Source: Polyangiaceae bacterium
GTDB taxonomy: Bacteria; Myxococcota_A; Polyangia; Polyangiales; Polyangiaceae
Assembly: GCA_025936115.1 (NCBI GenBank)
Contig: JAICTZ010000001.1
Span: 310,001-374,000, forward strand
Direction: 5' to 3'
Length of the DNA: 64,000 nucleotides
In this document: one piece after another, positions 1-64,000 of the stretch
Numbering within the stretch: the stretch's first letter is position 1
How the letters are laid out: every line of letters starts with the position of its first letter
Translations under genes and position numbers: made by a program
Notes under the pieces: model-generated
What the model saw: the letters and a program-made list of their open reading frames with translations, nothing else
Told to the model about the DNA's origin: nothing
The model's database searches: none

Positions 1-370
1 GTTCCGCGGCACCGAGCGGATCCTGCGGTACGCTGGCGTGGGGGTTGATCGCGAGCGCCAAAATCACGATCAGTGCCTGCGCGGCTTCGCGGCAGGTCGT
101 CGTACGGAGCTCGCGCACCGCGCCGCCCGTGCGTAGGACGCCGACCCATAGCTGACCTACCGGCACTAGCTGAATTTCCGCGGAATACGGCGCCTGCAGC
201 TGCCCGACCAACGCGAGCGTGGCACGCTCCGCCGCAGCTTGCGACGGGCACTCGGGTGGTGCGTCCCATTTCAATTGAAGCGTCGTGCCCTCGGCCAGCG
301 CCACGAGCGTCCACGCTGAGCCAAGCGCCCACACGAGTACGCCGACCGAGCCCGCGATGCACCGCACCAC
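1..370 (-). CDS. Hypothetical exported protein, 3' end outside window
   Basis: This minus-strand reading frame stays open from a GTG at 370 (or 367) to the left edge, so only the N-terminal 123 residues are visible. They start with a hydrophobic segment (about residues 4-30, VGVLVWALGSAWTLVALAEG) that looks like a signal peptide or anchor. A domain follows containing LKWDAPPECPS, a phrase I associate with short secreted myxobacterial proteins whose Trp-x-Ala-Pro-x-x-Cys-Pro-Ser start is recurrent. A TAA lies 17 codons upstream of the GTG, so the start cannot be much earlier. No clear Shine-Dalgarno is present. The function is unknown. Codon-position bias and the coherent hydrophobic leader are the reasons to believe it is a gene. 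Confidence 0.55.
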   Translation of the reverse strand, partial: MVRCIAGSVGVLVWALGSAWTLVALAEGTTLQLKWDAPPECPSQAAAERATLALVGQLQAPYSAEIQLVPVGQLWVGVLRTGGAVRELRTTTCREAAQALIVILALAINPHASVPQDPLGAAE

Positions 371-540
371 CCCAATCCGTAGCGCGAGCCTCGCGCGCCG
401 TAAAGGCCGAGCTCTCTCGCCTCGAGCGCCCGTTTACACGGGCAGCGAGCGCGCAAGCACAGCACCCGCGCCTCGCCCGTCGTTGCGAATCTCTTCGCCT
501 CTTTCCCATGCGGGGAACGTGATGATCGACCGGGTGTCAG

Positions 541-1758
541 TCACGGAGCACAGCACGCTTTATGACCGTTGGTCGGCGTTGCCTCGCCCTGCACGAAGGT
601 GGAAGGCTCGCAGGAACCGGAGCCGGCCACCGGGTTGCCGATGATGCGCGCTGATTTCGGCCCGAACGAGAGCCCACAAGCGTCGCCTTGATCCTGCACG
701 CTCTGGAGCGGCAGCGCATTCGTGCCGCAGCCGCCGTCGGAATAGACGCCGATGTAGCTCGCGCTGCAGTCAGCCGTGCCGAGACCGCACTGGCAGGCGC
801 TGCATTCGCGCTGGTCGTCGACGCCCTCGTACCAGGTGCCGCGATCGTCCGTGTAGTCGGCGCTGCACCCGCCGTCGCCGAGCGTACACCACGTGGGGAC
901 TTCCGCCGGGACGCAGACCTTCCCCGCGCCGCAACCCCCGCCCGTGCGATCGGCCAGGCAGAAAACGGCGCTCGCGCCCCATGTCGTCGGGTCGAACGTC
1001 GGAGTGCCCGACGGTGTGCACTCCGACGTGCCACGAATCGAATAGTAGTGCACGTTCGGATCCCCGGGCAGCGACGAGCAGCGGTCATTGAAGACGTCCC
1101 AGAGTTGGCCGCTGAATTGGTAGCTCGGGCACGCGTACGTGCCGTGACCGTAGACGCCGCTGTCGCACAGCAAATTCGTCGGCGTAATGCAGCTGCACCC
1201 CTTGCACTGCATCGGCACGGTCAGGTCTTGGTAGAGGTCGACGCGCGTGTAGCCGCTGAGACACGTTTGGCCCGATCCGAGGAAGTAGCCGAGCTCCGCG
1301 CCGGACGGTCGCGACCGGCACTCCGCCGGCCCGTTGCAAGCCGAATCCGCGCAATCGACGTCTCCGTTGCAGTCATCGTCGAGGCCGTTGAAGCAGTTCT
1401 CGGCTCCGCGGCTCACGCAGCTCGGAGCGCCCGCGTCACCTCCCGCACCCGCGGGCTCGCCTGCTCCGCCGCCCTCCCCCGCGTCGGCGGCGCCGCCCTT
1501 CCCACTGCTTCCGTTGCGGCCTGCGGTTCCGCCCGTGGCCTTGCCGCCGGCGCCCGCAGCCTTGCCGCCGCTGCTCGTCGAGCTGCCCGCCGTGCCGCCT
1601 TTGCCTCCAGAAGCGCTGCCGGTGGTGCCAGCTTCAGGCTCGGAGCCTGGCGCGCCGGCGCGTACGAGCACGTACTCGCTTTCGTTGCCGAGAATCGCGT
1701 TGCACGCGCCGGCCAGCGTTACGAAGCCGACACCGGTGAGAAGGAGCCTGAAGCGCAT
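541..1758 (-). CDS. Cys-rich lipoprotein with MopE-like metal-binding motif
   Basis: The 405-residue product has a signal peptide ending in a lipobox-like TLAGAC (Cys19) and then NAILGNE, a common start in Polyangia lipoproteins. A Gly/Ser/Ala/Thr-rich linker (about residues 35-112) leads to a cysteine-rich domain. The segment ENCFNGLDDDCNGDVDC matches the MopE-type putative metal-binding motif, whose Asp cluster is thought to bind metal. The remaining C-terminal region, with many paired cysteines, is not recognised. It is the last gene of a three-gene operon: its ATG shares one base with the TGA of the upstream TPR gene. Membrane attachment and export are inferred from the lipobox. No catalytic residues are apparent, so a surface or sensory role is only a guess. 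Confidence 0.85.
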   Translation of the reverse strand: MRFRLLLTGVGFVTLAGACNAILGNESEYVLVRAGAPGSEPEAGTTGSASGGKGGTAGSSTSSGGKAAGAGGKATGGTAGRNGSSGKGGAADAGEGGGAGEPAGAGGDAGAPSCVSRGAENCFNGLDDDCNGDVDCADSACNGPAECRSRPSGAELGYFLGSGQTCLSGYTRVDLYQDLTVPMQCKGCSCITPTNLLCDSGVYGHGTYACPSYQFSGQLWDVFNDRCSSLPGDPNVHYYSIRGTSECTPSGTPTFDPTTWGASAVFCLADRTGGGCGAGKVCVPAEVPTWCTLGDGGCSADYTDDRGTWYEGVDDQRECSACQCGLGTADCSASYIGVYSDGGCGTNALPLQSVQDQGDACGLSFGPKSARIIGNPVAGSGSCEPSTFVQGEATPTNGHKACCAP

Positions 1759-2781
1759 CAGAACGAACCTTGGAGGTGCAGGCTACCGGGCGTGATCTGC
1801 AGCGCGGTGGTGACCTGAGCCTTCGGAGCCGTGAGCCACAGCGTCACGCCCGCCGCTAGACCGACACCGCCGATGATCATCGCCACCGTCGAAACGTTGC
1901 CGGCAGAGTGCGCCGCATTGCCCGCAGTGACGCCACGCGGGTCGGTGCAGCGACTGCCGTCGCAGTACTTCTCCGCTTCGTCGTGGTCCGACTTCGATTT
2001 CAGCCCGAAAATGCTGCCGACCACGGCGCCCACCACGCCGACTCCGCCCGCGACGAGCGCGACGGTGCGTTGCGTGCCGAGGCCACCACGCGAGCGAGCG
2101 GGCTCCGCGGCGTCCACGGGAGCGGGCGGCGGCTGAGCATTCGTCACGACGGGCGTTGCGCCGGCCGTCGGCGGGAGTGCAGGAACCGCGGCGGTGAACG
2201 TGCCGCCCGGTCCCTTGACCACGACGACACCTTGCCACGGCTCACGTCCGGGCGCGCTCGCTCCGACGCGATGCTCACCCGCGTCGGCCGGGATCGGCAC
2301 GTTCCATTGTGCCGGACCGACACGCTCTCCGTCGCGCGTGATCTCGAGGCCGCTCACTGCCTTCGCGTCCGCCGACACGTCGATGACGAGCTCGGAAAGC
2401 GTCGGGCGGAGCGCAGTGGCGCGCGCTCGCGCTTCCTTTTCTCGCTGCGCGTTGCCCGAGGCTGCTGCGGCGGCGGCAGCTTCCAAATACTTGTTCCAAG
2501 CCGACGCCAGGCGATCGGTCTGCTCGTAGCAGCGCGCGAGGTTGATCAGCGTTCCGCTGCCCGGATCGAGGCGTTGACTCTCCTCGAGCTTCGGGCAGGC
2601 CTCGGTCGCCTTGCCCTCCTTCAGCAAGCGTTTCGCTTGCTCGAACAACGCCTGCGCGGCGGCGCTATCCGCGGGGGGAGCGGCCCAAGCCCGCGCCGGC
2701 GTCAGCGCCAGCGCGCTCACCGCCCCGATCCCTGCGAGCACGCAGCGACAACGCAGCGTCGACAGGCTGACTCTGCCTCGC

Positions 2782-2798
<17 letters not shown>
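1758..2798 (-). CDS. TPR-type membrane protein of kinase operon
   Basis: I place the start at the ATG at 2798, which overlaps the end of the kinase gene by 17 bases; an in-frame start at 2867 would add 23 basic residues before the signal sequence. The 346-residue product has a signal peptide ending near AWA-APP (about residue 40). A tetratricopeptide-like helical segment (about 46-125, with ALFEQAKRLLKEGKATEACPKLEESQRLDPGSG) follows, then a beta-rich PEGA-like region and a Pro/Ala linker. Two hydrophobic helices sit at about 246-266 and 304-324, flanking a loop with two cysteines. This architecture recurs next to Ser/Thr kinases in myxobacteria; a paralogue lies at 27739-28764. It is probably an envelope accessory protein of the kinase, with unknown activity. 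Confidence 0.85.
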
Positions 2799-4233
<1,435 letters not shown>

Positions 4234-4349
4234 CGCCGGCGCCTCGAAGCTATGAGCCGCATTCGCTAGAGCGGTTATTTATAACAGATCCGCGCCCGGG
4301 GCTCCGGGTCGCCGCCGTGCGCTTCGCGGCACATGCACCTACATCGCGC

Positions 4350-5108
4350 CTATTGCTCGAGCGGGCGCTCGTGCTCGCTCAACCACGTCAGCATTTCATC
4401 CATCGTCTCTTCCGGGTGGGGCCCCATGGACCCGTGGGTGGCCTCCGGAATGAGGAGGAACGTCGCGGGAACACCGGCCTTGGCCAACGAGCGCGCGCTC
4501 GCCTGCATCAAGTCACGCCGATCGCGTTCGCCCGCCATGGCGACCGCGCCCCGCAACGCTTCGAGCCCCGCGGGTTTCGCAGCGTACGGGCCGCCCATCA
4601 AGACGAGCCGCGTGTAGACGTCGGGATACTCGCGGGCCAACGCCTCGGCACGCGTCGCGCCCTGCGAGTAGCCGATGACGATGACGTCTCGAATCGGCTC
4701 CGTATGCCCGAGCGCGCGAAATGCTTCGGTGATGCGCCGATGGAGTGCGGCGACGTCTTTCGACCAGCGCGCCCACGGGCCCCCACCACACGGAACGTCC
4801 GCTTGAGGAGCGATGAGCGTGCCCCATTTTGCGGCGGTGCGCTGGAAAGACTGCGCGTAGCCGAGACCGTGGCCGCACATACCGTGCAAGAACACGAGCT
4901 TCTGCGGCCCCAGCGGCCCGCCGCGCAGCACGAACACGGGCGGCGTGCTTCCCTCGAGCGGCTCCACACGAAGCGGGCCGTCGACCGCACGCACGGAAGC
5001 GACGCTCGACGGCCCGCTCGGCACGGCGCGCGCGCCTGGACTCTGCCGCGCGCATTGCGGATCCACGATGGCGAGCGCGACCAGACCAAGTAGCGTCGTT
5101 GGGCGCAC
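4350..5108 (-). CDS. Alpha/beta hydrolase
   Basis: The 252-residue protein starts at GTG and has a hydrophobic N-terminus with a Cys at position 19, but no convincing lipobox. The alpha/beta hydrolase fold is shown by the oxyanion-region VFLHGMCGHG (72-81), the nucleophile elbow GYSQG with Ser148, and a late PEATHG with His225 as the likely catalytic histidine. It resembles esterase/dienelactone-hydrolase-like enzymes, but the substrate is unknown. It lies 116 bases upstream of the kinase operon on the same strand and diverges from the SDR gene across 160 bases. Export is plausible from the N-terminus but not certain. Confidence 0.85.
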   Translation of the reverse strand: MRPTTLLGLVALAIVDPQCARQSPGARAVPSGPSSVASVRAVDGPLRVEPLEGSTPPVFVLRGGPLGPQKLVFLHGMCGHGLGYAQSFQRTAAKWGTLIAPQADVPCGGGPWARWSKDVAALHRRITEAFRALGHTEPIRDVIVIGYSQGATRAEALAREYPDVYTRLVLMGGPYAAKPAGLEALRGAVAMAGERDRRDLMQASARSLAKAGVPATFLLIPEATHGSMGPHPEETMDEMLTWLSEHERPLEQ

Positions 5109-5268
5109 GACTGAGGGATACCCGTCACCAGTCCTCGGTCAACCGCGCGGAAACGGCCTAAGTGCCGCTCAGTAGCGGAAGCCGCACGGCGACTTTTGCC
5201 CCGGGGCTGGGCATTCGGTTCTCGAGCCTTACGAAAACGCTCGAGTCGTACTCACGGGAGAACGTGCC

Positions 5269-6030
5269 ATGCATCTAGGCAATCGGGTCGCGCTCGTCAC
5301 GGGCAGCTCGCGCGGGATCGGCGCTGCTATTGCCAAGCGCTTCGCCGAGGCCGGCGCGAAAGTCGTGCTCCACGGTCGGGACGACAAGGCCCTCTCGACG
5401 GTACGCCGAGCGATCGAAGACGCTGGCGGGAAGGCGATTCACCTGCTCGCGGACGTGACGAAGTTCGCGGAGCTCGAAACGCTGCGAGACCGAGCGGAGG
5501 CCGCGTTCGGTCCCGTCGACGTGCTCGTCGCGAATGCGGGCGGCAATTCAGTGAGTCCGCACCTGTCGCTCGAGGAAATTCCGGAAGAGGGTTTTCGGTC
5601 ATCGCTCGAAGGCAACCTCACGGCGACCTTCCTCACACTGAAGAGCTTCGTCCCTGGCATGAAGGCGCGTCAGGCGGGCAGCATCATCACGCTGTCATCG
5701 GCAGCGTCGCGCCGCCCCACGCGCTTTTCACCGCTGGCCTATGCGGCGGCCAAAGCGGGCATCGAGCTTTTGACCCAACACGCGGCCGCGCAGCTCGGCC
5801 CGTACAACATCCGCGTCAACTGCATCGCCCCCGAATCGATCCTCACCGAAAAAGCTCGCGCCCAGATCCCAGACGCGCAGAAGACGAAGATGATCGAAGA
5901 TCACCCGATTCGGCGGCTCGGCACGCCGGAGGACGTCGCCGAAGCGGCGCTCTACTTGGCGTCCGATGCCGCGGGCTGGGTGAGCGGCGTCGTGCTCGAC
6001 GTGGCAGGCGGCGCGGTGCTCGCGCGTTGA
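5269..6030 (+). CDS. Short-chain dehydrogenase/reductase (FabG-like)
   Basis: The 253-residue protein is a full-length classical SDR. It has the NAD(P)-binding TGSSRGIG (11-18), NAGG (89-92), the catalytic Ser in ITLSSAAS (around 143) and Tyr158-x3-Lys162 in AYAAAK. HGRDD after the second beta strand carries an Arg, which favours NADPH. A good Shine-Dalgarno (GGGAG) lies seven bases before the ATG. It resembles 3-oxoacyl-ACP reductases and related 3-hydroxyacyl dehydrogenases, but stands alone with no fatty-acid genes nearby, so the substrate is undetermined. It converges on the glycoside hydrolase gene, with a 23-bp repeat array between them. Confidence 0.9.
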   Translation: MHLGNRVALVTGSSRGIGAAIAKRFAEAGAKVVLHGRDDKALSTVRRAIEDAGGKAIHLLADVTKFAELETLRDRAEAAFGPVDVLVANAGGNSVSPHLSLEEIPEEGFRSSLEGNLTATFLTLKSFVPGMKARQAGSIITLSSAASRRPTRFSPLAYAAAKAGIELLTQHAAAQLGPYNIRVNCIAPESILTEKARAQIPDAQKTKMIEDHPIRRLGTPEDVAEAALYLASDAAGWVSGVVLDVAGGAVLAR

Positions 6031-6043
6031 ACGAACATGTTCC

Positions 6044-6112
6044 TGGTCGCGGGCGCTCCGAGCGAGTGGTCGCGGGCGCTCCGAGCGAGTGGTCGCGGGC
6101 GCTCCGAGCGAG
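6044..6112. repeat. Three perfect 23-bp tandem repeats between convergent genes
   Basis: Three identical 23-bp units occupy 6044-6066, 6067-6089 and 6090-6112, filling most of the 86-base gap between the SDR stop and the stop of the GH16 gene. Each unit contains GCTCCGAGC, an almost palindromic stretch, so the transcript could fold from either strand. There is no T-tract typical of an intrinsic terminator. Confidence 0.9.
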
Positions 6113-6116
6113 CCGC

Positions 6117-7238
6117 TCAGTTGCTCGCGGCGGCCGCGTTGTAGTCGTACACCTTGATCCAATCCACCTGCGCGCTCGTCGGGGCCGAAGTCGACGTGAG
6201 CGCGCCTGCCCAGTCCGCTGAGCTCGAGGCCCAAATCGTGAGCAAGATGGTCTCTGGCAGCTTGAGGAGCCCGATGTTCGCCGTCCACGTCCGCAGGAGC
6301 ACGCCGTCGGCGAAGTACTTCACGCCGGCGGGCGTCCACTCGACGTCGTAAAGGTGGAAATCCGTTTCGGCGTTGAAGCCGAGGTCCACGACCGCGGGAT
6401 CCTGGGTCGGGCTGACGGAGGCCGTGCAGCTCGGGTTCGGAGTGCCCGTGTACACCATCGCATTGAGCTGCGATGAGTTGCTGGTCTTGCCGAGATGTTC
6501 GATGTCGATCTCGTTCCAATCGCAGTTCGGGTACGGAGTGTAGAAGAGCACGAGCCCCGACACGACACCCGACCCGGTCGCGAAGCGCATGCGCGCCGAG
6601 ACTTTGCCGTAGGTGAGCGTCTTCGCAGAGCGCATCTCGACGCCGAGGTACGGCTTTGCTGCGCCACTAGGAGCCGCCGTGAGTGAGATCGTGAGCACGC
6701 CGTCGGCGACGCTCGCGTTCTGTGTCGAGAACGTCGCCTGGTTGCCGTCGAAGGTGAACGTCTGGAGCTGCCAGGCGGAGCTGTCGAGCTTGTCGAAATC
6801 GTCTTGCCACGCGAGCACGAAGGGCTCGTTGGAGCCCGCGCCTGCAGCCCCGCCCGTCGGTCCGGCGCCCGCGCCACCCGGGTTCGCCGGTGTCCCGCCC
6901 GCGCCTGCCGAGCCCATGAACGCGCCGCCACTGCCGGCAACGGGAGGTGACCCTCCGGTTCCCGTACTGCCTGCCGAGCCGTTGTCCCCGCCGGTTCCGG
7001 CCGTCTGCTCCGTGCCGCCCGTACCGCCCGTGGCGCCCGAAGCGGGTGCTCCGGCTCCGCCACCGCCCTGGCCTCCGACCGATGGTGCACCGCCCGCGTC
7101 AGTCTGACCGCTCCCCGCCCCGGACTGCAGCGTCCCAGCGGTACCACCGGTCCGCTCCGGTGTTTCTTTCGGACTCGAGCACGCGCAGAGGGCGAGCACC
7201 GAACACAAATTTGCAAGCGCGTGGACTCTGAACAGCAT
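6117..7238 (-). CDS. Glycoside hydrolase family 16 lipoprotein
   Basis: The 373-residue protein has a signal peptide ending in LALCAC (lipid-accepting Cys20). A Gly/Ala/Thr/Ser linker (about 30-137) leads to a GH16 beta-jelly-roll domain (about 140-370). The family signature is present as NEIDIEHLG: Glu243 is the expected nucleophile, Asp245 the assisting residue and Glu247 the acid/base. GH16 enzymes cut beta-1,3/1,4-glucans and related polysaccharides with retention, so this is probably a surface-tethered laminarinase or licheninase-like enzyme. The exact substrate cannot be assigned. The AraC-family gene diverges from it, which makes that regulator a candidate controller. Confidence 0.92.
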   Translation of the reverse strand: MLFRVHALANLCSVLALCACSSPKETPERTGGTAGTLQSGAGSGQTDAGGAPSVGGQGGGGAGAPASGATGGTGGTEQTAGTGGDNGSAGSTGTGGSPPVAGSGGAFMGSAGAGGTPANPGGAGAGPTGGAAGAGSNEPFVLAWQDDFDKLDSSAWQLQTFTFDGNQATFSTQNASVADGVLTISLTAAPSGAAKPYLGVEMRSAKTLTYGKVSARMRFATGSGVVSGLVLFYTPYPNCDWNEIDIEHLGKTSNSSQLNAMVYTGTPNPSCTASVSPTQDPAVVDLGFNAETDFHLYDVEWTPAGVKYFADGVLLRTWTANIGLLKLPETILLTIWASSSADWAGALTSTSAPTSAQVDWIKVYDYNAAAASN

Positions 7239-7261
7239 GAGCTACGAACGGAGAATTACGG

Positions 7262-8155
7262 ATGGCTCGCCCCCGTACTTCGCGTTTTTTTACAAATCAC
7301 CGGCAACGCGACGCTCGTTCGACGATGGGCCTGCGATCGGCCATCTTGGTAGACGTGTCGGCCGCGCTCTTTCAGCCCTTTCCGATGCTGCCCGGCCGCG
7401 CGGCGCAGCTCTGGCGACACCAGCCGGAGTACCGCCGTCCCCGCCATTTTCACGAGGAGCCGGAGCTGAACGCCGTCGTTCGCGGCAGGGCCAGGGTCGG
7501 AATTGGCGATCGCACGCTCGAGCTCGGGCCTGGTGAGCTCGTGCTGTTCGAACCTGCGCAAGATCACGTGCTGCTGGAAGCGAGCCCCGATCTCGAGCTC
7601 TTCGTCGTCGCGCTACGTCCCGCGCTCGCGGAGCGCGTGCGCGGCGGTCGTCTCAGCGTGCTCAAGGAGAAGGTTCTGCTCTCCGAGTCGGAGGTGGGAG
7701 ACCTCCGCGAACGGGCGCTCGCGCTCGGTGAGATACGTGATCATGTCGCCGTCGAACGCGAGCTTGCCGATGTGTTCGCGTCCCTGGGCTCGCGTCCCTG
7801 CACGACTCACGTCAGCAGCCGTCGCGCCGTCGGCGAGCTACGGGCCGCACCTGACCTCAGCGCCGCCGAGCTGGCACGGCGTCTACGCACCGCTCCGGCG
7901 CAGGTGAGCCGCGAGTTCCACCGAGATCTCGGCCTCACGCTCGTCGAGTTCCGCGCGCGCCTCCGGCTCATGCGCTTCATCCACCTGGTCGATCAGGGCG
8001 CGACGCTGACCGCGGCCGCCCTCTCAGCCGATTTCGGCAGCTACGCCCAGTGCCACCGCGCCTTTCAGCGCGCCGTCGGCTGCTCTCCCCGCGCCTACTT
8101 CCGCGGCGCTCGCTCCGCCGTCGACCAAGCGACCGACCCCGCGCTCGGGCCGTAG
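7262..8155 (+). CDS. AraC-family transcriptional regulator
   Basis: The protein has an N-terminal cupin-like sensor domain (HFHEEPELNAVVRGRARV) and a C-terminal double helix-turn-helix (AAELARRLRTAPAQVSREF and AAALSADFGSYAQCHRAFQRAVG), ending in the usual SPRAYFRG. The start is uncertain. The ATG at 7262 has GGAG eight bases upstream and gives 297 residues, but its first 21 codons have poor third-position GC. The ATG at 7325 fits composition better, gives 276 residues and leaves an 86-base divergent promoter region. It lies head-to-head with the GH16 lipoprotein gene, and the cupin could sense a sugar released by that enzyme. That link is inferred from position only. Confidence 0.88.
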   Translation: MARPRTSRFFTNHRQRDARSTMGLRSAILVDVSAALFQPFPMLPGRAAQLWRHQPEYRRPRHFHEEPELNAVVRGRARVGIGDRTLELGPGELVLFEPAQDHVLLEASPDLELFVVALRPALAERVRGGRLSVLKEKVLLSESEVGDLRERALALGEIRDHVAVERELADVFASLGSRPCTTHVSSRRAVGELRAAPDLSAAELARRLRTAPAQVSREFHRDLGLTLVEFRARLRLMRFIHLVDQGATLTAAALSADFGSYAQCHRAFQRAVGCSPRAYFRGARSAVDQATDPALGP

Positions 8156-8231
8156 CCGCTCACCCGCGGGCGCCGCCGCCGCTGCCCAACGTTGGTCGGT
8201 CAGACAGCGCCGGCGCCCAGCGCGTAGTCGC

Positions 8232-10256
8232 TCAGAAGAAGAAATTCTCGTGCATGGGGAGATCGGTCCGGACCCAGACGTCGCCCGTGAAGCCGCCGCC
8301 TGCACGGCCTGTGTACTCGTACGACCCGTCCCGGGTTTGGATGATGAGATCCGCTTTGCCGTCGCCGTTCAGATCGCGAGAAGTGTAATCGACGACCGAG
8401 CTCGGCAGATCCGTGCGATACCACACGTCGCCGGTGAAGCCGCCTGCGGTGAGCCCGGTGTACTCGAACGACCCGTCGCCGATCACGATCATGAGGTCGC
8501 TGCGGAGGTCGCCATTGTAGTCTCCGGGGACGAGCCGCGCGAAGCCGAGGGGGAGATCGTTGCGTACCCAGACGTCGCTCGTGAAGCCACCCGCAGCGAG
8601 CCCCGTGTATTCGTACGCGCCGCTCACGTTCTGAATGACGACGTCCGAGCGACCGTCGCCGTTGAAGTCACCGACGGTGTAGCCGGTCGTCCCGAGGGGG
8701 AGATCGTTGCGTACCCAGACGTTGCTCGTGAAGCCGCCGGCAGCAAGCCCAGTGTACTCGAAGGAGCCGCTGGCCGTCTGAAGAATGAAATCCTTGCGTC
8801 CGTCGCCGTTGAAGTCACCTACCGTGTAGCCCACGTACGAGAGCACGAGATTGGTCCGGTACCAGACGTCGCCCGTGAAACCGCCGGCAGCGAGCCCGGT
8901 GTACTCGAAGGAGCCGCCCGACGTGACGATCATGACGTCGTCTTTGCCGTCGCCGTTGAAGTCGCCCGGCACGAAGCTCGCTTTGCCGAGCGGTAGATCG
9001 TGGCGCACCCACACGTTGGGGGTGAAACCGCCCGCGGCGTTGCCGAGGTACTCGTAAGAGCCGCTCGTGTTTTGGATGATGAGATCGGTGCGGCCGTCGC
9101 CGTTGAAGTCGCCGGGATAATAGTGCACGAGATTCAGCGGCAGGTCCCTGCGCACCCAGGCGTCGGCGGTGAAGCCCCCCGTCGCTTTTCCGAGGTACTC
9201 GAAAGTGCCCGCGGCATTGACGAGGAGCAGATCTTCGACGCCGTCACCGTTGAAGTCGGCCTTGACCTTGCGCACGCCGACCTCGGCGTTCACGAACCAG
9301 GGGTTGTCGGTGTTCCTGATGGTAATGCCCGACAGAGCGGCCGTGAGGCTCGTGTAGGCCGACGTGCTGCCCGTCATGGCCTGCCAATTATCGGAGAGCG
9401 TGGCTCCACCCGCGCGCGCGACGGCCCCGATGGGGAAGCCCTGCATCGTCGCCCAATCGGTGTACGCCACGGCGGCCCCGATCGAGGTATAGTTCCTATC
9501 CGTCGCTTCCGTCGAACCAATCCAATCCGGGAAACCGGCGCTGGCCCAGCTCGGAACCGTGAATCCCCAGCTCGGAAGCTTGTTGGGTGCCATCTCATAC
9601 TCGGCGAGATAGCGCGACAGGCCCTCACCATTGCTGCCGCCGCAATTCCAGCCCAAGCCCTGCGCGCCCATGAAGGATTCGCTGAGTTCGGCAACGTACA
9701 AGCCGACCTCCAAGGCGAGCGGATCGACAGTATTGTTCGCATACGTGGCGTCCGCATAGATCACGCCGCCAGAGGTGAAATCGCAGCCGTAGTGATAGGC
9801 CCCGGCGCCCCCGTCGTGCGCCGCGCTGAGCGGCGAAACCACGAGTTTCACGTTCCCTCCCGTGACGCCGAAAATCTTCTCCATATCGGCGAAAGGAGCG
9901 GCCACCCGAGCGAGCATCTGCTGTGCCTGGGTGCGACCGGGGGTGCCCAGCGAGGTTGCGTAGTACACCGTAATCTTGCCGACGGTCCCCACTGAGGTCA
10001 CGTCGTAATCGAAGCCCGGCGTGACCGCGAGCGAGGTCGTTGCGCTCGTGAGCGAGCTCGTCGGCACAGCTGAAGTCCGACTCGAACCGGTCGGCAGAAA
10101 TTCGTGCCTGACACGCGCCGGAGCCGCTACGGGCGTAGCCACGGCGGCTTCTTGCCGTGAGATGACTTCGTCACCGGCATCGGCCCCACAGGCCGTGAGT
10201 CCGCAAATGCCCGCGAAAAAAGAGAACCAATTGATGAAACGAGATGGTGAGTTCAT
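8232..10256 (-). CDS. Lipoprotein with seven VCBS/FG-GAP repeats
   Basis: The 674-residue protein starts with a signal peptide ending in GLTAC (Cys23) and has AAGGCAAG upstream of the ATG. Residues about 80-325 form an unrecognised globular domain containing AYHYGCDFTSGGVIYAD and an EGLSRYLAEYE helix. Residues 333-674 are seven units of about 49 residues. Most carry the Ca-binding D-F-N-G-D-G loop; the sixth and seventh vary as DYNGDL and DLNGDG. Such repeats typically fold as beta-propeller blades, and seven units would complete one propeller. It is likely a cell-surface protein with Ca-stabilised propeller and binding or adhesion function. Its actual ligand is unknown. Confidence 0.88.
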   Translation of the reverse strand: MNSPSRFINWFSFFAGICGLTACGADAGDEVISRQEAAVATPVAAPARVRHEFLPTGSSRTSAVPTSSLTSATTSLAVTPGFDYDVTSVGTVGKITVYYATSLGTPGRTQAQQMLARVAAPFADMEKIFGVTGGNVKLVVSPLSAAHDGGAGAYHYGCDFTSGGVIYADATYANNTVDPLALEVGLYVAELSESFMGAQGLGWNCGGSNGEGLSRYLAEYEMAPNKLPSWGFTVPSWASAGFPDWIGSTEATDRNYTSIGAAVAYTDWATMQGFPIGAVARAGGATLSDNWQAMTGSTSAYTSLTAALSGITIRNTDNPWFVNAEVGVRKVKADFNGDGVEDLLLVNAAGTFEYLGKATGGFTADAWVRRDLPLNLVHYYPGDFNGDGRTDLIIQNTSGSYEYLGNAAGGFTPNVWVRHDLPLGKASFVPGDFNGDGKDDVMIVTSGGSFEYTGLAAGGFTGDVWYRTNLVLSYVGYTVGDFNGDGRKDFILQTASGSFEYTGLAAGGFTSNVWVRNDLPLGTTGYTVGDFNGDGRSDVVIQNVSGAYEYTGLAAGGFTSDVWVRNDLPLGFARLVPGDYNGDLRSDLMIVIGDGSFEYTGLTAGGFTGDVWYRTDLPSSVVDYTSRDLNGDGKADLIIQTRDGSYEYTGRAGGGFTGDVWVRTDLPMHENFFF
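8235..9260. repeat. Seven ~147-bp coding repeats (VCBS units)
   Basis: The 3' half of the VCBS lipoprotein gene consists of seven units of about 147 bp, each encoding the D-F-N-G-D-G loop, an FEYTGLAAGGF-like strand and VWVRNDLPLG. Several neighbouring units are nearly identical at DNA level, for example the shared GTACTCG...TTGCGTACCCAGACGT blocks around 8560, 8700 and 8860. That implies recent duplication or gene conversion. Confidence 0.8.
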
Positions 10257-10882
10257 TGTCTTGCCTTTGGGGATGGACGCATCTCGACCCCCCTAGTTGC
10301 GACCATTCGCTGCCAGGATGTGCGGATGCTTCGTTCGTCCACGTTGCTAGGCGTCGGTGGGACCGAAAGTTCGCCGCGCCCCGCCTTGAGCAAGGCGCAT
10401 GCCAGCCAGCTTGCCGCAGACAAGCGGGAGAAAACGTGTGACGTCTCGCGTTCGGGCGCCGCACTCACGTGCTTTGCGCAAGCAACTGCGTACGCGATTT
10501 GCTCGAACTCGCGCGCCGATGGAGGTTCGAGCGAGCGAGGAGGTCGGGGCACCGAGAGCGGTCGTCACGCGCCCCTTCTCGAGCTTCGCGGTCCCGCTTC
10601 GAGCCGACCTCATTGCGGCCGGCGTCGCCCGCGCCGAGCTCCACGCGAGGGAGAACCACCAGCCCATCCGGGCGCGGGACCTTCGCGGCCCCCTACCGCA
10701 CCGACGGCAAGCCGGAGACCTGGATCTGCGACCGGACCGGCTGGCGCCCGTGGCAGACCGTGGCGAAGTACCGGCGGGTCGCTCGGTCTGCTAAAGAGCT
10801 CGGCCTCGGTTCGCCCCGCCCGATGGATCGGTCGATCCTCGAGCTCGACGGATTGGCCAACGATTACCCCACCAGAAACAAA
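10257..10882. other. Gene-poor stretch with possible gene relic upstream of tRNA
   Basis: No intact gene is convincing in these 626 bases. A plus-strand segment at about 10676-10880 translates into protein-like sequence (YRTDGKPETWICDRTGW, then WQTVAKYRRVARSAKELGLG) with coding-type third-position GC. It has no credible start and runs straight into the tRNA gene. It may be the 3' remnant of a disrupted gene. I cannot assign a family. The remainder shows no feature I can support. Confidence 0.35.
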
Positions 10883-10958
10883 GCGCCCGTAGCTCAGCTG
10901 GAAGAGCCGTGGATTTCTAATCCACTGGTCAGGGGTTCGAATCCCTTCGGGCGCGCCA
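10883..10958 (+). tRNA. tRNA-Arg (anticodon TCT)
   Basis: A complete cloverleaf can be drawn. The acceptor stem pairs GCGCCCG (10883-10889) with CGGGCGC (10948-10954). The D stem is GCTC/GAGC, the anticodon stem GTGGA/TCCAC with loop TTTCTAA (anticodon TCT, 10916-10918), and the T arm AGGGG-TTCGAAT-CCCTT. The discriminator is G and the 3' CCA is encoded (10956-10958). It reads AGA codons, which are rare in such a GC-rich genome. Confidence 0.95.
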
Positions 10959-11001
10959 ATCTGTCTCGGCACTTTGGATTAGCGCGGCCGGGGCGCGCCC
11001 C

Positions 11002-11871
11002 TCACGGCACGTCGAGGCCGTGTTCGGGGACGGCCTTGATGAGTCGGACACCGCGGCGGGCCGCGAGCTCGACGTACCGCTGATTGTACGCGAAGCTGCG
11101 CCAAGCTCGGGGATCGCGTGCGATCCAACGCAGGTAACGGTCGATGTGCGGCCCCGGTGCGGCGAAGGTCCAGAGCAGGCACAGCCGCTCCTGCGTGAGC
11201 GCGAATTGAAAACGCCGCGGCACCAAGTTCTCGAGCTTCGGGTGCAGGCAAAGGTTCGGGAGCGCGCGCAGACGCACGTTGTGTCCCGTGTGCGAGGCAC
11301 GCAGGTAAAAGACCACGAGATCGCCGAGCTCCGTCGGGACGTTCATCATGCGCCCGAAGTGGCGCGAGCTGAAACGATGCGAGCCCAAGCGCACCTTGAG
11401 TCCGCCGCTCGTCCGCGCGTGATCTTGAAGGTAGAGCACGAAGCGCAGACCGCCGCGCGTGGGACCGAGCACCGGATCGATGAAGTCCTTGTGGAAGCCG
11501 CGTCCGCCGCTGCCGACGCGAATACAGCTGTCCCCGAAGTAGGTGACGTCATCGCCGAGCAAGCGCCGCGCGACGGCCACGAGGCGTGAATCGAGCATCA
11601 CGTACTCACGATCCCGGAGCTCCGGCATGCTCAGGAGATCACCGCCTATGGAGCGTGTCGCAGGATAGCGAGGGTCGACCGGAGCGTGCCGGTTCTCCCG
11701 GAACGCCGTGGCCACGACCGCCTCGACCCGCGTTCGGATTGCCCTCACCTCATGGGCCTCGAGCGCCCTCCGCACCAGCACCACACCGTGCCGCCTGAGT
11801 TTCGCGAGGTCCGGTTGCTCGGCCGAGACCTCGATGTCCGTGATATTCGGGTTTTTATGGACGAGCCACAT
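11002..11871 (-). CDS. Phytanoyl-CoA dioxygenase (PhyH)-family protein
   Basis: The 289-residue protein fits the PhyH family of Fe(II)/2-oxoglutarate oxygenases. The core has FHKDF with the metal-binding His127-x-Asp129, a distal HTGHNVRLR containing the candidate third ligand (His194 or His197) and Arg200 for 2-oxoglutarate, and the typical GDLVVFYLRASHTGH strand. N-terminal LRRHGVVLVRRAL is the usual family opening. Members hydroxylate lipids, amino acids or natural products, and nothing nearby identifies the substrate. The gene stands alone; the tRNA lies 43 bases beyond its stop on the other strand. Confidence 0.85.
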   Translation of the reverse strand: MWLVHKNPNITDIEVSAEQPDLAKLRRHGVVLVRRALEAHEVRAIRTRVEAVVATAFRENRHAPVDPRYPATRSIGGDLLSMPELRDREYVMLDSRLVAVARRLLGDDVTYFGDSCIRVGSGGRGFHKDFIDPVLGPTRGGLRFVLYLQDHARTSGGLKVRLGSHRFSSRHFGRMMNVPTELGDLVVFYLRASHTGHNVRLRALPNLCLHPKLENLVPRRFQFALTQERLCLLWTFAAPGPHIDRYLRWIARDPRAWRSFAYNQRYVELAARRGVRLIKAVPEHGLDVP

Positions 11872-11986
11872 CGTCTGACGACTTTCGTTGCCCGGAACGG
11901 TGACGGCATTCAGGCCCGGTCCGCGGACCGAAGCCGCGCGGATTCAGCGATATTAAGCCGACGCGCCATGAAGCTCAAACGTACGA

Positions 11987-12007
11987 GCGACTGATTTTCT
12001 CAGTCGC
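11987..12007. promoter_or_regulatory. Inverted repeat GCGACTGA-TTTTC-TCAGTCGC
   Basis: A perfect 8-bp stem with a 5-base loop lies in the 446-base gap between the PhyH gene start and the ArsR gene. It lacks a T-tract, so it is either an operator or a weak hairpin. The rest of 11872-12270 shows nothing I can support. Confidence 0.4.
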
Positions 12008-12270
12008 GCGGTCACGTGGCGCAGGTACTGACCACATAGGATGAGGCGAGCGAAGCTCTGGCGAACGGCGCCCCGCCGCGTCGCATGCCGGCTTCTTCAA
12101 ACACAAGTTGGTCACGACCCGGTAGGACCAAGCTGCCGGCGATGACAATTTCTTCCCTTCGACTGTGGCTCAACGCGCGAGAACCGTCGGCTGTCACTCG
12201 CCTGCTTGGGCAGTTGGTACGCCGTTGCTCAAGTAATCTTCAAGGCAAGCCACGCGCTCCTCGTACGATT

Positions 12271-12308
12271 CGGTTAGTATTGACTAACCGTTCGCACTGA
12301 CTTACCAT
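12271..12308 (+). promoter_or_regulatory. Promoter with overlapping ArsR operator
   Basis: A perfect inverted repeat CGGTTAGT-ATTG-ACTAACCG occupies 12271-12290. Overlapping it is a -35-like TTGACT (12280-12285), a 17-base spacer and a -10-like TACCAT (12303-12308). Transcription would start about 12315-12318, at or next to the ATG of the ArsR gene. That fits repression by ArsR bound over the -35 box, and a leaderless or nearly leaderless mRNA. Confidence 0.65.
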
Positions 12309-12317
12309 TCGTTCCAG

Positions 12318-12635
12318 ATGAACGCGGAGCGAGTTCTGGACGCCCTCGGTGACCCTACGCGGCGTCGCGTGTTCAAGCGCCTGCGCAGCGGACGGCGATC
12401 CGTCAGAGAGATAGCGGACGGGATGGACGTGACCCGCCCAGCAGTCTCTCAGCACTTGAAGGTGCTGAAAGCCGCGGGCCTCGTCATGGCACGCGTGGAA
12501 GGCACGAGGCACTTGTACGCGGTGGACACGCGGGGCCTGCAAGCCGTGCGCGGCTGGCTCGACGGATTTTGGGACGAAGCGCTGATTGCATTCAAGGAAG
12601 CCGCCGAACGAGAAGCGGCCGACGAAAGGAAATAG
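12318..12635 (+). CDS. ArsR-family transcriptional regulator
   Basis: The 105-residue winged-helix protein has the ArsR pattern: LDALGDPTRRRVFKRL, SVREIADGMDVTRPAVSQHLKVLKAAGLV as helix-turn-helix, and a beta wing EGTRHLYAVD. The metal-sensing ELCVCDL motif of arsenic/cadmium sensors is missing, so metal is an unlikely signal. It belongs to the large group that partners with AHSA1/SRPBCC proteins, and such a gene follows two bases after its stop. No Shine-Dalgarno precedes the ATG and a promoter sits immediately upstream, suggesting leaderless translation. The operator at 12271-12290 points to autoregulation. Confidence 0.92.
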   Translation: MNAERVLDALGDPTRRRVFKRLRSGRRSVREIADGMDVTRPAVSQHLKVLKAAGLVMARVEGTRHLYAVDTRGLQAVRGWLDGFWDEALIAFKEAAEREAADERK

Positions 12636-12637
12636 TG

Positions 12638-13141
12638 ATGACGGAGCAGACGACCTCGAGCGGCACCGATCCGAACAGCGTACGTAAAATCATGCGGGTG
12701 CAGGCTTCACCCGCGGTGGCGTGGCGAGTCTTTACGGAAAAGATGGGTACCTGGTGGCCGCTCGCTCACTACAAGATCGGCAAGACGGCTGCGGTGGACG
12801 CGATCGTGGAGCCGCGCGTCGGTGGGCGCTGGTATGAGCGCGGCGACGACGGGAGCACGTGCGATTGGGGGACGGTCATCGCCTGGGAGCCGCCCTCGCG
12901 ACTGGTATTGTCATGGGACATCAGCGCTGACTGGCAGCCGGATCCCGCGCTGAAGACGGAAATCGAGGTGCGTTTCATCCCCGAGGGCAAGGATGCAACG
13001 CGCGTCGAACTCGAGCACCGGCGTCTCGATCGGTACGGCGCACGTCGCGAGGAGATGCGGCGGATCTTCGATACCGAAGGGGACTGGGGACGCCTGCTCG
13101 AGATGTTCGCTCGCGCGGCAGTGGCCGCCCAGAGCGCTTAG
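12638..13141 (+). CDS. SRPBCC / AHSA1-family protein
   Basis: The 167-residue protein is an AHSA1-type START-like domain (KIMRVQASPAVAWRVFTEKMGTWW, VGGRWYERGDDGSTCDWGTVIAWEPPSRLVLSWDI, TRVELEHRRLDRYG). The fold forms a hydrophobic ligand cavity. Its biochemical role is unknown, but co-transcription with a metal-motif-free ArsR regulator is a recurring arrangement. The ATG at 12638 is preceded by AAAGGA seven bases upstream and lies two bases after the ArsR stop. An in-frame start at 12569 would overlap the regulator by 67 bases and is unlikely. Confidence 0.9.
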   Translation: MTEQTTSSGTDPNSVRKIMRVQASPAVAWRVFTEKMGTWWPLAHYKIGKTAAVDAIVEPRVGGRWYERGDDGSTCDWGTVIAWEPPSRLVLSWDISADWQPDPALKTEIEVRFIPEGKDATRVELEHRRLDRYGARREEMRRIFDTEGDWGRLLEMFARAAVAAQSA

Positions 13142-13292
13142 CCAATCGACTTACGTCTCACGGCACTCCGTTCGACGGTCATTCGTCAGTCTCGCAGAGC
13201 AAGCGCTCGAGCACCGGACCCAAGAGTTTGGCGACCTCGTCGGGCGACGCTGACGCCAACGGCTCCGACCTGGCTCGGAGGCACAGCGGACC

Positions 13293-14243
13293 TCAGCCGG
13301 CTTGACCAAGCGACGAATTGCCCCGGAATCCTTCGGCCTGCTTGGCGGCGTCGCGCCAGCCTTCACGCACGCTCGGATAACGAGGCGCCCAATTGCTGGT
13401 CTCGCGCAGCTTACGGTTCGAAATCCGTAATGAACGCGCGGCTAGTTTGCCGATGGATCCGAACAGAAATGTCGCCCAGCTCGGCGGCAGCTTCGGGCTT
13501 CGCACGCCCAGGGCGGCGGCGAGCGCGTCCCAATACTGCCGGTGTGTCACCGGCTCGTCGTCGCTGACGTTGTAGACTCCCGTCGGCAGCTCGAGAGCAG
13601 CCACGGCTGCGGCAGCCGCGTCGTCGTGCGACACCGACGAAATGAAGGCGCCCGCGGGGCCCGGCATGGGAGCGAAGCCGCGCCGCACGAGGGGAATCAT
13701 GTCAGCGTGCATCCGCGAATCGGGGCCATAGAACGCTGCAAAGCGCAGCACGATGCCGCGGCGTGAGCCGCCGCTGAAACGCACGGCGGAGCGCTCGGCA
13801 TCCACGACCGTGCGATTGTACGCGACGGGGTCGAGCGGCACGCTTTCGTCGATCCACGCCGAGCCTCGATCGGGGTAGACCGGTGCAAACGACTCTTGCA
13901 CGAAACGTTGCACGCCGGCAGAGATGGCAGCGTCGACCAGGTTGCGCGAGCCCTCACGCCGAATCCGATCGTTTTCGGTCCACGCACCGGGCAAAAGCGT
14001 GCGCGCGATCGAGGCGGGCATATGGGTCGCCAGGTTCATGACCACGTCGTAGCCCTCGAGCACGCGGACTAAGCCAGGGAGCTCGAACAGGCTCACCTCG
14101 GTAGCCTTCGCGCCCTGCGCTTCGAGGGCGTTCCGCTTCTCGGCCGTGTGAACCACGGCCAGGACGGAATGCCCCTGTCGCAGCAATAAAGGTACGGCTC
14201 TTCGACCAATGACTCCGCTTGCGCCCGTCAAAAAAACCTTCAT
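13293..14243 (-). CDS. NAD(P)-dependent epimerase/dehydratase-like protein
   Basis: The 316-residue extended SDR begins MKVFLTGASGVIG, the Rossmann glycine motif; I use this ATG rather than an in-frame TTG nine bases upstream. VMNLATHMP follows the second half of the NAD site and VAYNRTVVDAERSAV occupies the catalytic region. The usual Tyr-x3-Lys is altered: Tyr is present in AYNRTVVDA but no Lys four residues later. Catalysis may therefore be non-canonical or absent. FISSVSHDDAAAAAVAAL and GVYNVSDDEPVTHRQYWDAL are typical of family members. The substrate is unknown and it is not in an operon. A 12-bp palindrome lies 56 bases upstream. Confidence 0.85.
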   Translation of the reverse strand: MKVFLTGASGVIGRRAVPLLLRQGHSVLAVVHTAEKRNALEAQGAKATEVSLFELPGLVRVLEGYDVVMNLATHMPASIARTLLPGAWTENDRIRREGSRNLVDAAISAGVQRFVQESFAPVYPDRGSAWIDESVPLDPVAYNRTVVDAERSAVRFSGGSRRGIVLRFAAFYGPDSRMHADMIPLVRRGFAPMPGPAGAFISSVSHDDAAAAAVAALELPTGVYNVSDDEPVTHRQYWDALAAALGVRSPKLPPSWATFLFGSIGKLAARSLRISNRKLRETSNWAPRYPSVREGWRDAAKQAEGFRGNSSLGQAG

Positions 14244-14298
14244 CTGCCGCAATCAAGCAGCATTCGTGCCGCGTCCGCGGAACCCAGCATGGTCCGGA

Positions 14299-14310
14299 AT
14301 TTGTACAAAT
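14299..14310. promoter_or_regulatory. Perfect 12-bp palindrome ATTTGTACAAAT
   Basis: This AT-rich perfect palindrome sits in the otherwise featureless 357-base divergent gap between the epimerase-like gene and the MBL-fold lipoprotein gene. It is 56 bases upstream of the former. It is a plausible operator for either gene. No convincing -35/-10 pair could be aligned with it. Confidence 0.4.
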
Positions 14311-14600
14311 GCCTCGACGCGCCCTGAGGGACGTCACAGTTCTCGGGATTCATACGCTCCGCCTCGAAGCGCATACCGACGCGATTCAGGAATCGGTTCC
14401 ACAAAAGATTCGTTCCATCGTGCGGTTACCACTCGTGATGTACTTGTTCAGCCGACCCCGCTCGGAGCGACTTCGCTGGGGGGAAGTTCGCCGTAACTCG
14501 AATCACCAGAGTTTGGGAATCGCCGTAAACGCTTGTCTAATGGCATGTTGCCTGACAGCATGCGCCCACCATGCGTTCATCTGGGTTCGTTCGGGGCACG

Positions 14601-15827
14601 ATGAGGGATCTCGGGTCGAAGTCTTGGGTGGCCGCAATTGCGGCCGCGCTCACGTTAGCCGCGTGCAGCAACAAGACCGAGGGCGGCTCCGGAGGCGCTG
14701 GCGACGGACAGAACGCACAGTCCGGTGCAGGAAGCGGGGGTAGCAGCGCCGGCGCTGGCGGCACGACAACGAACGGCGGCGTCTCCTCAATCACCGATTG
14801 CGGCGGCGCTCCGACCGGCGGGGTAGGCGGGACCGACGGCAGCATGACAGTCACCCTGCTCGGCACGGGCAGCCCGATCCCTTCACCAGACCGATTCGGA
14901 CCGAGCACGTTGATCGAGGCGGCGGGCTTGCGGCTCGTGTTCGACGTAGGCCGCGGCGCACCGATCCGCCTCTGGCAAAAGCAGATCGCGCTCGGCAGCA
15001 TCAACGCCCACTTTCTGACCCACCTCCATTCCGATCACGTCAACGGGCTTCCCGATCTTTGGATGAGTGGTTGGATCCAGACGGCATTCGGTAGTCGCAA
15101 GACTCCGTTCGTCATCTACGGCCCGGAGGGAACACAGGCGATGATGACCAGCCTGTGGGATGCGTTCTCCGAAGATCGTCGCATCCGCCTCGCCGACGAG
15201 ATGAATCCCATCGAAGGCATCGAATTCGACGTCCACGACGTCGGCCCGGGCCTCGTCTACTGCCAAAATGGTGTCACGGTCTCGACGTTCGACGTCGACC
15301 ACGGCGATCTCGTCAAACCCGCGCGCGGCTACAAGATCAGCTACGGAGCGCACACGGTCGTGCTTTCGGGCGACACGCGCTACAACACGAACGTCGAGCA
15401 GGCGGCCACGGGAGCGGACTTGCTCGTCCACGAGGTCGCGATGATCCCGACGGCGCTGATCGACAAGTATCCCGCCTACCAGGCGATCCTGGCGCACCAC
15501 ATTTCACCGGAGGACGCAGGCAAGCTGTTCGCGATCGCCAAGCCGAAGCTCGCCGTCTACTCGCACGTCGTTTTGTCGGGCTTGCCGAGTGAGGGTATCC
15601 CCTTCCCCACTCCCGCCGACGTGCTGGCAGCGACCAGCACGACTTACTCCGGGCCCGTCATCGTGGGTTCGGACCTGATGGCGTTCCGGATTGACGACAG
15701 CGGCGTGGCGATGGTGGCGGGTGCCGCCGGTAGCGGAGGCGCAGCGAACGGAGGCGCCCCCGGAGCAGCGGGCGCAGCCGCCGCGGGTGGGGGCACGGGC
15801 GGCACGGCGGGCGGCGGCGGCAACTGA
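14601..15827 (+). CDS. Metallo-beta-lactamase-fold lipoprotein (RNase Z-like)
   Basis: I choose the ATG at 14601 because it gives a clean lipoprotein signal (TLAAC, Cys22) after a GGGG-containing leader; the ATG at 14571 would add ten residues. After a Gly/Ser linker, residues 81-375 form an MBL domain: HLHSDH (141-146), FDVDHGD, LSGDTRYN and AHHISPEDAG supply the expected metal ligands. The pattern (GTGSPIPSPDRFGPST at the start) is like RNase Z/arylsulfatase-type hydrolases, here at the cell surface rather than in the cytoplasm. The C-terminus carries an unusual 40-residue Gly/Ala tail, a second low-complexity region. The substrate is unknown. Confidence 0.88.
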   Translation: MRDLGSKSWVAAIAAALTLAACSNKTEGGSGGAGDGQNAQSGAGSGGSSAGAGGTTTNGGVSSITDCGGAPTGGVGGTDGSMTVTLLGTGSPIPSPDRFGPSTLIEAAGLRLVFDVGRGAPIRLWQKQIALGSINAHFLTHLHSDHVNGLPDLWMSGWIQTAFGSRKTPFVIYGPEGTQAMMTSLWDAFSEDRRIRLADEMNPIEGIEFDVHDVGPGLVYCQNGVTVSTFDVDHGDLVKPARGYKISYGAHTVVLSGDTRYNTNVEQAATGADLLVHEVAMIPTALIDKYPAYQAILAHHISPEDAGKLFAIAKPKLAVYSHVVLSGLPSEGIPFPTPADVLAATSTTYSGPVIVGSDLMAFRIDDSGVAMVAGAAGSGGAANGGAPGAAGAAAAGGGTGGTAGGGGN

Positions 15828-16648
15828 CCGGCCGGGGCGAGACGCAGCCCGACGCCACGATTTGCGTAACGTGGTGAAAGTCTCGCAAGGTCTGCGTCTA
15901 CGCACCGGATTAGCGCGAAAACCCGCCCGGTGTCCGTTGAATGATCAATCTGTCGGCTCGGCCTCACACGTCTGGCTGACGGTGATCGGCGCGCTGCGGC
16001 GGATCTTCGTGCGCCGCACGTAGGCGCACACGACGTGCACGAGAGGCGCTCCCTTTCGATGTCATGGCCCCGGTGCACCGACATGTGGGAGACGACCGGT
16101 CGGCGTTGCGCAGTGCGGCAGGGGGTCCACCCCAGGGAGAACTCGCTCGGCGAATTCAACAAATCACGGGCTTCTAACATTAGCAGGCAGAGGATCCTCG
16201 CGGTCGCCGGCGAGACCGACCTTGCAGAGCTCGTCCACACGCTCGAAGAACTTGCGACAGCAGCAGCCAGAGCGGCCCTGCGTCGCCCCCGCGGTTCTTT
16301 CGGCTCGTGTTCCACGCCGGGCGAAGTTTTTCAGCGCTGACCCGTGCCTGTGTGCCGCCTGCGCACGCGCTCTGACGGATAAGTCAATTCGCTCTCACTG
16401 CCCACTCAGAGTCGAGCGCGTCAGGCACGCGAGTAGAATATTGGCAATCACCGAGGCTCCGCGATTCTCGTTCTTGGCTCGAACCGCGTGCCGTGGATCC
16501 ATTCGCCGTCGAGCCAGGTCAGAATTTGCCAACCATGCACGAATAGGCGTGGCCGCTGCTGCTCGGGCGGCTCGCGTGCGGGGTGGTGACGACCGGAGCG
16601 CCCAGCGTGCGCTAGGCCGCGTTGGAAGGAATTTGCGGCCGCGTCTGC
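15828..16648. other. Long gene-poor stretch with a possible minus-strand relic
   Basis: More than 800 bases lack an intact gene. On the minus strand at about 16345-16164 an open frame ends in the protein-like KFFERVDELCKVGLAGDRED before a TGA, with coding-like third positions but no plausible start. It could be the C-terminal remnant of a lost gene; I do not recognise the family. No terminal inverted repeats or transposase motifs are visible. Confidence 0.3.
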
Positions 16649-16692
16649 TTGACGCATCGTTGGTCTGCTGACATGATTCAACCGGTTGAATC
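16649..16692 (+). promoter_or_regulatory. Promoter with LacI-type operator (site A)
   Basis: TTGACG (16649-16654), a 17-base spacer and CATGAT (16672-16677) form a sigma-70-like promoter. The perfect 18-bp palindrome GATTCAACCGGTTGAATC at 16675-16692 overlaps the -10 box and the expected start point, the standard position for a repressor site. Three more copies of its CAACCGGTTG core occur at 24352, 25527 and 27665, close to a LacI-family gene. Confidence 0.8.
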
Positions 16693-16717
16693 AGTCGGAA
16701 ATGCGATGGGAGACAGG

Positions 16718-18658
16718 ATGGCCGGCAATTCGAAAGAACAGCTTCGGGCTCGCCTCGGAGCGGTGACGGCGCTCTGTGCGGCACTCGGTGCCTGCAGCGC
16801 GGACGTCCACGGCGACCGGCCCCAGAGCATGGGCTCGGGCGGCATGGCTCCGGCGGCGACAGGTGGAGCTTCGGCCGCGCCTGGGAGCGGCGGGAGCGGC
16901 GCGACGGTTACCGGCCACGGCGGAGCAACGACGACCGGGAGCGGCGGAGTGTCGGCGGGTGGTGGGAGTGTTGCGAGCGGCGGGATGGCGAGCACGAACG
17001 GCGGCTCGGGTACGGACCCCAGCACGTGTACTCCGATCGCGCCGATCACTCGGCGCCTGTGGCGGCTCTCGGTCGAGCAGTACCAAGCGGCGTTGCAAAG
17101 CTTGCTCTCGTTGCCGACCCTCCCGCAGCTCAGCAACCGCGGTGGAGAAGCGCAGTGGGCATTTTTTGGTGACGTGTCGCTCGGGGTCGATGACTCGTTT
17201 CAATACGCGCAGTACGAGCTCGTCGACAGCTTGTTACCGAGCCTGCCGGCCTCGCTCACGACTTGCAATGCAGGCGAGGCCTCGACGGCCTGCGCCACAC
17301 GCATCGCCAAGGACTTTGGAGCGAAGGCCTTCCGGCGACCGCTGACGAACGACGAGATCGCGGCGCTCGTGACGAACCCGGGACAGCCTGCGAGCGGAAG
17401 CGCGGACGCCGTGTCGCCTGCGCCGTTCGTCGCCGGGGGAACGGACACGAAGACCGGGCTGAAGCTGATGATCGAGGCCATCCTCCTTTCACCATCCTTC
17501 ACCTACAGGACGGAGCTCGGCCCGAACACGCTGACGGCGGATGCGAGCGGCAATTACCCCGACACGACCCTCACGCCTTACGAAGTCGCGACCCAACTCG
17601 GCTTTACGCTCTTGGGCTCGGGACCGGACGCCGAGCTCGAAGCCGCCGCGGCGGACACTTCCGAGCATGGGCTCGGCTCGATGCAGGGCATCGAAGCGCA
17701 GGTCGATCGCTTACTCGGCCTGGCGAGCGTCCAGCAGCACCTCACGGCCGTCGTCGCCGGTTGGTTCAACATCGGTCAGCTGTTTCTGAAGACGCACGAC
17801 GCGTCGTTTCTGTCCGCGCTGCCGAGCACGGATCAAATGGATCAGACCGGGGTCCAAGGCGACCTTTATGCTTCGGCGCAGCTCCTGATCAAAAACCAGC
17901 TCTGGACTCAATCGGGGAAAATAACCGACCTGTTGACTACCCAAACGGGCTTTTTCAATTCGCGGCTCGCAGCGCTCTATCCCGAAGTCACGTATCCGAA
18001 CGGAGCGCCCACTTCACTCACGACGTTCGTCCCGGGCACCTGGCCCGCGTCCGAGGATCGCATCGGCCTGCTGTCGGATCCGAGCTACTTCTGGGCGCAA
18101 TCGGATCCAGCCGCCAACTCCATCGTGAAGCGCGGGAAAGCGATCCACGACGACGTGATTTGCGACGATCCACTGCCGCCGCCCGTGGACCTCAGTACGC
18201 CCATGGCCCAGGCCGTGATCGCGAAGGGTGACAGCGAGGTCACCAAGTCCGACGCGCGCTTGTCCACGCCACCTTGCCAGGGGTGCCATACGCAAATGGA
18301 CTCCTACTCGCGCATCCTCCAGCACTTCGGCCCTGTCGGCGAATATCGCACGCTCGACGAGGCCGGACGCGCCATCGACACTGCCTTCACGTTCTCGGAC
18401 CCGTCGCCGCTCGCCCCCCAAACCATCCCGGGGCCGAAGGAGCTCGCCCAAGCGTTGATCACGAGCGGGCACTTGAACGGCTGCGCCGTTCAGAAGATGG
18501 CGAGCTACTTCATCGGCTCGATGATTCAGACCTACGACACGTGTGAGATCGATACGCTTCGCGAAAAGTTCGCGCAGACCGACGGGACGCTCACCTCGCT
18601 GTTCAAGACCGTCGTCGTCGCCGATCTCTTCCGCGCCAGGAGTGGAGGTAAGAAGTAA
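16718..18658 (+). CDS. DUF1592/DUF1588-type lipoprotein with CxxCH motif
   Basis: The ATG at 16718 follows GGGAGACAGG, and earlier in-frame starts would lie in the operator. The 646-residue product has a lipobox (ALGAC, Cys26) and a Gly-rich linker. It then carries, in order, features of DUF1587 (RRLWRLSVEQYQAALQSLL), DUF1595 (FRRPLTNDEIAAL), DUF1592 (LLSPSFTYRTE), DUF1588 (IVKRGKAIHDDVICDDPLPP, with CQGCH at 520-524) and DUF1585 (HLNGCAVQKMASYFIGSM). These families co-occur in planctomycetes and myxobacteria; a haem at CxxCH is predicted but unproven. It overlaps the DUF1552 gene by one base and heads the LacI-controlled operon. Its biochemical role is unknown. Confidence 0.9.
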   Translation: MAGNSKEQLRARLGAVTALCAALGACSADVHGDRPQSMGSGGMAPAATGGASAAPGSGGSGATVTGHGGATTTGSGGVSAGGGSVASGGMASTNGGSGTDPSTCTPIAPITRRLWRLSVEQYQAALQSLLSLPTLPQLSNRGGEAQWAFFGDVSLGVDDSFQYAQYELVDSLLPSLPASLTTCNAGEASTACATRIAKDFGAKAFRRPLTNDEIAALVTNPGQPASGSADAVSPAPFVAGGTDTKTGLKLMIEAILLSPSFTYRTELGPNTLTADASGNYPDTTLTPYEVATQLGFTLLGSGPDAELEAAAADTSEHGLGSMQGIEAQVDRLLGLASVQQHLTAVVAGWFNIGQLFLKTHDASFLSALPSTDQMDQTGVQGDLYASAQLLIKNQLWTQSGKITDLLTTQTGFFNSRLAALYPEVTYPNGAPTSLTTFVPGTWPASEDRIGLLSDPSYFWAQSDPAANSIVKRGKAIHDDVICDDPLPPPVDLSTPMAQAVIAKGDSEVTKSDARLSTPPCQGCHTQMDSYSRILQHFGPVGEYRTLDEAGRAIDTAFTFSDPSPLAPQTIPGPKELAQALITSGHLNGCAVQKMASYFIGSMIQTYDTCEIDTLREKFAQTDGTLTSLFKTVVVADLFRARSGGKK

Positions 18659-20256
18659 TGTCATACAAAGTTTCGCGACGGGCGCTGCTCGGGGCGGCGG
18701 GTGGCTCGGCGACACTGCTCCTGCCACTCCTCCGCAGCATCGAGGCCCGCGCGGCCGGCGCTGCGGCTCCGCTACGCCTGCTCATCATTCATCATCCGCT
18801 CGGCACGGCGCCCGGGGGCACGAACTGGGCCCCCAACGCGTCGAGCACCACGACGAACTTCACGCTGCCGATGGAGAGCGCGCCGTTCGCGCCGCTGCAG
18901 TCGAAGATGGTGATGATCGACGGGCTCAATCTGGTGACCGCCACCACCTCGAAATCGACCACGAACAGCGGGCACAACACGCACGAAGGCGGCATGGTCG
19001 CGATGATGACCGGGGTGCCGACCCTCGGCGTCTACGGGCAGCAGGACCATTGTGCCGGCGGCGCGTCGATCGACCAATTGCTGCTCGCGCAGTCGCCGTT
19101 GCTCGGCGGAGCGGCGTCCACGACCAAGACGCCCTTCGGCCACCTGGCGCTCGCGGCGGACATTCGTTCCGATCGCGACGAGGTGGCGCCGCGCGTCTTG
19201 TCTTACAACGCGCCGGTCCAGGCCAGCTCGATCCAACTGTCGCGTCAGCCCATCTATCCGGAAACTCAACCGCTCAACACCTTCAACCGCATCTTCGGCG
19301 GCGCACTACCCCAGGGCATGGACACCTCCGCCTTGCTCGCGCAAAAGCTGAGCGTCGTGGACTTCATGCGCGGGGATCTCGCGCGCATGAGCAAGCTCGT
19401 GCCTGCCAGTGAGAAGGACCGCCTGGCTGCGCACACGGTAGCCATCCAGAGCCTCGAAGCCAGCCTGAGGCAGTCGTACGGCACGACGGTTCAGACCTCG
19501 TCCTGCACCAAGCCTGCCACACCACCGACCTACAACACGGTCGGGGAAACGGGCGGCGGCACGATCGGCGGCATCTCGTCGAAGAGCAGCAACTTGAGTG
19601 GTGAGGACTACTACCCGACCACGGCGAATTGCACGCCCAGCACCGAAACGAGCTGCCATGCGCACCAGGACGTGGCCTTGAATCAGCTGCGCTTGATCAA
19701 AGCCGCCTTCGCCTGCGACCTCGTGCGAGTGGCGACGTTCATGTACTCGGCCGGCACCAACTGGGTCGTGTTCCCCTCGACGTTCCAGGGCGCCACGATC
19801 AGTTCGGCAGCGCTCGGCAACAACGGGCAATCGACGCCGCATCACCCGCCAAGCCACGTCGACGACGCGCCGACGCACGCCTGGCTCAATCAGATCAACG
19901 TCTTCTACTCGACGCTGACCAGCCAGATCCTGCAGGAGTTTGCGAGCACGCCCGACGTCGACGGCAACACGCTGCTCGACAATACCATCGTCGTCTACAT
20001 CACCGAAGTGGCGCGGGCGTGGGATCACGACCAACGGAACATGCCGCTCATCGTATTCGGCGGTAAGAACACCGGGGTAAAGGGCGGGACGTTCTTGAAG
20101 GTGACTGGCGGTTCACTCCAGAGTCAAAATGGCGGGACCGGGAACCGGCCGTTCAACGACTTCTGGCTCGCGCTCGCTCCGCAGTTCGGCGTCAACTGGC
20201 CCAGCTTGGGCGACAAGACTCAATACACGGGTCCTCTGACCGGCATTTTTGCGTGA
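18658..20256 (+). CDS. DUF1552 protein with Tat signal
   Basis: The 532-residue protein belongs to the DUF1552 family, the standard partner of DUF1592/DUF1588 proteins. A twin-arginine signal (SRRALLGAAGGSATLLLPLL) indicates folded export, often with a cofactor. Conserved-looking stretches include LLIIHHPLGTAPGG, TNSGHNTHEGGMVAMMTG, TPHHPPSHVDD and IVVYITEVARAWDHDQRNMPLIVFGG. The His/Asp-rich pattern and late GNRPFNDFWLAL resemble sulfatase-like DUF1501 proteins, suggesting metal binding. That comparison is inference. GGAGGT lies eight bases before the ATG, which overlaps the upstream TAA (TAATG), so the two are translationally coupled. Confidence 0.9.
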   Translation: MSYKVSRRALLGAAGGSATLLLPLLRSIEARAAGAAAPLRLLIIHHPLGTAPGGTNWAPNASSTTTNFTLPMESAPFAPLQSKMVMIDGLNLVTATTSKSTTNSGHNTHEGGMVAMMTGVPTLGVYGQQDHCAGGASIDQLLLAQSPLLGGAASTTKTPFGHLALAADIRSDRDEVAPRVLSYNAPVQASSIQLSRQPIYPETQPLNTFNRIFGGALPQGMDTSALLAQKLSVVDFMRGDLARMSKLVPASEKDRLAAHTVAIQSLEASLRQSYGTTVQTSSCTKPATPPTYNTVGETGGGTIGGISSKSSNLSGEDYYPTTANCTPSTETSCHAHQDVALNQLRLIKAAFACDLVRVATFMYSAGTNWVVFPSTFQGATISSAALGNNGQSTPHHPPSHVDDAPTHAWLNQINVFYSTLTSQILQEFASTPDVDGNTLLDNTIVVYITEVARAWDHDQRNMPLIVFGGKNTGVKGGTFLKVTGGSLQSQNGGTGNRPFNDFWLALAPQFGVNWPSLGDKTQYTGPLTGIFA

Positions 20257-20434
20257 GCAGAGACGACTCCTGGTCGAGCGGGCACGGGTGCTCCGCCCTC
20301 GCGTGCGGCACGGGTTCGCGCGCGGCGCGGCGGTCGTCAGCGTCGCAGCCGTCTTTCCCTCTATGCAGGGCGCGGGCCAGTAATGCTTTGCAAGAGGGCC
20401 AATCGCCGGTAATGGACATACAAGGATACACAGC

Positions 20435-21664
20435 ATGAAATCTTCGCGCCTCATCTCGACTGGAGCCCTCTGTCTGGCGGCATTTGCCTGCTCGACGGCG
20501 GCAGACCCACCGCCGCCCGCGTCCGCGGGGAGCAGCGGTTCGGGCGGTAGCGTCGGTGGCAGCGAAACCGCCGCGGGCGGCATGGTTTCTCCGAGCTCCG
20601 GCGGCTCGCTGAGTAGCGGCGGCGGCGCAGGGACGGGCGGCACGACGACGACCGGTGGAACCGGCGGCGCGGGCGGCTCAGGCGGCAGCCAAGCGGGCTC
20701 GGGCGGCAGCGGCGGCACCGGCGCGAGCGGCGGCAGCGGGGCGAGCGGCGGCACAGGCGGCACGACTGGCGGCAGCTCCGGCACCGGAGGAGGCGGCGGC
20801 ACTCCGGCCGGCGGCCACGGCGGCATGGGAATGAGCGGTGGGAACGGCGTCACCGGTGGAGCGGGCAGCGGCGCGGCTCCTGCGGCGGGCGCCGGCGGCA
20901 TGGGCGCTGGCGGCGGCAGCGGCGGCGCGGCACCGGTCGACACGACGCTCGTCGGCACTTTGGACGGCGCATTGATCGAGTTTGCGTGCGGTAACACCGG
21001 CAGCGGCTACGACTGCGCGCAGCCGAGTACGGCGAAGTGCACGAACGCGAGCGGCAGCACACCACCGGGCGCCATCACGCCCTCGAACGGCGCGGCCACT
21101 TCGTGGAAGATTGGCGGAGCCGCGGGCACGGTCTACGACGTCACCTTCCGCTTGCGCGGCATCGTGGAGGTCACCTCCTACGTCGGAGGCACTCGCGATG
21201 CAGGCAGCACGTCGATTTTGACGAGTCAAGATCTGTTCCAACAGGGTGGAACGGCACAGACCAGCGGCGGACCGAGCTTCGACTACAACACGTACGAGCT
21301 CGACGTGACGCCTGCCGTCACCGGCGCTGCCAACACGTACTATTTGAACTCCGTTACGACGGCCGAAAATCCGCACGCGAGCAATAGCCCGACCCAACAT
21401 CTGACGTTCGCGATCGACTACACGAAGACGATCAAGGTGCAGGGCGGCGGCACGATTTCGCTCAAGGTCACCGACTCGAACTGCACCGAAGTGCAAAACT
21501 GCGGACCCACTTCGGGCAATACATGTGCGGCGCCGAGGACCGTGTCCCTGACGGGTGCCATGCCTGCTGCTCCTGATAACTTCGTGCAGCCGTTCCAGCA
21601 GCCGTCCGGAAGGTACGGGCAGTGGATCTTCTTCGACGTCACCAAGGTCGCGGTCGCGCAGTGA
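20435..21664 (+). CDS. Gly-rich lipoprotein of the LacI-controlled operon
   Basis: The 409-residue protein has a signal peptide (AFACS, Cys19). A very long Gly/Ser/Thr-rich linker covers about residues 28-170, and a C-terminal domain of about 240 residues follows. The domain is predicted mainly beta (VYDVTFRLRGIVEVTSYVGGTR, YELDVTPAV, FAIDYTKTIKVQGGGTISLKVTDSNCTEVQNCG) and carries four or more cysteines. It may be a carbohydrate-binding-like beta sandwich, but I recognise no family. AAGGA lies eight bases upstream of the ATG. It follows the DUF1552 gene after 178 bases without an obvious terminator and overlaps the porin gene by four bases, so it is probably in the same transcript. Confidence 0.85.
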   Translation: MKSSRLISTGALCLAAFACSTAADPPPPASAGSSGSGGSVGGSETAAGGMVSPSSGGSLSSGGGAGTGGTTTTGGTGGAGGSGGSQAGSGGSGGTGASGGSGASGGTGGTTGGSSGTGGGGGTPAGGHGGMGMSGGNGVTGGAGSGAAPAAGAGGMGAGGGSGGAAPVDTTLVGTLDGALIEFACGNTGSGYDCAQPSTAKCTNASGSTPPGAITPSNGAATSWKIGGAAGTVYDVTFRLRGIVEVTSYVGGTRDAGSTSILTSQDLFQQGGTAQTSGGPSFDYNTYELDVTPAVTGAANTYYLNSVTTAENPHASNSPTQHLTFAIDYTKTIKVQGGGTISLKVTDSNCTEVQNCGPTSGNTCAAPRTVSLTGAMPAAPDNFVQPFQQPSGRYGQWIFFDVTKVAVAQ

Positions 21665-22953
21665 TCCAGGCACGCGTCCGGGTCGCCGCGCTCGGCTTCA
21701 CCTTGGCGCTCTCTCTTCTCTCCGGTCGAGCGCGCGCCGAGACGACGCTGGTCGCGCCGGGAGAAGGCTGGGAGGTCTACACGGGCGGTCGCGTCGGCGC
21801 GTTCGTCGAAGTGCTGCAGGGCGACGGCGTGCCGGCCACGCCGTCCGGTGTGACGCTCGCGAACGAAGGCGTGACCGTCCTTGCCGATCCCGGCCCGGAC
21901 GGCACGCCCAACGCAGGTCACGTGCTCGCCTCCCGCGTGCGCAGCGGCTTCCTCGGCAATATCCTCACCATCGGCCTGCGCCGAAAGCTCTTCGCCAGTT
22001 CTACGCTGTCCGCCCAAATATCCATTTGGGGCACCGCCGAGACGGATTCCGGACGTACGTTTCTGAAGAACCTGCCGGACGAGCGTGAGGGCTACCTGCA
22101 GCTCGAGGGACCGGCGGGCAGATTGCTCGTGGGGCGCGCGCTCTCGCTGTTTTCGCGCGGCGCAACCGAGATCGATTTCTTGTACGGCCACGGCTACGCG
22201 GTCGGCGCGCCGAACGGATTCTCCGACTTCGGGCCGTCCGGCGGTCACATCGGCTACGGTGTCTTGGCGAGCGTGTTCGCGGCGGGCGTGGCGTATGCGA
22301 CGCCCTCATTTTACGGGCTAATGCTGACGGCCGGTTATTACGATCCCGGCAACCTCGTCGGCCAATACTATGGCCGCACGAAGCTCGGCCGTCCCGAGGC
22401 CGAGGCGACCTTCGATACCAAACTCGGGACGCTCGGGAAACTTCACGTCTTCGTCAACGGCGCGTATCAGAAGCTCTACGCCACGCAAAAGAACGACAGC
22501 ACGTCCGTGTACGGCGCGGGAGCGGGCGCCCGCATCGAGCTCGGCCCGTTTCACCTGGGAGTGGCGGCGCACACGGGCAACGGGCTCGGCGTCAACTACT
22601 TTCTCAACCAGACCGACAGCATCGTCAATCACCAATCCTTCGAGCTGCGCTGGTTCGACGGCGCCTACGTGCAGACGCAAACCGTCGTCGGTAAGTTCGA
22701 CTTCAACGCGGGCATCGGGATCACGCGCGCGCACCAGCTCACTGCCGACATCGATCCCAAGTATTTCAATGCGCAGGGGCTGCCACCCTACAGCTACCTG
22801 AAATCACAGTTCGGCATCTCTGGAGTCGTCGTCTATCACTTCACGGACAACCTACATGCCTCCCTCGACTACTTTCGTTCCGACGTGAAATGGTGGCTCG
22901 GGCAACAGCAGGTGCTCAATTCATACAACGCCGGCATGATGGTGACGTGGTAG
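21661..22953 (+). CDS. Outer-membrane beta-barrel (porin-like) protein
   Basis: The GTG at 21661 overlaps the preceding TGA (GTGA), giving a 430-residue protein with a cleavable signal peptide (LALSLLSGRARAE). The body alternates hydrophobic and polar residues in many short strands (GRVGAFVEVLQG, LSAQISIWGTAETD, LHVFVNGAYQKLYATQ, FNAGIGITRAHQL). It ends in MVTW, the terminal aromatic typical of outer-membrane barrels inserted by BamA. ARSLFSRGATEIDFLYGHGYAVG resembles trimeric-porin constriction loops, but no substrate class can be assigned. As last gene of the DUF1592/DUF1552/lipoprotein operon it may provide passage for the compound handled by that system. Confidence 0.85.
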   Translation: MIQARVRVAALGFTLALSLLSGRARAETTLVAPGEGWEVYTGGRVGAFVEVLQGDGVPATPSGVTLANEGVTVLADPGPDGTPNAGHVLASRVRSGFLGNILTIGLRRKLFASSTLSAQISIWGTAETDSGRTFLKNLPDEREGYLQLEGPAGRLLVGRALSLFSRGATEIDFLYGHGYAVGAPNGFSDFGPSGGHIGYGVLASVFAAGVAYATPSFYGLMLTAGYYDPGNLVGQYYGRTKLGRPEAEATFDTKLGTLGKLHVFVNGAYQKLYATQKNDSTSVYGAGAGARIELGPFHLGVAAHTGNGLGVNYFLNQTDSIVNHQSFELRWFDGAYVQTQTVVGKFDFNAGIGITRAHQLTADIDPKYFNAQGLPPYSYLKSQFGISGVVVYHFTDNLHASLDYFRSDVKWWLGQQQVLNSYNAGMMVTW

Positions 22954-23001
22954 TCGCGTAGGTCAGCGCAGGTGGACAGACGCGTGAGTCCGCAGTGCCG
23001 C

Positions 23002-24258
23002 TCACGGACAGCTGACGGGCGTCTTGGGGTTCGGGAGCACGAACGTCGGGTTCTGCGCCGCCGACGCCGCCGACAGCGTGCCGGCATGCGCGGTGTGGCC
23101 GGCCGTAGTCACGGAGTCCGCCGCGGCCGTGCCCGACGACTCGTTGAACTGCCAATAACCGACTAGCCCTGTTTCGGTGCCCGTCAGTGTCTTGCTCATG
23201 CTGCCTGCGATGTCGCTGGCCGCGCGCGCGACGTTCCAGACCCGAAACTCGTCGATCAGGCCGGCGAAGTAGGCATTTTCCCCGGGGTAGCCGCCGATGG
23301 TGAGCGGCGAAGTGCCCGTCTTGAGCACCTTCTGACTGCTGCTCGCCGGGGCGGCCATGGTGGCGCGCAGGACGCCGTTCACATAAGCCTGAACCGCGGT
23401 CCCGTTCCAGGTCATGGCGAAGTGGACCCATTGCGGATTGGTGGTGGTCACGCCGCTCGACTGATTGTCGTTGTCGAAGATAGCGTTCGTGAACGGGTCG
23501 ATGGTGCCCGTCGTGCCCTGCTTCGCGCCGAAATCCAGGCCGAAACCGTCAGCGTCGCGAGCCGAGGGGTACGGTCCGTAGAAGAACATCGTGTTCGTGT
23601 TGGCGTTCCAGTCCGAGTCCTGAGTGTAGGCCCAGTACTCGATGGTCCGGTCCGAGCTGGCGATCGGTAGATCGCTCATCAAGTCGATGGCTACGTGCGC
23701 GGCGGCGCTGTCGCTCGAGCTGCCCGTTCCGTTCTTCGCGAGCGAGAGCGCATGGCCCGCGCAGTCCATCGCACCGCCTGCGCCACCACCCATGCCTGCA
23801 GTCCCCATACCGCCCATACCGCCCATCCCGGCCGTGCCCGTAGCGCCCATACCCGCGGTGCCTTTGCCCCCCATGCCCGCCATGCTCACGGCGCTGCCGC
23901 CCATACCGCCGCCGCCTTTGCCCCCGACATTCCCACCGCCGCTCATGCCGCCGCCGTTCCCCGCGCCTGCTCCCGCGGAGCCAGCCATGTTCGCGCCGGC
24001 GCTGCCGGCGATTGCCGCTGCCCCGCCTCCACCGCTGCCCACCTTTCCCGCCGTTCCGCCCGCCGTGCCACCGGAGGCGAGCATCCCGCCACTGCCGGAC
24101 GCCCCACCTGCACCCACGAGACCGGATCCTGCGATACCGCTCGGACTGCCGGCGGAACCCGGTTCAGCCCCGCCACTCGAGCAGGCGGCCAACGGCACGA
24201 CGCTCCACAGCGCGAGGCCGGTGAGGCGCACACGCTGGGTGGTCAGTGACCGCTTCAT
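23002..24258 (-). CDS. LamG/concanavalin-like lipoprotein
   Basis: I use the ATG at 24258 (MKRSLTTQ), giving a standard lipoprotein signal (PLAAC, Cys26); upstream in-frame starts would add 12 or 32 basic residues. A Gly/Met/Ala-rich linker (about 30-195) is followed by a LamG-type jelly roll (about 205-415). The family shows in TIEYWAYTQ, WVHFAMTWNGTAVQAYVNGVL, LTIGGYPGENAYFAGLIDEFRVWNVARAASDI and LVGYWQFNESSGT. Such domains bind glycans or mediate adhesion and are not usually catalytic. Its promoter region holds LacI operator site B overlapping a perfect -35 box TTGACA, so it belongs to the predicted regulon. Confidence 0.88.
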   Translation of the reverse strand: MKRSLTTQRVRLTGLALWSVVPLAACSSGGAEPGSAGSPSGIAGSGLVGAGGASGSGGMLASGGTAGGTAGKVGSGGGGAAAIAGSAGANMAGSAGAGAGNGGGMSGGGNVGGKGGGGMGGSAVSMAGMGGKGTAGMGATGTAGMGGMGGMGTAGMGGGAGGAMDCAGHALSLAKNGTGSSSDSAAAHVAIDLMSDLPIASSDRTIEYWAYTQDSDWNANTNTMFFYGPYPSARDADGFGLDFGAKQGTTGTIDPFTNAIFDNDNQSSGVTTTNPQWVHFAMTWNGTAVQAYVNGVLRATMAAPASSSQKVLKTGTSPLTIGGYPGENAYFAGLIDEFRVWNVARAASDIAGSMSKTLTGTETGLVGYWQFNESSGTAAADSVTTAGHTAHAGTLSAASAAQNPTFVLPNPKTPVSCP

Positions 24259-24350
24259 TTTCGGACGTCGCTTCGTGGTGTGCACACGGGTCATGAGATC
24301 GCCGACCCTCGGGGCGGCGTTCACCAAAAAACACCATCGATGACCGGATG

Positions 24351-24362
24351 TCAACCGGTTGA
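24351..24362 (-). promoter_or_regulatory. LacI-type operator (site B)
   Basis: TCAACCGGTTGA is a perfect 12-bp palindrome. On the minus strand it runs directly into TTGACA (24356-24351), a consensus -35 box. The LamG gene starts 93 bases further on. A bound repressor would cover the -35. It lies in the gap between the end of the LacI gene and the LamG gene. Confidence 0.75.
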
Positions 24363-24396
24363 ATTCTGTAGCAGCAGCAGCTTCGCGCGAGCGCGA

Positions 24397-25491
24397 TCAG
24401 CTCGTCGAACCTCGGCGGAGGACGACGGGCACCGATGGGTCGCCGATTTCGGCGGCGTTGTTCTTGATGAGCCCCCAAATCGCCATGAACGCTTTTTCCG
24501 CCAGCGCTTCGGAGTCGAACAGTGCCGTGGTCAAGCCCACGAGCGCGCCGTACTCGTCACCGTCGAAGCCGGCGAGCTTTACGTCCGTCGGAATCGAAAT
24601 CCCGAGCTCGTGGAGACGGTGCCAAAGCTGCATGGCACCGCGGTCGTTCGAGCAGAAAATTGCCGCCCCCTTGCGATCGGCAATTCGCTTGAGATGTTCG
24701 TCCGTCACGCGGTCGAGCGCGACCCTTTCGAGGGTCGCCGGTGAGGCATGTTCGGCCCAGGCCTGCTGAGTGCCATGCCAGCGCTCGATGTGTCCCAAAT
24801 GCTCGGCCACGACCTGGACGAACGTCAGGTGCTCGGCGCCTCGCGCGGCAAGGTGCCGCACGAGCATGCTCGCGCCAGCGTGATTTTCGATGCGCAGGCT
24901 GTACCCTGGATAGCTCGCGTAGCTCGGATGATGGGGATCGAGCACGATGGACGGCCGCGCATAAGTCGCCGAAAGCCGAGCGGTCTCCTCACTGGGGACG
25001 TCACCCCATACCAAGAGGCCGTCGGCGTGGAGCGGCCGGAGCGGTTCGTGCGACACTTCGGCGAGCTGCTCGCTTGCGATCAGATTCAACGTGAGGCCGC
25101 GGCGCGCAGCGAGCTTCGCGAGCGCCTGGGTCGTGTGGACGACCGGGGGGTGCACCAGGCAATCGAACGTGCTCGGCATGACGAGGCCGATGGCGTGCCC
25201 CAGCGTACCCGCGAGCTGCTTGGCCGCCCAGTTCGGCGAGTAGTTGTGCTCGGCCGCGGCGGCGCGAACGCGTGCGCGCGTCGCTTCGGCGACTCGCGGG
25301 CTGTCGCGCAGCGCGAGCGAAACGCTCGACTTGTCCATCCCGAGCACACGCGCGAGGTCGGCAATCGTCACACGCTTACCGAGCGGCTGTGTCCACGGCG
25401 GCGGGAAGACCCGGTTCGCGCCGTCGCGAGACTTTCGCTCTCGCTCGAGGACGTCGTCAGCGCCGGCGGCTTTTCTGATCTCGCTACTCAT
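24397..25491 (-). CDS. LacI-family transcriptional regulator
   Basis: The 364-residue protein has the LacI layout. A helix-turn-helix VTIADLARVLGMDKSSVSLAL covers residues 41-61, followed by helix 3 RVAEATRARVRAAA and the hinge PNWAAKQLAG with minor-groove Leu93. A periplasmic-binding-protein-like effector domain follows (HAIGLVMPSTFD, ADGLLVWGDVP, IENHAGASMLVRHLAARGAEHLTFV, AIFCSNDRGAMQLWHRL, DVKLAGFDGDEYGAL). A 40-residue N-terminal extension before the helix-turn-helix is unusual. Effectors of this family are mostly sugars. Operator site C lies 35 bases upstream of its start, so autoregulation is likely. It is the obvious candidate to bind all four CAACCGGTTG sites. Confidence 0.93.
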   Translation of the reverse strand: MSSEIRKAAGADDVLERERKSRDGANRVFPPPWTQPLGKRVTIADLARVLGMDKSSVSLALRDSPRVAEATRARVRAAAAEHNYSPNWAAKQLAGTLGHAIGLVMPSTFDCLVHPPVVHTTQALAKLAARRGLTLNLIASEQLAEVSHEPLRPLHADGLLVWGDVPSEETARLSATYARPSIVLDPHHPSYASYPGYSLRIENHAGASMLVRHLAARGAEHLTFVQVVAEHLGHIERWHGTQQAWAEHASPATLERVALDRVTDEHLKRIADRKGAAIFCSNDRGAMQLWHRLHELGISIPTDVKLAGFDGDEYGALVGLTTALFDSEALAEKAFMAIWGLIKNNAAEIGDPSVPVVLRRGSTS

Positions 25492-25496
25492 TTCCC

Positions 25497-25540
25497 TTGA
25501 CGCAATCCCTGTGCAATAGGCTAAAGCAACCGGTTGAATC
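25497..25540. promoter_or_regulatory. LacI-type operator (site C) in divergent promoter region
   Basis: The CAACCGGTTG core occupies 25527-25536 with right arm GAATC as in site A. It lies 35 bases upstream of the LacI gene start and 197 bases upstream of the epimerase gene in the other direction. A weak plus-strand promoter (TTGACG at 25497-25502, then GCTAAA at 25520-25525) would start transcription inside the operator, so one site could control both genes. Confidence 0.7.
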
Positions 25541-25696
25541 GGTGGTTCGCCGACGCGAGGGCCCCGCGCAGCACCTGATCGTCAGCCGGCAAAGTCACCC
25601 TCCTTTTATACCCTGAGCCGCTCGAAAGTGGGGCTCAGGCCCAAAAATCGCGACCGCGCGCCCGTTGCCACTCGTTTCTTCGTCTCCCGGGCGTGC

Positions 25697-25720
25697 ACCT
25701 CGAGGGGGTCTCCTCGAGGT
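25697..25720. promoter_or_regulatory. Inverted repeat ACCTCGAG-N8-CTCGAGGT before epimerase gene
   Basis: A perfect 8-bp inverted repeat with an 8-base spacer ends 16 bases before the epimerase ATG, just ahead of its Shine-Dalgarno. In RNA it would form a stable hairpin next to the ribosome-binding site. In DNA it could be an operator. Confidence 0.5.
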
Positions 25721-25736
25721 ACTGAAGGAAGGCATC

Positions 25737-26759
25737 ATGCAGAGGGCACAAGCCGACAAGCTTCGCACCACGGATCAAAAGCTCATTTTGGTGACCGGCG
25801 CCACCGGGAAGGTGGGGCAGCACTTCATCCAGCGCTTGCTCGCGGACCCGGACCGGCGTGAGTACCGCGTGCGCGCCCTGTGCCACCACCGGCTGCTCGA
25901 GGCGAGCGACCGCTTGGAAGTCATGCGCGGGTCGATGGTCGATCATCAAAGTGTGCTCTCCGCGGTGGCAGGCGCAAGCCACGTGCTTCACCTCGCAACC
26001 TCGAAGGAAACGCCGGAGACGATCATGGACGTCGCCGTCAAGGGCATGTTCTGGCTGCTCGAGGCGTGCCGCGAGAGCTCCGACTTCGAGCAGTTCGTCC
26101 TCGTAGGTGGTGACGCAGGCATGGGTCACTTCTTTTACCCGCACCCCGTGCCCGTGACCGAAACTCAGAAGCACAGCGCCTATCCGGGATGTTACGCGCT
26201 TTCCAAAGTGCTCGAGGAGGTGATGCTCGAGCAGTACTTCATTCAGTATCAGCTCAACGGCTGCTGCCTGCGGGCGCCCTGGATCATGGAGAAGGACGAC
26301 TTCAAGTACCAGCTCTCGTTCGGGGAGGATGTATTCGGCGGTCCGCGCTGGTGCGATCTGGTGGGCCCCGAGCGCGCACGGCAGTACCGCGAGTCGAACG
26401 CCGTACCCATCATGCTCGACGCGCACGGCGTGCCTCTGAAGCGAAACTTCGTGCACGTTGACGATCTGGTTTCGGCAATTCTGTGCGCGCTCGATCATCC
26501 GCGCGCGGCGGGACAGACGTTCAACGTCTGCATGGATGAACCGGTCGACTACGCGGAGCTCGCGCGCTACCTGGCCGAGACGCGCGGCATCCCGAGTGTG
26601 CCGGTCCCGACCCCGTACTTTTCTACCTGGCTCGACAACGCCAAAGCCAAGTTCGTGCTTGGCTTTCGCCCGCGCTTCGACCTTGCGCGCATGGCCGAGG
26701 CCGCCTTCACGTACCTACGCGCCGCCGATGACCCGCGCGTCGTCTGGTATCCCGGCTGA
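25737..26759 (+). CDS. NAD-dependent epimerase/dehydratase (extended SDR)
   Basis: The ATG at 25737 has GAAGGAAGG five bases upstream and gives 340 residues; an in-frame start at 25665 would run through the inverted repeat. The Rossmann motif is TGATGKVG (20-27), the catalytic pair Tyr153-x3-Lys157 (CYALSK), and VLVGGDAGMG stands at the Ser/Thr position. The C-terminal half has the substrate-domain pattern NFVHVDDLVSAILCALDHP and GQTFNVCMDEPVDYAELARYL. It is probably a nucleotide-sugar or sugar/lactone-modifying enzyme. Its divergence from the LacI gene, with the operator between them, suggests it processes the compound sensed by LacI. The substrate remains unknown. Confidence 0.9.
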   Translation: MQRAQADKLRTTDQKLILVTGATGKVGQHFIQRLLADPDRREYRVRALCHHRLLEASDRLEVMRGSMVDHQSVLSAVAGASHVLHLATSKETPETIMDVAVKGMFWLLEACRESSDFEQFVLVGGDAGMGHFFYPHPVPVTETQKHSAYPGCYALSKVLEEVMLEQYFIQYQLNGCCLRAPWIMEKDDFKYQLSFGEDVFGGPRWCDLVGPERARQYRESNAVPIMLDAHGVPLKRNFVHVDDLVSAILCALDHPRAAGQTFNVCMDEPVDYAELARYLAETRGIPSVPVPTPYFSTWLDNAKAKFVLGFRPRFDLARMAEAAFTYLRAADDPRVVWYPG

Positions 26760-26781
26760 GCAGGTATCCGTCGTCGTTGCG

Positions 26782-27453
26782 CTACTTCACGTCGCACGCT
26801 TCGCGCGCCGAGTCCTCTTGAAGCGAGCCGCGGCCGCGGCGAGCAAGTTCCGCTTTGGCCTCCGAGACGCGGCCGAGCCCGCACAGGGCTTGAACACGCG
26901 CGGCGATGCGCTCCTGCGTCAGCGTGCCGCGAGGGAACGTGCGCGCGTGCTCGTCGAGTAGCTTGAGCGCGCTCGCAAAGTGGCGCGCGTGAAGTTCCGT
27001 CGCCGCGCGCGAGAGGATCGCTACTTCCGCACCGAGTAGATCCGTGCGGCGTGAGCTCGTGGTGCGGGCGTTGCTCGAATCGCTCGGCGGAGCGGCCGCG
27101 GTGATTCCTTCTACGGCTGGCGTTAGCGGCGCGATGGGCGCGCTCGGCGTGGCCGGCGTCGCCACGGGCGCGCTCGCTCGCGGCGGCAGGACGACGGGCG
27201 AAGGCGAAGTGTTTCGAAACAGCGCGACGCTCGTGATCACGCCCGCGACTGCGAGCCCAACTGCGACAGCCGAGAGCACGGGCGAACCGACCGCAGCTTT
27301 CGGTACGCCCGGAGGCGGCGGAGACGAGCCGGGACCGGTCGCGAGGCGCGATCTGAGCGCTGCGAAGACGCGACTGCGGTCGTCGAGCGTCGGCCGCAAG
27401 ACGGTGCGCCCGGCACGCAAGAGCGCGCGCGCCTCTGGGCCGAGCTCCGCCAT
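26782..27453 (-). CDS. Single-pass membrane protein, anti-sigma-factor-like
   Basis: The 223-residue product starts at ATG 27453 (AAGGCGG upstream; a TTG six bases earlier is possible). The cytoplasmic N-terminus LGPEARALLRAG...RSRVFAALRSRL resembles the short helical segment of myxobacterial proteins encoded beside ECF sigma factors. One transmembrane helix follows (about 60-79), then a Pro/Ala linker and a C-terminal TPR-like region (ARHFASALKLLDEHARTFPRG, ARVQALCGLGRVSEAKAELAR). No sigma-factor gene adjoins it here, which is unusual for this protein type. It is read convergently with the epimerase gene. An anti-sigma or scaffold role is inference. Confidence 0.75.
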   Translation of the reverse strand: MAELGPEARALLRAGRTVLRPTLDDRSRVFAALRSRLATGPGSSPPPPGVPKAAVGSPVLSAVAVGLAVAGVITSVALFRNTSPSPVVLPPRASAPVATPATPSAPIAPLTPAVEGITAAAPPSDSSNARTTSSRRTDLLGAEVAILSRAATELHARHFASALKLLDEHARTFPRGTLTQERIAARVQALCGLGRVSEAKAELARRGRGSLQEDSAREACDVK

Positions 27454-27664
27454 CGTCAACCAACCGCCTTCATCGTGGGTAGAGCTCGGACATCGAAACG
27501 CAAACCATGGACGCCTTCGCGCGAATCCGGTGTGGATCGAGCGCTCGCTGCTTCATCGTTCGTACCCAAGGCAGTGGGTTTCAGGCTGAGGCTCTAGCGA
27601 AATCCAAGTCCGAGCCAAGCATGGACGAGACCGCGACGGGGCGGAGGTTTTTCACACCCCATGA

Positions 27665-27674
27665 CAACCGGTTG
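27665..27674. promoter_or_regulatory. LacI-type operator (site D)
   Basis: A fourth CAACCGGTTG core, flanked ACAACCGGTTGAAT, lies in the 285-base gap between the TPR gene stop and the start of the membrane protein at 27453, about 210 bases upstream of the latter. No promoter aligns convincingly in either direction. It could be an auxiliary site for looping or mark an unannotated transcript. Confidence 0.6.
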
Positions 27675-27738
27675 AATATGGGCGTGCCGTGTCGGCGGAC
27701 CGCTTCGAGCGCTCGAAGTCAGGCGCGCGGCGGGTGCG

Positions 27739-28764
27739 TCACCAACGATGCAAGAGCCCGGCGCCGTAAGTCCCGTTGCTCGCGGTCAGCGTCGGTTGCC
27801 AAGCGCGCGCGCTCTGCTGCGGCTTACCGTCGGAGCCCGTGAGCAAGAGCACGCCCCCGACCACGAGCCCCGCGATGCCCACACCGAACCCGATGTTGCT
27901 CACGAGCGCGAGGCGCTGGGCGCTGTTCACGGCCGAATAGCCTTCGTCATTGCATTCGTGATTCGGACAGTTGTCGCTCACCGTCTGCTTCTTGCCGAGC
28001 ACTAGGACGCCCGTGACGGATCCGAGCACGACGCCTGCGATGCCGACGCCGCCGGCGACGTAAGCCGCCGTGCGCCGGCCGGAGCCGCTCGACCGCTCGA
28101 TCGGAGGCGTCGCTGCCACTGTGGGTTCCGTGGTTACAGGAGGCACGGGCGGAGGCGGCGCGGGTAGCGCGGCCGTGGGTGTTCCCGTCTCGAGCTCCAA
28201 GCGCTTGGCGTCGCCGAGCGCCAGCGTGACGCTCGTCTGCCGATCCGGCATGCCCGGAGCGCGCGTGACGATGTCGTAGGTTCCGGGATCGACCGGTAAA
28301 GCCAAGCCGAGCGCCGCGCTGCCGAGCGTCTCCCCGTTGCGCGTCACGGTCGTACCGGCGGGCGCGTTCGCGGGAAGCACGAGCATCAGCGTGGGGACCG
28401 TGGGCTTGAGCTTCGTGAGTTGGGCGCGCGCCGTGACCAAACGGTCGCGATGACGCGCTTGCTGCTGCGGCGAAAGGAGCGACACGAGGTCTACGTATTC
28501 TTGATAGCGCGCGACGGCGCTCGCGACCTTGCCCCAGCCTGACAGGCATTCGGCCAGCGTGAAGAGCGTTCCGGGTCGCGGATCGATGCGCTGACTCTCT
28601 TCGATCGCCGGGCAGCCGCTGTCGAAACGTTTCGCTTCCATGTCCGCGACGCCCTTGTCGAACAGGGCTCCGGCCGTCGCCGTGTCCTCTGCAGCGGCGC
28701 TCACGGCGAAGAGCAGGCTCGCGATCGAGGCACACAACCCGCGGGCCAAGAACCGTCGCTGCAT
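27739..28764 (-). CDS. TPR/PEGA-like membrane protein of second kinase module
   Basis: The start at ATG 28764 (MQRRFLARG) gives a signal peptide ending in VSAAAE and 341 residues; an in-frame start at 28806 would prepend 14 residues. The TPR-like segment (ALFDKGVADMEAKRFDSGCPAIEESQRIDPRPGTLF) is closely similar to that of the protein at 1758-2798. A PEGA-like strand region (GTTVTRNGETLGSAALG) follows, then a Pro linker and two hydrophobic helices around a Cys-containing loop (NCPNHEC). The gene diverges from the kinase gene across about 83 bases, so both are probably controlled together. It is presumably an envelope partner of that kinase. Confidence 0.85.
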   Translation of the reverse strand: MQRRFLARGLCASIASLLFAVSAAAEDTATAGALFDKGVADMEAKRFDSGCPAIEESQRIDPRPGTLFTLAECLSGWGKVASAVARYQEYVDLVSLLSPQQQARHRDRLVTARAQLTKLKPTVPTLMLVLPANAPAGTTVTRNGETLGSAALGLALPVDPGTYDIVTRAPGMPDRQTSVTLALGDAKRLELETGTPTAALPAPPPPVPPVTTEPTVAATPPIERSSGSGRRTAAYVAGGVGIAGVVLGSVTGVLVLGKKQTVSDNCPNHECNDEGYSAVNSAQRLALVSNIGFGVGIAGLVVGGVLLLTGSDGKPQQSARAWQPTLTASNGTYGAGLLHRW

Positions 28765-28847
28765 CGTCTCGAATTGGATCAGCGATCGAGCTGTTTGGCA
28801 AGCCATCCGTGGGCCCGACTTTCCCCGGGCTTGCGACGGGGTAGGAT

Positions 28848-30266
<1,419 letters not shown>

Positions 30267-30289
30267 AGCGCGGGTATGATCCGGCTCGC

Positions 30290-31444
30290 ATGAACGCGTC
30301 CCGGTTCGTCTTCTTCTTCGTGTGCAGCGGTGTCGTGAGCGCTGCCCCGGGCTGCGCGCAAATCGCGGGGCTCGGCGGCGATTATCGGCACGCGCCGAGC
30401 GGCGGCACCGGCCCGCAGGGCGGCGCTGCGGGCCTCGGTGGCAGCAGTGCGGGCTCGACGGGAACGGCGGGTGACGCTGGGGCGAGCGGTGAGGCCGGCA
30501 CGCCGAGTAACGGCACGGGCGGGACGGGCGGCAGCAGCGCCGCGACCGGCGGCACATCGGCGGGAACGGGCGGCCGCGTCACCGGCACTGGCGGGACTTC
30601 AGCCGGAACGGGCGGCGACGCCGTGGATACTGGCGGTTCGGCGGGACAAGGTGGTGAGCCCGGCGGGTCTGGCGGCAGCGCCGCGGCAGCGGGCACGAGC
30701 GGTGCGGCGGGCTCGTGGACGGGGCCGGTGCGCGTCGGGTACTCCGAGTTTCACGACTCCGCCTCGGGCGGTGACGACGCGAGCGCCCACCTCGTGGACG
30801 CAACGTTCGAGACGCCGGCCGGCACGCAAGAGGGTGACCTGCTGCTGGTGTTCTTCGGCGTCGATCACCAGCTGGACCTCACCAATTACGACCTCATGAT
30901 GAAGGGTTGGACGCTGCTCGACGCCGAAGAGGCCAAGGGAACGGACGGACAAGGCACCTACCTTCTGTACAGATTTGCGGGAGCCGATGAGCCGGCTTCG
31001 ATCGTGTTCGAGGGCGTCAATTCGAACCTGTACGGCGTGCAGGGGCTGCTGAGCGTGTATCGCGGCGTGAACCGGACGTCCCCCGTGAATGCCTACGACG
31101 TCGTCGTCGTGAAAACAGGCACGGATGGCCCGACGCACATCGAGACGCCGACGCCCGCGCTCGCGACCACGGTATCCAACTGCTTGTTGCTCGCGGGCCT
31201 CTCGCCCGACTCGGACATCGATTCTCCGGTCGTCGCGTCGTGGCCGGAGGGCTTCACGGACGACGTGAGCGTGAAGAACCCCGAGTTCCCGCGCCCGAAC
31301 GGCTGGGCCAACATCTACCTCGCGCAGCGACCCTGGGAGGTCGCCGCCACGTTCCCCGCGTCCTCCATCGGCTGGGAGATCGAAAGCGGTTATGCCTACT
31401 ACGGCGCAGTTTCGTTCATGCTCGCGCTCGCCCCCGAGCCGTGA
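30290..31444 (+). CDS. Gly-rich lipoprotein of second kinase module
   Basis: The ATG at 30290 gives a 384-residue protein with a signal peptide and the CAQIAGL start (Cys22) frequent in this organism's lipoproteins. A Gly/Thr/Ser linker spans about residues 35-145. The C-terminal domain (about 150-384) begins RVGYSEFHDSASGG and is predicted beta-rich (DLLLVFFGVDHQLDLTNY, YLLYRFAGADEPASIVFEG, NCLLLAGLSPDSDID, YYGAVSFMLALAPEP). It may be a jelly-roll or adhesin-like fold, not assigned to a family. It follows the kinase gene by 23 bases, paralleling the lipoprotein at the end of the first kinase operon. Confidence 0.82.
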   Translation: MNASRFVFFFVCSGVVSAAPGCAQIAGLGGDYRHAPSGGTGPQGGAAGLGGSSAGSTGTAGDAGASGEAGTPSNGTGGTGGSSAATGGTSAGTGGRVTGTGGTSAGTGGDAVDTGGSAGQGGEPGGSGGSAAAAGTSGAAGSWTGPVRVGYSEFHDSASGGDDASAHLVDATFETPAGTQEGDLLLVFFGVDHQLDLTNYDLMMKGWTLLDAEEAKGTDGQGTYLLYRFAGADEPASIVFEGVNSNLYGVQGLLSVYRGVNRTSPVNAYDVVVVKTGTDGPTHIETPTPALATTVSNCLLLAGLSPDSDIDSPVVASWPEGFTDDVSVKNPEFPRPNGWANIYLAQRPWEVAATFPASSIGWEIESGYAYYGAVSFMLALAPEP

Positions 31445-31564
31445 ACTGACGGATTGAGAGCAGGCTCGCCACGCCTGGTGTGGCAATGTTGCGGCTTGCC
31501 GGGGTCGTCGCCCGAACCCATAGGGGGATCCGGGCGAGCATCGTCAACCCACCGAGGTGCGCCA

Positions 31565-31987
31565 ATGACGTCTCCTGCGAGCGAGCACGCGGCGAAGGTC
31601 TTTACGGCTGACGCGAATACTGCAGTCGTCCGCTACCAGGTACGCGACGTCGATCGCGCCGTGGCCTACTACACCAAGCAGTTGGCGTTCGCGCTCGTGC
31701 AGCGTGCGGGACCGGTAGCCATCGTCGCGCGCGGGGATCTTCGCTTGCTGCTCAGCGGGCCCGGCGCTTCGGGTTCGCGAGCCTTGGCCGACGGCCGAGC
31801 GCAGGAGCCAGGCGGTTCGAACAGAATCGTCCTCTACGTCGAAGACATCGAGTCCACCATCACGTCGCTCAAGGCGGCGGCGGCTCGGTTTCGGAATGAC
31901 GTGGAGGTAGGGCCGGGCGGCAAGCAAATCCTGGTGGAAGATCCGGACGGCAATCCGATCGAGCTTCATGAAGCTCCGCGAACCTAG
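31565..31987 (+). CDS. VOC-superfamily (glyoxalase-like) protein
   Basis: The 140-residue product starts at ATG 31565 with GAGGTG six bases upstream. It is a single vicinal-oxygen-chelate module pair: VVRYQVRDVDRAVAYYTKQLAFALVQRAG at the start and LVEDPDGNPIELHEAP at the end, with the usual metal-ligand Glu in PIELHE. Family members include glyoxalase I, extradiol dioxygenases and antibiotic-binding proteins; nothing distinguishes between them here. It overlaps the next gene by 20 bases, suggesting co-translation. Confidence 0.88.
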   Translation: MTSPASEHAAKVFTADANTAVVRYQVRDVDRAVAYYTKQLAFALVQRAGPVAIVARGDLRLLLSGPGASGSRALADGRAQEPGGSNRIVLYVEDIESTITSLKAAAARFRNDVEVGPGGKQILVEDPDGNPIELHEAPRT

Positions 31988-32555
31988 CCGTCGGCAGTCC
32001 TCTGCGCCGCCGGGCCGACTTTCGTCGCTCTGCGGCGTCGCACTCCTCCTCGCGTGTTCCCACGGCGCCGATACGGATACTCGTCCAACGAACTCGAGCT
32101 CACAGGCGATGACCATGCAACGAAAGCGAGCCACGGAAGAAGTCGCGATTCGAAAGTTGGTCGACGCGTTCGTCACGTCGATTCGCGCGAAGGACCTCGA
32201 CGGAGTGATGGCTGCCTTTGCTCCTGACGTCGTTTCATTCGACCTCGGTCCGCCCCTGCAACACGGGGGTGGCGAGACGTTCGCCAAGCGCTGGCGAGAG
32301 CTCTTCGACGCGTACGAAGGTGCACTCGACTACGAAGTGCGCGACCTCAGCATCACGGCGGGTGACGACGTGGCGTTCAGCCGCAGCCTCAATCATGTGA
32401 GCGGAACCCTGAAGAACGGGCAGAAGACGGCTCGCTGGCTGCGCTGGACGGCGGGTTACCGGAAGCTCGACGGCAAGTGGCTGATCGTCCACGAACAGGT
32501 GTCCGTTCCCATCGATGTGCGGAACGGCACGGCACTGCTGGACCTGGTGCCGTAG
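31968..32555 (+). CDS. SnoaL/DUF4440-like lipoprotein
   Basis: The 195-residue product, read from ATG 31968, has a signal peptide with lipobox VALLLACS followed by a short polar linker. A SnoaL-like (NTF2-fold) domain covers about residues 55-190: IRKLVDAFVTSIRAKDLDGVMAAFAPDVVSFD, TFAKRWRELFDAYEG, SITAGDDVAFSRSLNHVSGTLKNGQ and RKLDGKWLIVHEQVSVPID. A cytoplasmic form starting at ATG 32109 or 32115 cannot be excluded. The N-terminus overlaps the VOC gene by 20 bases. NTF2-fold proteins bind small hydrophobic ligands or act as isomerases; the ligand is unknown. Confidence 0.82.
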   Translation: MKLREPSRRQSSAPPGRLSSLCGVALLLACSHGADTDTRPTNSSSQAMTMQRKRATEEVAIRKLVDAFVTSIRAKDLDGVMAAFAPDVVSFDLGPPLQHGGGETFAKRWRELFDAYEGALDYEVRDLSITAGDDVAFSRSLNHVSGTLKNGQKTARWLRWTAGYRKLDGKWLIVHEQVSVPIDVRNGTALLDLVP

Positions 32556-32639
32556 CGCTCGAAATCCAGTCCGTGAGGCGAATGGCCACACGCTCGTGCA
32601 GCGTAGGGTGGCTCCGAGAAGCGTCTGGACGACCCTCGA

Positions 32640-32655
32640 GCGAGAGCGCTCTCGC
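32640..32655. promoter_or_regulatory. Perfect 16-bp palindrome in 310-base gene gap
   Basis: GCGAGAGC-GCTCTCGC is a perfect palindrome with no loop, 85 bases after the SnoaL-like gene stop. It could fold as a hairpin in the 3' region or be a protein-binding site. The rest of 32556-32865 shows nothing I can support. Confidence 0.35.
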
Positions 32656-32865
32656 CTTGGAACGGCCTTTTCGCCTCGCCCGACGACGGTCGCCACGCGC
32701 AGCGTCTTGCCGGCTGATGCGCTGGGCACGCGGAAGTATCGGTGATCGACAGCACCTGCTGAGGGAGTTGGTTCGAGAAGCGTCCGTCATCGCGCGGGGA
32801 ACGCTACTTGCCTAAACGGAGTGCGCACGGCAGCGGCAGCGGTCTCCTCACCTCTTCAAAGAGCC

Positions 32866-34737
32866 ATGAAACTAAACTTCGTACTGGGATCTTTTGCGAT
32901 CGTCGTATTGGTGAACGCGTGCGGTACGCACGTCAGCGATATGGGGTCGGCTCCTGAGGAGCACGGCGACGCCACGGGCGGTACGGGAGGTTCCAACGGC
33001 GACGGCGCTGCAAACGCTGGCCAAGCTAACGGCGACGGCACTGCGGGTCGAGCCAACGGCGACGGCACTGCAAGCGCAGGTCGAGCCAACGGCGACGGCA
33101 CTGCGAGCGCGGGTCGAGCCAACGGCGACGATACTGCAAGCGCCGGGCGCTCTCACGGCGACACGACGGGCACCGCGGGCCGCGCCGATGGCAACGGCAG
33201 CGGGGTCAGCGGTTCCACGAGCGACGTCGATCACGATGCCGGCGGTGCCCCAAGCGACGACGATCATGACGCAGGCGGCGCCAAGGACGAAGGCGAGGGC
33301 GGCAGCAACGGCGAGGAAGACGCCTCCGGTGGGCTCTCGGCGAGCGCTGGTGCCGGTGGACGACCGGCGAGCGCGGGGACGGGTGGGCTCTCCGCGAGCG
33401 GCGGCTCGGGCGACGTCTCGAGCACCGGCGGCTCGGCGGGACTCTCCGCGAGCGGCGGCTCGGGCGATGTCTCGAGCACCGGCGGCTCGGGCGATGTCTC
33501 GAGCACCGGCGGCTCGGCGGGACTCTCCGCGAGCGGGGGCTCAGGCGATGTCTCGAGCACCGGTGGCTCAGGCGATGTTTCGAGCACCGGAGGTTCGGGC
33601 GATGTCTCGAGCACCGGTGGCTCGGGTGGTGGAATTTCGGCGAGCGGTGGTTCCGGTGGCGTCGCGGGGAGTGGCGCCAGCGGTGGTTCCGCGGGTGCCG
33701 GGGGAAACCAAGAGCTCGATCCCCAATATCTGTTCACGACGGAGACGTTCGGCGGCAACGGTAGAACTTGTACGACCTGCCATTCCCCGGCGACGGGCAC
33801 CATCAGCCCCGACGAGGTCGAGGCCCTCTATTCCGCCGATCCCACGGACCCCCTCTTTCGGCCCCTCGACAGCGACGACGGGGCAAGCAGCGATTACACC
33901 GAGCTGCGCGAGCACGCGACGTTTCGCGTGTCGATCAACCTGCCCGCTGGAGTGACCCTCACCTCGGATCCCACGGCGACCTCGGTCGTGCTCCGCAGGA
34001 GCGTTCCCTCGACGATCAACACGCCGGCGCTCGATCCCATCCTCATGTGGGACGGCCGCGAGCCTAGCCTCACCGATCAAGCGCTGAGCGCGGTGCTTGG
34101 ACATTCCGAGGGAACCATCGTCCCCACCTCGACTCAACTCGATCTCATCGCCGGGTTCGAGCAGGGGCCCGATTTCTTCTCGAGCGATCTGCTCCGGCAA
34201 TACGATCAGGGCGGCCCCGCGCCGACCTGGCCGCCCGGCAATACCGCCGAAGAACAGCGCGGACGCAGGTGGTTCGCTCAGGACTCCGCGGCACCTCGTT
34301 TCAATATTTGCGGCCAATGCCACGGCGGTCCGATGGCGAACACGACGCAATCGAACTCGGGCTTGCCGGTTGGCCAGCGCTTTCAGACCGTGAACGTCTC
34401 CGAGTTCAACCACCTGAACAACCCGACTTATCAATTCACGGTCCCCGACCCCAAGAATCCCGGCAAGACGGTCACCGTTACGACGCCTGATCCGGGGCGC
34501 GCGCTCATCACGGGCGACGTGCGCGACGTGAACTTCTTCAAGATCCCGTCGCTCTGGGGCGTCAAGAACACGGCGCCGTACTTCCACGACAACTCCGCCG
34601 CTACGCTCGAGGAGCTGATGGATCACTACGAGCAGCACCTCGGGACGTTCCTGCCCAAGAACGGGACGTACCCCTCCCCCCACGTCCCCACGGCACAGGA
34701 CAAAGCCGACATCGTCGCGTATCTAAAGCTGCTCTAA
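32866..34737 (+). CDS. Dihaem cytochrome-c-peroxidase-like lipoprotein
   Basis: The ATG at 32866 gives MKLNFVLGSFAIVVLVNAC, a lipoprotein signal, and 623 residues. Residues about 30-285 are low-complexity: Asn-Gly-Asp-Gly repeats, an acidic stretch, then nine-residue GGSGDVSST/GGSAGLSAS units. The C-terminal 340 residues have two haem c sites, CTTCH (302-306) and CGQCH (482-486), in the MauG/bacterial cytochrome c peroxidase arrangement. LMWDGREPSLTDQALSAVLGH, FFKIPSLWGVKNTAPYFHDNSAATLEELMDHYEQH and DIVAYLKLL are typical of that family. It may reduce peroxide or carry out MauG-like oxidation at the cell surface. Its electron donor is unknown. Confidence 0.88.
   Translation: MKLNFVLGSFAIVVLVNACGTHVSDMGSAPEEHGDATGGTGGSNGDGAANAGQANGDGTAGRANGDGTASAGRANGDGTASAGRANGDDTASAGRSHGDTTGTAGRADGNGSGVSGSTSDVDHDAGGAPSDDDHDAGGAKDEGEGGSNGEEDASGGLSASAGAGGRPASAGTGGLSASGGSGDVSSTGGSAGLSASGGSGDVSSTGGSGDVSSTGGSAGLSASGGSGDVSSTGGSGDVSSTGGSGDVSSTGGSGGGISASGGSGGVAGSGASGGSAGAGGNQELDPQYLFTTETFGGNGRTCTTCHSPATGTISPDEVEALYSADPTDPLFRPLDSDDGASSDYTELREHATFRVSINLPAGVTLTSDPTATSVVLRRSVPSTINTPALDPILMWDGREPSLTDQALSAVLGHSEGTIVPTSTQLDLIAGFEQGPDFFSSDLLRQYDQGGPAPTWPPGNTAEEQRGRRWFAQDSAAPRFNICGQCHGGPMANTTQSNSGLPVGQRFQTVNVSEFNHLNNPTYQFTVPDPKNPGKTVTVTTPDPGRALITGDVRDVNFFKIPSLWGVKNTAPYFHDNSAATLEELMDHYEQHLGTFLPKNGTYPSPHVPTAQDKADIVAYLKLL
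33028..33137. repeat. 27/33-bp coding repeats (Asn-Gly-Asp-Gly units)
   Basis: Four copies of an AACGGCGACG-centred unit start at 33028, 33055, 33088 and 33121, with spacings of 27, 33 and 33 bases. They encode ANGDGTA(SA)GR. Units differ by only a few bases, suggesting recent expansion. Confidence 0.75.
33400..33615. repeat. Eight 27-bp tandem coding repeats
   Basis: Eight in-frame 27-bp units encode GGSGDVSST (six copies) or GGSAGLSAS (two copies) in the linker of the dihaem lipoprotein. Many units are nearly identical at DNA level, including a repeated CTCGAGCACC. Because each unit is a multiple of three, copy-number changes would alter linker length without frameshift. Confidence 0.85.
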
Positions 34738-34858
34738 CCGGCTGAGTCGACGTGATCGGCCGCTTCTGCTGCTTTGATCGAGTGGAGCACGAGTGATCGA
34801 GGCGGGCGTTGACTTCCGCGCTGCCGGCGCAACGCCGCCCCGATGCAGCTTCTTACGT

Positions 34859-35137
34859 TTATTGGCTGGTGCCGCTCGTGCCTCCCGTCCCCGGCCCCGT
34901 ACCGTTCATGTTCGTGCCGCCCGTGCCCATGTCACCGGTGCTGCCGCTCGTGCTCGTACCGCCGGTGCTCGTCGTCGACGAGTCGGTCGAGGGGGGCGGG
35001 TTCGAGGCGTCGTGTGCATCAGCCCCTTTGTGGCCACAACCGACGGTAGCCAAGGCAGCGAGCGCAAGTCCGAGACAGATTGCGGCGGCAGAGTGACGTA
35101 CGTGGCGAGCTCCGGATTCAGCCGTGCATTTGATCAT
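34859..35137 (-). CDS. Small Gly/Thr/Ser-rich lipoprotein
   Basis: The ATG at 35137 is chosen because AAAGGAGAG lies eight bases upstream; the ATG at 35143 is too close to it. The 92-residue product has a signal peptide ending in ATVGC (Cys32 or so), a short polar stretch GHKGADAHDASNPPP and then only Ser/Thr/Gly repeats to the end (TGGTSTSGSTGDMGTGG). It looks like the linker part of this organism's larger lipoproteins without a globular domain. It may be truncated, or a genuine small surface protein. It lies directly beyond the CtaG gene start-to-end direction but 25 bases downstream of the CtaG stop, so it may be cotranscribed. Confidence 0.7.
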   Translation of the reverse strand: MIKCTAESGARHVRHSAAAICLGLALAALATVGCGHKGADAHDASNPPPSTDSSTTSTGGTSTSGSTGDMGTGGTNMNGTGPGTGGTSGTSQ

Positions 35138-35162
35138 ATTCATCTCTCCTTTGCATAACGGT

Positions 35163-36065
35163 TCAATCGTCGGCGAGGGAACGGAGTGGATTAGGCAGCA
35201 TCCGTGCCCGCAGAGCGTCGGCACGACGAGCGCGGCGTTCGGCCTCGCCGAGCCAGGCGATGAACAGCGCCAGCCCGCTCACGAGCAACAAGACGGCGCT
35301 CGGCACCCACATCAAGAGTCCCGCGAGCTCTTGATCTTCGAGAAGCTCGGCTCCGGTATCGAGTCCACGCTCGGCATAGATGGGATAAAAGCCCTCGGGT
35401 GCGACGGTCAGGAGTGCGGCGAGCAGGCTCGTGTGGAAGGCCGTGACGAACACGAACAGGAGCCCGACGCCGTACCCGGCGCGACCGAAGCGGCCGTGCA
35501 AGACCGTCCACCAGAGCCACGCGGCGCTCGCGAAGAACGTGAAATGCTGAAACGCGTGGAGCGCGTCGTTTTGCATCGCGCCCTCGAAAAGCGCGGGAAT
35601 GTGCCAGACCCAGCGCACGACGGCGTGCAGCGTGAGCACGAGCACCGGCGCCGCGAAAAATGCACGCGCGACCTTGAAGTTCGGCGTGGCGAGCACGGCC
35701 GCCACGCGCTTGCGCCAGCCGATCGGCAGTGCCCACAAATAGACGAAGAACGGACGGCCGAGCACCATCAGCGGCGCGGCGACGACCATCAAGAGCTCGT
35801 GTTGCGACATGTGCGCCGCAAAGCGGAAGTCGCTCAGCGAATCGAGCGGGGACACGAGGGCGATCACGAGCGCGAGCACGCCGCCGGCGTAGGCCGCGAT
35901 TTGCCAGCCACGCAGGGCGGCCGGTCTCACACCGGCCAGAGAGAGCGCGCGAAGTCCGAGCGCGTACGTCGTGCCTGCGGCGAGGATTGCCGCAAGTCCC
36001 CACGGATCCCAGCTGAAGCTCGACGCGCGGCTCGCTTCGACTGCCGTGAGGGGGTGTGCGAGCAT
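35163..36065 (-). CDS. ctaG: CtaG-like cytochrome c oxidase assembly protein
   Basis: The 300-residue membrane protein has about seven hydrophobic helices and matches the caa3-type CtaG family (DUF1404-like). SPLDSLSDFRFAAHMSQHELLMVVAAPLMVLG is the family hallmark with its His pair, and LHAVVRWVWHIPALFEGAMQNDALHAFQH and FYPIYAERGLDTGAELLEDQELAGLLMWVPSA are also typical. In Bacillus the protein is needed for functional caa3 oxidase and the conserved histidines probably handle copper. Its ATG overlaps the stop of the small membrane protein upstream (TGATG). It is the last gene of the oxidase block and probably serves the adjacent oxidase. Confidence 0.9.
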   Translation of the reverse strand: MLAHPLTAVEASRASSFSWDPWGLAAILAAGTTYALGLRALSLAGVRPAALRGWQIAAYAGGVLALVIALVSPLDSLSDFRFAAHMSQHELLMVVAAPLMVLGRPFFVYLWALPIGWRKRVAAVLATPNFKVARAFFAAPVLVLTLHAVVRWVWHIPALFEGAMQNDALHAFQHFTFFASAAWLWWTVLHGRFGRAGYGVGLLFVFVTAFHTSLLAALLTVAPEGFYPIYAERGLDTGAELLEDQELAGLLMWVPSAVLLLVSGLALFIAWLGEAERRARRADALRARMLPNPLRSLADD

Positions 36066-36514
36066 CACGGATCCTCCAGACTGAAGACGACGATCGGCAC
36101 GGTCTGAGCGAGGATCACGGCCGCGAAGAACAGGCCGAGCGCGCCCGCGGCGGTACCGAGGAAGAGCGCGCGCTCCTTGCGAGCTTCCGATCGCTCCGGT
36201 ACCGAGGCGAGCTGCCGGGGAACGAAGGGCGCGCTGCCGGGTGGCCCGAGATCATTTTCGTGGTCGCCGGCGCGGCGCGCGCTGAACGCGAGCATGCTGC
36301 CGGCCAGCGCCCAGAGCCAGCACACGACGGTGACGGCGACGAGCGCCGCCTTGGTGCGGAGCCTCAGCGCCGGGTACACGAGTCCGTACGACAACGTCAA
36401 ATGCAGCCCCCACGCGAGCGGCGACAGCGCCGCACCCACGAGCAAGCGTCGATCGCGTCCCACGAGCGGCGTCGCCTCGGCGGCCGGCGCGGTCGGTTCG
36501 CGCACGTCCGTCAT
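36065..36514 (-). CDS. Small membrane protein of oxidase operon
   Basis: The 149-residue product starts at ATG 36514, inside an ATGA overlap with the subunit III stop, and ends in a TGATG overlap with ctaG. It has three clear hydrophobic helices (LLVGAALSPLAWGLHLTLSYGLVYPAL, AALVAVTVVCWLWALAGSMLAFSA and the last 35 residues). The strict translational coupling on both sides argues for a part in the oxidase. It stands where subunit IV-type or accessory proteins occur in other operons, but I recognise no family. Confidence 0.8.
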   Translation of the reverse strand: MTDVREPTAPAAEATPLVGRDRRLLVGAALSPLAWGLHLTLSYGLVYPALRLRTKAALVAVTVVCWLWALAGSMLAFSARRAGDHENDLGPPGSAPFVPRQLASVPERSEARKERALFLGTAAGALGLFFAAVILAQTVPIVVFSLEDP

Positions 36515-37116
36515 CCGAGCAATGCCTCCCCGTAAACGACGGCAGCAATCGCGAGCCCGCCCGCGACGACGAAGTACCAATAAAACCCGTTCACTTCGAG
36601 ATCCACGAGGTGCTTCTTCTCCACGGGTCCCTTGAACACCAGCGCTACGAACACCAGATTTTCGAGCACGCCGAGCCCGAGGTGCGTCGTGTGCAGGACG
36701 AGCAGCCCCCACACGACGGAGCCGTAGGCGTCGCTGTCCCACCGAAACGGCAGCGCGTGGAGCTCGAAGCCGCGCGCGACGACGGCCGCGACGGACAACA
36801 GCGTCGCGATCAGCATCCAGCGCTGGATCGCGCGCAGGTCACCGCTGCGCGTGGCGCGCGTCAGGACGTAAGTGGGCGGCACACTGCAGAGCAGCACGAG
36901 CACTTCCGCCCCCGCCGCCAGGAGCGTGCTCGTGCCGGGCGTGGTCGTCGGCCAGACGTCGACGCGTTGCCGTATGTAAAAGTAAGCGAGAAAGCTGAGC
37001 GCGAGCGTCGTGCCTTCCATCGCGATCAGCAAGACGACGCCCCACCACACGGGATCGCGCGGACCGAACGCGTAGCTCGGCAGTTCCCGCACCGTGACGC
37101 CGCGCGGTTCGTTCAT
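36511..37116 (-). CDS. ctaE: Cytochrome c oxidase subunit III
   Basis: The 201-residue protein is of the short bacterial subunit III type, with five hydrophobic helices. RDPVWWGVVLLIAMEGTTLALSFLAYFYIRQR carries the membrane-buried Glu, and the C-terminal HTTHLGLGVLENLVFVAL and VNGFYWYFVVAGGLAI match the family end (usually YWHFVD; here YWYFVV). Both ends overlap the neighbouring genes by four bases (ATGA). The long reading frame extending upstream past 37116 on this frame is not coding, because the subunit I gene occupies that stretch in another frame. Confidence 0.9.
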   Translation of the reverse strand: MNEPRGVTVRELPSYAFGPRDPVWWGVVLLIAMEGTTLALSFLAYFYIRQRVDVWPTTTPGTSTLLAAGAEVLVLLCSVPPTYVLTRATRSGDLRAIQRWMLIATLLSVAAVVARGFELHALPFRWDSDAYGSVVWGLLVLHTTHLGLGVLENLVFVALVFKGPVEKKHLVDLEVNGFYWYFVVAGGLAIAAVVYGEALLG

Positions 37117-39035
37117 GGCTGCTCCGCGAGCAACGGCTCGTGCGGCGGCCGCGGCCAAAACCAGCCGCAGAGGCAGATGGCACCGAGCACGCCGCCAAGT
37201 GGCACAGCCCAGGGCGTGAACAGCAGCACCACGATCGTGATGAACGTCGCCAGCGCCGCCAAGAACGGCCACATCGAGTGACTCGGCAACATATAAACGT
37301 GATCCGGCGCCGCATCGAGCGCGCTCGTCACGAGCACCTGACGCTGGCGCGGGTCCATGTCCTCCACGACCGCTCGCGGCCCGGGCTGCCAGAGCGCGTA
37401 GCGCCCGAAGACGCACGGCAAACAGGCGTACACGTACGGCGGCGGCGGCGAGCTCACGCTCCATTCGAGCGTGTCGGACTGCCAAGGGTCGTCGCCCGCG
37501 GGCTGCCCGCCGTAAGCCGCGCTCACCACGTTGACGAGCACGAGCAGCACGCCGACGCCGAGCACGAATGCGCCGAGGGTCGCGAGGAAATTGAGGCTGC
37601 CGAAGCCGGTCGCCGCGCGGTAGGTGTAAATGCGCCGCGGCATGCCGTGCAAGCCGAGGATGTGCATCGGAAAGAACGTCAGGTTGAAACCGATGAACGT
37701 GAACGCGAAGCTCCAACGACCCAGCCGCTCGCTCAGGAGCCGTCCGCTGAACTTCGGAAACCAGTAGTGAATACCCCCGAGCAGCGGGAACACGGCTCCG
37801 CCGATCAGCACGTAGTGGAGGTGCGCCACGACGAAGAACGTGTCGTGCACCTGCAAGTCGATGGGCACCGAGGCGACCATCACGCCGGATAACCCGCCGA
37901 TCACGAAGATCACGACGAAGCCGACGACCCACCAAAGCGGCGTCTTCAGGACGAGCTTGCCGCGCGCGAGCGTCGCGATCCAACAGAAGATCTGCACGCC
38001 CGACGGGATCGCAATCATCATGCTCGCGGCCGTGAAAAAGCTCTGCCCAATCTGCGGCAAGCCCGTCGCGAACATGTGGTGCACCCACAAGCCGAAGCCG
38101 AGAAACGCCGTCGTGACGAGCGACAGCACCATGGGCAAGTACCCGACGATGGGCCGCCGGCTGAAGGTCACGACGATGCTCGACACCATGCCGAGGGCGG
38201 GCAAAAAGATGATGTACACCTCGGGGTGACCGAAGAACCAAAACAGGTGCTGCCAGAGCAGCGGATCGCCGCCGACCGCCGAATTGAAGAAGTGCGTCCC
38301 CACGAGGCGATCCATCGCGAGGTACATGCTGGCGAGCATCACCGAGGGCATCGCGAACACGACCATGAACGACGTGACGAGCTGCGCCCAGACGAACAGC
38401 GGCATGCGGCTCAGCGCCATGCCCGGGGCTCTGAGCTTCAAAATCGTCACGATCAGGTTCGCGGCGGTCGACAGCGCCGAAAGCTCCGTGAACGTGATGA
38501 GCTGTGACCACACGTCGACGCGCTTACCGGGCGCGAATTGCGAGCTCGAAAGCGGGACGTACGCGAACCAGCCGGTGTCCGGGCCGGTGTTGGTGAAGAG
38601 CGAGACGTAGAGTAGCAGCCCGCCGAAGCAGTACGTGTAATACGCGTAGGCGTTCAGGCGGGGAAAAGCGACGCTGCGCGTGCCGATCATGAGCGGCACG
38701 AGATAGACGCCCATCGCCTGCATGACCGGCACGGCGAAGAGGAACATCATCGTGCTGCCGTGCGTCGTGAACAGCTGGTCGTAGCGGTCGGGGCCCATGA
38801 AATGGTTGTCGGGCCGCATCAGCTGAATGCGCATCAAGAGCGCCTGCACGCCGCCGAGCGCAAAGAACACGAACGCGGTGACGATCATGCGCCGGGCGAT
38901 CACGACATGGCTGGTCTCGCTGAACCAGCCGCGCAGGCCGCGCGCCAGGCGCCAGGTGAAGGCGAGCTCGGCACGGAGCTCGGCAGTGCGGCTACCGCTG
39001 TCGTCGTGAGGAAGAGCGTCAATCGCAGTCGTCAT
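37113..39035 (-). CDS. ctaD: Cytochrome c oxidase subunit I (aa3/caa3 type, A1-like)
   Basis: The 640-residue protein has all redox ligands. Low-spin haem His92 is in TTHGSTMMF. The His270-Tyr274 crosslink pair is in GHPEVY, with Glu272 of the D channel marking type A1. CuB ligands are His319-His320 (WVHHMF), and haem a3 and a ligands His405 and His407 are in VVAHLHYV. About twelve helices are followed by a C-terminal extension with two further helices (about 590-630, FLAALATFITIVVLLFTPWAVPLGG), as in subunit I-III fusions and caa3 enzymes. Start ATG 39035 overlaps the subunit II stop (ATGA). It reduces O2 to water with electrons from the adjacent cytochrome c domains, and should pump protons. 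Confidence 0.97.
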   Translation of the reverse strand: MTTAIDALPHDDSGSRTAELRAELAFTWRLARGLRGWFSETSHVVIARRMIVTAFVFFALGGVQALLMRIQLMRPDNHFMGPDRYDQLFTTHGSTMMFLFAVPVMQAMGVYLVPLMIGTRSVAFPRLNAYAYYTYCFGGLLLYVSLFTNTGPDTGWFAYVPLSSSQFAPGKRVDVWSQLITFTELSALSTAANLIVTILKLRAPGMALSRMPLFVWAQLVTSFMVVFAMPSVMLASMYLAMDRLVGTHFFNSAVGGDPLLWQHLFWFFGHPEVYIIFLPALGMVSSIVVTFSRRPIVGYLPMVLSLVTTAFLGFGLWVHHMFATGLPQIGQSFFTAASMMIAIPSGVQIFCWIATLARGKLVLKTPLWWVVGFVVIFVIGGLSGVMVASVPIDLQVHDTFFVVAHLHYVLIGGAVFPLLGGIHYWFPKFSGRLLSERLGRWSFAFTFIGFNLTFFPMHILGLHGMPRRIYTYRAATGFGSLNFLATLGAFVLGVGVLLVLVNVVSAAYGGQPAGDDPWQSDTLEWSVSSPPPPYVYACLPCVFGRYALWQPGPRAVVEDMDPRQRQVLVTSALDAAPDHVYMLPSHSMWPFLAALATFITIVVLLFTPWAVPLGGVLGAICLCGWFWPRPPHEPLLAEQP

Positions 39036-40063
39036 CGGAGCGTCTCGAGGTACGCGACGAGATCGTCGAGCTCGTCCGCACGCAGGCCCGTCGGCGGCAT
39101 CTGAGCGCCAGGCTTGAACGCCTGCGGATCGCTCAGCCAATTGCGCAAATTGAGCGGAGAGTTCGGTAGCGCGCCCGCGGCGAGAAACGGCCGGCTCGCC
39201 ACGTGCGTCAAATCGGGGCCCGCGCTCGCGCTTGCTTCACTGCCGACCACGTTGTGACAGAGCGCGCAGGGTCCGCGCGCGAAAAGCTCGGCGCCGCGGC
39301 GAGCGTCGGGCGCTGCGGGAGCCGCGGCAGGACGGCGTTGCTCTGTGAGCCAGCGCGAGAAGACTTCGGGCGGTTCGACCGTCACGGAGAGCTCCATGCG
39401 CGCGTGCTGGAGCCCGCAAAATTCCGCGCAGTGCCCGTCGTAGCGACCGGGGCGCGTCGGACGCAGCACCAGATGGCTCGTGTGACCGGGGATCAGGTCG
39501 CGCTTACCGTGCAGGTTCGGGAGCCAGAGACTGTGAATCACGTCGGCCGCGTGAAGCTCGAGGTCGACGGGGACCCCGGCCGGCAGGTGCAGCTCGTTGG
39601 CCGTCGCGACGCTGTCCGAGTCGGTCTTGCCTTGATATTGGATTTCCCACCACCACTGGTGCGCAATGACCTTGGCGTGGAGCGGCGCCTGCGGCGTGCG
39701 GAAGAGGGCTCGGCCGCCGAAGACACTGCCCACGAGCAACGCCACCAAGATCACGACCGAAAGCGCGGAGGCGGCCAAAACGGCGCGCTCGGTGCGGCGC
39801 TCGAGCGCCGCGTCCGGCGTGAGCTCGGCGCGCGTGTCGCTGCTCTTACCTCGCGCATGCCCGCGATAGAGCGCGAAGGCGAGCGCTATCAAGACACCCG
39901 TCAAGACGAAGAGCGAGGTCCAGAAGAAAACCCACCACAGGATGTCGATCGTGAGCGCCTCGGGCGAGATCGGATCGAGCGCGCCGCGACGATAATCGCA
40001 GGCGTTCGCGAGCGCCGCGAGCCCGAGCGCCATGCCACGGCGGCCCCATCCGGCGCTCGTCAC
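39032..40063 (-). CDS. ctaC: Cytochrome c oxidase subunit II with fused cytochrome c (caa3)
   Basis: The GTG at 40063 overlaps the upstream TGA (GTGA) and gives 343 residues. An N-terminal signal-like segment with Cys22 (LANACDY) may be lipidated. Two transmembrane helices follow (about 41-66 and 95-116), then the CuA domain. CuA ligands are His177, Cys212, Glu214, Cys216, His220 and Met223. A cytochrome c domain at the C-terminus has CALCH (266-270) and axial Met322 in AQMPPTG. The fused haem makes this caa3-type, accepting electrons directly from a periplasmic cytochrome. Given the operon, the likely donor is the lipoprotein cytochrome encoded immediately upstream. Confidence 0.95.
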   Translation of the reverse strand: MTSAGWGRRGMALGLAALANACDYRRGALDPISPEALTIDILWWVFFWTSLFVLTGVLIALAFALYRGHARGKSSDTRAELTPDAALERRTERAVLAASALSVVILVALLVGSVFGGRALFRTPQAPLHAKVIAHQWWWEIQYQGKTDSDSVATANELHLPAGVPVDLELHAADVIHSLWLPNLHGKRDLIPGHTSHLVLRPTRPGRYDGHCAEFCGLQHARMELSVTVEPPEVFSRWLTEQRRPAAAPAAPDARRGAELFARGPCALCHNVVGSEASASAGPDLTHVASRPFLAAGALPNSPLNLRNWLSDPQAFKPGAQMPPTGLRADELDDLVAYLETLR

Positions 40064-40584
40064 GGATGTGTCCCCTTGTTGGCGGGAACCGGCTTCTTTT
40101 CGTACGTCATCGCCGGCGGCTGGCCGAGCGCAATCGCCTCGGGCCGGCCTGGCTCGACGTCCTGACGCAGTCTTCCACTCAGCGAGAGCACGTACGCGAC
40201 GAGCTGCCAGATTTGATAGTCCGGCACGCGGCTGCCGAACTCCGGCATTCCGTTCGGTCTGCCCTCCACGATGGTCCGGTGAATTTCCTCGGGCGAACCT
40301 CCGTAGATCCAAGTTGCGTCACGAAGCGGCGGACCCATGCCGCCGCCGCCCGCGAGCGAGTGGCAACCGGCGCAATTGTACCAACCGAACAAGCGCTGTC
40401 CTTCGGACACCGACCAGGCGTTGTCGACGAAGGCGGCGACCGGCTCGGAGCTCGGTGGCGCGACGGCACGCTCGCGGCGCGCGACGAGGACCTGCGGCTC
40501 CGAGAAGCGACGCTCTTCGCGCCGGCACGCCGTGAGGGCGAGCGCGAGCGCGAGGCCAGCGAGCAGCGACGAACGACCCGTCAT
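40060..40584 (-). CDS. Lipoprotein cytochrome c (XoxG-like electron acceptor)
   Basis: The 174-residue protein has a signal peptide ending in ALTAC (Cys20, good lipobox). A single cytochrome c domain carries CAGCH (71-75), with Met113 in NGMPEFG as probable axial ligand. The sequence GWYNCAGCHSLAGGGGMGPPLRDATWIYGG resembles cytochromes cL-like acceptors and cbb3/caa3-linked cytochromes. It overlaps the XoxJ-like gene by four bases and subunit II by four bases. Its position between the PQQ dehydrogenase pair and the oxidase makes it the probable electron shuttle, tethered by lipid rather than freely diffusing. The name XoxG-like is based on position as much as on sequence. Confidence 0.85.
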   Translation of the reverse strand: MTGRSSLLAGLALALALTACRREERRFSEPQVLVARRERAVAPPSSEPVAAFVDNAWSVSEGQRLFGWYNCAGCHSLAGGGGMGPPLRDATWIYGGSPEEIHRTIVEGRPNGMPEFGSRVPDYQIWQLVAYVLSLSGRLRQDVEPGRPEAIALGQPPAMTYEKKPVPANKGTHP

Positions 40585-41456
40585 GGTGCTCGCTCCGTGT
40601 CGATGCCGTAGCTTGCGAGCAAGCGCGCGATCTCCGGACGGCGCGCTTTCAAGAAGGCGTTCAAGCGTGCGCGGAGTTCCTCGTCGCCGCGGCGGACGCC
40701 GAGTGCGATTGCGAAGCGCTGCGGAATGCCGGCGTCGTTCGGGACCGTGAGCTCGCGCACGACGAGCGGCGGCGAGGACTGGCGTGCAAAGTAAGTCGCA
40801 ACCGGCGCCCACACGAGCGCTACGTCCACCGCTTTGCTTGCTACGGCTCGCACCGGTATCGCGAGCGGCGCCGGATCCCCGTAGTCCCCGAACACGCTGA
40901 AGCCGACGACGTTGCCGACGATGCCGCGGCGTGCGAGCGCGTGCACCGGCGGCGAATTGGCGCCGTCGTCGCCCACGAGTCCCACACCGACACGCAACGT
41001 GCGGAGCCGCGGATCGTCGAAGGAATCGATGGGCGCGCCGAGCTCCCGGCGCGAAACGAAGGCGTAACTCGCGGCGTAATACGGCTCCGTCGTCGCCGCA
41101 ACGTCGAGCCCCACCGGCACGCCCATCACGACGTCGCAGCGCCCGGCCTTGAGCGTGTTGCGGAAAAATCCGCGCCGCTCCGCCCACCACGTGTACTCGA
41201 GCTTGACCCCGAGCTCGCGGGCCAGGAGCTCCGCCAGTCGATTCTCGAAGCCTTGCCCCCGCTCGTTCGAGAAGGGCAGCGCATTCGGATCGGCGCAAAC
41301 GCGCAACGGATGAGTCCCGGCGGCGCGCGCTCGCGTGACCCAGACGCTCACACCGAAGAGCACGGCCACGAGCGCGAGACGCGCTCCCCAGCGCAGCAGC
41401 TCGCCGCGCCGGAGCCGCGAGCGACCGAACGAGCTTCGAGCAGTTGCCGATTGCAT
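40581..41456 (-). CDS. Periplasmic binding protein associated with PQQ dehydrogenase (XoxJ/MoxJ-like)
   Basis: The 291-residue protein has an N-terminal membrane or signal segment (about 24-46) and a periplasmic-binding-protein type II fold. LRVCADPNALPFSNERGQGFENRLAELLARELG is the recognisable opening of quinoprotein-dehydrogenase-associated solute-binding proteins, followed by LKAGRCDVVMGVPVG and AVASKAVDVALVWAPVA. In methylotrophs MxaJ/XoxJ are needed for maturation or activity of the dehydrogenase, not for transport, and no ABC transporter genes are present here. It begins six bases after the dehydrogenase stop and overlaps the cytochrome gene by four bases. Confidence 0.9.
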   Translation of the reverse strand: MQSATARSSFGRSRLRRGELLRWGARLALVAVLFGVSVWVTRARAAGTHPLRVCADPNALPFSNERGQGFENRLAELLARELGVKLEYTWWAERRGFFRNTLKAGRCDVVMGVPVGLDVAATTEPYYAASYAFVSRRELGAPIDSFDDPRLRTLRVGVGLVGDDGANSPPVHALARRGIVGNVVGFSVFGDYGDPAPLAIPVRAVASKAVDVALVWAPVATYFARQSSPPLVVRELTVPNDAGIPQRFAIALGVRRGDEELRARLNAFLKARRPEIARLLASYGIDTERAP

Positions 41457-41462
41457 GGTGCT

Positions 41463-43292
41463 TCAGGGAAGGCCGAAGACGTAGAGCGTGCCGCCCGCTT
41501 TGGTGCGTGACGGCAGGTCACGCATGGCGTTCAAAAATCCGAGCGCGCCCGTCGGATCACTGGCGTCGAGCTTGGCGGGCACGATCACGCCTGCCCAGCC
41601 GCCGACGCCGCTCAGAACGGCAACGTACTCTTTGCCGTCGGGAGCGCGAAACGCGACGGGCTGCCCGATCACGCCCGAATCTAGCTGGTGCTGCCAGAGC
41701 AGCTTGCCACTCTGCGCGTCGACGGCTTTGAACCGCCCGTCCATCGTACCGTAGAAAACCAGATTGGAGGCCGTCGCGAGCGCCCCGCTCCAGACCGGAA
41801 ATTCCTCCTCGATATGCCAGACCTGCTTGGCGGCGAGCGGATCCCAAGCCGCAAATTCGCCCCGCTTTCCCCCAGGTCCAGCGCGCATCTTCACCGCGGC
41901 GCCGACGTAGGGAGTGCCCGCCACGTAATTGGCCTCCATGCCCTCTTCGTCTTGGCACAGGTTATTGTGCGGGATGTAGAGCAGGTGAGTCTTGGGCGAC
42001 CACGCCATCGGTTGCCAGTCCTTGGCGCCGGGCGAGGCCGGGCAAATGTCGTGGACCGTGGCCCCGACGTGAGGCTCCTTTTCAGGGACGTACGCGATGA
42101 GCCCCGTCTTCGTGTCGACGCCGTGGCTCGTCGTGATGTGGCCGAAGGCCGTCGCCGAGAGCACTTCGCCCGTCGCGCGGTCGAGGACGTACAGGTAACC
42201 GTTGCGATCGGCGTGGAACAAGAGCCGGCGCAGTCCCGCCGCAGTATCGACGTCGACCAGCACCGATTCGTTCACGCCGTCGTAGTCGAAAACGTCGTGC
42301 GGCGAATATTGGTAAAACCACACGGCGTGTCCCGTTTCGGGCCGGCGTGCGAAGATGCCCGAGGTCCATTTGTTCGCGCCCGTGCGCTGCTCGCCGTTCC
42401 ACGGACCGGGATTCCCAGTGCCGTAAAAGATCAGATCGAGCTCGGGATCGTAGGAGACGAAGCCCCACACCGTACCGCCACCCAGCTTCCAGCGTTCGGG
42501 TGGCCAGCTCGTCGCGCCGAGATCCTTGCCGCGATCTTGGGGATAGAACGGCTGAAACTCCGAGCCGATCAGGACGTCCTCGTCGGGACCGGTGCTGTAG
42601 GCGCGCCAGACGATCGCGCCCGTGGCCGCGTCGAGCGCCGTGAGCCAGCCGCGCACGCCGAGCTCGCCGCCGCTGTTGCCGACGAGCACGCGCCCCTGCA
42701 CGACGAGCGGCGCCATCGTCATGGTTTCGCCGCGATTCACGTCACCGAGCTTGGTATTCCAAAGTTCTTTGCCGGTAGCAGCGTCGAGCGCGATCGTGTG
42801 ATCGTCGAGCGTGTTGAAAAACACGCGGCCCTCGTCGTAGGCGGCGCCGCGATTCACGACGTCACAGCAGGCCACCCCTTGCGCGCGCGGCTCGTTGGGA
42901 GGCTGATACGTCCAGCGCGGCGGAGCTCCCGGGTGCGTCAAATCGAACGCGTGCACGCGGTTCGGAAACGGCGTGACGATGTACAACATCGAGCCCACGA
43001 CGAGCGGCGCGGCTTCGTGCCCGCGCTCGATGCCCGTCTTGAAAGACCACGCCACGTCGAGTCGTGCGACGTTACCCGCGTCGATTTGCGCGAGTGGGCT
43101 ATAGCGGGTGTTCTGATCGTCGCCGGCGACTTTCGTCCATTCGCCGTTCACCCGCGACGGGGCGGCCTGGTGCACTCGCGCGTCGCGCAAAACCGTCGAG
43201 CCGGCCTGTGCGGGGGGAGCGGGTGGCGGACGGCGGTGGCACGCGAGCGCCACGCCGCACAGCATGAAAATGCCTTTCCGCAGCAGCCGCAT
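41463..43292 (-). CDS. PQQ-dependent alcohol dehydrogenase with lanthanide-type signature
   Basis: The 609-residue quinoprotein has the eight-bladed propeller signature of methanol/ethanol dehydrogenases. The vicinal disulfide Cys142-Cys143 is in GVACCDVV. Cofactor residues Glu94, Glu210 and Asn294 (GTGNPGPWN) are present, and the catalytic Asp336 lies in FDYDGVNE. Asp338, two residues on, is the extra ligand seen in lanthanide-dependent enzymes (XoxF, ExaF/PedH); calcium enzymes have Ala or Ser there. The N-terminal VALACHRR suggests possible lipid anchoring. No small (MxaI) subunit gene is present, as expected for the lanthanide type. It heads an operon ending in a caa3 oxidase. The alcohol substrate is not determined by sequence. 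Confidence 0.93.
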   Translation of the reverse strand: MRLLRKGIFMLCGVALACHRRPPPAPPAQAGSTVLRDARVHQAAPSRVNGEWTKVAGDDQNTRYSPLAQIDAGNVARLDVAWSFKTGIERGHEAAPLVVGSMLYIVTPFPNRVHAFDLTHPGAPPRWTYQPPNEPRAQGVACCDVVNRGAAYDEGRVFFNTLDDHTIALDAATGKELWNTKLGDVNRGETMTMAPLVVQGRVLVGNSGGELGVRGWLTALDAATGAIVWRAYSTGPDEDVLIGSEFQPFYPQDRGKDLGATSWPPERWKLGGGTVWGFVSYDPELDLIFYGTGNPGPWNGEQRTGANKWTSGIFARRPETGHAVWFYQYSPHDVFDYDGVNESVLVDVDTAAGLRRLLFHADRNGYLYVLDRATGEVLSATAFGHITTSHGVDTKTGLIAYVPEKEPHVGATVHDICPASPGAKDWQPMAWSPKTHLLYIPHNNLCQDEEGMEANYVAGTPYVGAAVKMRAGPGGKRGEFAAWDPLAAKQVWHIEEEFPVWSGALATASNLVFYGTMDGRFKAVDAQSGKLLWQHQLDSGVIGQPVAFRAPDGKEYVAVLSGVGGWAGVIVPAKLDASDPTGALGFLNAMRDLPSRTKAGGTLYVFGLP

Positions 43293-43402
43293 GCTTCACC
43301 GCGAATGGAGGGCGCGCATCGGACCCGCGTCCAAGCAACATCCGTGCAAGCAGTGACCCTCGCGCGCAGCGCGAAGATTCACTATCTCCACGCTCACCGC
43401 CG

Positions 43403-43428
43403 CTCTGGCGCGCGGCAAATTGCCAGAG
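43403..43428. promoter_or_regulatory. Inverted repeat CTCTGGC-N12-GCCAGAG upstream of dehydrogenase operon
   Basis: A perfect 7-bp inverted repeat with a 12-base spacer lies about 110 bases upstream of the PQQ dehydrogenase start, in the only intergenic region that can carry the operon promoter (43293-43522). It may be an activator or repressor site. No clear -35/-10 pair is visible. Confidence 0.4.
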
Positions 43429-43522
43429 GCATCTCGACGCGCGCGAGGCGTCCTGTCCGGCGCAACGCGCTACTCTACGGCGAGATTGATCGTCGATAGC
43501 GGGTGACGCTCATGTCTTCGGC

Positions 43523-44416
43523 TCAGCACCCAGTCGAGCTGGTACAGACGAAATGCGTTTCGTTGTAGAAGCAACTATACCGGTAAGCTTCGCCCTCCGT
43601 GCCGGTGGTCTCGCAATCCGTGGCGCCGTTGCACTCGTCGTGGGGCGACTGGCAGTGGAAAGAGTCTGGCGTCGTCTTCGGAACCTGAGAGCACACCGAC
43701 TCTAGCGACGCAACGCACAACGTGCCCGAGCCGCACTCCGCGTCGGTGCGACAAGTCGCGGGCGTGCACACGCCGAGTGAGAGAGGACTCTGGCTCCGCG
43801 CGCTCGACTTGGTGTCATCGCAGGCACAGAGCTCATTCGTCCCGCAATCCGCATCCGTCCGGCAGGCATACACACAGTGCGCTCCCCCCTCGACGTCGAG
43901 CCCGGCGACGCAGTAGCCGTTCGGCCCCTCGCTGCAATCGGCGTCGGTCTCACACTCGTTCTGAATACTGGACTGCCCGGCAGCGCCGCCCGATCCGTCG
44001 CCGCCAGCACCTTCGTGCGGCGACAGTTCGCAGGCGCTCGCAGTCGGCCGATGAACATAGCCGCCTTCACAGCCGACCAGATTCGACGACCAAGCGCTCG
44101 GCGAGGCGCAGCCACGAACCGCGACGTCACCCGCGAAACCTCCCGCATCGTCACCCGCGAGACCTCGCTCGCCGGCGCCGCCGTTCCCCCTGGCCCCCTC
44201 TCCACCGCCCGCCAGCCCGCCGGCATTCTGGTTCCCCGCAGCGTCGCCCGAACCCGAGCTTCCACCTGCTCCGCCAGCGCCTTTGCCGGCTGCGCCGCCG
44301 CGAGCGCCCGTCCCACCCTTGCCGCCGGCAGCATGGTTCTCGGTCGCAGGCTCCGAAGTGCCCGCGCAGCCGTAGGCGATTAATCCCAACGCAAATAATA
44401 GAACCAACGCTCGCAT
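43523..44416 (-). CDS. Cys-rich Gly-linker lipoprotein
   Basis: The ATG at 44416 (MRALVLLFALGLIAYGC) gives a lipoprotein signal with Cys17 and 297 residues; an ATG at 44434 would add six. A Gly/Ala-rich linker (about 25-95) precedes a cysteine-rich region with three repeated modules of the type CxTDADCxxGxxxxC (ECETDADCSEGPNGYC, ACRTDADCGTNELC, TCRTDAECGSGTLC). Such Dickkopf/EGF-like modules are common in Polyangia surface proteins. No enzyme motif is visible. It is divergent from ptsP and lies upstream-adjacent to, but separated by 230 bases from, the dehydrogenase operon. Confidence 0.82.
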   Translation of the reverse strand: MRALVLLFALGLIAYGCAGTSEPATENHAAGGKGGTGARGGAAGKGAGGAGGSSGSGDAAGNQNAGGLAGGGEGARGNGGAGERGLAGDDAGGFAGDVAVRGCASPSAWSSNLVGCEGGYVHRPTASACELSPHEGAGGDGSGGAAGQSSIQNECETDADCSEGPNGYCVAGLDVEGGAHCVYACRTDADCGTNELCACDDTKSSARSQSPLSLGVCTPATCRTDAECGSGTLCVASLESVCSQVPKTTPDSFHCQSPHDECNGATDCETTGTEGEAYRYSCFYNETHFVCTSSTGC

Positions 44417-44509
44417 GACTGTTCTCGACCACATGGTTTCACATTTCGAGTGCACACCCAAGCGCACGCCGTGCGGGCTTCTTCTTGCGCGCCGGAACGC
44501 CTTGCCCCC

Positions 44510-46861
44510 ATGGCACGGCCTACCTCGCCATCGAGTCGCCTGCGAGCCGAGGGCGACGCTCGCCGGCTCGGGGAGTACGCTCGGGCGGCGCCGATGGACA
44601 TACTCGACTACCTAGCGCGGCTCGTGACCGCGGAAGATCCCCCGCAGCAGATGCTGCGTTCGGCGACGCAGGCCATCGCGCTCGATCTGAGCGCGTCGTC
44701 ATGCCGACTGTTCCTGGGCACGGGCGCGGAAGCACTCACCCTGACCGCGAGCTTCGGCGACGACGCCGGCAGCGACGCCGACGGCGACGCCGCGGCGCTC
44801 GCGCGCGAAGCCCTCGCCGGCGCCGCGCTCGCGAGAGCCGACACGCGCGCGGGCACGCTGCTGGCGGCGCCCGTGATTTCGCGTGCTCGCCGGCTCGGCG
44901 CGCTGGTCGTCGAGCGCGCCGACCGCGAGCGGCCCTTCCTCGAAGAGGAGCTCGACCGGTTTTCGGACATCGCCTCGCAGCTGGTCGATTTGATCGGCGG
45001 CCTCGACTTCATCGAGCGCGTCGGCGGACTGGCTCGGGTAACGCGCAGCGCAGCAGGTAGCTCGAGCGAAGAACTGAGCCTCGAAGGGACGGCGGCCGCG
45101 CCGGGCATCGCTATCGGCGTCGCGACCTTCCGGCATGCGTTTCCGAGCGAGCTGGTGCGCCGTGACGCGCGCTACGCGGGAGAAGCGAGGGAGCGTGAGC
45201 TCTTTCGGGACGCCGTGCAAAAGACGCAGAACGACCTCTTGCGCATGCAGTCCGCCGCTGCCAGCGAGCTCGGCGAGGAGCACGCACTCATCTTCGGAGC
45301 GCACCTGCTCTTGTTGCACGACGGGATGTTGCTCGGGGCCATCGAACGCGGTTTGAAACAAGGCCTGTCGGCGATCTTGGCCGCCGACGTGGCGTTCGAG
45401 GAAATCACGACACGGCTCCGCGCCGTCGCCGATCCGTACCTGCAAGAGCGTAGCGAGGACATCGAGGATCTGCGGAGCCGCGTGCTCGGTCACCTGTTCG
45501 AGCTCGAGACCGTGGTGTCGCAGCCGAGTCACGTCGTCGTGAGTCCGCGCACGTCGCCGTCCGTGATCATGGAACTCAAGGCTCGCGGCGCGCAGGGCGT
45601 CGCGAGCGAGCATGGCGGCACGACCTCGCACGGTGCCCTCTTGGCTCGAGCGCTCGGCGTTCCCGCGGTGACGGGCGTCCCCGAGCTCATGCAGCTCGTG
45701 CTCGCCGGCGACGCTGTCATCGTCGACGGCAGCGAGGGACGGGTCATCGTGCGCCCGCGGCCCGCCACGCTCGCCGAGTACGTGACGCGCGCCGAGGCCG
45801 AAGAGCAGACGCGCACGGAGTTTTCGAAGTTCCGAAATCAGCCGGCGCAGACGGCGGACGGCGTTCGCTTCCAGCTGCAAGCGAACGTCGCGCTCGGCGT
45901 CGACCTCGACGTCGCCCGCGACAACGGCTCGGACGGCGTGGGACTTTACCGCACCGAATTCGCGTTCATCGCGCGCGAAGCGATTCCGTCTCGCGACGAG
46001 CAGGTCCGCATCTACGCCAAAGCCTACGAGGCCTTTCCCGAGAGCTCGATTGCGTTTCGAATCCTCGATTTGGCGGGCGACAAGTTTCTCGCCTCGAGCG
46101 GCCTCGGCGTCGCGAGGAGCGCTTTCCACGGCTACCGCTCGATCCGCGTGCTCTTCGACTACCCGCACATCCTACGCGATCAAGTCCAAGCTTTCGCGCT
46201 GGCCGCGAGCGGCAGGCCCTTACGCATCCTGATCCCGATGGTGAGCTCACTCGAGGAGCTGCGACACGTCAAGGAGCTCGTGCTCTCCGCGCTGGCGCAC
46301 GCGGGAGCGGCGGCGGCCGCGAGCATTCCGAGCTTCGGTGCCATGATCGAGGTGCCCGCCGCCGTGGAGATCGCGAGCGATCTGGCCGAGGAGGTGGACT
46401 TTTTCTCGATCGGCACGAACGATTTGATTCAGTACACGCTCGTGGTCGATCGGGAAGATTCACGCCTGTCGTCACCACATCACGCGTTCCACCCGGCGAT
46501 TTTGCGCATGATTCGGCGCGTGGTGCGCGCGGCACACGACGCTGGCAAGCGAGTCGGCGTCTGCGGCGAGATGGCGGCGCGCCCCGAGGTCGCCCTCGCG
46601 CTCTTGGCGCTCGGGGTCGATGCGCTGAGCGTCGCGCCTCGCGCGATCCCCGAACTGAAGCAGAAGCTTTCGAAAGCCGCGCTCGCACCGCTCTTGGCGA
46701 GCGTCGACGACTTGCTGCGGCTCGGCGTGACGGAGGACATCGAGCAGAGCCTGCGCCGCTATCTGCTCGACGGTAGCCTGCCCTTCAAGGCGCCACTCGA
46801 CCCGCGCGGCGCTCCTTCTCCTGACGCGCTTGCACCCGTGCCTCGTATACCCGCGGAGTGA
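44510..46861 (+). CDS. ptsP: PtsP: GAF-PTS enzyme I (nitrogen PTS)
   Basis: The protein has an N-terminal GAF domain (about residues 30-175), then the enzyme I modules: the HPr-binding helical part (about 195-315), the swivelling phosphohistidine domain with SEHGGTTSHGALLAR (His374 as phosphorylation site) and the PEP-binding barrel (RTEFAFIAREAIPSRDEQ, FRILDLAGDK, GTNDLIQYTLVVDR, GVCGEMAARPEVALAL). PtsP passes phosphate from PEP to NPr in the regulatory nitrogen PTS. The start is uncertain: ATG 44510 (783 residues) is used, but ATG 44594 just before the GAF domain is equally possible; neither has a good Shine-Dalgarno. No NPr or EIIA gene is nearby. Confidence 0.93.
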   Translation: MARPTSPSSRLRAEGDARRLGEYARAAPMDILDYLARLVTAEDPPQQMLRSATQAIALDLSASSCRLFLGTGAEALTLTASFGDDAGSDADGDAAALAREALAGAALARADTRAGTLLAAPVISRARRLGALVVERADRERPFLEEELDRFSDIASQLVDLIGGLDFIERVGGLARVTRSAAGSSSEELSLEGTAAAPGIAIGVATFRHAFPSELVRRDARYAGEARERELFRDAVQKTQNDLLRMQSAAASELGEEHALIFGAHLLLLHDGMLLGAIERGLKQGLSAILAADVAFEEITTRLRAVADPYLQERSEDIEDLRSRVLGHLFELETVVSQPSHVVVSPRTSPSVIMELKARGAQGVASEHGGTTSHGALLARALGVPAVTGVPELMQLVLAGDAVIVDGSEGRVIVRPRPATLAEYVTRAEAEEQTRTEFSKFRNQPAQTADGVRFQLQANVALGVDLDVARDNGSDGVGLYRTEFAFIAREAIPSRDEQVRIYAKAYEAFPESSIAFRILDLAGDKFLASSGLGVARSAFHGYRSIRVLFDYPHILRDQVQAFALAASGRPLRILIPMVSSLEELRHVKELVLSALAHAGAAAAASIPSFGAMIEVPAAVEIASDLAEEVDFFSIGTNDLIQYTLVVDREDSRLSSPHHAFHPAILRMIRRVVRAAHDAGKRVGVCGEMAARPEVALALLALGVDALSVAPRAIPELKQKLSKAALAPLLASVDDLLRLGVTEDIEQSLRRYLLDGSLPFKAPLDPRGAPSPDALAPVPRIPAE

Positions 46862-47486
46862 GTGTATCGAAGCTCACTCCGCAGACACGCCGCGGGGCAT
46901 GATGCCGCGGTGTCGCAATTTATCGCGCCCAGCGCCGCTAAGAGCTCGGCCAGCCGGACAGCCGTCTTTCCACTTTGGTCGGACTGAAAATGTGCGAGCC
47001 GCGTTCTTGGAGACAACCGGAAACGCGCGGGTTTCGGTTCTGTTGGGAACGAGACTCTGGTAAGTTTTGGTCGGAGGTCGGATCGGGTCGAAGCGCGTCA
47101 GCTCGTTCAGTCTGTCCCCAGAGTGAGACGAGTTAGTGACGGTTTCGGTGGAAGGACGTGAACGGCGTTGCATATGGCCCGCCGCTTGCTTGGATGTGCG
47201 CCGATGTGTGGCCCGGTAGGCAGAAATGAATAGACTAGCTTGCAGTTTTGAATGATAGCTGTCGAAATCGAAACACAACTGACACCCTTGATAAATCTGC
47301 ATCGGAATAACGTAGTCGTATGCCTTCATATCGACAGACGCGTCCGCTCGACAAGCGGAATTGAACCGCTTGCCTGCAGGTTAGCCGGAAGACGGCGTAC
47401 GTAACGTACTTGACTCGCTAGCTGGCCCCGCCGTCCACGCGTTCGGGTTCTAGGCTTGCCCCCATCATTCATCGAAGGATGGAGCG
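46862..47486. promoter_or_regulatory. AT-rich regulatory stretch before exopolysaccharide operon
   Basis: No gene is convincing in these 625 bases. About 47220-47340 is strikingly AT-rich for this genome. Downstream lie a hairpin CAAGCGG-AATTGAA-CCGCTTG (47352-47372) and a 13-bp palindrome GTACGTAACGTAC (47397-47409) that abuts TTGACT (47410-47415). No good -10 follows TTGACT. These features suggest an elaborate promoter/regulator region for the sugar-transferase gene at 47487. Confidence 0.5.
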
Positions 47487-48899
47487 ATGCTGAAACGATA
47501 CCAATACATAATCGGCAATGCGCTGTTACTCGTAGACGCCTGTCTTATGGTCCTGGCGTGGTGCGCGGCTTACTGGCTGCGATTCTTCCACCCCTTTCAC
47601 GTCCCCGCGTTTCTCGAAGTAACGAAAGGCATCCCCGAGTTCAGCAACTACGCGTCTCTCTTTCCACTCGTCGCCGGCATCTGGATCGGCGTGCTGCTCT
47701 GGATGGGCGCGTACCAGGGACGCCGACTGCTGATGGCGGACCTGCAGGTGGGCCTCGTCCTGCGTGCGCACGTGGTGGCGCTGTCGCTCTTCATCACGCT
47801 CACCTACCTGCTCGTGGAGTGGCGCTACTCCCGCCTCGTGATGATCTACTTCGGCGCGCTCGGAGCCGTCACCATGGTCGCCACGCGGTTCGCGGGGCGC
47901 GCGCTGCTTGGTTCGCTACGAGCACGGGGCCGCTTCGTCAGAAATGTGCTCGCCGTCGGACACGGTCCGGCCCTCGAGTCATTGCTCTACAAACTCGACC
48001 GCTTCCCGGAGCTCGGGCTGCGCGTCATCGGCGTCGTGACGGATCAAGACCCCGGATCCACCGCGCAGAGCGAGCGGATCCTCGGTCACACCGATCAGAT
48101 GTTGGACGTGCTTCGCAGCGTCAACGCGGACGAAGTACTCATCGCCCTGCCGCCGATGCAAAGTCGGGCAATCGAACGATTGCTCGACGTTTTGAAGGAC
48201 GAGACGGTGGACGTTTCGATAGTGCCCGACGTGTCGCAGTACGCCGTGCTCGGCTGCGATGTCGAGACGTTCGACGGCATGCCGATGGTACGGATCAACA
48301 ACTCGCCGGTCATCGGTTGGGGCGCGCTGGCCAAGCGTGCCACGGACATCACGCTCTCCGCTCTCGCCCTGGTCGTGCTCTCGCCTCTCCTGCTCCTCAT
48401 CGCCGTCCTCACGAAGCTGACCTCTCCGGGTCCGGTGCTCTACGCGCAAGAGCGCATGGGCCTCGACGGTCGCAGTTTCCGGATGTTCAAGTTTCGCTCC
48501 ATGCGCGTCGACGCCGAGGCTGCTTCGGGCGCCGTCTGGGCACGAGAGAAAGACAGCCGCCGCACGGCGCTCGGTACGTTCTTGCGCAAGACGAGCTTGG
48601 ACGAGCTGCCGCAGCTCTGGAACGTCCTCTGCGGCCAGATGTCGCTCGTGGGACCGCGGCCCGAACGGCCGGTGTTCGTTCAGCAATTTCGCGACAAGAT
48701 CCCGCACTACATGCTGCGCCACAAGGTGCAGGCCGGCATCACGGGCTGGGCTCAGGTCAACGGCTGGCGGGGCAATACGTCGCTCGACCGACGCATCGAG
48801 TGTGATCTTTTCTACATTCGGAATTGGTCATACGGCCTCGACCTCAAGATCTTGACGATGACGCTCTGGAAAGGATTCGTCAATAAGAACGCTTATTGA
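47487..48899 (+). CDS. Polyprenyl-phosphate sugar-1-phosphate transferase (EpsZ/WcaJ type)
   Basis: The 470-residue protein starts with four transmembrane helices (first 130 residues), a Rossmann-like central region (VLAVGHGPALESLLYKL) and the C-terminal PF02397 transferase domain from about residue 285. Signatures are KRATDITLSALALVVLSPLLL, FKFRSM, LDELPQLWNVLCGQMSLVGPRPERP and GITGWAQVNGWRGN. It transfers a hexose-1-phosphate to undecaprenyl phosphate, the priming step of Wzx/Wzy exopolysaccharides. GGAG lies before the ATG. It is first in a run of seven plus-strand genes and so probably sets the identity of the first sugar. Confidence 0.94.
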   Translation: MLKRYQYIIGNALLLVDACLMVLAWCAAYWLRFFHPFHVPAFLEVTKGIPEFSNYASLFPLVAGIWIGVLLWMGAYQGRRLLMADLQVGLVLRAHVVALSLFITLTYLLVEWRYSRLVMIYFGALGAVTMVATRFAGRALLGSLRARGRFVRNVLAVGHGPALESLLYKLDRFPELGLRVIGVVTDQDPGSTAQSERILGHTDQMLDVLRSVNADEVLIALPPMQSRAIERLLDVLKDETVDVSIVPDVSQYAVLGCDVETFDGMPMVRINNSPVIGWGALAKRATDITLSALALVVLSPLLLLIAVLTKLTSPGPVLYAQERMGLDGRSFRMFKFRSMRVDAEAASGAVWAREKDSRRTALGTFLRKTSLDELPQLWNVLCGQMSLVGPRPERPVFVQQFRDKIPHYMLRHKVQAGITGWAQVNGWRGNTSLDRRIECDLFYIRNWSYGLDLKILTMTLWKGFVNKNAY

Positions 48900-48907
48900 G
48901 GCTAGCC

Positions 48908-49981
48908 TTGAAACCTTCATTCTTACTGTCGGCAATTGCCCTATGTTCGGCGATCGCCTGCGCGTCGTCGCCGCCCGTCGTGGCCAAGCGCTTCGAGTCA
49001 CCCGTCGTTTCGCACCAGACGGAGCAGCTCGATCCGAAGCTCCTCGATGACGCCATCGGCGGCGTGGATGGCGACGCGTATCGCGTGGGTGCCGGCGATT
49101 CATTGCTCGTCGCGGTCTACGGGCATCCAGAATTGTCGATTGCGCCCTACACGGGGTCGGCGATTGGTGAGCAGGGCCAGCGCCTGTCGGGCCTCGTGAT
49201 CGACAACGACGGAACCATTCAGTTCCCGCTCATCGGCACCGTTCAAGTCGCAGGCAAGACGACCAACGAGCTCAAGAACTACCTCGAGCGCGAGCTCGCC
49301 GTCTACGTCAAGGAGCCGAGAGTCACCGTCCAGGTGGTCTTCACCGGCAGCATTCGCTATTATTTGCTCGGCCAATTCACCAATCCTGGTCTCAAGTACA
49401 GCGACCGCCCGGTGCGCCTACTCCAGGCAATTTCTCTCGGCGGAAGCATCCAGCTCGAGCGCGGGAGCCTGGCGATGGGCTACGTGGCGCGCGGCAAGCG
49501 CCGCTTACCGATCGACTTTCGACGCCTGATTCTCGACGGCGATCTGCGGCAAAACATCAAGCTCGTCTCGGGGGACGTCATTCTGATTCCCGACAAGGCC
49601 AGCGAGCAGGCCTTCGTCTTCGGGGGCGCCGCGACGGGCACGTCCAAGGGTACGCCGGTGCCGTTCATCAACGGGCGACTGAATCTGTTGCAAGCGCTGG
49701 CCACGGCAGGCTTCGGCTACCGAGACAATTTCCAGGGCCGGCTGTCCGACGTCCACGTGATCCGGAGCGAGGGTGATCACGGCGAATATTTCGTGATCGA
49801 CGCGGCGCGGATGCTCGCGGGGGAGGTCGGACCGTTCGAGCTCGCCCCCGGGGACGTCGTCTACGTGCCCGCGACCGCGCTGACCAATTGGAACGAGGCG
49901 CTGGCCCAACTGCTCCCGAGCCTCCAGACGATTTCCGGCGTCCTCACGCCGTTCGTGCAGATCAAATACCTTTCACAGTGA
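48908..49981 (+). CDS. Wza-like outer-membrane polysaccharide export lipoprotein
   Basis: Two TTG starts are possible: 48896 overlaps the upstream stop, while 48908 has GAGG seven bases before it and is preferred. The 357-residue product has a lipoprotein signal (SAIACASS) and the polysaccharide export domain (YRVGAGDSLLVAVYGHPELS, IDNDGTIQFPLIGTVQVAGKTTNEL). SLBB-like regions follow (YYLLGQFTNPGLKYSDRPVRLLQAISLGG, FVFGGAATGTSKGTPV, LNLLQALATAG), ending in ELAPGDVVYVPATALTNWNEAL. It should form the outer-membrane pore for the polymer made by this locus, together with the co-polymerase encoded next. Confidence 0.93.
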   Translation: MKPSFLLSAIALCSAIACASSPPVVAKRFESPVVSHQTEQLDPKLLDDAIGGVDGDAYRVGAGDSLLVAVYGHPELSIAPYTGSAIGEQGQRLSGLVIDNDGTIQFPLIGTVQVAGKTTNELKNYLERELAVYVKEPRVTVQVVFTGSIRYYLLGQFTNPGLKYSDRPVRLLQAISLGGSIQLERGSLAMGYVARGKRRLPIDFRRLILDGDLRQNIKLVSGDVILIPDKASEQAFVFGGAATGTSKGTPVPFINGRLNLLQALATAGFGYRDNFQGRLSDVHVIRSEGDHGEYFVIDAARMLAGEVGPFELAPGDVVYVPATALTNWNEALAQLLPSLQTISGVLTPFVQIKYLSQ

Positions 49982-49993
49982 GTGCCGGTTGCC

Positions 49994-52564
49994 ATGAGCG
50001 AGCTTCGTTACAATAGCGTGCGTCCGTCGAGAGCGCCCGGGCCATACCCGGAGGGGCCGCAGCCCGACGCCGGCGTCGAAGCGGCACAACTCTGGAACGC
50101 CATCCGCACGAACTGGGGCTTCATCGTCAAGACCGCGCTGCTCGTCACGGTCATCGTGCTGACCGTCACCTTCGCGTCGAGGATGCGGTTCAAGCCGATG
50201 GGCCGCTTGTATCTCGGGGAAACCGAGCATGGAGGCAGACCGACGCCTGCGAGCTCCGATCTCGCGCTGGCCGCCAATCAGGAAAGCCAGGTTGCCAGTG
50301 AGATGGAAATCCTTCGGAGCGAGTCGCTCGTCACTCGCGCCATCCTGCAATCGGGCCTGAATGCCACGATCGTTCGGCCCGGGCAATGGGCGACACGCTA
50401 TCTGCCGTGGCTGATTTCAGGCCGGGATCCAGCGCTCGTCGATGGCATTTTCGACGAGATTACGATCACGGACGCGCGCACCCTGAACAACGCTTCACGC
50501 CAGCGGCAGCGCTACAAGGTGCGGCTCTCTCGAGGTGGCGGCTACGAGGTGTGGTCGGACGACAGGTCGGTCGGCAAAGGTAAACTGGGGGAGCCGCTCC
50601 AGACCTCGGAGTTGAGCTGGACGCTCGCCCGCGGTCTCAAGCGTACGCCGGCTGACGGTGCCGAATACGAAATCGTGATCCAGCCGCTCGATCGTGTGCT
50701 CGAAAATACGATGAAGGACCTCGACGTCTCGGCGCCGAAGCAGGGTCCTACGGCAGATCTCGTCAACGTCGTCACGCTCGAGTTTCGCGATACCTCCCCG
50801 CGCCGCGCGGCTGCGTTTTTGGAGGACTTGATTCAAGGCTACTTGGGGGAGCGGCAGTCGTGGAAAACCGAGGATGCTTCCGCGGCGGAAGCGTTCGTGG
50901 GCGAACAGCTTCAAGGTATCAAGGAAACGCTCGACGAGATCCAGCACAAGCTGGCTGATTTCAGAACGAACAACGAGGTCGTCGTGCTCGGTAAGGAGGG
51001 CGAGGCGATGATCGAACAGCTCGGCACGTACGAGGAACGCCGGTTGGCGGCGCGGCTCGAAGTTGCGGCGCTCGCGGAGGTCAAGCACCGCCTCGCGCGT
51101 CCCAATCCGCCCGTGGGTGCCTTCCTGATGGGCGAGGCCAGTGACACCGTGCTCCAAAGTATGGGCGACACCCTGCAGCAAGAGCGGGCAAAGCTCGCGG
51201 ACCTGCAGACGCGCTTCAGTGACGCGGCTCCCGACGTTCGCGAGCAGCAAGCCCGTGTCAACGCCCAGCTCGCCAATGTGCGCGGATACGTCGAGACACG
51301 CCTTTCGCGCGCCCAAGACAACCTCTCCGCGCTCAGTGCACTCATCAAGCAAGTCAACGACAGGCTCAAGAGTGTGCCGGGCGCCGAGCTCGGGCTGGCT
51401 CAGCTTGCGCGCGAGTCCGAGGTGTACAGCAAGACGTACTCGTACTTGCTCGAGCGGCAGCAACAGGCCGCCATCGCCAAAGCCTCCACCCTGTCGAAAA
51501 ATCGCGTGATCGACGCGCCGCAGCCGCCCCCGCGCGAAGACTCGCCGAAGCTGCTCTTGCGGCTCGCGAGCTTTTTCGCGGGGCTGTTACTCGGAGTCGC
51601 CGTGGTCGTCGTGCGTTCGATTTTCTCGGACAAGTTCCAAAGTGAGGCCGACGTTCAACGCGGAGCATCCGACCTCCCGCTTTTCGGTATCATCCCCGCG
51701 TACGAGGTTCAGAAGCCCAAGCGTAGGGTGGGCTACGTGGGTGGAGTGGCCGTTTTTCAGGCGTTCGCCGACGCGCCTCATTCGGCATTCGCGGAAGCCC
51801 TGCGCACACTTCGAGCCGGCCTCCGCCGCTGGGTACCGAACGGCGGCGGCTGTGTCCTGCTCGTCACGTCGCCGAGCCAGGGAGACGGGAAGACGACCAT
51901 CGCGCTCGGGCTGGCGGCGGTACTTGCGGCCGAAAGCAAGCGGGTGCTCGTCCTCGACACCCATCAGACGCACGTAACGAGTCCCCCTGATCCCGCGGCG
52001 ACCTTGAATTCCATCCTCAATGGTAAACGCCTTTGGGAGGCGTGCGTTTGGCGGGCGTCGCTACCGTTCGCGGTGTTGGACTTGATCCACGCCGGCCCCC
52101 CGAGCTCGGCGGGTGACCTTCACGAGAACCGGAAGCACCTGCTCGGCGAATTGCGCCAAGCGTTCGATTTCATCGTGATCGATTCCGCGGCGTTCCCTCC
52201 GACGTCGGACGTGCTGTCCTGGGCCGAGCTTGCCGACGGCGTGCTCAGCGTGATGCGCTTGCAGCACACGCCCCGCTCGCTCGCGAAAGACCACCTCGCG
52301 CGGGTTTCCGGCTTTGCGCAGTCCTTCGCCGTGATCATCAACGATGCCCCACTGGCTGGCCGTCCCCGCGTCGCCCTGACGGAGATCGTGCAAGAACCCG
52401 CCGAGGTGCTCGCGCAGTCGAACGAGATCACGCGCACGGGGCCGATAGGAGGCTCTTCGCGGGCTGCGGCGTCCGACGTTCAGGAGCTCCTCACGGTGCT
52501 GCCCGGCGGCCATCAGACTCCCGTACCGACTCGCTGGGATCGCCTCGGCCGCAAGTCCGATTGA
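49994..52564 (+). CDS. Wzc-like polysaccharide co-polymerase with degenerate BY-kinase domain
   Basis: The product (856 residues from ATG 49994; GTG 49982 also possible) has a Wzz domain with transmembrane helices near 45-65 and 540-560. A long coiled-coil periplasmic region lies between them (EQLQGIKETLDEIQHKLADF, QQERAKLADLQTRF). A cytoplasmic P-loop ATPase domain follows. Walker A SPSQGDGKTT (about 626-635) and Walker B IVIDSAAFPP are intact enough. Walker A' is LVLDTHQT, lacking the DxDxR of BY-kinases, and the C-terminus ends without a Tyr cluster (no Tyr in its last 100 residues). It probably controls chain length and export, but tyrosine autophosphorylation seems unlikely. No Wzb phosphatase gene is nearby. 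Confidence 0.92.
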   Translation: MSELRYNSVRPSRAPGPYPEGPQPDAGVEAAQLWNAIRTNWGFIVKTALLVTVIVLTVTFASRMRFKPMGRLYLGETEHGGRPTPASSDLALAANQESQVASEMEILRSESLVTRAILQSGLNATIVRPGQWATRYLPWLISGRDPALVDGIFDEITITDARTLNNASRQRQRYKVRLSRGGGYEVWSDDRSVGKGKLGEPLQTSELSWTLARGLKRTPADGAEYEIVIQPLDRVLENTMKDLDVSAPKQGPTADLVNVVTLEFRDTSPRRAAAFLEDLIQGYLGERQSWKTEDASAAEAFVGEQLQGIKETLDEIQHKLADFRTNNEVVVLGKEGEAMIEQLGTYEERRLAARLEVAALAEVKHRLARPNPPVGAFLMGEASDTVLQSMGDTLQQERAKLADLQTRFSDAAPDVREQQARVNAQLANVRGYVETRLSRAQDNLSALSALIKQVNDRLKSVPGAELGLAQLARESEVYSKTYSYLLERQQQAAIAKASTLSKNRVIDAPQPPPREDSPKLLLRLASFFAGLLLGVAVVVVRSIFSDKFQSEADVQRGASDLPLFGIIPAYEVQKPKRRVGYVGGVAVFQAFADAPHSAFAEALRTLRAGLRRWVPNGGGCVLLVTSPSQGDGKTTIALGLAAVLAAESKRVLVLDTHQTHVTSPPDPAATLNSILNGKRLWEACVWRASLPFAVLDLIHAGPPSSAGDLHENRKHLLGELRQAFDFIVIDSAAFPPTSDVLSWAELADGVLSVMRLQHTPRSLAKDHLARVSGFAQSFAVIINDAPLAGRPRVALTEIVQEPAEVLAQSNEITRTGPIGGSSRAAASDVQELLTVLPGGHQTPVPTRWDRLGRKSD

Positions 52565-52569
52565 ACCTC

Positions 52570-53670
52570 ATGCCGCACGTATTACACATAGTTGCAGATG
52601 GAACGCCAGGCGGCGGATTGACCTCCGTGCTTGGCCTTTGTGCCGACCTGGTCAAAGCCGATTGGAAGACGAGCATCGTCACCGCTCCCAACTCTTACGG
52701 CCTGACCGCCGCCGCGGAGATGAGCATGCCGGCCTACGGAGTGGACTTGTTCCAGTCCCCCTTGAGCCCGCGCACACCACGCCAGTTGCGCGAAACCGTC
52801 GCCGCCGCGAGCCCGGACCTGATCCACGTTCATGGTCCGCGCGCAGCTTATCCGTTCTGCCTTCCGCCCCTCCGGCGGCTCGGGCCCAAGTTGGTGTATT
52901 CCGTCCAGGGCTACCATTTCGCCAAGCGCGCACTGCCCCGCAGGCTTGCGGGCTGGCTCGCGGAACGAGCGATAGCTTCGCGCGTCAATCACATGATTTT
53001 CGTCTCGCAAAGTGACCGCGCGATCGCGCGCGACTGGTCGATAATTCCGGCTCACCGCGGTTCGCACACGATTTACAACTCCATCGATCCGAGCGAGCTC
53101 GACGGGCTGCCCGCGCCCGCGCGCAAGCACGACCTGGTTTTCGTGGCGCGCATGCACCTGCAGAAAAATCCCTCGTTCATGGTCGACATCATGGTCGAGT
53201 TGCGCGAAACGGCTTCGACCTTGCTGATGGCGGGCGGCGGGGAGCTCGAGCCAGCAGTTCGTGAGTATGCCGAACGGCGTGGCGTCGCCGACAAAATCAC
53301 GTTCACTGGAAGCCTGGCGCGCCCAGACGCTCTGGCCGCGCTGGCTTCCGGACGAGTGTTCGTCCTGCCCTCGAGGTGGGAAGGCTTGCCGTTCACGCCC
53401 ATCGAGGCGATGCATCTCGGGTTGCCGGTCGTGGCGTCGGACATCGGCGGCACCAACGAGGTCGTGGCGAACGGCGTTACGGGCATATTGGTACGGGACT
53501 TCAACGCCGCGGATTATGCCGCCGCAATTCGCAAGCTGCTCTCGGACCAGAATCTGTACGACAACTACTCGAGGGCAGCCAGGCTGAGAGTTCAAGACTT
53601 ATTCCAGCGGAGCACGTGCAGCATGAAGCATATCGAGGTGTATCGGGAGCTACTGGCGCGCCCCAATTGA
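52570..53670 (+). CDS. Family-4-like glycosyltransferase
   Basis: The 366-residue protein is a GT-B enzyme. VLHIVADGTPGGGLTSVLGLCADLVKA opens the N-terminal domain, and VFVARMHLQKNPSFMVDIM begins the nucleotide-sugar domain. EGLPFTPIEAMHLGLPVVASDIGG has the EX7E motif and sugar-nucleotide contacts of GT4 enzymes. The ATG at 52570 is chosen; a TTG nine bases upstream overlaps the previous stop. It should add one sugar to the lipid-linked repeat unit. The sugar specificity cannot be read. Confidence 0.92.
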   Translation: MPHVLHIVADGTPGGGLTSVLGLCADLVKADWKTSIVTAPNSYGLTAAAEMSMPAYGVDLFQSPLSPRTPRQLRETVAAASPDLIHVHGPRAAYPFCLPPLRRLGPKLVYSVQGYHFAKRALPRRLAGWLAERAIASRVNHMIFVSQSDRAIARDWSIIPAHRGSHTIYNSIDPSELDGLPAPARKHDLVFVARMHLQKNPSFMVDIMVELRETASTLLMAGGGELEPAVREYAERRGVADKITFTGSLARPDALAALASGRVFVLPSRWEGLPFTPIEAMHLGLPVVASDIGGTNEVVANGVTGILVRDFNAADYAAAIRKLLSDQNLYDNYSRAARLRVQDLFQRSTCSMKHIEVYRELLARPN

Positions 53671-53702
53671 GCCGCCCTCGGCGCGCTTCGATACCTGCCA
53701 CG

Positions 53703-55073
53703 ATGACCAACAGGAACGGACAACGGGATCTAGCGAGTGTGGCGCTCGCCCTCTCCGTCGTACTAATAGTGTACAACGAGATTCTCGGCGGAGCCTTGCG
53801 GTTCCTGCTGATGAAGGCTCACGCGCCGTGGTTATCTTATGTGCCGATGGTCTTTACCGCCACGACGGTGTTCGGCTTCTTCGCGCGAAAGGCGCTGCCC
53901 CGCGGCGTGTGGGTCGTCGGCGGGAGTTTCCTGGGCTACGCCGCCTACACGCTCATCCTCCGCTTGGCCGTCGATGCGCGCGGCTCATTCGTCACCGAGA
54001 TGGGTCGCGTCGGATTTGCGCTCTACACCTGGACGCCGTTCTTTCTCGGGCTCATCCTCGCGAGCACTCGTCGAGAAGAGTCATTGTGCAGGCAGGCTCG
54101 AGCCGCCTGGTTCCTGGCCGTGATCGGCGTGCTGATGAACCGCTTCGTCGTTTTCCCTTGGACGGGAGCGACGATCGAGATTCTAGGTCAGACCACGGAG
54201 GTCGCCAGAGACTGGAGCACGCGCGGCGTTCCCAGGCTGGCCGGGTTCTCGAGGGGCAGCGTGTTCACGGCCAATGACATCGCAGTCTTCGGGACATTGT
54301 TTTTCCTCTCCTTGCGCGGTCAGCCGCTGACACGTCTCGTTGTCTGGCTGACCTCGATCGTCGCGGTAGCACTCACGACCTCCAAGACGCCATTGGTGGT
54401 AATCGTCGCGGTGCCCGTGATGATATTACTCTGCTGCGGCTCCGTGAATAAACCGCTGCTGCGCGCCGTGGGGTATTATTCAGGCCTCGGCGTGGTCGCG
54501 GGGCTCTTGACGCTGACCGTCGCGCTGCCTCTGGCGTCGAGCACCGAGACCGTGCTCGACTCCGCGCCCGCGGCCAGTATGGATGTGGGCTTTCTGACGT
54601 TGTCGTCCATGTCCGAGCGCGCTCGCATCATGTGGCCAGGGGCCTTCGCGCTGCCGGCCCTCGACGCCGCTCCCATCGAATGGTTCCTGGGACGAGGCAT
54701 CGGCGGCATTGGTGCGGCTCAGGGCATCTTCGAGCCACACCACGTCAATTCTGCCGACAATTTGTTCGTCTTTCTCTACCTTACCTTCGGAATCGGCGTG
54801 GTGTTCTTCGCCGTCATGCTCTTTCTCGGAATGCGCCGTTACTACGTTTGGGAGCCCAATACCTTCGAGCTCTGGCTCTCCCTTTCGGCGATAGTCGCCA
54901 TTTTGGCGATAGCAACCAACGTGGTCGAATCCGCGGTGCCCTCACTGCTGATCGGATTGTTGGCGGGAAAAGGGTTCGCCCCCACGCTGTCACGAAGCAC
55001 CAGCGCCCTCGCGCCCGCCCGAGAGCTCTTGCCGAAGTCTTACGGCAGTCAATTCCTTCGCGTAACCCCATGA
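53703..55073 (+). CDS. Polysaccharide polymerase / O-antigen-ligase-like membrane protein (Wzy candidate)
   Basis: The 456-residue protein has about eleven hydrophobic helices with a larger external loop (about 275-345, SSTETVLDSAPAASM...FLGRGIGGIGAAQGIFEPHHVNSADNLF). Its GRG and HxNSADN pattern resembles the Wzy/WaaL loop (R...H...N). Position between glycosyltransferase genes supports a polymerase function. The ATG at 53703 is preceded by no strong Shine-Dalgarno; a TTG at 53667 is an alternative. It overlaps the next gene by four bases (ATGA). Polymerase versus ligase cannot be separated by sequence alone. Confidence 0.82.
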   Translation: MTNRNGQRDLASVALALSVVLIVYNEILGGALRFLLMKAHAPWLSYVPMVFTATTVFGFFARKALPRGVWVVGGSFLGYAAYTLILRLAVDARGSFVTEMGRVGFALYTWTPFFLGLILASTRREESLCRQARAAWFLAVIGVLMNRFVVFPWTGATIEILGQTTEVARDWSTRGVPRLAGFSRGSVFTANDIAVFGTLFFLSLRGQPLTRLVVWLTSIVAVALTTSKTPLVVIVAVPVMILLCCGSVNKPLLRAVGYYSGLGVVAGLLTLTVALPLASSTETVLDSAPAASMDVGFLTLSSMSERARIMWPGAFALPALDAAPIEWFLGRGIGGIGAAQGIFEPHHVNSADNLFVFLYLTFGIGVVFFAVMLFLGMRRYYVWEPNTFELWLSLSAIVAILAIATNVVESAVPSLLIGLLAGKGFAPTLSRSTSALAPARELLPKSYGSQFLRVTP

Positions 55074-56332
55074 CCATCACCGCAGCAGAGCAACCCAGTC
55101 GCGACACGTCGGAGTTCTTCAAGGGCCGACGCATCCTCGCCGTTTCAGCGACATTTCCGCCCGACATCGTGGGAGGCGCGGAGGTGAGCGCGTTCAACAT
55201 CGCGCGCTGGCTTCAGCAGGCCGGGGCCGAAGTTGGAGTTCTCACGACCGCCAAAAGAAAAGACGAAACGTGCGCCGGCAAGGTCGAGCGCGGCATGAAG
55301 ATTTGGCGCGTGTGGATGCCGCGCCCGTACCCCTTCTTCGATTTCACGCGCGCGCCGCGCTGGGCCAAGCCGATTTGGCACTTGCAAGACCATTTCGACC
55401 CCAGGAACAAAGCCATCGTCGCCGATGTGCTCGACTCCTTCCGCCCCCAGCACGCAAACATCCACATCCTGCAGGGACTCGGGTACAACGTTCTCCCGGA
55501 GTTCGGGAAGCGCGACATTCCCGTGCTCTATTTCCTTCACGATCTCGGCTTGGCCTGCGTGCGCATGTCCATGTTCAAATCGACACACGCGTGCCCGCGA
55601 CAATGCAGCACCTGCACACTGTCGGCCAAGTTCAAGCGCACGCAGGTCGCCACGCTACCGCGACTGGCTTATTGTTCCCCGTCCAGGTCGAATCTGGACA
55701 GACTTGCAAAGGTGTTCCCGCTCGAAGGTCGCCTACACACCTCGATCATGAACCCGAACCGGTACCCGGCGCCTACGGCGGTGCGCAGCGAGTCGGAAAC
55801 GCTGCGGATCTTGTACGTCGGTCGAATTCACTTCACGAAGGGGGTTCATCTACTCTTGCAGGCGGCCGACGAGCTCGCGGCGAACAATAATCTCTCGGTC
55901 ACCGTCATCGGCAGCGGCCCGCACGAAACGGAGCTGCGCGAAAAATATGGCTCGAAGCCGTGGTGTCGGTTTCTAGGCTTCTTGCCGCACCAGGAGATCA
56001 GCAACGTGATGGTGAACAGCGACGTCCTCTGTTCACCGTCGGTATGGGAAGAACCATTCCCCGGTGTTGCGGTGCACGCCTTGAGCCTCGGTTTGCCCGT
56101 GCTCGGCAGCAAAGCCGGCGGCATTCCCGAGATTATCGAAGATGGACGCACAGGCGCGCTGTTCGTTCCCGGGGACGCCTCCGCGATTCGCGAGAAGCTA
56201 CGGCTGATCTTGGCGGACAGGGCCGTCTTGGAGAGCTGGCGAACGAATGCGCTCGCGGGGACCGACAAGTTCGATCCGGAACGCCTGGCGGCGCGCATCG
56301 GCGCCCTCATTCAAGAGGTCGCGAGGAACTGA
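55070..56332 (+). CDS. Family-4-like glycosyltransferase with altered EX7E motif
   Basis: The 420-residue GT-B protein opens with RILAVSATFPPDIVGGAEVSAFNIARWL, typical of GT4. The donor site WEEPFPGVAVHALSLGLPVLGSKAGGIPEII has His where the second Glu of EX7E is expected, which is unusual. A cysteine cluster HACPRQCSTC lies in the middle (about residue 180) and could bind a metal or form a structural site. It overlaps the Wzy-like gene (ATGA) and is followed after 33 bases by another glycosyltransferase gene. It probably adds a sugar in repeat-unit assembly, with donor unknown. Confidence 0.9.
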   Translation: MTITAAEQPSRDTSEFFKGRRILAVSATFPPDIVGGAEVSAFNIARWLQQAGAEVGVLTTAKRKDETCAGKVERGMKIWRVWMPRPYPFFDFTRAPRWAKPIWHLQDHFDPRNKAIVADVLDSFRPQHANIHILQGLGYNVLPEFGKRDIPVLYFLHDLGLACVRMSMFKSTHACPRQCSTCTLSAKFKRTQVATLPRLAYCSPSRSNLDRLAKVFPLEGRLHTSIMNPNRYPAPTAVRSESETLRILYVGRIHFTKGVHLLLQAADELAANNNLSVTVIGSGPHETELREKYGSKPWCRFLGFLPHQEISNVMVNSDVLCSPSVWEEPFPGVAVHALSLGLPVLGSKAGGIPEIIEDGRTGALFVPGDASAIREKLRLILADRAVLESWRTNALAGTDKFDPERLAARIGALIQEVARN

Positions 56333-56365
56333 TGGACACCAGCATTACAAACCGGGGCGCGCGTG

Positions 56366-57493
56366 ATGTGGCGTGAGGACATCGCCGGAGAGGTCGTGCT
56401 ACTGCACGATTGGCTGACGGGCTTGCGGGGAGGCGAACGTGTACTCGAAGCCTTCTGCGAAATGTTTCCGCAGGCGCCCATCTACACCCTGCTGCACACG
56501 CCTGGCTCGACGTCCAGCACGATCGAATCGCGACGGATCCGGACGAGCCCGATGCAGTGGTTGCCTTACGTACACACGAAGTATCGTGCCGCTCTGCCCG
56601 TGATGCCCGTCGCGACTCAATTCTTGCGCATCCCGGGCGACACTCGGCTCGTATTGAGCAGTCATCATTGCGTGATCAAGGGAGTCAAAAAGCCCAAGGG
56701 CGCCATTCACATCAGCTACGTTCACTCGCCGATGCGCTACATCTATGACCAATACGAGCATTACTTCGGCTCCGATGCAGGGCTAGCGACGCGCGTCGTC
56801 GGGCGGATGATCCGGCGGCCGCTGACCACGTGGGATCGCTCCAGCAACTCCAACGTAGACCTGATCGTCGCGAACTCCGCGTTCGTGCGCGAGCGCATTC
56901 GACGCTATTACAAGCGGGACGCGCTCGTCGTGCACCCGTTCGTCGATCTGAGTGACTTCGAGGGCGTGCGACGCAACCCGCCGCCGAAGGGCGAGCACTT
57001 CACGATGGTGACGGCGTTCGCGCCGAACAAACGCGTCGACCTCGCGATCGCGGCTTTCGAGCGTCTCAAGCTACCGTTGGTCATCATCGGCAAGGGTCAA
57101 CTCGAAGCCAAGCTGCGAGCGTCAGCCGGGAAATACGTCGAGTTTTTGGGCGCGGTCGAGCGTGAAAAAGTGATCGATACTTTGGCGCGAAGTCGCGCGC
57201 TCGTCTTTCCGGGAGTCGAGGATTTCGGAATAACGCCTCTGGAGGCGTTGGCCGCGGGTACGCCGGTCATCGCGTTCCGGGCCGGAGGCGTGCTCGAAAC
57301 TCTGACCGAGTCCGACAGCGTCTTCTTCGACCACGCTACGGTGGACAGCCTCGTCGACGCGGTCAGGCGCTTCGATTCGGCCCGTCTGACCCCGTCTTTC
57401 GAGCGGTTGTCACGATTTTCGCGCGAGGTGTTCGTCTCGAAGATGGACGAAGTCCTGCGAGGAGCGTTCGAGGGGCAACTTCGAACGGCTTGA
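56366..57493 (+). CDS. Family-4-like glycosyltransferase (WbaZ-like)
   Basis: The 375-residue protein begins VVLLHDWLTGLRGGERVLEAFCEMFPQAPIYTLLH, a pattern of WbaZ/mannosyltransferase-like GT4 enzymes. It includes SYVHSPMRYIYDQY, TMVTAFAPNKRVDLAIAAFERL and the donor motif GVEDFGITPLEALAAGTPVIAFRAGG with intact EX7E. GTG 56363 or ATG 56366 may be used. It ends the seven-gene run of the exopolysaccharide operon and converges on the glycosidase gene. WbaZ-type activity (mannose transfer) is a tentative analogy. Confidence 0.9.
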   Translation: MWREDIAGEVVLLHDWLTGLRGGERVLEAFCEMFPQAPIYTLLHTPGSTSSTIESRRIRTSPMQWLPYVHTKYRAALPVMPVATQFLRIPGDTRLVLSSHHCVIKGVKKPKGAIHISYVHSPMRYIYDQYEHYFGSDAGLATRVVGRMIRRPLTTWDRSSNSNVDLIVANSAFVRERIRRYYKRDALVVHPFVDLSDFEGVRRNPPPKGEHFTMVTAFAPNKRVDLAIAAFERLKLPLVIIGKGQLEAKLRASAGKYVEFLGAVEREKVIDTLARSRALVFPGVEDFGITPLEALAAGTPVIAFRAGGVLETLTESDSVFFDHATVDSLVDAVRRFDSARLTPSFERLSRFSREVFVSKMDEVLRGAFEGQLRTA

Positions 57494-57529
57494 CGTCAGG
57501 AGGCCCTCTTCGCGCAGGGGCTGCATGGC

Positions 57530-58930
57530 TCATAGCGGCCTACCGGGGAGCTCTTTGCACAGCGCGTCGGGTTCGGCTGTCTCCACCAGATCGACGTAGA
57601 TCGCGCTGTCCATGGGCACGGGCACGCTACTGCCGTCCGCCGCGGGAGCGAGAACGTTGCCGTAAAGGTCGGTGAGCCGTTTGACGCGAACGCCGGGCGG
57701 AAGCGCCAAGGCGTCGGGATGAAGCTCGTTCCACGTCACCAAGGTCGTTTGCGGACGCCTATCGAGGACGAATGTCACTTGGCCGCGTACGCTTCGTCGT
57801 GCGCAAACCACGCGGTAACCCGAGAAGGAACCTGTCAGCGTGGCGAGCGCACGGTACGCCGGCTTGACGGAGCGGTCGCGCCTGACGAGCCCATAACGAT
57901 GCTCCCGGTTCCCGGGGTCGTCGCCATCGTCACGCCAGTCGTACAAAATCGTGATCGGAACGGCGCTATACAGGTTCATCAGGGTCGCACGAATCAGATA
58001 AAACGCCTGTGCGTCCTCGTTCGGCAGCGGATGGGCAAAGGACTTCGCGCCGCCGGTCGAGAAGCCGGCCTCGGTGCAGACTGCGTTGGGCGGCCGCTGC
58101 ACGCCCGCCGAGGCCGCGGCGGCGGCGATGGCGCGCCGCAGAGCCTGCCAATCCCGCGCGAGTTCGCCAGTACCCACGTAGTAGTGGACGCTGATGGCAT
58201 CCAGGCAGCGGATCAGCGGACTCGCGATCACGGCTTCGAGAAAAGGCGGATGCGGATCCGCGTTGCTGAAAGCAAGAGCCGCTGCAGGACCGATGATCGT
58301 CGCCTGGGGCACCGCCGCCCGGATCGCCGTGCAGGCGGAGGAGGCCAAAGCAACGTATTGGTGCACGTCCGAACGCGGCGGCCAGAAACCGCGATCAGGT
58401 TCGTTCCACAGTTCCAGGATCGGATCGTAGGGAGCAAAGTGCGTCGCGACCGCGGCGGCCCACTTGGAAAATGCTCGTAGGGCGTTGCTGGTGGTCGGCG
58501 CGGAAAGCGTGGGGGCGGTCAGGGTCCCGTGCCCCGGAACCGCTGGAGCGTACAGGGGGTTGGAATCGCCTAGGATGAACAGCGGACGGATGTTCCGCGC
58601 TCGCAGTCGTGCCGCGATTCGATCGTAGTAGGACCAGTCGTAGGTGCCGGGCGTCTTTTCGGTGGCAGGCCAATGGACGTTCAGACGGGAGAACTTGAGT
58701 CCCGCGGCCGCGATCATGTCGAGATCAACTTCATCGACAGCGTGGACGGAAACCCCGATATTGTTGCCTACCAGTAGCTCCGGAAACTTTGGCGATGAAC
58801 CGAAAGTAGCGGTAGCGTGCTTCGCCGCCGCCTTCTGGTCCTCGGGTACTTTCTGAGCAACCGCGGAGCGAGCGCAGCACGCGAGCGACGCGAGAAGGCA
58901 CCCCCACACGAGCGCGGCTCTGCTGTTCAT
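57530..58930 (-). CDS. Exported glycoside hydrolase, PslG/GH39-like
   Basis: The ATG at 58930 gives a signal peptide (LASLACCARSAVAQ) and 466 residues; an earlier frame extension to 59017 is unnecessary. The TIM-barrel pattern LNVHWPATEKTPGTYDWSYYDRIAARLRARNIRPLFIL is followed by the acid/base motif ILELWNEPD (Glu177), SVHYYV and a probable nucleophile CTEAGF (Glu287), then a C-terminal beta domain. The layout resembles PslG (GH39) of Pseudomonas, an endoglycosidase encoded in its own exopolysaccharide locus that trims polymer during export. Two adjacent Cys near the signal end leave lipid attachment possible. The gene is convergent with the glycosyltransferase operon and divergent from the flippase gene. 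Confidence 0.85.
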   Translation of the reverse strand: MNSRAALVWGCLLASLACCARSAVAQKVPEDQKAAAKHATATFGSSPKFPELLVGNNIGVSVHAVDEVDLDMIAAAGLKFSRLNVHWPATEKTPGTYDWSYYDRIAARLRARNIRPLFILGDSNPLYAPAVPGHGTLTAPTLSAPTTSNALRAFSKWAAAVATHFAPYDPILELWNEPDRGFWPPRSDVHQYVALASSACTAIRAAVPQATIIGPAAALAFSNADPHPPFLEAVIASPLIRCLDAISVHYYVGTGELARDWQALRRAIAAAAASAGVQRPPNAVCTEAGFSTGGAKSFAHPLPNEDAQAFYLIRATLMNLYSAVPITILYDWRDDGDDPGNREHRYGLVRRDRSVKPAYRALATLTGSFSGYRVVCARRSVRGQVTFVLDRRPQTTLVTWNELHPDALALPPGVRVKRLTDLYGNVLAPAADGSSVPVPMDSAIYVDLVETAEPDALCKELPGRPL

Positions 58931-59478
58931 GACTGCGCGGGGTGTCACGGTGGACGCGAAATGCTGGCGTAGCACTGTGCCGGCCGCAAGTGACGGTATG
59001 CGACCAAGCGCCAACATCGGTGAAGCGACGATGGAGCGCGCGGCCCGATGGAGGAGGCGGCCGTCGTGCGCGGCGCCAACGGAGGGACTGGGCCGCCGCG
59101 CAGGTTCGGCCGGCCAATGGGTTACAATCGCTTCCTGGCGACGGCTGTACGCGCAAGCAATTTCGTCCCGTGAGTCGGGCAGCGCCCAAGAAACGAGGGC
59201 GCTACGCTCTCGACCGGTCGATTAGTGCTAGCGTCTGGACGACATGCTGTGCTCTAGGACGATGCTTACGTGCTTTCAGTGATCGGCCCCTCATTGGGTG
59301 CTTCCGTAGACGACTCGCAGGTGGCGGTACTTTGATGGACGCCAAAGCGGGCGGATGCGCTGACCAGGGAGTGACACCCGGCGGACCAGGGCCGATGGTG
59401 CGTGCAACGTCGGCAACCCGCCGCTCACGGCGCCGACCGAGCCGCGCCGCAGTGCGATTGCTCGAGGTGCCTTGTTGA
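58931..59478. other. Intergenic stretch between glycosidase and flippase genes
   Basis: These 548 bases separate two divergent genes. I see no coherent reading frame; those present have random codon composition. The flippase Shine-Dalgarno is probably GAGGTG at about 59464-59469. Promoters for both genes should lie here but none stands out. Confidence 0.5.
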
Positions 59479-60915
59479 ATGGCTGTTGCGACCAGCGCTA
59501 GATGGATCGGGCTGTCACAAGGCAGCCGCTTGTTGGCTCAATTCGTGGGAATGTCGGTGCTGGCGCGATTTCTTTCGCCAGCGGACTTCGGAATGATGGC
59601 CATGGCGGCCGTCCTCACGACACTCGCGGGCATGCTCCGCGAGATGGGGACCGGAACGGCAATCATCCAACGGCGAGAGCTCGACGACACCACGATCTCG
59701 GGCATCTTTTGGTTGAATGTCGCACTAGGCATTACCGCAGCAGCGTTGTTGCTCGTGTTCGCCCCCGCGCTGGAGTCGGTCTTCCGCGCTCCGGGACTTC
59801 GGAACGTATTGCGGGTTCTGGCGCCCGTATTTCCAATTTCCAGCATCACGACCGTGCATCAGGCGATGCTGGAACGCAGTTCGGACTTCAAGGCCGTCGC
59901 ACGCATCGAGGTCGTCTCATCCCTAACGTCAGTGACCCTCGCTATCGTCGCGGCGGTGCTCGGCGCCGGGGTCTACAGCCTAGTTCTACAGGCGGTCGCG
60001 GCAGCGGTGCTTTCCAGTGCCCAGTTGTGGCTGCGCTCGGATTGGCGTCCCACGGGACGTTTTACGCTGCAAGGGCTGGGCGGGGTCCTCAAGTTCAGCG
60101 GTCACGTCGCTTCGCTCAATTTGTTGAGCTACTTCTCTCGCAACGCGGACAATTTTTTGATCGGCCGCTACCTCGGCGCAGCGCCCTTGGGCGCCTACTC
60201 GATCGCGTATCGCGTCATGGTACTGCCGCTGCAAAATCTGACGTTCGTGGCGACGCGCAGCCTTTTGCCCGTGATGAGTAGGCAATCGACGAACGAGGAG
60301 GTCGCGGAGTTATACATCAGAACGATTCGATTGATCGTGATCGTGACGGCCCCGATGATGCTCGGCGTCGCCGTGGTACGAGAGCCGTTCGTACGCTTGA
60401 TGTTCGGCAAACAATGGATGGCTGCCGCCGAGATTCTCGCATGGCTCGCGCCTACCGGCTTGTTGCAGTCCATCGTGAGTACGGTGGGCACGGTGTTTAT
60501 CGCCAGAGGCCGAACTGGCACCGTCCTTGGTCTTGGATTGGTTACGGCCGTCTCACAGTTGATTGCCTTCGTCGTCGGCATTCAATACGGTGTCGTGGCA
60601 TTGGCAGCGTTCTACTTCATTGCGAACCTCGTCGGCGCGGTTCCTTGGATTTTGCTGTTGGGGCGTCTTCTGAATATCAGAATGCGATCTCTTGCGCGCG
60701 CCGTGGCGGCGCCGATTGCGAGCGCAGCGCTGATGGCCGTCGTCGTGTCGGGGCTTAGATCCGTGCTGCCCCAGTCCGAGGGAACATGGCGGCTACAACT
60801 AGCCGAGAGTATCCTCTTGGGCGCCGCAGTCTACGTTAGCCTATTAGCACTCGTGTTCCGGGCGGATTTCGGAGACTTGAGCCTCATGCTTCGCGGCAAG
60901 AGCAAGGTCACTTAG
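59479..60915 (+). CDS. Wzx-type polysaccharide flippase (MOP superfamily)
   Basis: The 478-residue protein has about 12-14 hydrophobic helices and the family opening RWIGLSQGSRLLAQFVGMSVLARFLSPADFGMMAMA. DNFLIGRYLGAAPLGAYSIAYRVM, VREPFVRLMFGKQWMAAAEIL and GLGLVTAVSQLIAFVVGIQYGVVALAAFYF are typical of PST-type transporters. It should flip undecaprenyl-linked repeat units across the inner membrane to the Wzy-like polymerase. It is separated from the main operon by the glycosidase gene and has its own upstream region. Confidence 0.92.
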   Translation: MAVATSARWIGLSQGSRLLAQFVGMSVLARFLSPADFGMMAMAAVLTTLAGMLREMGTGTAIIQRRELDDTTISGIFWLNVALGITAAALLLVFAPALESVFRAPGLRNVLRVLAPVFPISSITTVHQAMLERSSDFKAVARIEVVSSLTSVTLAIVAAVLGAGVYSLVLQAVAAAVLSSAQLWLRSDWRPTGRFTLQGLGGVLKFSGHVASLNLLSYFSRNADNFLIGRYLGAAPLGAYSIAYRVMVLPLQNLTFVATRSLLPVMSRQSTNEEVAELYIRTIRLIVIVTAPMMLGVAVVREPFVRLMFGKQWMAAAEILAWLAPTGLLQSIVSTVGTVFIARGRTGTVLGLGLVTAVSQLIAFVVGIQYGVVALAAFYFIANLVGAVPWILLLGRLLNIRMRSLARAVAAPIASAALMAVVVSGLRSVLPQSEGTWRLQLAESILLGAAVYVSLLALVFRADFGDLSLMLRGKSKVT

Positions 60916-60950
60916 GCGCGTTCGCTCCGCCATCGGGGCCGCTGGAAGGT

Positions 60951-61553
60951 TCAACTCGAGCGCGTCGAGGGCTCGAGCGGGATATTCCGGGCCGGCACTC
61001 CCACCGCACAGTTGCGCGCGGGAACGTCCTTCAGAACGACCGCGCCCGCCCCCACGACGGCACCCTCACCGATGGTCACTCCCCCGATGACCTTGGCGCC
61101 GGCGTAGAGGCGAACACCCTCACAGACATGCGGTACGCCCAGTTGGTCCAACTCTGCACGGCCCAGCGTAACGCCATGGTAGATTGCCACGTTTTCGTCG
61201 ATACGGGCACGCTCGGCGATGACGATTCCCGGGGTATGCGCAATGTAAAGCCCCGGACCAAATTCCGCAGTTACGCCGATGTCGGTCCCACACCATGAAT
61301 TGGTGAAGAACCAAATCGCGCGACGAGCGCCCTTGCCGACCAATGGCAGTTCCCCGGCCATTTCCTGAACTCGGAGCAATACAGTGAGCTGGAAGCCGCG
61401 TTGAAGCAGCAGCAAGCGCACGAACGTGCGAGAAGTCGGCTGCCAGCCGCCTATTTCCGCCCAACGCTCGAAATCCTTCTCTAATTTCTTGATGGCGGTT
61501 CGTACGCGCGACACGCTCACACCTGGGCTAGTCGTTTGCTTCAGGCAGCTCAT
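60951..61553 (-). CDS. Serine-acetyltransferase-like hexapeptide acyltransferase
   Basis: ATG 61553 gives a 200-residue protein; an earlier frame extension to 61631 looks non-coding. The left-handed beta-helix of hexapeptide transferases shows in GLYIAHTPGIVIAERARIDENVAIYHGVTLG (with the catalytic His in YHG) and VRLYAGAKVIGGVTIGEGAVVGAGAVVLKDVPARNCAVGVPAR. It is of the CysE/serine acetyltransferase type, and such proteins in polysaccharide loci usually acetylate sugars. The N-terminal helical region (RTAIKKLEKDFERWAEIGGWQ) is shorter than in CysE. It is convergent with the flippase gene across 35 bases. Confidence 0.88.
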   Translation of the reverse strand: MSCLKQTTSPGVSVSRVRTAIKKLEKDFERWAEIGGWQPTSRTFVRLLLLQRGFQLTVLLRVQEMAGELPLVGKGARRAIWFFTNSWCGTDIGVTAEFGPGLYIAHTPGIVIAERARIDENVAIYHGVTLGRAELDQLGVPHVCEGVRLYAGAKVIGGVTIGEGAVVGAGAVVLKDVPARNCAVGVPARNIPLEPSTRSS

Positions 61554-61657
61554 GCTGTCAATGCTTTCTTCGGCTCGTGCGGTCCTGCTCGCGGCAGCCG
61601 TACATTTTTCGCCGCCGTGCCTACGCCCCATATTTCGACGCTCGCCTCTGCACGGAC

Positions 61658-62782
61658 CTAACTATTCGCGGAGGGCGCGCTTTCCCCGTATCGGACGAGT
61701 CCCTGCCTGACCAGCGCCGTGAGCGGCTTTTCGATCCAAAAGTACGCTACGATTCCCGTGGGAATCGTCAGCAAGGTACCGGCGACTATCCAGAAGTCCC
61801 CCGGGATCGCCTGAAGTCTACTGGAGTGCTTGAGCACCATGGCAAACGCATTGACGACCAAACTGTGCGACAAGTAGAGCGAATACGACGCGTCGCCCAA
61901 TAGCGTTAAGCTCTTAGGTCTATTCCTGCCGGCCAGCAAAGCCGCCCCCGCGACGACCAAGGCACTGGGGACGCCCCAGACGATCGCGCGGAGCGACGAC
62001 GGAGCGTCAATCCATGCGGCCGACAACAAGGAGCATGCCCCGGCGAGCAGCAAGGCTCTGCCGATTCCTGCCCGGCGCTTCCCCAAATCCAAACGGCCGA
62101 GGAGATGCGCGACGCACACCCCGTACAAGAACTCCAGCATCAACGGGTTCGTGAGCATGCTCCGCAACGCCGTATGCGCTGGTAGCGCCAGGAGTGCGGC
62201 GAGTACCGTGATCACGAATCCGGCAAGCAGAACGATCACCCGCTGACGAGTCCCGCCCAGCCAGATGCTCGCTGCGAATAACGCATAAAAGAGCATCTCG
62301 AACGACAACGTCCACCCAGGATCGAGTAACGGGTGCGAGCTAGGACCGTTGAAAACCGGGATCAGGAGATAGGAGGCGACGATGTATGGCCAGCGGAAAT
62401 GATGCGACTTGAGCGCGAGCCCCGAAAGCCAAAGCGTGAGTACGACCGTAGTCCACAGCCAATACAACGGCAGGACTCGTTGTACGCGCCGGCGCAGGAA
62501 TTCACGCGCGGCCTCGGCTCCCGCCTGGAGCGAGGTCACGTACACCATGATGAATCCCGATATGACGAAGAACACGTCGACGCCGCACGCGCCGAGCGCG
62601 CCGAGGTTCGAGCTCACGATCCAGGATCGGGAACGACCGTATTCTTGGACGGCCAGGGCATAATGGTGGAAGACGACTGCGAAGGCAGCCGCGCCACGGA
62701 GGATTTGAATCTCGTCGAGCTTATGCCGACGCGGCAACGCCGCGGGCGTCGTTTCTCGAGCAGCAACGGCTTGCGAGAGCAT
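61658..62782 (-). CDS. Acyltransferase-3 membrane protein (OafA/YrhL type)
   Basis: The 374-residue protein (start ATG 62782; an in-frame ATG at 62848 would add 22 residues) has about ten hydrophobic helices. It carries the acyltransferase-3 signatures IQILRGAAAFAVVFHHYALA with the active-site His, CGVDVFFVISGFIMVYV and LRRRVQRVLPLYWLWTTVVL, plus GDASYSLYLSHSLVVN near the end. Such proteins O-acetylate or otherwise acylate surface polysaccharides, so it may decorate the polymer made by the adjoining locus. It is downstream of the synthase-tail gene and could instead act on that product. Confidence 0.9.
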   Translation of the reverse strand: MLSQAVAARETTPAALPRRHKLDEIQILRGAAAFAVVFHHYALAVQEYGRSRSWIVSSNLGALGACGVDVFFVISGFIMVYVTSLQAGAEAAREFLRRRVQRVLPLYWLWTTVVLTLWLSGLALKSHHFRWPYIVASYLLIPVFNGPSSHPLLDPGWTLSFEMLFYALFAASIWLGGTRQRVIVLLAGFVITVLAALLALPAHTALRSMLTNPLMLEFLYGVCVAHLLGRLDLGKRRAGIGRALLLAGACSLLSAAWIDAPSSLRAIVWGVPSALVVAGAALLAGRNRPKSLTLLGDASYSLYLSHSLVVNAFAMVLKHSSRLQAIPGDFWIVAGTLLTIPTGIVAYFWIEKPLTALVRQGLVRYGESAPSANS

Positions 62783-62978
62783 AGAGGGACAGCCTGCGAC
62801 CGACGCCGAGCGGACGTCGGAAGAAGTTGACCTCGAGTAGCATTTCACACCCGTTTCGTCCAGGTAAGCCCCAGGGCTCGAGACCCTCTTGGGTGATGTC
62901 GCGAGTTCGGCTTGCCAGCTCGAGTGCAGCGCGGCTGGTCGATCGACCGGCAGTTACAGGCGACTGGGTCGCAATGAC

Positions 62979-64000
62979 TCAATCGTGCCGCGGCGCCTCG
63001 TCATCGGGCCGTGGGTGCGATGATTCGAACCTCTGGCGGGCGCGCGCGAGCGCTGCGGCCACGATGTTGGCGACGAGGGGAACGCGCTCGGTGAGCAGTT
63101 GATCGTGTCGACAATCGATCGACACCACCTCGAAGTTCCCGGTGAACACGGGCCGCCAGCCATTCGTCGGGTCGGTGCGATAGTCCACGTCCGGGCATGG
63201 TTTGCCACTGGTCCGGATCAGCAACGTGTCACCGTGATAAGGCCCCGGCACGTGCCGATCGAGCGCGGAGAAAAGGCTCACTTGGAAGGACTCCGGCGTG
63301 CGTTGCACTTCGTGTCTTGCGCGGCGCGAAAGTCGCGAGCCCAGCAAGCGAAAGCGCATTCCGAGCCGCATGCCAGCGTAACTTAGGCCATGGTGATAGG
63401 CCAACCGAAACAGATTCAGGACGCGCTCGCGCGAGGACCATCTCGGCAAGGTCGAGTTGAAGGCGTCCAGCAGCAGGAGAAGCGGGACCTGTTCTCCCGC
63501 GGCGACCAGCATCCTGGCGAGTTCCTGCGCGACGACGCCGCCTGCCGAGAACCCCGCGAGATAGTAGGGGCCGTGCGGTTGCAGGCGACGAATGTCTGCG
63601 AGAAATTCCTGCGCCATCTCGGCGATGGTCGTGTGCGGCTCGCGTTGCCCGTCGGCCCCGCGGTATTGCACGCCGAAGAAAGGCTGGTCGGGGCCGAGCG
63701 CGGTCGCGAGCGGGCGTTGCCCCAGCGGGCTGCCGCCGGCCCCAGCGATGCAGATCAGCGGAGGCAAGGAGCCGTTCGGCTGAATCGGGACGACGGTCGT
63801 CCAGCTGACTTCGTTCCGCGAGCGCGTCGACCACTGCTCTTGGCGTCGGATGCGGGCGGCCAGCGTCTTCACGTTGCGGTCCTCGAGTAACGTACCGAGG
63901 TGGATCGTCACGTCGAGGGCGCGATTGATCTCGTCGACCACGCGCATCGCTTGCAGCGAGTGTCCGCCAACGTCGAAGAAGTCGTCGGTCACGCCGATAC
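62979..64000 (-). CDS. C-terminal part of NRPS/PKS-like synthase: carrier protein and thioesterase
   Basis: The frame is open to the right edge, so only the last 339 residues are seen. They begin with the end of a carrier domain, DDFFDVGGHSLQAMRVVDEI, whose Ser in GGHSLQ is the phosphopantetheine attachment site. A type-I thioesterase of the alpha/beta-hydrolase fold follows: PPLICIAGAGGSPLGQRPLA, nucleophile GFSAGG, LLLLDAFNS, and a late DCRHDQLL with the probable catalytic His. This order (carrier then TE) marks the last module of a non-ribosomal peptide or mixed synthase, where TE releases the product. The product cannot be predicted from this tail. Confidence 0.92.
   Translation of the reverse strand, partial: IGVTDDFFDVGGHSLQAMRVVDEINRALDVTIHLGTLLEDRNVKTLAARIRRQEQWSTRSRNEVSWTTVVPIQPNGSLPPLICIAGAGGSPLGQRPLATALGPDQPFFGVQYRGADGQREPHTTIAEMAQEFLADIRRLQPHGPYYLAGFSAGGVVAQELARMLVAAGEQVPLLLLLDAFNSTLPRWSSRERVLNLFRLAYHHGLSYAGMRLGMRFRLLGSRLSRRARHEVQRTPESFQVSLFSALDRHVPGPYHGDTLLIRTSGKPCPDVDYRTDPTNGWRPVFTGNFEVVSIDCRHDQLLTERVPLVANIVAAALARARQRFESSHPRPDDEAPRHD

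Follow-up and report, generated by a model that had tools for sequence, protein, structure and literature searches.

Based on its sequence features, the DNA that was analysed here, a 64-kb stretch hereafter called the window, very probably contains a local LacI-family repressor together with its operators, and a LacI regulon, as an earlier sequence-only reading had proposed, is the best explanation for the repeated palindrome CAACCGGTTG. Orthologues of the regulator (E <= 1e-20) were found in four of 97 genomes, i.e., its own and the three congeners G003, G005 and G006. In all four, the core adjoins lacI, in G005 and G006 as the one-base variant CAAGCGGTTG, and in G003 further sites stand in front of orthologous genes at a matching promoter spacing.

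Results

The genes and sites under discussion, with their coordinates in the window, are as follows:

16649..16677, plus strand: sigma-70-like promoter of the DUF1592 operon (TTGACG, 17-nt spacer, CATGAT)
16674..16693, no strand: site A, the perfect 20-bp palindrome TGATTCAACCGGTTGAATCA, a predicted operator over the -10 and transcription start
16718..18658, plus strand: DUF1592 gene, secreted lipoprotein-like, with PSD5 (DUF1595), PSD4 (DUF1592), PSCyt3 (DUF1588) and PSD2 (DUF1585) by Pfam
18658..20256, plus strand: DUF1552 (HXXSHH) protein gene by Pfam, with a twin-arginine-like start (SRR at the N-terminus)
20435..21664, plus strand: glycine/serine-rich lipoprotein gene, no Pfam family
21661..22953, plus strand: outer-membrane porin (Porin_4) gene by Pfam
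23002..24258, minus strand: LamG (Laminin_G_3) lipoprotein gene by Pfam, scanned from 24354
24347..24366, no strand: site B, a predicted operator with a half-site that overlaps TTGACA
24397..25491, minus strand: LacI-family regulator gene (lacI), helix-turn-helix at residues 42-87 and Peripla_BP_3 at residues 211-363
25497..25536, plus strand: composite promoter-operator at site C (TTGACG, 24 nt, core), with the epimerase gene 200 bp on
25522..25541, no strand: site C, a predicted operator in the gap between lacI and the epimerase gene
25737..26759, plus strand: NAD-dependent epimerase/dehydratase family gene by Pfam
27660..27679, no strand: site D, the fourth core copy

A scan of the window placed the exact core at 16679, 24352, 25527 and 27665, precisely where it had been reported before, and no further cores with one mismatch were found in the window. 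Genome-wide (8,061,748 bases in 83 contigs, 93.27% complete), there are seven copies, the four in the window and one each on contigs C7, C29 and C60; at the rate of the latter three, 0.004 copies are expected in the 11-kb span in which four were observed. Among all 1024 ten-base palindromes, four reach at least four copies in the window and the core is the only one with at least three intergenic copies. Chance clustering, which had been called unlikely, indeed appears so, and in the genome and the window the 10-mer was found to be neither common nor free of positional bias. All four cores are intergenic (p ~2.5e-4, given that 12.6% of the window is intergenic) when two gene starts are set by hand, 16718 and, from the signal peptide of the LamG protein, 24258; the other gene starts and the intergenic fraction came from an in-house codon-usage gene caller, whose starts alone leave three of the four intergenic. 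The earlier claim that every copy lies in a gap therefore stands for sites B, C and D by the caller, and for site A only provided that the DUF1592 reading frame begins with the ATG at 16718 rather than at 16673 (caller) or 16622 (mechanical open reading frame). The called start of its orthologue in G003 is 32 bp past the site there.

The repeats could instead have no regulatory function, being either copies of a dispersed palindromic element or products of chance. The core is present one to three times in each of the four congeners that lack the window LacI (eight copies in total, six of them inside called genes), and it occurs 22 times in G016 compared with 27 for the reversed control. However, those eight copies have only 1-5 A/T in their arms and lack a -35 box at the repeated spacing, and orthologous promoters share the core at 10 of 10 positions but their upstream flanks at only 15/60 and 22/60, the rest of the likeness being limited to the TTGAC box and nearby bases. 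We consider this explanation highly improbable. Across the eight genomes of the genus, the 11 assigned sites have 6-9 A/T among the ten arm positions, versus 1-5 for the 31 other exact copies, a comparison that is partly circular because the context of the three G003 sites not adjoining lacI was known before these sites were assigned. The three copies elsewhere in the genome (C7, C29 and C60) were counted as background and rejected as regulon members, since their arms are low in A/T and they lack a TTGAC at the repeated spacing. The C29 copy (arms 5/10 A/T) lies inside a called gene, and so does the C7 copy (3/10) as called, but a start of the latter gene at 6594 would put this copy in the gap next to an SGNH hydrolase. 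A VWA lipoprotein gene begins 46 bp past the C60 copy (3/10), which is the least certain of the three exclusions.

A search of the same genome with the degenerate pattern ATTCAACCGGTTGAAT (up to three mismatches) returned nine places, the four window sites and five others, compared with one for the control. In a matrix that was built from the assigned sites themselves, these sites scored 25.9-30.7; the five extra places, four within called genes and one (C71) intergenic, scored at most 11.0 and were rejected. With AGTCAASCGGTTGACT (up to three mismatches), there were 128 forward matches in the eight genomes against 114 for the control, so that weak operators are indistinguishable from chance, and these matches were not used for assigning sites.

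The promoter of the DUF1592 operon is the sole sigma-70-like match in 16400-28200 (0.8 in shuffles). At both site A and site C, the first base of the core is 30 nt downstream of that of the -35 box, and the promoter-operator spacing of site A recurs not only at site C but also in G003, G005 and G006. Site A had been described as overlapping the -10 (16672-16677), which is correct for the 5' arm of the operator but not for the ten-base core. The perfect -35 that had been noted at site B was recovered as TTGACA (24349-24354, minus strand) overlapping the operator, and the hexamer 17 nt beyond it is TTTTTT, a poor -10 as read by eye. Site B, which is 35 bp past lacI, faces the LamG gene 93 bp away, and G003 has a site in the corresponding place, 32 bp past lacI. 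Site C does lie between the lacI and epimerase genes, and the core is found in the same arrangement in G003. As palindromes, the arms agree at one of five positions in site C and at none of five in site D. It is at site D that the view of all four copies as promoter operators fails: the 80 nt upstream of its core contain no TTGAC in either orientation, the closest called start that might be controlled from it (27453) is 211 bp off and no gene start is convincing, which leaves the site, whatever role it may have, lacking an obvious promoter or target. The G003 porin site is likewise without a TTGAC at the repeated spacing.

LacI may activate rather than repress at some of these sites. This would suit the operator forming the -35 box at site B, at the G003 site past lacI and at the C64 locus of G003, as well as the poor -10 at site B. 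Activation is not expected, however, from an operator placed at the transcription start, as it is at sites A and C and at the corresponding G003 sites, and we regard activation as unlikely. A point against the LacI regulon itself is the long distance between two of the three -35-overlapping sites and the genes in front of them (642 bp for the G003 site past lacI and ~743 bp at C64).

The gene amid the sites does encode a LacI-family protein, with a LacI helix-turn-helix domain (PF00356, 40.6 bits, cut-off 27) and a C-terminal periplasmic-binding-protein-like effector domain (PF13377, 56.9 bits, cut-off 26.5). Its best NCBIfam model is RbsR, the ribose repressor (NF047341, 89.9 bits, cut-off 382); orthology to RbsR was rejected, as was orthology to the galactose repressor GalR (NF008002, 52.5 bits, cut-off 557), both scores being under the cut-offs. 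An even palindrome with a central CG is present near the regulator gene, sites B and C flanking lacI; elsewhere, two such palindromes adjoin the regulator in G003 and one, in which a single core pair is mismatched, precedes lacI in G005 and in G006. All four orthologues have the identical recognition-helix stretch MDKSSVSLALRDSP.

The palindrome might also be the operator of another regulator, its nearness to lacI being incidental. The genome has two LacI-family genes in all, and the product of the other one, on contig C31, could be that regulator, as could an unrelated palindrome-binding factor. No exact core was found in the 15 kb around the C31 gene, however, and this explanation, which we hold to be quite improbable, also conflicts with the core or its one-base variant adjoining lacI in every lacI-bearing genome and with the distribution of the composite promoters. 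The pattern TTGACN{24,25}CAANCGNTTG, a test that was framed after the spacing had been seen, has seven matches in the eight genomes of the genus, six of which are the predicted promoters and one of which is unrelated, with none in the four congeners that lack the window LacI and none for the reversed control.

The sites in G003 precede the orthologues of the DUF1592-DUF1552 pair (77% and 81% identical), of the lipoprotein (63%) and porin (64%), and of the epimerase (73%), and a galactokinase gene follows the latter after 27 bp (TIGR00131, 351 bits, cut-off 227). The epimerase (E <= 1e-40) is found in the same four of the eight genomes as the window LacI. Relatives of the glycine/serine-rich lipoprotein adjoin the porin in G003, G005 and G006; porin relatives are also present in two genomes without the window LacI. 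Less in keeping with the regulon, the lacI operator alone could be assigned in G005 and G006: no operator above the score threshold accompanies their epimerase and lipoprotein-porin genes, no DUF1552 orthologue was detected at E <= 1e-100, and the one further scored site among the G006 loci examined (C49) comes after a DUF1592-DUF1552 pair.

As to the products, the DUF1592 protein has one CXXCH motif, and no solved structure related to the DUF1552 protein came up in a sequence search. The epimerase exceeds the cut-off of no NCBIfam model. The predicted structures of the lipoprotein domain (pLDDT 34) and LacI (pLDDT 54) were too poor for use.

Discussion

In the LacI regulon that we propose, a LacI dimer would bind CAACCGGTTG, with its A/T-rich arms and CG at the centre. 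At sites A and C, the bound protein would cover the -10 and start region, so that RNA polymerase is expected to be blocked, and at site B one half-site would cover the -35 box. Three units would be turned on when LacI is released by a sugar or a derivative of one, perhaps of the galactose type: DUF1592-DUF1552-lipoprotein-porin, in which the lipoprotein gene is probably included across a 178-bp gap, the LamG lipoprotein gene, and the epimerase gene, which galactokinase would join in G003. An inducer that is not galactose-like, such as another hexose, a uronic acid or an oligosaccharide, would be a variant of the LacI regulon and not an exclusive alternative, and we give it slightly less than even chances. 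It is suggested by the galactokinase gene of the genome itself, which is on another contig and is without a scored site in the surrounding 17 kb, by the RbsR model being the best, if far under its cut-off, and by the epimerase passing no NCBIfam cut-off. The galactose type is favoured by the galactokinase gene after the G003 epimerase and by an aldose 1-epimerase gene on the opposite strand at the C64 locus of G003, which is over its Pfam cut-off; its score with the galM model is 183 bits, under the cut-off of 398, and the protein is cut by the end of the G003 sequence that was examined.

The type of circuit is an ordinary one. According to the comparative genomics study by Ravcheev et al. (2014; PMC4052901), 1173 of 1303 LacI-family factors have an even palindrome with a central CG, and the local sugar regulons described there resemble the window in this palindrome, in the regulator adjoining its targets and in the inclusion of a sugar-enzyme gene. 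The targets in the window differ from these in including PSD-cytochrome and HXXSHH genes. The strings "Myxococc" and "Deltaproteobacteria" are absent from the main text of that paper, where a Greek-letter form would escape such a search. A table passage of the same paper names GalR, GanR, LacI and EbgR as galactose or galactoside regulators. The window LacI would work likewise if its inducer is a galactoside, galactokinase being a likely target in G003, but GalR is given odd-length palindromes in PMC4052901, unlike the even one here. Literature searches for LacI with CAACCGGTTG found nothing related, none of the papers found was on a myxobacterial LacI-family operator regulon, as judged by title and the start of the abstract, and among the matches listed for LacI, galactokinase, epimerase and Polyangia none was on myxobacteria by title.

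The less usual part of the proposed regulon is the PSD-cytochrome/HXXSHH pair under a sugar-type regulator. Among the planctomycete-specific PSCyt/PSD genes treated in PMC5615132, a PSCyt3-type gene likewise stands beside a gene of unknown family, and section 13 of that paper suggests, but does not show, a carbohydrate-metabolism role for the PSCyt genes of Verrucomicrobia. That section names no regulator, whereas the pair in the window is under a predicted LacI-type operator. This ties the functionally unknown DUF1592-DUF1552 pair to a sugar-type regulator, a porin and, in G003, galactokinase. It is possible, although we put this forward only tentatively, that the pair is a sugar-inducible exported module for galactoside use, in which a c-type-cytochrome-like lipoprotein and its Tat-exported partner would oxidise or process a galactose-containing substrate that the co-regulated porin and lipoprotein import. 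The genome has 23 DUF1552 genes; if this is true, the 22 others would be versions of the exported module for other substrates. The tie to a sugar-type regulator offers a testable clue to the function of PSD-cytochrome/HXXSHH pairs.

Copies and Placing of the Core Palindrome

The ten-base palindrome CAACCGGTTG, a putative LacI operator, was found exactly where the sequence-only reading had placed it, at 16679 (site A), 24352 (site B), 25527 (site C) and 27665 (site D); the window has no other match to it when one mismatch is allowed. A decamer that was common genome-wide would have spoken against a regulon; it occurs only seven times in the 8.06 Mb genome (83 contigs), namely at the four window sites and once each on contigs C7, C29 and C60. 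At the rate of the latter three copies, 0.004 would be expected in the 11-kb span in which four were observed. Only four of the 1024 ten-base palindromes have at least four copies in the window and only CAACCGGTTG has at least three that are intergenic, while the intergenic share of the window is 12.6% by our own gene calls. The proposal that all four sites are intergenic depends on the DUF1592 gene: it holds with the start at 16718, which was set by hand, and fails for site A with the start at 16673 picked by the gene caller, which puts this site inside the gene.

Genes around the four sites, based on a Pfam scan
16718-18658, PSD5/PSD4 (DUF1592)/PSCyt3/PSD2 protein
18658-20256, DUF1552 protein
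20435-21664, gene without a Pfam family
21622-22953, Porin_4
23002-24354, minus strand, Laminin_G_3
24397-25491, minus strand, LacI HTH and Peripla_BP_3
25737-26759, NAD-dependent epimerase family
26782-27459, minus strand, gene without a Pfam family

A single CXXCH motif is present in the DUF1592 protein; the DUF1552 protein has a twin-arginine-like SRR at its N-terminus and the stretch HPPSHV, which is similar to the HXXSHH that names the family. DUF1552 genes form a large set in this genome (23), in a family without known function; the window copy has a single further relative in the genome at E <= 1e-100, its closest paralogue, on C60 (63% identity). The core on C60 (position 141755; 6756 in locus L010) lies 46 bp upstream of a VWA lipoprotein gene that is convergent to this paralogous DUF1592-DUF1552 pair, an odd coincidence of place, and its arms are background-like. 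On C29 (locus L009), a phage-like region with terminase-like and integrase-like ORFs (by eye) has one core inside a called gene.

Conservation of the Regulator and Its Putative Sites

Two genes of the genome exceeded the LacI-domain cut-off, the window gene and another on C31, around which no exact core was present in the 15 kb that were fetched. An orthologue of the window LacI (E <= 1e-20) was found in four of the 97 genomes, and these four belong to a single genus: its own genome and those of the congeners G003 (68% identity), G006 (65%) and G005 (64%). None was found in the congeners G001, G002, G004 and G007, three of which are 84-88% complete. A scan of the GTDB species genomes gave 18 loci, which were the G003, G005 and G006 relatives and 15 distant ones with 22-52% identity in the best segment. 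The window-type epimerase (E <= 1e-40) occurs in the identical set of four of the eight genus genomes. In G007 (86% complete), two intergenic cores lie 6.3 kb apart on contig C66 (L097 2857 and 9126).

G003 has a core in the gap between the divergent lacI and epimerase genes, the place of site C in the window, and a second that follows lacI by 32 bp, as does site B (35 bp in the window). The orthologous DUF1592-DUF1552 operon has a core 32 bp upstream (29 bp in the window), the orthologous lipoprotein-porin pair is also preceded by one, and the fifth site (contig C64) lies upstream of a lipoprotein gene, beyond which is an aldose 1-epimerase gene on the opposite strand. A galactokinase gene (score above the cut-off) is 27 bp downstream of the epimerase gene. 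The other eight of the 13 core copies in G003, outside the regulon set, are inside called genes (six) or away from gene starts (two).

In both G005 and G006, CTAGTCAAGCGGTTGACTAG lies 224 bp upstream of lacI. Their epimerase gene and lipoprotein-porin pair adjoin each other with no site above the matrix threshold, and a search for DUF1552 orthologues at E <= 1e-100 found none in either genome; hence, the regulon may here have shrunk to lacI or may operate through sites beyond detection. In G006, CAACCGTTTG with GGT/ACT arms lies directly downstream of another DUF1592-DUF1552 pair (contig C49, L152 5422); its matrix score of 17.7 falls between background and assigned sites, and it was kept out of the regulon set. 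In G005, about 4 kb after lacI, the two gene types recur in the opposite order, as a DUF1552-DUF1592 pair with 23-24% identity to that of the window (contig C280, L067 16983-19936). On contig C320 of G005, the region L150 13442-15000, near the epimerase-porin cluster, has a Peripla_BP_4 sugar-type periplasmic binding protein gene and an ABC-ATPase-like ORF (by eye); the G006 locus L151 has a similar binding-protein gene at its edge.

Predicted Promoter Architecture and Operator Arms

Site A is preceded by TTGACG-17-CATGAT, the sole sigma-70-like match in 16400-28200, which means little alone since shuffles give 0.8. The distance from the start of TTGAC to the core is exactly 30 nt at sites A and C and at the epimerase and DUF1592 genes of G003, and 29 nt at lacI in G005 and G006, with all six composites oriented toward the named gene. 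At site C this gene is the epimerase gene, in the window as in G003. The pattern TTGACN{24,25}CAANCGNTTG matched seven times in the eight genus genomes, at these six promoters and once in G006 at an unrelated place; the four congeners without the window-type LacI had no match, nor did the reversed control. Because the spacing was already known when the pattern was defined, the six matches are not independent predictions, and the informative part of the search is the scarcity of other matches. In the two orthologous promoter pairs of the window and G003, the core is identical (10/10) and TTGACN agrees in 5/6 and 6/6 positions, while only 15 and 22 of the 60 upstream bases agree. At site B, the G003 site after lacI and the C64 site, the operator half-site itself forms a TTGAC that faces a lipoprotein gene 93 bp, 642 bp and about 743 bp away, respectively.

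Of the 40 exact cores in the eight genomes, nine were assigned to the regulon; in these and in both G005/G006 variants, A/T makes up 6-9 of the 10 bases in the five-base arms, compared to 1-5 in the remaining 31. This separation is partly circular since the three G003 sites distant from lacI were assigned when their context was already known. In mismatch-tolerant searches, weak operators were indistinguishable from chance. G016, another genome of the family (10.4 Mb), has 22 cores compared to 27 reversed controls, far above the other genomes searched, which looks compositional.

Some results do not fit the regulon. No gene starts close to site D, TTGAC is missing upstream of it whichever way it is read, and its flanking genes have no relative (E <= 1e-5) among the 12 compared loci. 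At the G003 porin site, TTGAC at the repeated spacing is absent. Porin relatives (E <= 1e-20) occur in six of the eight genus genomes, including G001 and G007, which lack the window-type LacI, and thus porin and regulator are not tied together.

Proposed Regulation

At the level of sequence, the LacI-family gene, the central-CG palindrome, its placing over predicted promoters and its conservation are established. Of 1303 LacI-family factors, 1173 are reported to have a central-CG palindrome (PMC4052901). A LacI dimer would bind the palindrome and block RNA polymerase at the start region (sites A and C) or at the -35 (site B), and an effector sugar would release it. Judged solely from overlap, lacI itself may also be repressed at site C. 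E. coli LacI has a C-terminal tetramer helix; in the window LacI, the match to the effector domain extends to residue 363 of 364, which seems to leave no room for such a helix, and therefore looping between site A and the B-C-D group is not assumed. A galactose-like inducer, proposed because of the galactokinase in G003, is slightly favoured.

No comparable regulon was found, judged by titles and the starts of abstracts, in a full-text search of a library with few papers from subscription journals. The circuit is of a known type, and its less usual feature is the inclusion of the PSD-cytochrome/HXXSHH pair. The function of PSCyt genes is described as unknown, and carbohydrate metabolism has been suggested as their role (PMC5615132).
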